Shown: positions 1 to 24,373, counted from the first letter of the stretch. The stretch: 24,373 nucleotides of DNA from a virus (IMGVR_UViG_3300041583_000083:1-24373); one strand, 5' to 3'. Made by a program: numbers and translations. The notes: a model not told the origin generated them from the sequence alone.

Positions 1-1
1 G

Positions 2-256
2 CGCGGTCAATTTTCCAGCGTGGCAAAACACGCCGCCGAGGGAATGACCGCCGGGGCGGCGGATATCATCATCCCTGGGCGCGTGTCGTTTGTCTGTGAA
101 TTAAAACGGCAGGACCGCACGCAAGGGGCTTGGCAGGATGGGCAAGTTGCATATTTGGCGGCGGTACATGCTGCGGGCGGGTTTGCGTGCGTGGCGCTGG
201 GCTGTGTGGCCGCGTGGGATGCCCTGGAATACTGGCGGCGATTTAGTGCCGTATAG
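2..256 (+). CDS. VRR-NUC domain nuclease, 5' end cut by window
   Basis: The reading frame is open from the first bases of the window, so the gene starts upstream; a GTG at 20 is unlikely to be the true start. The visible 84 residues carry the core of the VRR-NUC (PD-(D/E)XK) fold: a G-A-A-D-I-I-I-P-G segment with the metal-binding Asp, then F-V-C-E-L-K with the E-x-K pair, then a downstream Gln in W-x-D-G-Q-V-A-Y-L. Stand-alone VRR-NUC proteins in phages are thought to act as structure-specific nucleases or Holliday junction resolvases in replication and recombination. The family assignment comes from these motifs; the substrate is inference. It belongs to the plus-strand, probably early, group and is followed by an overlapping small gene. 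Confidence 0.75.
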   Translation, partial: RGQFSSVAKHAAEGMTAGAADIIIPGRVSFVCELKRQDRTQGAWQDGQVAYLAAVHAAGGFACVALGCVAAWDALEYWRRFSAV

Positions 257-497
257 ATCAGCGCCAAGCATCAAGCGACCGAGTGACGAGTTAGAGGATT
301 TGCTAATGGGGCGCGTGTTTTGGGATGATGCGCCAGAGGCGATTAGATCATGGGCGCGCCTGCCGATTTTCGAGGCGGCAAAAACAATTATTGCAGCACC
401 GGACAAAGGCGCGCGGCGCAATATGCTTGGAAAAATACCCGCAGCCATACGGCCACGGGTTGAGGTTGAGGTCAAAAGGCTTTGGGGTCTGCGTTAG
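246..497 (+). CDS. Small phage protein of unknown function, downstream of VRR-NUC
   Basis: This 83-residue frame starts at a GTG at 246 that overlaps the end of the VRR-NUC gene by 11 bases, which suggests translational coupling. An ATG at 306, preceded by a good AGAGGA ribosome site, is an equally plausible start and would give 63 residues. The frame is open further upstream to 138, but that part overlaps the nuclease and is Trp/Arg-rich, as expected of a shadow. The protein is charged, with an acidic stretch (D-E-L-E-D-L-L) followed by basic helices near the C-terminus. No family is recognised. Its stop lies only four bases from the end of the convergent regulator gene. Confidence 0.5.
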   Translation: MPYRSAPSIKRPSDELEDLLMGRVFWDDAPEAIRSWARLPIFEAAKTIIAAPDKGARRNMLGKIPAAIRPRVEVEVKRLWGLR

Positions 498-501
498 CGG
501 C

Positions 502-696
502 TCATGGCTGACATCCCTTGAAGCTGAACAGATGCCGAGGCAATTTTTGCCCGGTGGCTTTTTCGCAGAAATAAAACCATGAAGCGGGCAGGATTCCCGC
601 GGCGCCGTGTCGGTTTATTTGGCTATCGGTAACGCCCATGGCGGCTTTGATGCGGGGCTTTCCTATGCTGTCGATGATTTGTTTTGTGCTTTCCAT
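502..696 (-). CDS. Small Cro/YdaS-like helix-turn-helix regulator
   Basis: The 64-residue protein has the layout of short phage Cro-like or YdaS-like regulators: an N-terminal I-I-D-S-I-G-K helix, a helix-turn-helix around I-K-A-A-M-G-V-T-D-S-Q-I-N-R-H-G, then the typical I-L-P-A-S-W-F and a final L-P-x-x-L-F-S-F. In this family the second helix reads the operator and the protein usually represses its own promoter and the divergent one. A TTG two codons upstream is an alternative start, but the ATG at 696 fits the family better. It is convergent with the preceding plus-strand gene (four bases between stops) and divergent from the gene at 810. That places it as the likely regulator of the 810-2228 operon. 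The role is inference from fold and position. Confidence 0.7.
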   Translation of the reverse strand: MESTKQIIDSIGKPRIKAAMGVTDSQINRHGAAGILPASWFYFCEKATGQKLPRHLFSFKGCQP

Positions 697-711
697 GCGC
701 AATTATTCGCA
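696..711. promoter_or_regulatory. Imperfect dyad, candidate operator at the regulator start
   Basis: TGCGCAATTATTCGCA is an imperfect palindrome (TGCG...CGCA arms, AT-rich centre) overlapping the start codon of the small regulator. Autoregulated Cro-like genes often carry an operator in this position. It is one short dyad of moderate symmetry, so the call is tentative. Confidence 0.35.
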
Positions 712-744
712 CAAAATAAAAACGCGTGCAAGCCATTTCGACGC

Positions 745-773
745 TTGCGTTGCGCTTTTTTAGCGTCTAGGGT
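745..773 (+). promoter_or_regulatory. Candidate sigma-70-type promoter for the 810 operon
   Basis: TTGCGT at 745-750 and TAGGGT at 768-773 are 17 bases apart, a fair match in spacing and a partial match in sequence to a vegetative -35/-10 pair. They lie just upstream of the first gene of the plus-strand operon. GCAAG/CTTGC elements flank the area. No experimental evidence is available, and the -10 matches only three consensus bases. Confidence 0.3.
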
Positions 774-809
774 TGTTCTAAGGTAAGCAACCAACCAAAG
801 GAACTGACA

Positions 810-1136
810 ATGAATATCGACACACTGGAATCCGCAACGCAGATTGAAATTACCGGGGCAACGCAAGACGAGTGTGATTGCCTGTATTGTGGTCGCCCGC
901 TGCGGGTTGGCGTTTTGGTTGCTGGATACGGCCAGATCGGCTCGGACTGCCTGAACAAGCTGATCGTCGCGGACCGTAAGCGCTTCAGCATTACGGGCAA
1001 GCCGGGCGCGGAATACGTCCGCAAGTTGGCCCGTATCCGCAACGAGTCCGAAGCCCGCCAAAAGGACATGGGGTTCTACCCGCATCAGTTCCGGTTCCAG
1101 ATCAGCAAGCCTCTGACTTACACGGATGCCGCCTGA
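810..1136 (+). CDS. Small Cys-rich protein, DUF6011-like zinc-ribbon motif
   Basis: The 108-residue protein begins at an ATG with an AAAGGAA ribosome site eight bases upstream. Residues 22-50 contain C-x-C-x-x-C-G-R-P-L, followed after 19 residues by G-x-x-G-x-D-C, which resembles the C-x-x-C-G-R-x-L...G-x-G-x-x-C pattern of the DUF6011-type small zinc proteins common in phages and actinobacteria. The rest is a charged, helical region rich in Arg and Glu. Metal binding is likely from the cysteines, but no function is known. It is the first gene of the plus-strand operon, next to the regulator-controlled interval. Confidence 0.65.
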   Translation: MNIDTLESATQIEITGATQDECDCLYCGRPLRVGVLVAGYGQIGSDCLNKLIVADRKRFSITGKPGAEYVRKLARIRNESEARQKDMGFYPHQFRFQISKPLTYTDAA

Positions 1137-1143
1137 CCGCACC

Positions 1144-1163
1144 CCTGCCCCATCGCGGGCAGG
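1144..1163. other. GC-rich hairpin between genes 810 and 1196
   Basis: CCTGCCC (1144-1150) and GGGCAGG (1157-1163) form a perfect seven-base stem with a six-base loop, starting a few bases after the stop of the upstream gene. No T-run follows, so it is not a standard intrinsic terminator. It may slow decay of the upstream message or attenuate transcription. Confidence 0.45.
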
Positions 1164-1195
1164 CCCACCCCCACAAAAACCAAAGGAACCCGACA

Positions 1196-1408
1196 ATGAC
1201 ACAAGATCAAATCCACACCGCATCATATAAAGCTGGCGGGATTGCAAAGGCGATGGATCGCGCTTGGTGGATGCTGGCATATGACAGCAACAGCATCTAT
1301 GCGCCGCACCATGTTGGAATAGGTCATGAGGCGTTTGCTGACCTTGCCGCCGCTATGGGCTACACCATTGCACTGATTGAAGAGCCAGACGCAGAGGTGA
1401 TAGAATGA
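1196..1408 (+). CDS. Hypothetical small phage protein
   Basis: This 70-residue protein has a clear start: the same AACCAAAGGAAC ribosome-site box that precedes the 810 gene lies just upstream of the ATG. The sequence is predicted to be mostly helical, with an aromatic patch (R-A-W-W-M-L-A-Y) and an acidic C-terminus. No domain is recognised. It ends in an ATGA overlap with the next gene, so the pair is probably translationally coupled. Confidence 0.6.
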   Translation: MTQDQIHTASYKAGGIAKAMDRAWWMLAYDSNSIYAPHHVGIGHEAFADLAAAMGYTIALIEEPDAEVIE

Positions 1409-1665
1409 CACAACTCACCCTCCCAATTTCCACCTATCACGTCATGACAGATTTCGGCCCCCGCATCGGCGTTGGCAACGGCGGCGACTTCACAACTACC
1501 CCTGACGATTGCGCCGACCAAGTTGCAAACCTTGAAGGCAACCCGTGGCGCGCGTTCCGCATTGACCTTTGCGCCGACACAAACAACCTGGTGCATTGCG
1601 AGGATGTCACGGCAGAAATCAGCGTCATTCTTGCACGGTGCGCAAATCGGGGGGCAGGGGAATGA
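1405..1665 (+). CDS. Hypothetical small phage protein
   Basis: This 86-residue product is joined to its neighbours by ATGA overlaps at both ends, a strong sign of a real coupled operon gene. It has Gly-rich and Asp-rich stretches (G-V-G-N-G-G-D, T-P-D-D-C-A-D) and four cysteines. The composition suggests a compact mixed fold. No known family is recognised. Confidence 0.6.
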   Translation: MTQLTLPISTYHVMTDFGPRIGVGNGGDFTTTPDDCADQVANLEGNPWRAFRIDLCADTNNLVHCEDVTAEISVILARCANRGAGE

Positions 1666-1925
1666 CCGATGAAATATTACCGATGGGATACCCACCTAAT
1701 ACCCGGCGAGTATGCCAGCCATACATAGACCAAATAGCGGTATTATCCGCCCGCTTTGTCGATGCCGATGCCGAGATTGAACGGCTGCGCAAAGAACTGC
1801 TGCGGCTGGAAACGTACTTTGACATTGACCCCGAGGAATACGCCGCGCTGCCAAGTGACGATCATAGGGCAGATAATGACCGCCAGCTTATCCTGATTCG
1901 CAAAGCATTGGGGGCTAAGCCATGA
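1662..1925 (+). CDS. Hypothetical coiled-coil-like small protein
   Basis: The frame is open well upstream, but the start at the ATG at 1662 gives an ATGA overlap with the previous gene and has a GGGGCAGGGG purine run just before it, so this start is preferred. The 87-residue product contains a heptad-like helix (D-A-E-I-E-R-L-R-K-E-L-L-R-L-E) in the middle, which suggests a short coiled coil, and an acidic stretch after it. No function can be assigned. It overlaps the following small membrane protein gene, again by ATGA. Confidence 0.6.
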   Translation: MTDEILPMGYPPNTRRVCQPYIDQIAVLSARFVDADAEIERLRKELLRLETYFDIDPEEYAALPSDDHRADNDRQLILIRKALGAKP

Positions 1926-2083
1926 CCCACCGCAAACCTATCCGCAGCGCCATGGATCCGCACTACGCCAACTTGCGGGACGGGGGCAACCTGCCCCGCA
2001 AGCGCCCCGGCTTAATTCGTGACGCTATCAAGCTGGCTTGCATCTTTGGCCTTGTGCTGGCGTTTTATGTAGTGACGCCATAA
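1922..2083 (+). CDS. Small single-pass membrane protein (53 aa)
   Basis: The gene is only 53 codons long. It starts in an ATGA overlap with the previous gene and ends at a TAA at 2081-2083. The N-terminal half is hydrophilic and basic (R-K-P-I-R, P-R-K-R-P-G). Residues about 36-51 form one hydrophobic segment (I-K-L-A-C-I-F-G-L-V-L-A-F-Y-V-V), so the protein probably sits in the inner membrane with a basic cytoplasmic tail. Coupled translation supports its being real. The function is unknown. Confidence 0.6.
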   Translation: MTHRKPIRSAMDPHYANLRDGGNLPRKRPGLIRDAIKLACIFGLVLAFYVVTP

Positions 2084-2120
2084 CCGCCGCCGAATCGACA
2101 ATAAGAAGGGGCAAGCTGCC

Positions 2121-2228
2121 ATGACTGACACCGCCGCGCTACTCGCAGAACTGGCCCGCGCAAAGGCCGCGTTTCAACAGCGCACGATTGTGGCGCTACT
2201 GACCGAAACAAAGCCGCCCCCAGCGTGA
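2121..2228 (+). CDS. Possible 35-aa small protein, last gene of plus-strand operon
   Basis: An ATG preceded by AAGAAGGGG, about ten bases upstream, opens a 35-codon frame that ends just before the convergent late operon. The product is an Ala/Leu-rich amphipathic helix with a short Pro-rich tail (K-P-P-P-P-A). The ribosome site is the main support. With so short a frame, chance cannot be excluded. Confidence 0.4.
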   Translation: MTDTAALLAELARAKAAFQQRTIVALLTETKPPPA

Positions 2229-2243
2229 ACCGGGGTCGGTAAA

Positions 2244-2444
2244 CTAAACCAACAGCCCGCTTTTGCACGCCGCCATGACTGACACCACGGGCAATCCCGC
2301 CGATGCCTCTTTCAGCCATACCTTGACAGGCTCGACCATCGCCACACATGCCGCCGGGGTGCGTTCCATTCGGATAACGCGGGTTTGGCAATCCAGCGTT
2401 ACGGGGTCGGCTTGCAGGCAGATGGTGGCGATTAAAAGGATCAT
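2244..2444 (-). CDS. Small putatively exported protein at the end of the lysis cassette
   Basis: The preferred start is the ATG at 2444, which overlaps the stop of the o-spanin gene as ATGA; upstream GTG and TTG codons in the same frame are less likely. The 66-residue product begins with a short hydrophobic segment (M-I-L-L-I-A-T-I-C-L-Q-A) that may act as a signal or anchor, followed by a region with three further cysteines that might form a disulfide outside the cytoplasm. It is the last gene of the late operon and directly follows the spanins. A lysis-related or superinfection role is only inferred from position. Confidence 0.5.
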   Translation of the reverse strand: MILLIATICLQADPVTLDCQTRVIRMERTPAACVAMVEPVKVWLKEASAGLPVVSVMAACKSGLLV

Positions 2445-2620
2445 GGCTTCCACCCGCAAATCTTGGCCCCGGCTTCATTTAGCGCCAATATCTGCCGCGC
2501 GGTTCCATCGGTCAGCACGTCCTGCGCGCTAGGCCGAATGGGTGACGCCCAACAATTATTTGCGCCGCCACTTTGACAAGCGGTCAGAAACATCATCATT
2601 GCTAATAGTGTCCACCTCAT
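2441..2620 (-). CDS. Rz1-like outer-membrane spanin lipoprotein (o-spanin)
   Basis: This 59-residue frame starts inside the i-spanin gene in the +1 frame and runs 115 bases past its end. It begins M-R-W-T-L-L-A-M-M-M-F-L-T-A-C, a lipoprotein signal peptide with a lipobox (L-T-A-C, lipidated Cys15). After it come a Pro-containing segment (A-S-P-I-R-P-S) and D-V-L-T-D-G-T-A-R-Q-I-L-A-L-N-E, a pattern typical of Rz1-like proteins of phages that infect Gram-negative bacteria. o-Spanins sit in the inner leaflet of the outer membrane, bind the i-spanin across the periplasm, and fuse the two membranes at the end of lysis. The overlapping gene layout is a well-known spanin arrangement. The stop overlaps the next gene by ATGA. 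Confidence 0.88.
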   Translation of the reverse strand: MRWTLLAMMMFLTACQSGGANNCWASPIRPSAQDVLTDGTARQILALNEAGAKICGWKP

Positions 2621-2792
2621 CGCGCGTATCCTTTGCTTTTGTTAGATCATCCGCCGCCTTCTGTGCGGCCTTAGCCATGCCCGCCTGCGCGCCTTCCCGC
2701 TTTCCCATAGCCCACACGCCCCAAAGCAACACCACGCCCGCCACAAGGCCCGCCACGGCCCGCTTTAGCCACGCTGGAATAAGCCACGTCAT
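2556..2792 (-). CDS. Rz-like inner-membrane spanin (i-spanin)
   Basis: The start at the ATG at 2792 is set by an ATGA overlap with the holin gene; the frame upstream is shadow. The 78-residue protein has a short basic N-terminus, one transmembrane segment at about residues 11-28 (V-A-G-L-V-A-G-V-V-L-L-W-G-V-W), then a charged helical region rich in Ala, Lys, Asp and Glu predicted to form a periplasmic coiled coil. This is the usual layout of i-spanins, which pair with the o-spanin to disrupt the outer membrane. Its 3' end encodes the signal peptide of the o-spanin in another frame. It is shorter than lambda Rz (153 aa), but short i-spanins are common. Confidence 0.82.
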   Translation of the reverse strand: MTWLIPAWLKRAVAGLVAGVVLLWGVWAMGKREGAQAGMAKAAQKAADDLTKAKDTRDEVDTISNDDVSDRLSKWRRK

Positions 2793-2989
2793 TTGCTTTG
2801 ATCCCGCACGCGCAGCAAGATGCCGCCAAGCGCAATCGCCGCGACAATCCACGGGTGCCAATTGGCAGGAATTTGCGTTTTGATGTCATTTGGCAACTCG
2901 GACCAGACCATCGGCAGCACCGCCAGCACCGCGAAAACCTGCGTAGAGTGCCAGCGCCAAGCGGTTTTCCAGTCTTGAACCATTTTCAT
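2789..2989 (-). CDS. Putative holin, two transmembrane segments
   Basis: The ATG at 2989 overlaps the endolysin stop (ATGA) and has AAGGAA five bases upstream, which fixes the start of this 66-residue protein. Two hydrophobic segments are visible, at about residues 17-33 and 44-58, joined by a short loop with L-P-N-D-I-K. The aromatic N-terminal W-K-x-A-W-R-W is frequent in small phage holins of the DUF7940-like kind. Holins form lesions in the inner membrane at a set time and let the muralytic enzyme reach the cell wall. The position between endolysin and spanins supports the role. The family name is from memory of the sequence pattern. Confidence 0.75.
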   Translation of the reverse strand: MKMVQDWKTAWRWHSTQVFAVLAVLPMVWSELPNDIKTQIPANWHPWIVAAIALGGILLRVRDQSK

Positions 2990-3729
2990 TTTGATTTCCT
3001 TAGAAATAATTGCATAAATAATTTCACAAGCGCCGCCCAAACATTTGATCCACTCTTGATTGCCGAGGTGGTTTCCGGCTCAACATGCGGTAAATCAATG
3101 GGAATTTTCTTGACCGGGTTTTGATCCGGCGACCAAGGCGTGTCCCTGATACGCTGCCATTTGGCAAATGCCGCCGCCAGCTTGCGGTCATACCCGTTTT
3201 TGGCAAACCCCGGCCCGTTGTACCCGCGCGCAAAGCCTGCCCAATCGTGCCGCCTCAATTCATCATCCAGCTTGTTCGCCTTGATAAATGCCATCATTGC
3301 CCGCAAGTGCGTTTCCTCGTCGTAAAGAAAATCGGCAACCATAGCCCGCGCCGACAAATATCCCGCCGCCGCATGATTGAAGCCCATCACCTGCCCCAAG
3401 CCCCAAGAGGCGGATTGAAGCGCGATTTCCTCGCTTATCGCCATTGCCTGCACCAATCGTGGGTAACTGTCGCGCGGATAGTCGCGTTTCCAACGGGGGT
3501 ACGCCAACCCGGCCCGCACAGCCCGATCACGCGCCGCCCCCGGTCCTAGAAGCCTGTGAAAGATATGAGGCTCAAACAGCATCTTTGGTCGGCCCTTGCT
3601 GTCAAAGCCCGTTCCCGCAGATTCAACATCCAAAACCGCATGCACCTCATCCTCGCCAATGCCTAACGCCGCGCCTTCGCGGGGTAGGTCAATATCGTCT
3701 AGGCGTTTGGCCTTGCCTTGGAAATTCAT
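2986..3729 (-). CDS. Endolysin, N-acetylmuramidase family (PF11860-like)
   Basis: The protein is 247 residues with a GGAGCG ribosome site before the ATG at 3729. The muramidase core runs from about residue 20 to 195: the V-L-D-V-E-S-x-G motif with probable catalytic Glu36, M-L-F-E-P-H-I-F-H at 50-58, S-A-S-W-G-L-G-Q-V-M-G at 107-116 and the F-A-R-G-Y-N-G-P-G signature at 167-174. Such enzymes cleave the N-acetylmuramic acid-N-acetylglucosamine bond of peptidoglycan. There is no signal peptide or N-terminal anchor, so release through the holin is expected. After the core, a Pro-rich linker (about 198-220) leads to a hydrophobic, amphipathic C-terminus ending in a basic cluster, which could touch membranes. 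First gene of the lysis cassette. Confidence 0.88.
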   Translation of the reverse strand: MNFQGKAKRLDDIDLPREGAALGIGEDEVHAVLDVESAGTGFDSKGRPKMLFEPHIFHRLLGPGAARDRAVRAGLAYPRWKRDYPRDSYPRLVQAMAISEEIALQSASWGLGQVMGFNHAAAGYLSARAMVADFLYDEETHLRAMMAFIKANKLDDELRRHDWAGFARGYNGPGFAKNGYDRKLAAAFAKWQRIRDTPWSPDQNPVKKIPIDLPHVEPETTSAIKSGSNVWAALVKLFMQLFLRKSK

Positions 3730-3740
3730 ATATTGCGCTC

Positions 3741-4877
3741 CTAAATTCCAACGCGCGCGCGACTGATTTCACCCTGCGCGGCGTCCATTGTGATTGATAC
3801 CAAAGACCGGTTGGCGCTGTATGCGTGGCCGTATGCGTAGGCATCGCGCGGAATGATTGTGCCGATGCTCTCGCATGTCATCCCGCCAATCTCCTTGCGG
3901 GTTTCGTGATGGATATGCCCAGACAGCGCCAAGCGGTTTCGCGTCCGGCCCCATATTTCAGGCCATTCCGCCGCCGCAAAATTCACCAGCCGCGCGGCGT
4001 TTGCCTTATCGCCGTGGTGCAAAACAACCATGTTTTTGCCAAACTCATGGACATAGAACTCGCCTGCATGGTCAACGATGGTCACGCCCTCAACATCGGC
4101 GTAGTGCTGCGACAGGGCCAAGGTCACGGCATAGTGGGCGGTGCGGTCGTGATTGCCTCGGCACCCTCGATAAATCACGGTGGCATATTTTGCGCGCAAC
4201 GTGTCGATAGCGTATTTCATCGCCACAACCGCGCGCCGCAAAATCATAAAATATCGCGTATCAGCGTCTAGCTGATGCCCTGATTGCGTAAGGTTAGTCT
4301 GGTCATCAACATGCATCAAATCGCCTAGCTGCGCTAGCAATGCCGTTCCCGCGCCGGGGGTGACGCTTACAAGCCGCCCGAACACGTCCTGAAATACCCG
4401 CGTGGCTTTCTTGCCGTCCCAATCGTGGCCCGTCTCTTCCAGATCCGCCAACATGCCGATATGCAAATCAGCCACCGGAAAAACCGCTAAGATGTCATCT
4501 GGCCCGGTTTTGCAGTCCACATGGGCGGCGCGCGGCATATCGGCCAAGCCCTCGCGGATTGCGTCAAGGATGCGCGTGGGGTCGTCTTGGTCCTTCGCCG
4601 CGCTCCAGCGGGTTGACCGCTTGATAACCGCCCCATCTTTGTCTGTCATGATCCAGCCGCCGTTGGCTGTCGTCATGTCCAGCCCCGCAGATTGCACCGC
4701 GTCCCTGTGGCCCTGTGGCGCATTCTCCCAAGCCCGCGCCGCCTTGACCCAACGTTCGACGGATGAATAAGGCGCGCCCATTTCCCGCGCGACAAGGGTG
4801 TAACTGTGAAGGCGATTGTAAGCCGCAAGGGCTGTAATCAATCGCGGGTCGTCTGCTTCAAGTCTCGGTGTCGGCAT
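3741..4877 (-). CDS. Calcineurin-like metallophosphoesterase with N-terminal HTH-like region
   Basis: The 378-residue protein has every dimetal motif of the calcineurin-like phosphoesterase fold: D137-L-H139 in A-D-L-H-I-G, G185-D186, G241-N-H-D244, H288 in L-H-H-G-D, and G320-H-I-H323. Residues 10-50 resemble a helix-turn-helix (Y-T-L-V-A-R-E-M-G-A-P-Y-S-S-V-E-R-W-V), which suggests nucleic acid binding. Related proteins act on phosphodiester or phosphomonoester bonds in DNA, RNA or nucleotides; the substrate here is unknown. It sits between the tail-fibre region and the lysis genes, where such enzymes are often found in alphaproteobacterial phages. The start is the ATG at 4877, 20 bases inside the preceding small gene. 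No catalytic residue is missing. Confidence 0.85.
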   Translation of the reverse strand: MPTPRLEADDPRLITALAAYNRLHSYTLVAREMGAPYSSVERWVKAARAWENAPQGHRDAVQSAGLDMTTANGGWIMTDKDGAVIKRSTRWSAAKDQDDPTRILDAIREGLADMPRAAHVDCKTGPDDILAVFPVADLHIGMLADLEETGHDWDGKKATRVFQDVFGRLVSVTPGAGTALLAQLGDLMHVDDQTNLTQSGHQLDADTRYFMILRRAVVAMKYAIDTLRAKYATVIYRGCRGNHDRTAHYAVTLALSQHYADVEGVTIVDHAGEFYVHEFGKNMVVLHHGDKANAARLVNFAAAEWPEIWGRTRNRLALSGHIHHETRKEIGGMTCESIGTIIPRDAYAYGHAYSANRSLVSITMDAAQGEISRARVGI

Positions 4878-5019
4878 TCGGTTTTGTTCCCCGCAAATCG
4901 CTTGCTAGGTCATAGATAAGCTGCGGAAACTGGCCCCTGTGGACCGCCGCAACCTCTACCCCTTCACTGTAAATCCGCAAAACCCCCGCTGTTACCGCCC
5001 AAGTCGGCCTATTTGTCAC
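4858..5019 (-). CDS. Small conserved-looking protein (53 aa), GTG start
   Basis: A GTG at 5019, overlapping the stop of the previous gene as GTGA, opens a 53-codon frame that ends 20 bases inside the metallophosphoesterase gene. The product reads like a compact beta-rich domain (W-A-V-T-A-G-V-L-R-I-Y-S-E-G-V-E-V-A-A-V) followed by a helix (F-P-Q-L-I-Y-D-L-A-S-D-L-R). It fills the only gap between its two neighbours and is coupled on both sides, which argues that it is real. The function is not known. Confidence 0.65.
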   Translation of the reverse strand: MTNRPTWAVTAGVLRIYSEGVEVAAVHRGQFPQLIYDLASDLRGTKPNADTET

Positions 5020-5246
5020 TTAGCCATGCTTCGCAATATCGTTTTGATGTCGGCGCTGATTTCGTCAAGCCTGCGGTCCATGCGGTCGCGGCTGTCTTTG
5101 GCGGCCTCCATGTCCTCTTTGCGCTGGCCCCAAAGGCGTTTGATATCGGCGGCGTTTGCAATGCCCCGCGATTCCAGCCTGATAAACCAAACGATCACGC
5201 CGATAGCAGCAGCGATAATTGCCCAAAAGTCGCGGACTAAATCCAT
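5016..5246 (-). CDS. Small membrane-anchored coiled-coil protein
   Basis: The start at the ATG at 5246 shares a base with the preceding stop (TGATG) and has AGGA eight bases upstream. The 76-residue protein has a transmembrane segment at about residues 5-22 (F-W-A-I-I-A-A-A-I-G-V-I-V-W-F-I) and then a strongly charged helical region (Q-R-K-E-D-M-E-A-A-K-D-S-R-D-R-M-D-R-R-L) that should form a coiled coil. This layout fits a second i-spanin, a holin accessory or an antiholin. The canonical lysis cassette lies about 2 kb downstream and already has a spanin pair, so its role is unclear. Confidence 0.6.
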   Translation of the reverse strand: MDLVRDFWAIIAAAIGVIVWFIRLESRGIANAADIKRLWGQRKEDMEAAKDSRDRMDRRLDEISADIKTILRSMAK

Positions 5247-5527
5247 CACATTCCTGCCCTTGCTAATGTTTTGCGCGCGGCTGTGACCTCCGCCGCCCAT
5301 GCGGTTTTGCAATGATCCGGCTGGAACCAAAACACCCGATCAATCACGGACCGCCGCTTGGCCCATTTGGGGCTGGTCATTCCGTCGATGAATGCCCGCG
5401 CGCTTAGTGTCTGGTGCGTTGATCCGCCGAATACCGCCGCGTTAACCACCCGACTTCCCGCCGCGATAAGCATCTCTGCAAACCGGGCGAGAATATAAAT
5501 CGGGCGGGATAGGCGGGCGCTATTCAT
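5246..5527 (-). CDS. Conserved small phage protein, unknown function
   Basis: The 93-residue product starts at the ATG at 5527, in an ATGA overlap with the previous gene; the frame further upstream is shadow. It has a hydrophobic N-terminal half (I-Y-I-L-A-R-F-A-E-M-L-I-A-A) and a pattern I recall from small proteins next to lysis genes in many phages: H-Q-T-L-S-A-R-A near residue 47, W-A-K-R-R-x-x-I-D-R-V-F-W-F near 64, and Q-P-D-H-C just after. The function of these proteins has not been established to my knowledge. Its position between tail and lysis genes is consistent. Confidence 0.6.
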   Translation of the reverse strand: MNSARLSRPIYILARFAEMLIAAGSRVVNAAVFGGSTHQTLSARAFIDGMTSPKWAKRRSVIDRVFWFQPDHCKTAWAAEVTAARKTLARAGM

Positions 5528-5808
5528 GCCGTGACCTGTGCCGCCGCGATAAAAAGCGCGTCCATCTGTTCGTCGGTGTATCCTAGCAGATACCCGAAAA
5601 ACGCGATGTTTTGACTGTTGCGCACCCAATCGTCGGCATTGTCGATGATGATCTTTTCCGCCCAGGTTGCGGTGTCACGATAGGCCAGCACCTTGCCCCA
5701 TTCTGTTTCGCCGAGCGTCAAGATGCCCTGCAATGGAGATATGACCATTGCCGCTCGGGATTGCGCCAGTGCAATTGCGGGGTCGGGCTGTCTAATCTTG
5801 ATAATCAT
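5524..5808 (-). CDS. Hypothetical small late protein
   Basis: This 94-residue frame is coupled to both neighbours by ATGA overlaps. The sequence is amphipathic and mostly helical, with a region W-A-E-K-I-I-I-D-N-A-D-D-W-V-R-N in the middle and a C-terminal helix (T-D-E-Q-M-D-A-L-F-I-A-A-A). No family is recognised. Location just after the tail fibre and its small follower gene suggests a tail-associated or assembly role, which is only inference. Confidence 0.6.
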   Translation of the reverse strand: MIIKIRQPDPAIALAQSRAAMVISPLQGILTLGETEWGKVLAYRDTATWAEKIIIDNADDWVRNSQNIAFFGYLLGYTDEQMDALFIAAAQVTA

Positions 5809-6020
5809 GCGCCCACCCCATCGGTTAAATCAGCTTCATCAACGGTCCAATCATTGCGCCATTGCCGATCTGATGGAACGTCAGCCGCGTCCACGATCTT
5901 GTAGGGCTTGCCTGTCGGCACGTCCTTGGCCGCGATTTCCTCAATTGTCAATCCACAGTCACATGGGATGATAATTGCCACGCCGCCTTCGTCATTTTGG
6001 TAGATGATACGTTGATTCAT
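5805..6020 (-). CDS. Small conserved phage protein next to the tail fibre
   Basis: The 71-residue protein has a good AAAGGGAAC ribosome site and contains a pattern seen in many phages and prophages of Proteobacteria: Y-Q-N-D-E-G-G-V-A-I-I-I-P near the N-terminus, then I-E-E-I-A-A-K-D-V-P-T-G-K-P-Y-K-I-V-D, then D-R-Q-W-R-N-D-W and a Thr-Asp-Gly end. The function is unestablished. Because it commonly follows fibre genes, a fibre-linked role is possible. It overlaps the next gene by ATGA. Confidence 0.65.
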   Translation of the reverse strand: MNQRIIYQNDEGGVAIIIPCDCGLTIEEIAAKDVPTGKPYKIVDAADVPSDRQWRNDWTVDEADLTDGVGA

Positions 6021-6031
6021 TTTGTTCCCTT

Positions 6032-7216
6032 TCAGCGGAAGATTGCAACAGAGAAGTTTGAGATGTCAAGTTTAGTAAAATAGGTCGCATCTAAGTAACC
6101 CGAAAAAACTCTACAGTTACCTGCTAGGTTTGCGAAACCGCATTTAGTACCGACGGCGTTTATAATCGTGTTCATTCCACCCGTCACAGCTACGTAATTA
6201 TTGTCACTTATCGCGGTCGCAAAATTAATCGTATAATCACCCGTGCCGTTATCCGTAACGCTCGACACATTCCCGCTGGCGCCAATTGCCACGGTGCCAG
6301 TGCCGTTAAAATTCACCCACGCGCGGCAGGCGTAGAGGGGGGCGGTGCCGGAAGCAACGAAGTCTGCGCCGTTAAGATTTACCTGTCCGCTTAGTCTTAG
6401 GGTTTGAGGCCCACCAGCATGCCCTATATACACCTCTCCACCGTCGACATTCACATTAAGGCGGGCACCGACCCCGTCATTCACTGCCATTATTTCGTTG
6501 CCGTCCATTCGCAGATTTGCTCCGTCGGTGGGGCCAATTTGGAACGCGTGAGCTGTGCTGTCTAAAGAAGCGTCGAGAGTGTTAGTGAGGCGAACCATTT
6601 CCGCTGTGGCAGCGCCCCCGACTGAAAGCGCATCAACGATAGACAAGCCTGTGCCGTTTAGGGTCAGCTTCCTCGTGTTAGCCACTGCAAAAGTGTGCTC
6701 TGTAGCACCGCTTGCATTTTGTTCAACAAAATAATCCTTGCTTACGAAATCGCCATCGTTGTTACGAGTTTGAAAACTATACTCTCCATTGTCTGCCATA
6801 AACACAACTCGATTATGTGTTGATGCACCGCCGCTTTCAAGTAAGGTTATTCGTGGCGATGTTCCAATGAACACCGGATCCAAAAGCGGCGCCGCGCCCA
6901 ACGTGACCCGCTGCGCTGCTGCGTTCGCATCGTCCAGCAACGCCCAGCCCGCAGCCGTCACGTTTGCAAACTCCACGCCGTTAGCCGCTGCGTTGACCCG
7001 CACCGCGTCCAATGCTCTGCCGGTTAGTGATGGCAGGTTTGCGGCCACCAGTGCCGCCGCCGTATTGCTGGCAAACGTCCCAAACGCCACAAGATCCGGC
7101 GCGAATTGCAGCGCCTGCCAGTCGAGAAACGCATCGACGTTGGTGTCAAACGCGGTCTGCGCCTGCCCTTTGTCCGGGATGGTCCCGACGAATTGTCTGA
7201 TAACTGGTGCGGTCAT
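6032..7216 (-). CDS. Tail fibre / receptor-binding protein
   Basis: The 394-residue protein starts like many siphovirus fibres (F-V-G-T-I-P-D-K-G-Q-A-Q-T-A-F-D, residues 9-24), followed by an Ala-rich helical shaft to about residue 118. The middle holds beta-rich, Asn/Gly/Thr-rich strands (L-T-L-N-G-T-G, V-N-V-D-G-G-E-V-Y-I-G) typical of trimeric fibre shafts. The end (about 296-394) begins A-C-R-A-W-V-N-F-N-G-T-G-T-V, a C-terminal head domain found in tail fibres of many marine and soil phages. It should form the receptor-contact trimer at the tail tip. Codon use turns more AT-rich after about residue 120, which suggests that the distal part was exchanged by recombination. Overlaps the upstream tail gene by ATGA. 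Confidence 0.85.
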   Translation of the reverse strand: MTAPVIRQFVGTIPDKGQAQTAFDTNVDAFLDWQALQFAPDLVAFGTFASNTAAALVAANLPSLTGRALDAVRVNAAANGVEFANVTAAGWALLDDANAAAQRVTLGAAPLLDPVFIGTSPRITLLESGGASTHNRVVFMADNGEYSFQTRNNDGDFVSKDYFVEQNASGATEHTFAVANTRKLTLNGTGLSIVDALSVGGAATAEMVRLTNTLDASLDSTAHAFQIGPTDGANLRMDGNEIMAVNDGVGARLNVNVDGGEVYIGHAGGPQTLRLSGQVNLNGADFVASGTAPLYACRAWVNFNGTGTVAIGASGNVSSVTDNGTGDYTINFATAISDNNYVAVTGGMNTIINAVGTKCGFANLAGNCRVFSGYLDATYFTKLDISNFSVAIFR

Positions 7217-8118
7217 AGCGTTTCCACTTCAAGTTGAACTTTTGTTATGCCGTGCACGTCTGCGACTGTCTGGCACGAACTGACAAAACCATAGGCTAAA
7301 AATTCGGGATTGTCATCAGGTCCGGCAAACACTGCTGCCACCCCGTCCAGATCGTTGATTGTGCGCCAGAACGGTGCGGCAGTGTAACCATCCAAGTGAA
7401 CGCGATACCCAACCCGTGATGCCGGTGTCCGGCGCAACAGAGACGTAAGCGTGCCCTCGGTTTTCTTCACGGACCGGCTGCGCAGCCCGCGCGTGGATTG
7501 CGTCTCAACGGTCCCGTACTCGTCGGCAATCCCCATGGCAATCGTGCTGACAGATGCCGTTGATCCGGTGTTTGTGATCGTGACTACCACGGCTGATCCG
7601 ATTGGAATGTTAAATTCAAAATTTGCGTAGGTTCGCTCTAAAGACTGCGGCGCGAAAAACCAGCGCCAGAACGAACCTTCATACTGGGTCGCGTCTGGCA
7701 AATTATAGGTCACGTCTGCCACATCGCCGGTCGTGTTCAGCGTGCCAACGATTGTGATCTGCGTGGCACGCAACCCAAAGAAGGCCATTGCCGACAGCCG
7801 TGGCAGGCCCGTCAGCGTAAATGTGATGCTGTCAGCGCGACTCGTGACCGTTTCAATAACGCGGTATTGATCCGCGCCAAATTGCAAGTCAAACGCGGCG
7901 TAACGATTGGCGGGGCCAGCGTCGAACCACTCTGTGCTGGCCGCCAGCCCCGGCTCTTGCGTGGTGCTGGCGGCTGATACCTCAAACAACCGTTCACCAA
8001 CCCGACGCACGTTGCCAAGCGTATAGGTGCCAGCCGTCCACGCCGTTTCCAGCACCACGTTTGTGCTGTCAATGTTGCCCTCGGTGATGGCGAAAGGTTC
8101 AATGATCCTCAGGGTCAT
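7213..8118 (-). CDS. Tail protein after tape measure (putative distal tail / tail-tip component)
   Basis: The 301-residue product is predicted beta-rich, with many Thr, Val and Gly residues and short aromatic motifs (G-S-F-W-R-W-F-F-A near residue 148, A-P-F-W-R near 260). It lies between the tape measure and the fibre and overlaps both by ATGA, the place where siphoviruses encode distal tail or hub proteins. I do not recognise a named family with confidence. A tail-tip structural role is inferred from position and fold character. Confidence 0.65.
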   Translation of the reverse strand: MTLRIIEPFAITEGNIDSTNVVLETAWTAGTYTLGNVRRVGERLFEVSAASTTQEPGLAASTEWFDAGPANRYAAFDLQFGADQYRVIETVTSRADSITFTLTGLPRLSAMAFFGLRATQITIVGTLNTTGDVADVTYNLPDATQYEGSFWRWFFAPQSLERTYANFEFNIPIGSAVVVTITNTGSTASVSTIAMGIADEYGTVETQSTRGLRSRSVKKTEGTLTSLLRRTPASRVGYRVHLDGYTAAPFWRTINDLDGVAAVFAGPDDNPEFLAYGFVSSCQTVADVHGITKVQLEVETL

Positions 8119-11100
8119 AAGGTTTGCTCCAATGTGAAGGCCAGCGTGTCGTCTGCCGCGTCTGCACCGCGCCCGGTATTGCCTGCCGTGATTTCCGACG
8201 ATGACACAAGCCGTTCCATGGACAGATTAAGCAACCGCAACTCTGCGCGCAACTGCGCATCCGATTCGCGCGGCGTGTATTCAATGCCGTTCGATTCCCT
8301 TGACGTGCCGCGCATAAAATCAACGCCGGTTGCAAAGCGGTCTTCATTGACCAGCGCCCGCAGACTATCCCCCAGCGCGTCGGCCCCGGCCCGGATCTCT
8401 GCAAAAGCGGGCGACAGTTGCATCAATGATGCCACCAGCCCGCTATCGCCCAGCGCGTCGGCCTCATCCACCAGCGCCCGGAACGCGGCCCGCGTGGCAG
8501 GCAGGGTATCAATCCCAAGCGCCAGCATTTCAATGGAAAGCAATTCCGTTGCCCGAGCGATACGTTCCGCGTCGGTGAAGAAATTCTGATAATAGGACTG
8601 TGACACCGCTTGGGTCAATTCCGCAAGATCATCAACCGCTTGGGTCAACCCCGCAAATGCCGGGGAAAGCATGATCAGCCCTGCCGCCAAGTTGTTGTTG
8701 CCTGCAAGCTGTGCGCTGTCCACAAGATCACGAAACGCTGCCCGGTCCTGTGGAATTGCACTGACGCCCAATGCGGCCAAAGAAGCCGCAAGTCGTGAAG
8801 TTGCATCAGCCCGCTTTTCTTCGCCCGTATAGAACGCATCATAATAAGCCGCCGTTGATGCCGCGAAATTATCCAGCGACCCAAATAGGCTTGCGAAGGT
8901 ATCTGCCGCCGCTGCCCCTGCCAATGAAACGTCATACGCTGAAAAACCAAGGCTTTGGAACACGTCGTTTACAACGGTAAGCGATTGCGCCAGACGCGAT
9001 ATAGCCGCCATTGCGCCCTCGCCGTCCTTTTGCAGCGCCTGCAATTCGGGGATCATGCCCGCAAAGGCATCGCCCATCCCTACAAATGCGTCCGTGACGG
9101 CCTTTTGCGCCGCCTCATCGGACAAGCCCTTTGTGGAGACATTGATTGTGTGGGCAAAGTTGTCAAAGGTGGATCCGGCAATGCCTAGCAATGCCGCCGC
9201 GTCAACGATGCCGCCTTGAATTTCACCCACTGCTTTAATCAGCGGGTTTGCGATTTCATCGCTTGCGTTTTGAAAGCTGGTTCGCACCTTTTTAGACAAG
9301 CCCCAAAACCGCTTGGTTTCAATTGTGCGAAACGTTTGCACCAGCGTGTCCATGCCATCGACGGTCACGCGCAAGCCTGAGTCAAGTTCCTTGGTTTTCT
9401 TTTTGAAAAAGCTGAACACCGCAGCAACCGCAAGCAATGGCGCTGCAATAGCCCCAATCGCCGTAGAAATGCCCGCCACACCGCCAACTGATAGGCCACC
9501 CGATACCGCACCAGTTAACCCGCCCAAGCCGCCGTAGACGCTTGTCATGAAGCCTGCGCCAAAGTTGGAGCCGATGGTGCCTAGCACGCCGCCAATGCTA
9601 CCTAGCATTCCGCCGCCGCTGCCCAAGCTGCCAAGCATCCCCAATGGCCCGCCGCCGCCGGCTGCCGCGCCTGCAACCGCCTGCGTTGCGCCTCCGATAA
9701 GGCCCATTGATGTAGCGATAGGGATGAGTATCTTGTTTTTAAGCGCCATTGAAATCATCTGCGAAAGCATTTGCTTAAAGCTGTCCAAGATCGACTTAAC
9801 AAACCCGCCAAAGTCCTTTAACCCGCCAGCGATAAAGTCGCCAAAGGCGTTGGAAACGCCGTCAATGGCAGAAACAAGCGGAGCTTCCATTTCCTTGCGC
9901 AGCCGCTCCGCCTCTTTTGCTGCTTCGGATAGGCCGTCTGCGGCGGCGGGTGCAGACTTCCCGCCGACCTTACCAAGCGCCACATCAACCTTGCCGACCT
10001 GCAACGCAGCCGTTGCAGATTCTTTTGCAAGATCAGTCATGGTCTGTGCAGTTTTTGCAAGTGCCGCCGCGCCAGCATCATAACGCGGGTCGCGCGGGTC
10101 AAATACGACCGTTCCGCCGTCACCCTTTGCCGCCCCCGCCTTTGCCAGTGCGCGGGCTAGCCCAACACTCACCCCAAGCTGCGCCGAAAGATTTGCGGCA
10201 GAACGGGTTGCTGAATCGAAGTTGATGTGCCCTGCAACACCCGCAAGGTCAAACCCGGCCTTTGCCGCTGCCAAGATTTCAAGCTTTAGGCTTTCCGACA
10301 CGTCCAGAGATTGCAATTGCGCATCAAGCACGGCCAACTCTGCGCGCTGCCTAGCCTCTGCCACCTGTACGCTGTCGGTTCCATAAGCCAATTCCAAACG
10401 CGCTATTTCATTTTTCTGTTGCAAGTTGGCAAGCAATTCATTTGCCGTTTTGAGGGACGCGTCGCTTTCCGCGCGTGAAAGCCCCGCGTATTCATACTGC
10501 TTTGCCATTTCGGCGGTAACGCCGCCAGATGCCACCAGTATGCCGTCAAGAAACTCCTTGATTTCAGCGCTGGCTTCCGCAGATGATTGGGTGCTTTGGT
10601 TAAACAATGCCGCGCTGCCAGCCGCATCAGCATAACCTTTTGCTGTAGCTTCCGCGTCTAGCTTTATCTTTTCGGAGTTGGGTTTAATACTGATGAGCGC
10701 AATGCCTAACGCTGTTGCAGCACCAACTGCCAAACCAATAGGGCCACCCAAAAACGCCAAAGCTGTGCGCAATACCCCTGCTGCAATCGCTGCAATAGTC
10801 ATAGCGCCAGACATTAGCGTAAGCCCGGTAATGGCAGCATATGACGCCGTTATCATTGCTGGGATTTGTGTTGCGGCAAGGCTTGCAATTACCATCAAAA
10901 CGGTATCCAAGTTTTGCCCAACAGTCACGGCAACCGACGCGAGCGCCTCCATTGCAGGAACCAATACCGAAAGAAGAGCATTGCCAAATCCTAGAGCAAT
11001 ATCACCGGCCGCCGCTGTCAGCTTGTTTAGACGCTGGTCTAGGCTGTCGGACATTTTTTGATAGGCCGCGTCTGTAGCGCCCGCTTTGATGCCCATCTGC

Positions 11101-12128
11101 TCCATGATTTCGGCATATTGGCCACCAGCTTCGCCAGCAAACAAAAGCGCAGCCTTCAAAGCCTCAACCGAACCAAATAGCTGCGCCATTTGTTCAACGT
11201 TGCCGCCTGTTTTCTCTGCTACCTCAGCCAAGAAACCGCCAAGACCCTTGGCTTGCAAACCTGCTGCTGTGAAATTGATGCCAAGCGTTTCCGCCAATTC
11301 GCTGGCCTCTTTTGTCGGTTTCACAACCCCCACAAGGGCAGCGTTCAAACTTGTGACCGCTGCCGATGTGCTAAGGTTGTTTTTTGTCAAAGCCGATGTT
11401 GCAGCCACAACCTCATCAAAACTAATCCCAAGCGCTTTTGCTGTTGGAATAACCCCGCCAAGATTAGCAGACAATTCTGCCACGGTTGTAACGCCAGCCT
11501 TCATGCCAACAAATAGCGCGTCAGATACTTCCGTGGCGCTAATTGCCTCCTTGCCATAGCTGTTAATCACGCCGGACAAAATGCCCACGGCAGTTGTCAC
11601 ATCTGTCGCGCCGCCGATTGCAAGGCGGTTTGCCGCATCCAAGGTTGTGTTAGCCTCCGCAATGCTTCCGGCGCCCGCACTAATTGCCTGATAAAACGCT
11701 TGGACCTGTGAAGTCGCATCGGTGCCGTAGGCCTTGCCAAGATCACGCGCAGCCGCCGATAGTTGCTCAATTTCTTGCGGGGTTCCGGCAATCAATGTGC
11801 TTGTTTCAGCAAGTGCTACGTTGAATGCCCGCGCTTGCGTTAAGGATGCCGCGATAGCTTGAAACGAAACAAAGGCAGCGCCCATTGCCCCAAGGGATGC
11901 CGCTGCTGCAATCGCCGCACCGCGCACTGCGCTTGTAGCAGTAGCAAACCCCTTGACTTTAACGCCCGCCGCCGCAGCATCAGCCCCGGTTGCATCAAAG
12001 GCGCGACCAGTCTTATCAACAGCCTTTTCCGCACCCCCTGCCGCTTTGGTAACATCGCCTAGAGCCGCCTGACCTTTTTTAAGGTCAGTCGAATCCATCT
12101 TTGCGACAAGGGATGCAAAATCAACCAT
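8115..12128 (-). CDS. Tail tape measure protein, TP901 type
   Basis: At 1337 residues this is the largest gene of the window. It sets tail length and occupies the tail lumen. An N-terminal coiled-coil-like region is followed at roughly residues 60-380 by the TP901-type core, visible in phrases such as E-T-S-T-L-I-A-G, Y-Q-A-I-S-A-G-A and A-L-G-I-S-F-D-E-V-V-A-A. Long hydrophobic segments follow at about 380-470, and a Gly/Met-rich hydrophobic stretch at about 810-905, expected of a protein ejected into the membrane. Near residue 906 is a basic F-F-K-K-K-T-K. The C-terminal part carries two 84-residue repeats. The N-terminus overlaps the chaperone fusion by a few bases. By analogy with lambda (about 1.5 Angstrom per residue), the tail would be roughly 200 nm long. 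Confidence 0.93.
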   Translation of the reverse strand: MVDFASLVAKMDSTDLKKGQAALGDVTKAAGGAEKAVDKTGRAFDATGADAAAAGVKVKGFATATSAVRGAAIAAAASLGAMGAAFVSFQAIAASLTQARAFNVALAETSTLIAGTPQEIEQLSAAARDLGKAYGTDATSQVQAFYQAISAGAGSIAEANTTLDAANRLAIGGATDVTTAVGILSGVINSYGKEAISATEVSDALFVGMKAGVTTVAELSANLGGVIPTAKALGISFDEVVAATSALTKNNLSTSAAVTSLNAALVGVVKPTKEASELAETLGINFTAAGLQAKGLGGFLAEVAEKTGGNVEQMAQLFGSVEALKAALLFAGEAGGQYAEIMEQMGIKAGATDAAYQKMSDSLDQRLNKLTAAAGDIALGFGNALLSVLVPAMEALASVAVTVGQNLDTVLMVIASLAATQIPAMITASYAAITGLTLMSGAMTIAAIAAGVLRTALAFLGGPIGLAVGAATALGIALISIKPNSEKIKLDAEATAKGYADAAGSAALFNQSTQSSAEASAEIKEFLDGILVASGGVTAEMAKQYEYAGLSRAESDASLKTANELLANLQQKNEIARLELAYGTDSVQVAEARQRAELAVLDAQLQSLDVSESLKLEILAAAKAGFDLAGVAGHINFDSATRSAANLSAQLGVSVGLARALAKAGAAKGDGGTVVFDPRDPRYDAGAAALAKTAQTMTDLAKESATAALQVGKVDVALGKVGGKSAPAAADGLSEAAKEAERLRKEMEAPLVSAIDGVSNAFGDFIAGGLKDFGGFVKSILDSFKQMLSQMISMALKNKILIPIATSMGLIGGATQAVAGAAAGGGGPLGMLGSLGSGGGMLGSIGGVLGTIGSNFGAGFMTSVYGGLGGLTGAVSGGLSVGGVAGISTAIGAIAAPLLAVAAVFSFFKKKTKELDSGLRVTVDGMDTLVQTFRTIETKRFWGLSKKVRTSFQNASDEIANPLIKAVGEIQGGIVDAAALLGIAGSTFDNFAHTINVSTKGLSDEAAQKAVTDAFVGMGDAFAGMIPELQALQKDGEGAMAAISRLAQSLTVVNDVFQSLGFSAYDVSLAGAAAADTFASLFGSLDNFAASTAAYYDAFYTGEEKRADATSRLAASLAALGVSAIPQDRAAFRDLVDSAQLAGNNNLAAGLIMLSPAFAGLTQAVDDLAELTQAVSQSYYQNFFTDAERIARATELLSIEMLALGIDTLPATRAAFRALVDEADALGDSGLVASLMQLSPAFAEIRAGADALGDSLRALVNEDRFATGVDFMRGTSRESNGIEYTPRESDAQLRAELRLLNLSMERLVSSSEITAGNTGRGADAADDTLAFTLEQTL
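8343..8846 (-). repeat. Two tandem 84-residue repeats in the tape measure C-terminus
   Basis: Residues 1095-1178 and 1179-1262 share one pattern: Y-Y-x-x-F-[YF]-T, then A-x-x-L, A-L-G, [IL]-P-x-x-R-A-A-F-R-x-L-V-D, then S-P-A-F-A. The unit is 252 bases. The two copies have diverged in DNA and in about half the residues, so the duplication is old. Similar units occur in tape measure proteins of other Gram-negative phages. Confidence 0.8.
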
Positions 12129-13007
12129 TCATTTCGTCCTTTATTTCGCGCTCAATCGGCGGTATAGAAAACGGGCTTGCGCCCTCTTGCAGCCCGGTCG
12201 CATAGGCTTGTGACATGCGCCGCAATAAACTGGCTTCCCACCCGTCAACATCGCTAACGGTCATGGCAATATAAGCCTGCAAATCAACCCAATCCAAAGC
12301 CATTGCCCCGCCCATTGGCGCGGATTTAACAGGGCCAGCTTCCATCAGCATGTGCAAAAGATATGCACCGGCTTCAACGTCCATGAATGGTGGGGCAATC
12401 CCCGCGCCAACGTATTGTTCGGCGCGGGTTTCAGCTTTCCGGCCTTTGTCGTTTGGCCCGTAATCAATCGCTGAATTAAGCCAACCGGCTTGCTTCGCGG
12501 CAACGATTAGCTGCGCTTGCCGTTTCCCAAGCGATTCGCCTGTTTACCTGCAAACTCGCCAACCTGCTTTGCAAACGGATTGTTTGTCATTTCAAAAACA
12601 GGCGATCCGTCTTTGTCGATCACATTGTCGCCATTGGCGTCCGTCTTGATGCCCATTTCCGGGAATGACAGATCAAGGAACCATTCGGCATCTTCGGCGG
12701 TTGCAGGCCGATCCCCGCGCGATACGTTTTCAAATCCAACGATGAATGGCGCGGCGCTTTCACAAAGCTGGTTGTGGACGTCCTCCATCACGCGGGCTTC
12801 TTCGTCTTTATCCTTGCCCTTGCGAGACATGGCCGCGCGCTGCTTGTCGCGCATGCGGCCTTGCATGGTCTTGGACGCTGTGCCGCGAACAATGACGCGG
12901 CAAGGCTTGTCGCCGTCCATCATTGGCTCACTGGACCATTGGTCGAGGATTTGCATTGGCGTGCCGATTTCAGCCTGTGCGCGGCTGTCGAATTTAGAAA
13001 AGTCCAT
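12121..13007 (-). CDS. Tail assembly chaperone frameshift fusion (gpGT-type)
   Basis: A -1 shift at GGGAAAC (12522-12528) joins the gpG-type frame to an open frame that runs to a TGA at 12121, directly at the tape measure start. The fusion would be 295 residues: 162 from the first frame and 133 from the second. The second frame is open from the slippery site through 12507, with no stop, before the first downstream ATG at 12384, as expected if it is entered by frameshifting and not by a separate start. In lambda and many siphoviruses the fusion and the shorter protein coat the tape measure protein and recruit tube subunits, but neither ends up in the virion. A separate gene at 12121-12384 is therefore not called. 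Confidence 0.85.
12498..12528 (-). promoter_or_regulatory. Programmed -1 frameshift site GGGAAAC with adjacent stem
   Basis: Read in the chaperone frame the codons are TTG-GGA-AAC, so the heptamer is G-GGA-AAC, a full X-XXY-YYZ slippery site (12528 to 12522 on the minus strand). A perfect six-base stem, CGGCAA (12517-12522) with TTGCCG (12498-12503), starts at the last base of the heptamer, and a further AAGCC-GGTT-GGCTT hairpin lies about 30 bases later. Known stimulatory stems usually lie 5-9 bases after the site, so which of these helps is uncertain. Confidence 0.85.
12507..13007 (-). CDS. Tail assembly chaperone, unshifted product (gpG-type)
   Basis: The ATG at 13007 has an AAAGGA ribosome site seven bases upstream. 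The frame stays open further upstream, but that part is leader. The 166-residue product has a highly charged middle (D-K-Q-R-A-A-M-S-R-K-G-K-D-K-D-E-E) and ends N-R-L-G-N-G-K-R-S within 14 bases of the slippery site. Position between tail tube and tape measure and the frameshift arrangement identify it as the gpG-like chaperone. It is made in excess over the fusion in known systems and keeps the tape measure protein soluble during tail assembly. Confidence 0.82.
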   Translation of the reverse strand: MDFSKFDSRAQAEIGTPMQILDQWSSEPMMDGDKPCRVIVRGTASKTMQGRMRDKQRAAMSRKGKDKDEEARVMEDVHNQLCESAAPFIVGFENVSRGDRPATAEDAEWFLDLSFPEMGIKTDANGDNVIDKDGSPVFEMTNNPFAKQVGEFAGKQANRLGNGKRS

Positions 13008-13080
13008 TTTATAATCCTTTGGGTTCTTTAGGTTCAAAGCGGGGAATGGCAGAACCACCTCCACCCCCCGCCCTATTCAA

Positions 13081-13101
13081 CGCGCCTATTTTATGGGCGC
13101 G
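13081..13101 (-). other. Hairpin just downstream of the tail tube gene
   Basis: CGCGCC and GGCGCG form a six-base GC-only stem around a nine-base AT-rich loop, nine bases after the stop of the tail tube gene. No U-run follows, so termination without Rho is doubtful. It could protect the 3' end of a processed tail tube message or attenuate transcription. Confidence 0.5.
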
Positions 13102-13109
13102 CCAAATTC

Positions 13110-13586
13110 TTATGATGGATGAACATCGTCTACAGTTGCGGCGTTCTGGCGGAAGCCGACGGTGAAGCCTTCAAAGCTGGAATTGTCCGGCATGTTGGGT
13201 TGGAAGCTGTGCAAAATGCCTTGCGCGTACTGCACAACGTCACCCGTCACCGGGGCATTGTTTGTGCCGGTGCCGGTTACGATCTTGATTGCACCAACGC
13301 CAGCTTGGCTGTTTGCCGCCGTTTTGATTGCAATCTGGCCCGCGTCAGCCGCTACGTTGCGGAAGGTTGCGGTGGTATCCACACCCTGCGCCGCGCCTTT
13401 GACCGCGCTGGTGAAGCCGGTTTGCAAGTCGGGAACGTCAATCATTGAGTGACTGACGCCAAGCTGTGGCAGGGTTTGCCCGCCCTTAACCAGCACCCAA
13501 GTCAAGGCTTCAAAGCCCGCTTTGTTGTTGCTGGCAGGGGCTGCGGTGGAGTGATAGATGGTCTTGCCGATATGGTTAGCCGTCAT
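13110..13586 (-). CDS. Major tail (tube) protein
   Basis: The 158-residue protein has the size, beta-rich composition and place (between the tail terminator region and the chaperones) of siphovirus tail tube proteins. It contains G-F-E-A-L-T-W-V-L-V-K-G-G near residue 24 and a G-F-T-V-G-F-R-Q-N-A end, similar in style to tube proteins of the lambda V and HK97 kind. Subunits form stacked hexameric rings around the tape measure. AAAGGATC lies eight bases before the ATG at 13586. It stands alone, with intergenic gaps on both sides that each hold a hairpin, unlike its tightly overlapping neighbours, as expected for a very highly expressed gene. Confidence 0.82.
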   Translation of the reverse strand: MTANHIGKTIYHSTAAPASNNKAGFEALTWVLVKGGQTLPQLGVSHSMIDVPDLQTGFTSAVKGAAQGVDTTATFRNVAADAGQIAIKTAANSQAGVGAIKIVTGTGTNNAPVTGDVVQYAQGILHSFQPNMPDNSSFEGFTVGFRQNAATVDDVHPS

Positions 13587-13610
13587 GTGCTTGATCCTTT
13601 CAAGCGTTTA

Positions 13611-13651
13611 GACCCCTCAAGAGGGGCTGTTCTGTTTCGAGTTGAGGGGTC
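13611..13651 (-). other. Strong inverted repeat upstream of the tail tube gene
   Basis: GACCCCTCAA (13611-13620) and TTGAGGGGTC (13642-13651) are perfect ten-base complements with a 21-base loop. A competing hairpin exists inside: CCCCTC-AA-GAGGGG at 13613-13626. The element ends directly at the stop of the preceding small gene and lies 25 bases upstream of the tail tube start codon. With no U-run it is more likely an RNA-processing, attenuation or 5'-stabilising structure than an intrinsic terminator. Confidence 0.6.
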
Positions 13652-13652
13652 G

Positions 13653-13829
13653 TTACTTGGCGCGGGTCCAGCCTTGGGCAATCCACTGCGCAATTTCTGT
13701 TTCAAACGGGCGGGCGGTTGCGCCGATATCGCCGTTTGATTTGTTAGTGTTGATCAGCAAGATCCGGCGCGGGGTCGCGTCCGGCTTTATGCTGTCGTTT
13801 GGTACCCGATGAATATCGCGGTTTCCCAT
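13653..13829 (-). CDS. Small gene between tail terminator and tail tube (58 aa)
   Basis: An ATG at 13829 with GAAGGGCAAAG just upstream opens a 58-codon frame that starts 43 bases inside the tail terminator gene and ends at the inverted repeat before the tail tube gene. The product has a basic N-terminal half (P-R-R-I-L-L-I-N-T-N-K) and a helix with Trp (E-T-E-I-A-Q-W-I-A-Q-G-W). It fills an otherwise unexplained gap in a tightly packed operon and has a fair ribosome site. No family is recognised. The overlap with the upstream gene supports coupling. Confidence 0.6.
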   Translation of the reverse strand: MGNRDIHRVPNDSIKPDATPRRILLINTNKSNGDIGATARPFETEIAQWIAQGWTRAK

Positions 13830-14191
13830 CTTTGCCCTTCCTGGCGACCGGGCTTAACCGAATGGCCATTGATTGTTACGGTTGTAGTATTTGCGGTCAG
13901 TCGTGACGCGCGGGGGAAATATCCCGCGATTACGCCCGCTTTTGATTTCGTGACCGCCTCATAAACGCCAAGCGGTGACACCAGCGTAATGACTAAAAAC
14001 CCTTGCCGCCGCATAACGTCGCTGGAAAGATCAGCGGGCGCATTGTCGTTTGGCAGGTGGAAAACTCGCACATATTCCGCTGTGGGGATTGCCCCGCCCT
14101 TTTGCGGCCATTGCACGGCATAGCCCAGCGCGGTTGCCATAACCTCGGCGCGGGCTATTAGGGCGCTATGAATGTCGGATTCTGCTGTCAT
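13787..14191 (-). CDS. Tail terminator-like protein (DUF4128-like)
   Basis: The 134-residue protein shows the sequence features I associate with the DUF4128 (PF13554) tail terminator family: an N-terminal helix with A-T-A-L-G-Y-A-V-Q-W-P, then Y-V-R-V-F-H-L-P-N-D-N-A, and Y-F-P in the middle before a beta-rich C-terminus. Tail terminators cap the tail tube and make the joint with the head connector. Its place between the gp10-like protein and the tail tube gene agrees. It starts in an ATGA overlap with the preceding gene. Confidence 0.78.
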   Translation of the reverse strand: MTAESDIHSALIARAEVMATALGYAVQWPQKGGAIPTAEYVRVFHLPNDNAPADLSSDVMRRQGFLVITLVSPLGVYEAVTKSKAGVIAGYFPRASRLTANTTTVTINGHSVKPGRQEGQRWETAIFIGYQTTA

Positions 14192-14625
14192 GTAAAACTC
14201 AATTCTATGCCGATTGCGGCAACGATGCTTTGAAACTCTTGCACGGTAAGCGCGACCATTCCGGCGGGGGCTTGCTGCGAATAGCCCCCCTCAAGCCGCT
14301 GCGCATATGGCAGGTTGTTTGCAAAATAAATTATGTCGCCCGCGTTTGCGCCGAACATAGTCGCCTCTGCTGCTGTCATTTTGGCGTAATAAATTGGCCC
14401 CTTAACGTCCACTGCATCACCTGCGGGAAATTCTGCCGCGTCATCAGTGCCAGTTGGCGCAGAACCGATTGCAACTTGCCAATTGCCGCGAAACCGCCCG
14501 CTATCAACTGGGCTTTTTAGGACGATGCGCGCAAATATCTGCAAAGCGATTTGACGAGTTGCCAGATCCAGCTTGTCAGCCGTTTTCTTTTCCCACTTTT
14601 TGACTTCATCCGCAAAGCTGCCCAT
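14188..14625 (-). CDS. HK97 gp10-like tail completion / neck protein
   Basis: The 145-residue protein carries the signature of the HK97 gp10-like group: S-P-V-D-S-G-R-F-R-G-N-W at about residues 38-49, and near the end D-I-I-Y-F-A-N-N-L-P-Y-A-Q-R-L-E-G-G-Y-S, in which the Y-A-x-x-L-E-x-G part is conserved. These proteins act at the head-tail interface or tail completion. It overlaps the upstream gene by TAATG and the downstream one by ATGA. Confidence 0.82.
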   Translation of the reverse strand: MGSFADEVKKWEKKTADKLDLATRQIALQIFARIVLKSPVDSGRFRGNWQVAIGSAPTGTDDAAEFPAGDAVDVKGPIYYAKMTAAEATMFGANAGDIIYFANNLPYAQRLEGGYSQQAPAGMVALTVQEFQSIVAAIGIELSFT

Positions 14626-15005
14626 TAGCGCCGCCCTACCGCGTCATAAAGCGCGGTTTCCCCGCCCGATGCCACCCGGCCCAGCTTGGCGATTGTCAGG
14701 GTGCCACGGTCACAGATAATCAGATCATCAAGCGTGACCTCAATTCCGATTGGCTCAATGATGACTTGAAAGTCACCGGCCAGAATATTGGTGCCGTCAA
14801 TGCGGCGCTCGGCGATTTCAAACACGGCCATGCGTGCGGGAACGGCGGCGGGTACAGTGCCAGCCGTGCCGCCCGTCGTGTCAGTCGGCCCGCCACCCGT
14901 GCCTGTCGGCGTCGGCTGCTGGATGCTGCCCGTCTGTACCGCGTCCGGCTGCTTGGCAACCAGCGTGTCGAATGCGGCAGTGACTTGGGCGCGGATCGTG
15001 GTCAT
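14625..15005 (-). CDS. Head-closure / head-tail connector-like protein
   Basis: The 126-residue protein has an N-terminal helix, a low-complexity Gly/Thr/Pro stretch at about residues 26-52 and a beta-rich rest with phrases such as D-F-Q-V-I-I-E-P and L-T-I-A-K-L-G-R-V. This is the usual look of small head-closure proteins that plug the portal before tail joining. The assignment rests on gene order (after the DnaT-like connector protein, before the gp10-like protein) more than on sequence. The Gly-Thr-Pro stretch is probably a flexible linker. Confidence 0.6.
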   Translation of the reverse strand: MTTIRAQVTAAFDTLVAKQPDAVQTGSIQQPTPTGTGGGPTDTTGGTAGTVPAAVPARMAVFEIAERRIDGTNILAGDFQVIIEPIGIEVTLDDLIICDRGTLTIAKLGRVASGGETALYDAVGRR

Positions 15006-15211
15006 TGAATCACCGCCCCTTCAAACTGACGCAAATCAATCGTGTAAAAGCCGATTTTGTGTTTGTGTAGTGACGGCCCCGCAACGCAAACAACGGATTC
15101 CACTGGCTCGCATTCTTCGCCGTCTGCGCCTATCCAGTTAGTGATTGGCAGCACAACATCGTTATCGAGTAATGCGATGCACAAATCTCTGTTAATTGCG
15201 GCGACACCCAT
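15002..15211 (-). CDS. Small hypothetical protein in the connector region
   Basis: The 69-residue frame starts at an ATG at 15211; a GTG one codon upstream (15214) is equally possible. Both overlap the preceding stop, and the end overlaps the following start by ATGA. The product has a short beta-rich layout with three cysteines. No family is recognised. Its tight packing between two head-tail joining genes suggests a minor structural or assembly role. Confidence 0.6.
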   Translation of the reverse strand: MGVAAINRDLCIALLDNDVVLPITNWIGADGEECEPVESVVCVAGPSLHKHKIGFYTIDLRQFEGAVIQ

Positions 15212-15702
15212 CACGCGCGCCTCATGTTGATCAGACCTTGGCCGCCGCGAATGTATGCCCGCAACAATCCCTCAACCGCAACAATGCGCGGCGGTGAAGT
15301 TGGCAGGTTGCTGCCCGCAATCGTGATCGGCCCGACCGTAATGCTTTCCGATGTTGATCCGGTTTCAATCGTGGCGAATGGGTCAAGCCCGCCCTGCAAA
15401 ATGTGCGCCATTTCAAACTGCGCATAGATCACATCAACCGGGATCGTGTCGGGATTGATTGGCCAATCCTCCGCCAGATCGCGCACCAGCCGGGGCCAGT
15501 CGCGGGCTTGATATTGGTATTGCTTCAGGCCGACAAACAAATACTTGCGATCAATGTAAGTCGCGCCGCGCCGCAAATTGACTTCATTGGCCGCGTCTGT
15601 TGCCGCAAGCGTCCAGCCCATGCTTGCGCCGTATGCGGTGTAAGCCGCTAGCGTTCCGTAGCTGTCCGATGCCGTACCGCCGATTGTGGTATCAAGTGCC
15701 AT
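15211..15702 (-). CDS. Head-tail connector protein, DnaT-like family
   Basis: The 163-residue protein fits the group often named DnaT-like ssDNA-binding protein, found after the coat gene in many phages: N-terminal S-Y-G-T-L-A-A-Y-T-A-Y-G, then A-T-Y-I-D-R-K-Y near residue 47, R-D-W-P-R-L near 67, and an A-Q-F-E-M-A helix near 94. The layout resembles HK97 gp6-like adaptors, so a role as head-tail adaptor on the portal ring is more likely than DNA replication. A GGGGGA ribosome site precedes the ATG at 15702. Confidence 0.78.
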   Translation of the reverse strand: MALDTTIGGTASDSYGTLAAYTAYGASMGWTLAATDAANEVNLRRGATYIDRKYLFVGLKQYQYQARDWPRLVRDLAEDWPINPDTIPVDVIYAQFEMAHILQGGLDPFATIETGSTSESITVGPITIAGSNLPTSPPRIVAVEGLLRAYIRGGQGLINMRRA

Positions 15703-15727
15703 AAAATCCCCCGTCTAATCTTAGTGA

Positions 15728-15749
15728 GGGGGCAAGCTGCCCTGCCCCC
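15728..15749 (-). other. GC-rich hairpin downstream of the coat protein gene
   Basis: GGGGGCA (15728-15734) and TGCCCCC (15743-15749) pair perfectly with an eight-base loop, nine bases after the coat gene stop in the only gap of this part of the operon. No U-run follows the stem on the minus strand. It is a likely attenuator or 3'-end protector that lets the coat message accumulate over downstream connector genes. Confidence 0.6.
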
Positions 15750-15758
15750 CTGCAAAAA

Positions 15759-16916
15759 TTAGCCCAGCAATGTGGCAACAAAGTTTGGCTTCCAGACCTT
15801 CGCAGCATACAAGGTCGTGATGTCAAACATCGCTTTGCCATAGCCTTTGTAAACCGCGATTTCGTACACGATCCCAGAGAAGGGATCTTGCACGGTCAGG
15901 CGGTCCACGGCGCTGTCACCGCCCAAAGGTTGGGCAGGCGGACGCACCACCAACTCGGCAGCGGCGCGATGGAACGCGAAGTTGCCAGCGTAGTTCCCGC
16001 CAATGGTTACGGCAACGTCGTTGGCCACAATCGCGCGCAAGCCTGGCGCTGCAATCGTAAACGTGCCAGCCGTGCCGGATGCCAGACCAACCTCGACCAC
16101 ATACTTGTTGGTATCGCCTGCGAAGGTCACAACGTCGCCCGCCTTGATGCCGGTTGCGCCTGCGGTCATGCCGTCAAAGACAATCGCAGTTGCACCAACG
16201 GCAAGTGCACCGTTTACGGTCACGCCGGTGGCAGTGCCTTTAACGTGGCTCACAATGCCGTTGCTTTCCTTCAGCATCAGACCTTGCAAGTTCAGCAACT
16301 CACCACGGCGCAACAGGTCTTCACCGCCTGCTTCGTTTACCTTTTGCAGCTGGGCCAAGTTGCGCAGCTTGGTTCCTGCATTAGTATTCATTGCCACGGT
16401 AACCTGCCCATCCAGCGGCATGCCGTTGTCCACCAGAATCTGACGCAACTCGGCAATGCTGTCGAAGTTGGTTGCGAATGGCGTAGTTCCAGCCGTACCA
16501 ATAGCCCGCGATGCGCCCTGCGAGATTGTCAGCGCGGCATAGGCCTCAATCGTGTTGGTAATGCCCCGCATGGCCTGCGCAATTTGATCGCCGTAAACGG
16601 TTTCATAGCCTGCGCCGTTGTTGAGGTGCTTGATATCCTCGCCGGTGTAGGGGATTTGCACGTTGGCAACTTTGTCAATCGTGGTTGTCTTGTTATCGAC
16701 GGTCTGGTCGTCACCCTCTGGGATGGTCATTGCCGGGGTGTAGCTGTCATTGACCTGTGCAGCGCGGGTGAACGCCGAGCGCACGGTATCGCCCTTGGCC
16801 GCCCGTTCGGTGCCTGCGTTGATGGTCATGGATGGAATGACGCCGACAAGTTCGCGGCCGACAATATCGGCTGCTTTGTAAATGTCTGCGGCAAGGTCGT
16901 TAAGTACGTTAGCCAT
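15759..16916 (-). CDS. Major capsid protein, P22 coat-like
   Basis: The 385-residue protein resembles the P22 gp5 coat family (PF11651) in its N-terminal third: A-K-G-D-T-V-R near residue 40, then I-P-Y-T-G-E-D-I-K-H-L-N near 88, and V-Y-G-D-Q-I-A-Q-A-M-R near 107. A Gly/Ala/Val-rich insert between about residues 225 and 310 looks like an added beta domain, the place of the insertion domain in P22 coat. The end (K-V-W-K-P-N-F-V-A-T) is a strand of the HK97 fold. It forms the icosahedral shell. AAAGGATAA precedes the ATG at 16916. The scaffold gene lies just upstream. Confidence 0.88.
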   Translation of the reverse strand: MANVLNDLAADIYKAADIVGRELVGVIPSMTINAGTERAAKGDTVRSAFTRAAQVNDSYTPAMTIPEGDDQTVDNKTTTIDKVANVQIPYTGEDIKHLNNGAGYETVYGDQIAQAMRGITNTIEAYAALTISQGASRAIGTAGTTPFATNFDSIAELRQILVDNGMPLDGQVTVAMNTNAGTKLRNLAQLQKVNEAGGEDLLRRGELLNLQGLMLKESNGIVSHVKGTATGVTVNGALAVGATAIVFDGMTAGATGIKAGDVVTFAGDTNKYVVEVGLASGTAGTFTIAAPGLRAIVANDVAVTIGGNYAGNFAFHRAAAELVVRPPAQPLGGDSAVDRLTVQDPFSGIVYEIAVYKGYGKAMFDITTLYAAKVWKPNFVATLLG

Positions 16917-16939
16917 TGGGTATTATCCTTTTGTGGGGG

Positions 16940-17647
16940 TCAGTCTTTGACTGCGCCGCCAGATTTCGAATGTTCCGCCCGCCCGCTTTGCGACAACCCG
17001 TCGAATTGCGCGCGCGTGATAGTAATTTGGTTTGGCTTCCCGCCCGTTGATCCGGCTGGCTTCCCGCCGCCGCCCTTGCCCGCATCCCGAACCGCATAGG
17101 GCTTGGATGCCGCAAGTTCCTTCGCCAGATCGGCCAAGGTCGCATCTTGGTTGGGGCGATTAGCCTCCACCCAAATAGACCCGTCAGGTTTTACAACCTT
17201 CGGGGTTCCATCCTCTGAAAACTGTAAACGGCTCATGGCAAAAGATGCCTCTGAATCAATCGCCTCTGCGATAAACCCGGCTTTTGCCAATTCCGATTTA
17301 AGTTCTGATATTGCGTTGCGCTGCATCATCTTGCTAATGCGGTTATCGCGCTCTGTCAGTTTTCCGTCATAATCGGCCCTAACTGCGTCAAGTTTGGCCT
17401 GCGCATCATCCGCGCCCTTGCCGGTGCCCTTGGCCTTTTCGGTCAGTTCGGCAATCTTGGCGTCCATATCCGCCGGGGTACCAAACTTGGCCCATGCCGC
17501 TGCATTGCCGCGCTCCTTGGATAGGGCAGTTTTAAGGCCTGTTACGTCCTCTGGTGCTGCAAGCGCGCCAAGGTCTAGATGACCATCGGCCACATGCGTT
17601 TGAAGCCACGCCGGGAGCGTGGTTGCGTCTGTGATTTCAATTTTCAT
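16940..17647 (-). CDS. Capsid scaffolding protein
   Basis: The 235-residue protein directly precedes the coat gene and has the usual scaffold look: a central charged helical region with coiled-coil character (about 60-135, with E-K-A-K-G-T-G-K, K-L-T-E-R-D-N-R-I-S-K-M) and a Gly/Lys/Ser-rich, probably disordered C-terminal part. Scaffolds guide coat assembly into procapsids and then leave. The residues A-G-K-G-G-G-G-K-P-A-G-S resemble a flexible linker before a short C-terminal coat-binding helix. The gene begins 40 bases after a Rho-independent terminator, so it might also have its own promoter, but none is clear. Confidence 0.8.
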   Translation of the reverse strand: MKIEITDATTLPAWLQTHVADGHLDLGALAAPEDVTGLKTALSKERGNAAAWAKFGTPADMDAKIAELTEKAKGTGKGADDAQAKLDAVRADYDGKLTERDNRISKMMQRNAISELKSELAKAGFIAEAIDSEASFAMSRLQFSEDGTPKVVKPDGSIWVEANRPNQDATLADLAKELAASKPYAVRDAGKGGGGKPAGSTGGKPNQITITRAQFDGLSQSGRAEHSKSGGAVKD

Positions 17648-17670
17648 TGGCTCAGCTTCCCGCTGTTAAG

Positions 17671-17687
17671 GTTCGCATCCCGCGAAC
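17671..17687 (-). other. Short hairpin in the scaffold leader
   Basis: GTTCGC (17671-17676) and GCGAAC (17682-17687) form a perfect six-base stem with a five-base loop, between the terminator and the scaffold gene. It could affect translation start of the scaffold or read-through of the terminator. The role is speculative. Confidence 0.35.
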
Positions 17688-17689
17688 GT

Positions 17690-17717
17690 AAAAAAACCCC
17701 GCAAAAGCAGGGTTTAA
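17690..17717 (-). terminator. Rho-independent terminator after the moron gene
   Basis: On the minus strand AAACCCTGC-TTTT-GCGGGGTTT forms a nine-pair stem (one G-U) followed by a run of T. It is the only standard intrinsic terminator found in the window. It lies between the small gene at 17740 and the scaffold gene, so late transcripts coming from the portal side must read through it, or the downstream genes must use a second promoter. Confidence 0.85.
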
Positions 17718-17739
17718 GGTCGTGTGGTGTGGTGGGTGG

Positions 17740-17991
17740 TTATGGCAGTTTAGAAAGTTCTGTTATTTGACGCATTGTTTTTTTCCCAAGACCTGCGATG
17801 TGTTTCCACCTAGGCCCAGCAGGGAGATTAGATGCATGTGGCCTAATTTTCATCGGCACTTCCTCCATGCAATACACATTAAACCTTTTGCACGCATCAA
17901 TGACAAACGAATCATCCGTACAAGAATTTTCTTCGGATAGAAACCCATTTTTCATAAGGGTGTTTTCTAACCTAGCTGTGATGTGTGTCAT
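17740..17991 (-). CDS. Probable moron: small protein with helix-hairpin-helix-like C-terminus
   Basis: The 83-residue protein starts at the ATG at 17991 behind a strong GGAGGGCGGGA ribosome site; the frame upstream is shadow. It has visibly less GC-rich codons than the head genes around it. The C-terminal part (R-W-K-H-I-A-G-L-G-K-K-T-M-R-Q-I, residues 61-76) resembles the helix-hairpin-helix of the RNA polymerase alpha C-terminal domain and of some DNA-binding proteins. The N-terminal half has two helices and three cysteines. With its own terminator right behind it and its place between two conserved head genes, it fits the definition of a moron. A 90-base gap upstream could hold a promoter, but no convincing one is visible. 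Confidence 0.6.
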   Translation of the reverse strand: MTHITARLENTLMKNGFLSEENSCTDDSFVIDACKRFNVYCMEEVPMKIRPHASNLPAGPRWKHIAGLGKKTMRQITELSKLP

Positions 17992-18080
17992 ATTCCCGCC
18001 CTCCAAGGCATCCACTTTGCTAACCGGGCAGGTTGGGTGGAAACCAACTTTTCGGCGTATCCGCCTAGCCCTTGCAAACC

Positions 18081-19160
18081 TTAAACGCGTTCCCTCAATT
18101 CTGCAAGCGTTAGTTCCCGCCCGTTTCCGTCCACAAGATCCCGGAACTTGATTTTGCCGTCGCGCCATAGATCAGCCCGGCCCGCCCCGAGGTTGGCGTC
18201 TTGCCGTTCCTTGCTTTGCCGCGATAGCCAGCCCTCGAACGTGGTATCCTCTGCGATCTGCCCGTCCATGCTTGCCCGCGTGGATGCTGGCAAATCAATG
18301 TCAAAGCCCAATTCACGCAGAGACTTTAGAACCGGCACGGAAGTTGATCTACATCCCCAATGCAAATTTCCCGGCCCGCCAAGCCACGGCAGCGTGTGGT
18401 CGATTGGCTCGTGACCCTCGACTGTGTATGTCAGCCCGTCGCGCGTTGCGCACTCGATTGTTGTGCGAAGATCTATGGTCGAGGCCCATTGCAGCGCCTT
18501 GACCAAATCCTGATTGGCCTCATACAGCCCCTGCCGTGATTTCTGCGATACGGCTTGCGTTGCCGACCGCACCAGGCTTTCCGCATTGCGCCGCGATACG
18601 TCCATAAAGCCCTGGACCATTTCGCCGTTTTGCGTGCCGCCCCTAATGCGCCGAATCAAGCTGGCGTTTGTCTCGCCCTCAGCAATGCCAAGCCGCATAG
18701 TGTCTGTAAACCGTTGCAGCGTATCGCCCGCCTGCCGTGATAGCCAATCCGACACTGGCGCGCCTTGTATCAGCACGCCGTCCACAATCGCCGCAAGCTG
18801 CCCGCGCGTCACGCTGGTCGTGATCAGTTCAGCGCCAACAGCCCGGTTGATAGACGACTTGGCGAAAGCCGTTTCAATGTCTGCGAGTTCGCGCAATTCG
18901 CCAATCAAGCGGACACTTTCGCCGCGATATGCGTTTCGGATTGTGTCCTTAACCTGCGCCAGCAGCTTTTCCAGCCGTGCCGCCTGCCGCGATGGTGTTG
19001 CTATGCCCGTCGGATCAATGCGGGCAAGCTGTGCCACGATATCGCCTTCGATTTCTTTCAGAAACCGCGCCGAATCCTTTAGCTGGCCCGCCGTCAGCCG
19101 TTGCAGATCCAGCGCCCGGCCCGTGATGGCGTCTAGGATCTCAGTGTTTACGCTGGCCAT
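18081..19160 (-). CDS. Head morphogenesis protein, Mu F / SPP1 gp7 family
   Basis: The 359-residue protein carries the phage Mu protein F-like domain (PF04233) at about residues 185-280: R-N-A-E-S-L-V-R-S-A-T-Q-A-V, then the region with C237-A-T-R-D-G, P-I-D-H and the hallmark L-H-W-G-C-R (266-271). The N-terminal half is long and helical. A C-terminal W-L-S-R-Q, later G-A-G-R-A-D-L-W, is a feature seen in many members. These minor head proteins bind the portal and act in procapsid assembly and DNA ejection. It normally follows the portal directly; here the fibre cassette separates them. A GAGGTAA ribosome site precedes the ATG. Confidence 0.87.
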   Translation of the reverse strand: MASVNTEILDAITGRALDLQRLTAGQLKDSARFLKEIEGDIVAQLARIDPTGIATPSRQAARLEKLLAQVKDTIRNAYRGESVRLIGELRELADIETAFAKSSINRAVGAELITTSVTRGQLAAIVDGVLIQGAPVSDWLSRQAGDTLQRFTDTMRLGIAEGETNASLIRRIRGGTQNGEMVQGFMDVSRRNAESLVRSATQAVSQKSRQGLYEANQDLVKALQWASTIDLRTTIECATRDGLTYTVEGHEPIDHTLPWLGGPGNLHWGCRSTSVPVLKSLRELGFDIDLPASTRASMDGQIAEDTTFEGWLSRQSKERQDANLGAGRADLWRDGKIKFRDLVDGNGRELTLAELRERV

Positions 19161-19176
19161 TACGTTACCTCATCCA

Positions 19177-19650
19177 TCAAGGCTTTTCAGGCCACACAAC
19201 AGTAAACGGGAACCCATCCTGATCTGGCACATCACGCAGGGCTTGACGGTAGGTTGTCATTGCCTCGCCCATTGTTTTGTCGCTAAGGGCTTGCCAGTCT
19301 GTTGATTGCAGGAGTTGGTCACGCTTGTTACGGACTGCCTGCTCTGCCTGATCTTGCGGCTTGTTGACGACCGTGTAGCCAATCACCCAGCGACCTGTCT
19401 CGTATGTCTCACCAGTTTCCTCGTCAACCGCTGTCTCGTTGTTGTGAGGCTCTGCGTCCCGCACGACTGTCTGCACCAGTGGGTCACACTCAGGGCGCGC
19501 GTCAGGCATCACATGGAAGATACCGTAGCTGGCAAGGATTGCATCACCGATCTTCTTTGGAAAGCTGGTCTGCGGATTGTCACGGCGAAGGTCTCCGAGC
19601 GTGTAAGGAAATTGCTCTACCTGTCCGTTTGATGTTTTCACGAGTAGCAT
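19177..19650 (-). CDS. Phage tail fibre assembly chaperone-like protein
   Basis: The 157-residue protein ends with the pattern of the Phage_tail_APC (PF16778) group: V-R-N-K-R-D-Q-L-L-Q-S-T-D-W then a central gap, Y-R-Q-A-L-R-D-V-P, and G-F-P-F-T-V-V-W-P at the end. The N-terminal part includes F-P-Y-T-L-G-D-L-R-R-D-N-P-Q-T-S-F-P. Such proteins help fold or attach fibres and are usually next to the fibre they serve; here that is the propeller-repeat protein at 19663-20511. AAAGGAAAACC precedes the start at 19650, similar to the leader at 21437. Location inside the head module is unusual. Confidence 0.7.
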   Translation of the reverse strand: MLLVKTSNGQVEQFPYTLGDLRRDNPQTSFPKKIGDAILASYGIFHVMPDARPECDPLVQTVVRDAEPHNNETAVDEETGETYETGRWVIGYTVVNKPQDQAEQAVRNKRDQLLQSTDWQALSDKTMGEAMTTYRQALRDVPDQDGFPFTVVWPEKP

Positions 19651-19662
19651 TTAGGTTTTCCT

Positions 19663-20511
19663 TTATGCGGTGGAGTATTGGTAGATGGTGTCGTTAGATG
19701 ACCCAATGACATACATCTTTGAGCCATCTGCTTTGAAAGACAAACCTCTGGGCCTGTCGTCTTGAGAGATTACATCAAAACTAATACTGTCGTAACTTGC
19801 CGTTGATATGTCCCAATATGTTGACAAAGAGTATTGGTAAACACTTGATTCTGTCGTTGCAAAAACCCAGACTTTACTACCCTCTGGGTCAAAAAATAAT
19901 CCAGAGGCTCCCGTAGATTGGGAAGCCACACTTAGTGATTTTGATGCGTAGCTTGCCGATGAAACGTCCCAAGCAGACGAAAGAGAGTATTGGTAAACGC
20001 TGTTACTTTGAAGTCCGATTATATACATTATCAAACCGTCAGTAGAAAGCGACACACCTGCTGGCGTTGTATCTTGAGAACCTACGCTAACTGAATTAGA
20101 CGAGTAGCTTGCCGTTGATATGTCCCAAGCGGCACTCATATCATATTCAAAGATTCTGTTATTTGTGTTGCCTGCGATATAAAACTTTGAGCCGTCATGC
20201 TTAAAGAATACACCTAAAGTACCAGTGTCTTGGGATGAAAGATCAAAAGCAACATCATCGTAGCTTGCGGATGATAAATCCCAAGCAGACGAAAGAGAGT
20301 ACTGGAACAAAGAGTCATTGCTCTGCGCTACAACATATAATTTTAATCCGTCTGGCTTGAAAAAACAATCAAATGGTAATGAATCTTGTGACGCAACACT
20401 AAAGCTAACGCTATCATAACTCGCATTTGCTAGGTCAGGGTCTGTCCAACCATCGCCACCGCCAGCAGAAACCCCAGCCGCACCCATCTGCATTAGCCGT
20501 GCGATACTCAT
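19663..20511 (-). CDS. Beta-propeller-like repeat adhesin (fibre cassette)
   Basis: The 282-residue protein is built of 52-residue repeats: residues 38-89, 90-141, 142-193, 194-245, and a 37-residue last copy at 246-282. Each unit runs S-V-x-S-Q-D...G-x-x-F-x-x-D-G-S-K-x-Y-V-x-G...N-D-x-[IV]-Y-Q-Y-S-L-S-x-x-W-D-[IL]-S-x-A-S-Y-D. The last copy lacks its final strand, and the N-terminus (residues 26-37) supplies exactly that strand, a Velcro-type closure typical of beta-propellers. Such repeats are common in marine phage and bacterial surface proteins and probably bind glycans. It lacks a signal peptide. DNA is less GC-rich than the head genes. Its chaperone follows. Confidence 0.75.
   Translation of the reverse strand: MSIARLMQMGAAGVSAGGGDGWTDPDLANASYDSVSFSVASQDSLPFDCFFKPDGLKLYVVAQSNDSLFQYSLSSAWDLSSASYDDVAFDLSSQDTGTLGVFFKHDGSKFYIAGNTNNRIFEYDMSAAWDISTASYSSNSVSVGSQDTTPAGVSLSTDGLIMYIIGLQSNSVYQYSLSSAWDVSSASYASKSLSVASQSTGASGLFFDPEGSKVWVFATTESSVYQYSLSTYWDISTASYDSISFDVISQDDRPRGLSFKADGSKMYVIGSSNDTIYQYSTA
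19666..20400 (-). repeat. Five 156-base tandem repeats (52-residue propeller units)
   Basis: The repeat unit is exactly 52 codons in the four complete copies, with no indels between them, and the last copy is 37 codons. Copies keep the W-D-[ILV]-S-x-A-S-Y and Y-Q-Y-S-L-S core but vary in the loops before it, which fits a ring of blades with variable ligand-binding loops. Confidence 0.85.
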
Positions 20512-20984
20512 GCCATTGCCGCCCCAGCTAAGAATCCGTAATAAGTTGTGCCACCGTCCTGCGTGTAAAACGTATAGACATTCGTAGCGCCGCTTGCAGG
20601 TGCATCAGGTGCGGTACCACCAGCCCAGTCAACCGAGGTAGGCCAAGTCACAGTGTACGTCCCAGAGGGCGTAACCTTGAGCGTGAACCCGTAGGCTGTT
20701 CCCGTTGTAGGCGGGTTGCTGAACACATATGTAGCAGCACTTGACGGCGCATGTGAGAACACGTTACCAGAAGTCAGGTCAAGAGTTGTGCCTGTGATCG
20801 TCCCTACGCCTTCGGTGTCAAAACTGGCCTCTTTTCTAAAGCCTTGATAGCTGCCAACACCAGTCGCAACAGCAAGCCGATCCTCGTCGGTGATTACATA
20901 AATCTGGCCCAGCAGCAAACCATTGGCTGCGGCCAGTGTGTTCAGGTCAGCGCGTGACCCTCGTTTGTGTTGGACGTCTGGCAT
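20508..20984 (-). CDS. Fibre-like protein with Mtd_N-like N-terminus
   Basis: The 158-residue protein starts M-P-D-V-Q-H-K-R-G, then L-L-L-G-Q-I-Y-V-I-T-D-E-D-R-L-A-V, which matches the short N-terminal intertwining domain seen in major tropism determinant-like and other fibre proteins. The rest is beta-rich (T-L-K-V-T-P-S-G-T-Y-T-V-T-W-P near residue 100) and ends with Y-T-F-Y-T-Q-D-G-G-T-T-Y-Y-G-F. A short trimeric spike or fibre is likely. It overlaps the propeller gene by ATGA. The upstream gene begins with the same motif, so the two are probably related by duplication of the N-terminal domain. Confidence 0.65.
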   Translation of the reverse strand: MPDVQHKRGSRADLNTLAAANGLLLGQIYVITDEDRLAVATGVGSYQGFRKEASFDTEGVGTITGTTLDLTSGNVFSHAPSSAATYVFSNPPTTGTAYGFTLKVTPSGTYTVTWPTSVDWAGGTAPDAPASGATNVYTFYTQDGGTTYYGFLAGAAMA

Positions 20985-21437
20985 TTAGAATGTTCCGCAG
21001 TCTACCGTTTCAACGGCCAATGTGACAAACGCGTTTCCAGCATCTTTGGTCATAGCCATTGATGTGTTCATGCGCAGAACACCGTCAGTGCCGTCCGTGC
21101 CAAAGATAAAGCCCGCTGTGCCACCGTCAACAACAGACACCTTTTCATCAGAAGATGCAGCAGGAATGTTAAGGGCAGTCTTGAACGAGTTAAATGTGAT
21201 TCGCTTTTCTTTGACACCAGTGGCACTAGCGTCGTGCATGATGAGAAGGTCAGCAGTACCGTCAACAACAGCAAGGGCGTCAAGAGCGTCGATAGCAGGC
21301 ACAACAGGAACCATCGTGGTCCCGTCTGTTGGAAAGTGTGCAGTCTGTCGGTCGGTCGTAAAGAAAACCTGACCCGGGAGCAACGATGAGGAAGGTAGGT
21401 TTGCAAAGAGGCCGCGTTTCTGCTGGACTGATGGCAT
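20985..21437 (-). CDS. Fibre-like protein with Mtd_N-like N-terminus
   Basis: The 150-residue protein begins M-P-S-V-Q-Q-K-R-G and L-L-P-G-Q-V-F-F-T-T-D-R, the same N-terminal pattern as its downstream neighbour. Residues 48-100 are Asp/Ala-rich (A-I-D-A-L-D-A-L-A-V-V-D-G-T-A-D), and the C-terminal half is beta-rich with G-F-I-F-G-T-D-G-T-D-G-V-L-R-M. AAAGGAATACC precedes the start. It probably forms a short fibre or an adaptor for the next proteins. The role is inferred from composition and neighbours. Confidence 0.62.
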   Translation of the reverse strand: MPSVQQKRGLFANLPSSSLLPGQVFFTTDRQTAHFPTDGTTMVPVVPAIDALDALAVVDGTADLLIMHDASATGVKEKRITFNSFKTALNIPAASSDEKVSVVDGGTAGFIFGTDGTDGVLRMNTSMAMTKDAGNAFVTLAVETVDCGTF

Positions 21438-21456
21438 TGGGGTATTCCTTTATGTT

Positions 21457-21630
21457 TTAGTTGAAAGTGCCGAGGTCTAACGCGCCGTTTACAAACAGCC
21501 CCGCCGCGCTCGTGCTTAAGAGATTGCCCGCCTGTGGGTCGATTGTGACAACTGACGACCCAGGTGGCCCTTGAATGCCAACAGTAACAACAACCGGAGG
21601 CGCGGTCTGCTGAACTACAACAACCGTCAT
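21457..21630 (-). CDS. Small protein with collagen-like GPPG motif (57 aa)
   Basis: An ATG at 21630, overlapping the preceding stop as ATGA, opens a 57-codon frame. The product is Val/Thr-rich (M-T-V-V-V-V-Q-Q-T), has a single G-I-Q-G-P-P-G-S motif in the middle and ends L-D-L-G-T-F-N. Small proteins with this pattern occur beside fibre genes of many phages and may form a trimeric connector. Coupling to the gene before it argues that it is real. Confidence 0.65.
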   Translation of the reverse strand: MTVVVVQQTAPPVVVTVGIQGPPGSSVVTIDPQAGNLLSTSAAGLFVNGALDLGTFN

Positions 21631-21983
21631 CGCGTAACCTCTTTGCTCAAGATCACAAGCCCCTCAAGCCAGCGCGCCGCACTTGTCGCGCTTGTGACAA
21701 ACTCCAAGTCGTAAAACCCGTCCGTCAAGATGGTGGCAGTTTCCGCTGCGGTCAGCGTCATCGTCACAACGCCATCGGTGCCGCCAAATGCAAGCCGACC
21801 GTTTTCCGTGGTCAGTTCTATAATAACGTCGGTTGATTCTTTGGTTTTGCGAATCTGCATGCGCCCGGTTAAACCCGTCAGATCCACAGGATCACCGTCC
21901 GCTGATTGCATAAACGTTACTACCTCCGAAAAATCGGACCCCTGATAGATTGTCAAATAATAACGGGCTGGAACAACGGTCAT
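21627..21983 (-). CDS. Beta-sandwich appendage or head-fibre protein
   Basis: The 118-residue protein starts V-P-A-R-Y-Y-L-T-I-Y-Q-G-S-D-F and ends L-E-G-L-V-I-L-S-K-E-V-T-R, with D-L-T-G-L-T-G-R-M-Q-I-R in the middle. The same frame of motifs occurs in the BppU-like or Ig-like N-terminal domain that anchors receptor-binding proteins and in small structural proteins near head genes of other phages. It likely attaches the cassette proteins to the particle. The function is inferred. It begins in an ATGA overlap with the 14-codon micro-ORF. Confidence 0.62.
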   Translation of the reverse strand: MTVVPARYYLTIYQGSDFSEVVTFMQSADGDPVDLTGLTGRMQIRKTKESTDVIIELTTENGRLAFGGTDGVVTMTLTAAETATILTDGFYDLEFVTSATSAARWLEGLVILSKEVTR

Positions 21984-22024
21984 TTACCCACCTTCTTCGG
22001 CTTGCGCTTTTTCGTGTATGCCAT
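21980..22024 (-). CDS. Possible 14-residue basic micro-protein
   Basis: The frame MAYTKKRKPKKVGK begins with an ATG directly after the portal stop codon (TAA then ATG) and ends in an ATGA overlap with the next gene. A GGGG run lies nine bases upstream. Seven of 14 residues are Lys or Arg. Both junctions are those of genuine coupled genes, but so short a frame may also serve only to carry ribosomes across the gap. No family is known. Confidence 0.35.
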   Translation of the reverse strand: MAYTKKRKPKKVGK

Positions 22025-23416
22025 TTACTGCCCCAATCCCATAGGCGCGCCGGTCAGCGCAGGGGCAACCGATGCCAGCGCGTCCATTTCCGCGCCCGTG
22101 TCCAGATCAGGCCGCAGCACCCCGCGCCGCTTGCGCTCCTCAAAATAGGTTTCCAGCGTCAGATAGCCCATTGCAACGTCTTTTTGCATTGCCATGACCT
22201 CTTGCGGGGTCATCATCGTCACGCCATATTCTTTGTTGACGTTGATCGTGATCGAAACATCACCAAGGCCCGCGTAAAACGCCATCCATTGGAGCGCCTG
22301 CTCCAACGCGTCCTTCAGGCTGTCAGCCATCATTGCAAGCGTCGAGGTTTCTTTGATCGCATCCAACGCCGCCCCGGTTGCGGATTGCGCGCGGGCAACC
22401 AGCAATTGCAAGCCAAGCGTTTGCATCTGAAATTCAAGGTCTTTCAGGTCTTGCCGCCCGCTGTCGATCGCCTTGCCGCTATGCTCCACCCATTGAAGCG
22501 TTGCAGCCGGATCCCGCGATGTTACCGCCGTGCCTGCGCTGATGGTCAGCGGCTCATCATCACCCCGGCCAGATGCAAACAGGATCGGCACGCGGGCAAA
22601 GTGCAAGATATTGCGCTGGTCCGATTGGGATTGCCAGTGCGCGATGTTGACGTCTGTCAAATCCTCAAGCACAGGCTCGCCGGTGAAAAATCCGGTGCGC
22701 TGTGCGTAGAACGGAATGACCGTGATTTCCGGCGCTTCGGTTGTGTATTCGTCCACAAGCGCCCAATGCTTTTTGCTATCCTCGCGGTATAACCGCACCT
22801 GCACGCCGTTGGGCATGCGGTCCAGCACCCGCACCTGCGCAATTTCAATCTGCGAAAACTCATCCCTTGGGTTTTGCTCTGTCACGCTTTCCATGATGCG
22901 CAATTGCGACAGTGCCAGCACGTTGCCAAACAAGCCCGTTTGGAAGCCCAGAACGTCCTCCACGCGCAAGTGCACCAGATACGGGCGCAAGCCCTGCACA
23001 GCGGCCTGTGCGCGCGTGGTGTCAGCATCCCGGCGCGGTGCCTCAACCATGATGTACGAAACGCCCGGCACAAACGCGTCCTTGAACACCTCAGCCGCAA
23101 ACACGCTTAGGTCACGCCCCTGCATGTCGATATCTTCGGCCATGTCGATGATTTGTTGCGGCGCTTCGGTGATCTCAACGGAATTATCAAACACCCGGCC
23201 CGTCATGTCTTTGATCGTCTTGCGCAGCGCGTTAAACAGCCATGACGAATTGAGGCGCGCTTGATAGTCGTCAGACGCCTCGGCCTTGAATTTGGGCAGG
23301 TATGCTTGCCCTTCCTTGCGCATCCCGGCGGTGCCAGACATTAGCGCGCGGCCCTTGGCCGATGCCTGCACCATTGCGGCCATTGCGTCGGTCTGTTTGG
23401 CTACGCCTTCAAACAT
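22025..23416 (-). CDS. Portal protein, DUF4055 family
   Basis: The 463-residue protein matches the DUF4055 (PF13264) portal group: near the N-terminus G-T-A-G-M-R-K-E-G-Q-A-Y-L-P, then F-N-A-L-R-K-T-I-K-D-M-T-G-R-V-F, in the middle I-P-F-Y-A-Q-R-T-G-F-F-T-G-E-P-V-L-E-D-L, and A-H-W-Q-S-Q-S-D-Q-R-N-I-L-H-F-A. The portal forms the dodecameric DNA channel. The start is the ATG at 23416, which lies inside the 3' end of the HNH gene; an in-frame stop lies 39 bases upstream and no alternative ATG exists in between. The Shine-Dalgarno sequence is poor (GGGCGG only), unlike most genes here. Confidence 0.85.
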   Translation of the reverse strand: MFEGVAKQTDAMAAMVQASAKGRALMSGTAGMRKEGQAYLPKFKAEASDDYQARLNSSWLFNALRKTIKDMTGRVFDNSVEITEAPQQIIDMAEDIDMQGRDLSVFAAEVFKDAFVPGVSYIMVEAPRRDADTTRAQAAVQGLRPYLVHLRVEDVLGFQTGLFGNVLALSQLRIMESVTEQNPRDEFSQIEIAQVRVLDRMPNGVQVRLYREDSKKHWALVDEYTTEAPEITVIPFYAQRTGFFTGEPVLEDLTDVNIAHWQSQSDQRNILHFARVPILFASGRGDDEPLTISAGTAVTSRDPAATLQWVEHSGKAIDSGRQDLKDLEFQMQTLGLQLLVARAQSATGAALDAIKETSTLAMMADSLKDALEQALQWMAFYAGLGDVSITINVNKEYGVTMMTPQEVMAMQKDVAMGYLTLETYFEERKRRGVLRPDLDTGAEMDALASVAPALTGAPMGLGQ

Positions 23417-23985
23417 GCGCGCGGCCGCCCGTGATTTTCGTGATAACCTTCTTCATGCTCTGCCCTCTTCCTGACCTCAACCGCAACGCTAATGTCCTTA
23501 AATGCACCAAGGCTTTTTCGGCTTTCACCGCTACCTATGGTTACAGTCCAAGACATTCGCCTCTTGTCCCAGAAAATTCCCGAATGTCCACTTTTATTCC
23601 TAATGCTCATTGCAGAGTTCTTGCTATTTTCCCGATTTGTAACCACGCGCAAGTTGCCGATCCTGTTGTCTGCACGGTCGCCATTGATGTGGTCCATGAA
23701 GTCTTCAGCGTGCGAGCCATGATAAACCGACCAAACCACCCTATGTGCAGAGATAAAAACGCCGTTCACTGATCCACTTTTGTAACCTTTATCGTTATTG
23801 TGCGCCAATGCCTCTAGGCCACTATACCTTGAGTTCCAGGTGTTGCAGGCATGGGTTGCGGTTATTTTCAACCCATTGCTAAACTGCCAAGGATGCCTTT
23901 TTTTCCAAAAGAGCTTTCCCGTCTCTGGCTCATACCGCAACAGTTGACGAAGTAGTGTCGGGCAGGGTAGTGCTTTCGTAGTCAT
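23401..23985 (-). CDS. HNH homing endonuclease with AP2-like C-terminal domain
   Basis: The start at the ATG at 23985 fits an AAAGGA ribosome site; a GTG one codon upstream is an alternative. Numbering the longer, 195-residue form, the HNH core is at 80-115: A-H-R-V-V-W, then D-H-I-N-G-D-R-A-D-N-R-I-G-N-L-R with the D-H, N and N-L-R elements intact. The C-terminal part from about 134 (S-G-H-S-G-I-F-W-D-K-R-R-M-S-W, then L-G-A-F-K-D) looks like an AP2 DNA-binding domain. Such enzymes cut intron- or gene-free sites and spread themselves. It is inserted between terminase and portal, has lower GC, and ends 16 bases into the portal gene. Probably active, as no key residue is lost. Confidence 0.9.
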   Translation of the reverse strand: MTTKALPCPTLLRQLLRYEPETGKLFWKKRHPWQFSNGLKITATHACNTWNSRYSGLEALAHNNDKGYKSGSVNGVFISAHRVVWSVYHGSHAEDFMDHINGDRADNRIGNLRVVTNRENSKNSAMSIRNKSGHSGIFWDKRRMSWTVTIGSGESRKSLGAFKDISVAVEVRKRAEHEEGYHENHGRPRACLKA

Positions 23986-24016
23986 CACGTGATCCTTTCA
24001 TGATCCGTTTGATTAA

Positions 24017-24049
24017 GCCTGCCAAGGTGTTGATTGCGCCTTGGCGGGC
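24017..24049. other. Eleven-base hairpin between terminase and HNH genes
   Basis: GCCTGCCAAGG (24017-24027) and CCTTGGCGGGC (24039-24049) pair over 11 bases with one imperfect pair and an 11-base loop. On the plus strand it is followed by TGATTTT, so it might stop antisense transcription; on the minus strand no U-run follows. It lies in the 133-base gap between the terminase stop and the HNH gene. Confidence 0.45.
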
Positions 24050-24118
24050 TGATTTTCCTTACCACGCGAAACCTAAAGCGGCAAGGGCGCGCTTGCGGTG
24101 TCAAGCATGGGCAATCCT

Positions 24119-24373
24119 TTAGAACGGCAGCGGCGCGGCTGTCATTGTGTTGCGATCAATCGGCCATTCGCGGTGAACCATGTAACCAATCGCCGTCGTG
24201 ATGTGCTGCGTGTCGTTTTTCTGATCCTCTTGGAACGTGCTGCCCTGTTGAAGCTGCACTGTCGCAAGCCCTTTGTCGCAAAACCTTGCTTTGATCGGGT
24301 TTACAAACAGGCTTCTTTCGCCTGATGCGTTACAAATCTTGGCCCTAACCGCGTTCTGCCGGTCCTTAATGGC
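24119..24373 (-). CDS. terL: Terminase large subunit, 3' end only
   Basis: The frame is open to the right edge of the window and ends with a TAA at 24119-24121, so only the last 84 residues are seen. They show the end of the nuclease domain of large terminases: S-L-F-V-N-P-I-K-A-R near the middle, then L-A-T-V-Q-L-Q-Q-G-S-T-F-Q-E and Q-H-I-T-T-A-I-G-Y-M-V-H-R-E-W-P. The last phrase corresponds to the H-x-x-D-A-x-x-Y segment close to the C-terminus of many TerL proteins, with Thr in place of the Asp. TerL pumps DNA into the procapsid and cuts it. The neighbouring portal gene fits. The window end cuts off the ATPase domain. Confidence 0.75.
   Translation of the reverse strand, partial: AIKDRQNAVRAKICNASGERSLFVNPIKARFCDKGLATVQLQQGSTFQEDQKNDTQHITTAIGYMVHREWPIDRNTMTAAPLPF

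Follow-up and report, generated by a model that had tools for sequence, protein, structure and literature searches.

The region spanning positions 21983 to 19177 of a 24.4 kb viral contig (IMGVR_UViG_3300041583_000083; the complete stretch of 24,373 nucleotides that was analysed is hereafter called the window) harbors six co-directional and tightly packed ORFs on the minus strand, which are located between a DUF4055 portal gene and a Mu-F-like (MuF) head gene. An earlier note on this DNA had described six genes with fibre-like features at this junction, and all six ORFs were recovered at the coordinates given below, each with an intact reading frame.

22025..23416, minus strand: portal (DUF4055), left neighbour; DUF4055 E 1.5e-44, phrog_145 E 2.6e-110, PDB portal 8xb5 E 2e-19
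21984..22024, minus strand: mini-ORF MAYTKKRKPKKVG, 13 codons, between the portal and the cassette, marking the insertion site; recurs at portal-MuF junctions of relatives
21627..21983, minus strand: LtfC-like Ig-fold anchor (LtfC/BppU-type), 118 aa; phrog_1084 E 1.2e-24, phrog_3304 E 9e-7, PF23926 E 1.1e-4
21457..21630, minus strand: GPPG tether/adaptor, collagen-like, 57 aa; N-terminal hydrophobic strand-like stretches, Pro linker, GPPG, C-terminal tag DLGTFN
20985..21437, minus strand: p150 link protein, 150 aa; N-terminal VQQKRG module, C-terminal tag DCGTF
20508..20984, minus strand: p158, 158 aa; VQHKRG N-terminal module and tail-fibre-type C-terminus (phrog_7760 E 2e-10, phrog_9017 E 4e-10, tail fiber protein)
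19663..20511, minus strand: five-repeat beta-propeller of SGL/lactonase type, 282 aa; SGL (PF08450) E 6e-8, Lactonase E 9e-5
19177..19650, minus strand: tail fibre assembly chaperone (Phage_tail_APC); PF16778 E 3e-18, phrog_4912 E 7e-21
18081..19160, minus strand: MuF-like head protein, right neighbour; PF04233 E 1.1e-6, phrog_241 E 1.5e-111
6032..7216, minus strand: distal fibre gene elsewhere in the window; phrog_11355 tail fiber protein E 7e-14

Several functional assignments of the note were borne out by profile searches. The fibre assembly chaperone exceeded the curated cut-off of Phage_tail_APC (65.7 bits against 26.6), the Ig-like anchor is backed by its phrog_1084 match together with an LtfC-like predicted fold, and the propeller is supported by its SGL match (33.0 bits against a cut-off of 26.3) and by five regular repeats spaced exactly 52, 52, 52 and 52 residues. 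The description of two proteins with the same Mtd-like N-terminus held only in part: the N-termini of p150 and p158 are related (15 of 34 residues identical, with E 1e-5 in this one comparison), whereas the Mtd_N match was weak and under its cut-off (13.4 bits against 26.3, E 0.077). The lower GC content claimed for the block was confirmed by a GC and codon-usage check, in which no other 2807-bp stretch of the window was as low in GC (0.502, against 0.583 in the portal gene, 0.589 in the MuF gene and 0.553 in the window overall). The codon usage of the cassette also deviates from that of the virion genes, and GC3 drops to 0.38 in the propeller gene.

Predicted anchor fold and joining pattern

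The AlphaFold model of the anchor (pLDDT 86) matched T5 p132 (7qg9, Z 11.5) and DT57C LtfC (8hqz, Z 11.4) with 22-26% identity over 110 residues, in a fold search where unrelated Ig folds score Z about 8. Other matches comprised a mycobacteriophage baseplate protein (Z 11.2), a P74-26 neck protein (Z 9.3) and BppU (Z 9.2), and the Bas63 connector Ig protein (9mt4_H, Z 8.8) barely exceeded the background. According to this model, the anchor has the Ig-type beta-sandwich fold of T5 p132/LtfC. At the sequence level, the match to the LtfC family PF23926 reached 23.1 bits, below the curated cut-off of 27, and phrog_3304 represents an L-shaped tail fiber assembly family. The only clear PDB sequence match of the anchor in profile searches was chain M of 26dk (E 4.6e-8); this entry was absent from the fold-search output of the anchor model and was matched neither by the window portal nor by the portal of the related locus L062.

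In DT57C, an LtfC dodecamer holds the fibres, and N-terminal beta-strands of LtfA augment the LtfC sheets before the LtfA trimer begins (PMC10713586), a T5/DT57C precedent for LtfC-held fibres that is also found in PMC10038345. The GPPG proteins appear to resemble such LtfA-like tethers, with strand-like stretches and a Pro linker preceding the GPPG. In one related cassette (L049) the N-terminal strand/Pro unit of the GPPG protein is present in several copies, and in another (L027) a GPPG-type N-terminus is fused to a long collagen-like fibre.

The GPPG proteins and p150 share the C-terminal ending D-x-G-T-F(N). Endings of this type were detected in 94 of 1053 ORFs, comprising 39 GPPG proteins, 44 p150 and 11 others (2 p158-type), and by inspection these 11 occupy cassette positions of fibre or anchor genes. 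The next gene starts with a K-R-G/S module in 41 of the 47 distinct tagged cases having a readable next gene. A separate check of the pattern was provided by 24 bacterial-genome loci, which were found later and were not used in its definition. There, the strict tag occurs on 18 of the 24 adaptors preceding p150 (two more are one-letter variants), and the gene following p150 starts with a KRG/KRS/KKS module in 21/24; all 24 p150 copies also carry the tag, but these copies are homologues and the weight of the check rests on the adaptors and downstream genes. Exceptions were observed among tagged fibres, some of which lack a following module gene (those of cyanophages, ending in DCGTY, and L046). 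Taken together, the parts of the cassette seem to be joined in a regular way, a D-x-G-T-F(N) ending being succeeded by a KRG/KRS/KKS start, and the tag might dock on the module.

Homologues of p150 were found in 44 viral loci at 53-97% identity and in the 24 bacterial-genome loci at 48-77%, a strong conservation across phyla, and by these identities p150 is the most conserved putative link protein of the cassette. Its AlphaFold model (pLDDT 48) was too low to use, and no credible PDB relatives of p150 or p158 were found. The N-terminus of p158 (about 52 aa) is joined to nine C-terminal types among relatives, and the propeller partners in other cassettes are 44-55% identical. Because in L017 p158 is 96% identical to that of the window and the propeller only 45%, the propeller is seen to be exchanged independently within the cassette, of which it is probably the distal or receptor-binding part.

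Distribution among related and unrelated phages

Relatives of the same lineage, defined by MuF proteins 85-98% identical, differ in what lies between portal and MuF. These two genes are about 40 bp apart at the empty sites of L005, L009/L067 and L065, small unrelated genes occupy the junction in L002, L004, L006 and L064, and L003 carries a different fibre with YadA-type repeats. In L013, whose portal is 97% identical, the anchor, GPPG protein and p150 are the same as in the window and are followed by a different fibre. Among cultured DUF4055/MuF phages, HK639, DMCA and a Mannheimia phage have the portal and MuF genes side by side, and only an HNH/homing endonuclease gene separates them in PS-1 and MP1412. 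These comparisons uphold two statements of the earlier note, namely that portal and MuF are normally adjacent and that the block is exchangeable. The mini-ORF also lies between portal and MuF at the empty sites of L005, L009 and L065; the cargo follows it in the window and in L013 and precedes it in L002, L004 and L048, where the mini-ORF directly precedes MuF.

Scans with the anchor and p150 revealed the cassette in at least six unrelated head modules at 73-92% DNA identity. This similarity to unrelated phages is restricted to the cassette and reaches 87-92% in some of L017, L018, L024 and L041; its left edge in these four loci falls at 21995/21992, just before the anchor start codon and without covering the portal, and its right edge falls between 19189 and 19152, close to where the APC gene ends. 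The cassette is found after the head-closure gene Hc1 and before MuF in L015-L024, where portal, protease and capsid differ from those of the window, between terminase and a Felix O1-type portal in L037 and L052, between an HK97-type portal and MuF in L041/L048, between terminase and portal in L034/L043, and upstream of terminase (TerL) in L046. No tail sheath was found in the longer records, so no contractile lineage is proved there. Compared with the window, p150 of L037 is 93% identical, the anchor 58% and the GPPG protein 47%; the high p150 and lower anchor identity would fit an anchor adapting to its virion and p150 serving as a shared link.

Diverged copies were also detected in a GTA-like cluster of Sphingorhabdus, which encodes an HK97-type portal and capsid, a GTA-gp10-type protein (PF11836) and DUF2460, and in which anchor, GPPG adaptor, p150 and a module protein lie between the major capsid protein (MCP) and the head-tail connector. 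Six further Sphingomonadales/Sphingorhabdus loci show this placement as well. In these genomic comparisons, the gene content, the portability and the swapping mark the block as a self-contained fibre cassette that evidently moves as a unit across phage lineages. This portability as a unit is what is new here, and a limited literature search found no description of the cassette as a unit.

Proposed assembly and place on the virion

From these features we infer an appendage in which the LtfC-like protein would form a ring or collar on the virion, to which the GPPG protein would donate its N-terminal beta-strands before starting a collagen-like trimer. The C-terminal D-x-G-T-F tag of the GPPG protein would dock on the VQxKRG module of p150, whose own tag would in turn dock on the corresponding module of p158. 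The variable adhesive parts would lie in p158 and the propeller protein, which the APC protein would help to fold. Borders between head-module genes would be the sites at which phages take up, shed or swap the unit. Attachment would most likely be at the neck or head-tail junction, and the cassette can reasonably be regarded as a putative second receptor-binding system, offering a second host-surface contact beside the distal fibre at 6032-7216. We assign a probability of roughly 0.6 to this reading, i.e., a self-contained portable fibre cassette built as an LtfC ring with a tag-joined chain and attached most likely at the neck.

The gene order of relatives makes a neck placement plausible, since head/neck genes surround the cassette in most lineages. 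In S-CAM9 and related cyanophage contigs, the anchor, a 69/70-aa adaptor ending in DGG(T/A/S)F and a KRS fibre directly precede the gp13/gp14 neck genes, a slot that in T4 is occupied by the whisker gene wac. Streptomyces phage Faust carries an anchor and a GPQGAPG protein between MCP and head-to-tail adaptor, and in L062 the anchor-p150 pair follows a portal related to that of Sf14-like phages. The neck whiskers of Sf14, seen by cryo-EM, are encoded right after the portal (PMC11821841), and inspection of the gene order of the related Sf13 likewise placed the whisker genes next to the portal. Elsewhere, related cassettes occur behind the tail genes (AP1), at the tail/lysis end beside lysis-type genes (L102, L105 and L108), or between tail-tube-like and tape-measure genes (L096), and gene position was accordingly rejected as proof of a neck location.

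These tail-side copies bear on the possibility that the proteins form side fibres at the tail tip, on a T5-like LtfC collar, the head-module site being merely where a mobile cassette inserts harmlessly. The best structural matches of the anchor, T5 p132 and DT57C LtfC, are found at the tail tip, and the phrog_3304 family and the cassettes of AP1, L102, L105 and L108 point the same way, as does phage Donnerlittchen, in which a p150-type domain starts a protein encoded after the tip attachment protein. Conversely, T5 LtfC surrounds the T5-specific ring p140, a landmark of T5-like phages (PMC10038345), and near-identical p150 occurs in lineages with very different portals, mostly among head/neck genes; we regard a tail-tip location as rather unlikely. 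The suggestion of head or neck and not tail-tip appendages agrees with the gene order in most lineages, but gene position cannot decide the matter because LtfC of T5/DT57C, the nearest fold, sits at the tail tip and some relatives carry the cassette beside tail or lysis genes.

Fibres on the capsid surface or vertex spikes, as in RcGTA, are improbable. In the cassette-less relatives L002 and L005, a homologue of Rcc01079, the base of the RcGTA head spike, is encoded just behind the major capsid gene (phmmer E 5e-4), so that head spikes are in use in this phage family. In the window, MCP (15759) and the gene that follows it (15702) are only 56 bp apart, and an RcGTA-type spike base is lacking at this place. 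The anchor is, however, unlike Rcc01079, and L006 and L009 have neither cassette nor spike base, so that these loci do not establish that one system has replaced the other; a mutual exclusion of the two, suggested by two loci against two, is for the same reason not claimed. Less probable still is that a recently gained accessory block encodes proteins acting outside the virion (as a decoy, in a cell-surface role or in decay). Its low GC, divergent codon usage and absence from many relatives would suit such an origin, but all frames are intact, p150 is conserved across phyla, and a fibre chaperone and an LtfC anchor travel along.

Beyond the neck-attached cassette preferred here, a wider reading can be put forward only tentatively, namely a universal plug-in neck-fibre system in which an LtfC-type ring and small trimeric proteins joined by D-x-G-T-F tag and K-R-G module would constitute one cassette common to siphoviruses, Felix O1-like and T4-like phages and alphaproteobacterial gene transfer agents, the host-binding parts being exchangeable while the virion stays unchanged.

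Significance and comparison with known systems

The findings point to an adhesin cassette that is mobile and passes between phage lineages as one piece, and they suggest that this appendage is also present in some gene transfer agents. The pairing of a C-terminal D-x-G-T-F tag with an N-terminal KRG/KRS/KKS module could help to recognise and order many unannotated small virion genes. If the cassette is located at the neck, the role of neck and collar fibres, a long-standing question, becomes directly testable.

Among known systems, the RcGTA head spike (Rcc01079/Rcc01080) is likewise an exchangeable adhesive appendage, with base homologues in the cassette-less relatives, but it has another base protein and gene place and sits on capsid vertices. 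BppU of TP901-1 shares an Ig-like N-terminal anchor domain (weak sequence match, E 0.012, in addition to the fold match at Z 9.2); it is, however, a baseplate protein of a lactococcal phage without GPPG or p150 partners. The gp30/gp31 whiskers of Sf14-like (Felix O1-like) phages are small beta-sandwich proteins encoded directly after or next to the portal, and a related portal is followed by the anchor-p150 pair in L062 and by an LtfC-GPPG-fibre set in DC31; the whiskers differ in being dimers bound to the adaptor. A sequence link between LtfC and these whiskers was rejected, as no similarity of the anchor to Sf14 gp30 or gp31 was detectable (hhalign probability 0.5% and 0.2%).

The collar of T5/DT57C LtfC (p132) is built from an Ig-fold anchor of the same size, and its lateral tail fibres (Ltf/LtfA) provide a partner fibre with short N-terminal beta-strand stretches before the trimer. 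The T5 fibre begins with a coiled coil, whereas that of the cassette begins with GPPG, and the T5 genes belong to the tail module and encode one large fibre in place of a chain of small proteins. Such a head-to-tail chain of small trimeric proteins from one operon is found in the neck fibre gp82-gp81-gp80 of A-1(L) (PMC10966104), whose anchor gp82N, unlike the cassette's, has a pilus-like fold and sits on the gp5 pentadecamer, an LtfC-type anchor not being described there. The cassette would work like the LtfC/Ltf joint of T5 and, as a one-operon chain, would resemble the neck fibre of A-1(L).

Diverged cassettes in GTA-like clusters

A diverged copy of the cassette, the block of six fibre-type genes, was found inside a GTA-like gene cluster of Sphingorhabdus/Sphingomonadales, where it is flanked by the major capsid gene on one side and by a gp6-like connector on the other. 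Its parts were located in Sphingorhabdus rigui (L100) as follows:

L100 5231-8061, diverged cassette: anchor slot, collagen-like GPPG adaptor, link protein p150 and KRG protein

The GPPG adaptor of this copy ends C-terminally in IDGGTFH. Further loci with a diverged cassette in a GTA-like cluster were L098, L099, L101, L103, L106, and L107. In the L100 cluster, a single ORF (11096-13420) also combines the non-contractile tail sheath domains PF23844 and PF23845 with DUF2460.

Spike-base homologues and the anchor fold

Two relatives of the window phage, neither of which has the cassette, encode a homologue of Rcc01079, the base protein of the RcGTA head spike, just downstream of the major capsid gene:

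L002 5765-6007, Rcc01079 homologue, followed by a fibre gene
L005, end of ORF 9044-9445, Rcc01079 homologue

For the anchor, the LtfC-like Ig-fold protein, PDB 26dk chain M (E 4.6e-8) was the sole solved structure with clear sequence similarity.

Other features of the head module region

The head module has a second variable slot at window 17740-18168, occupied by a low-GC gene (GC 0.47) between MuF and the scaffold gene; other genes take its place in L003 and L005, and the counterpart is missing in L009. The MuF-like protein of L009 (7001-9154) comprises 717 aa rather than ~360, as it does in L008 and L067, and appears to be interrupted by an intein-like insertion in all three. An HNH endonuclease gene is inserted at window 23401-23988, between terminase and portal, and in the cultured phages PS-1 and MP1412 an HNH/homing endonuclease separates portal and MuF.
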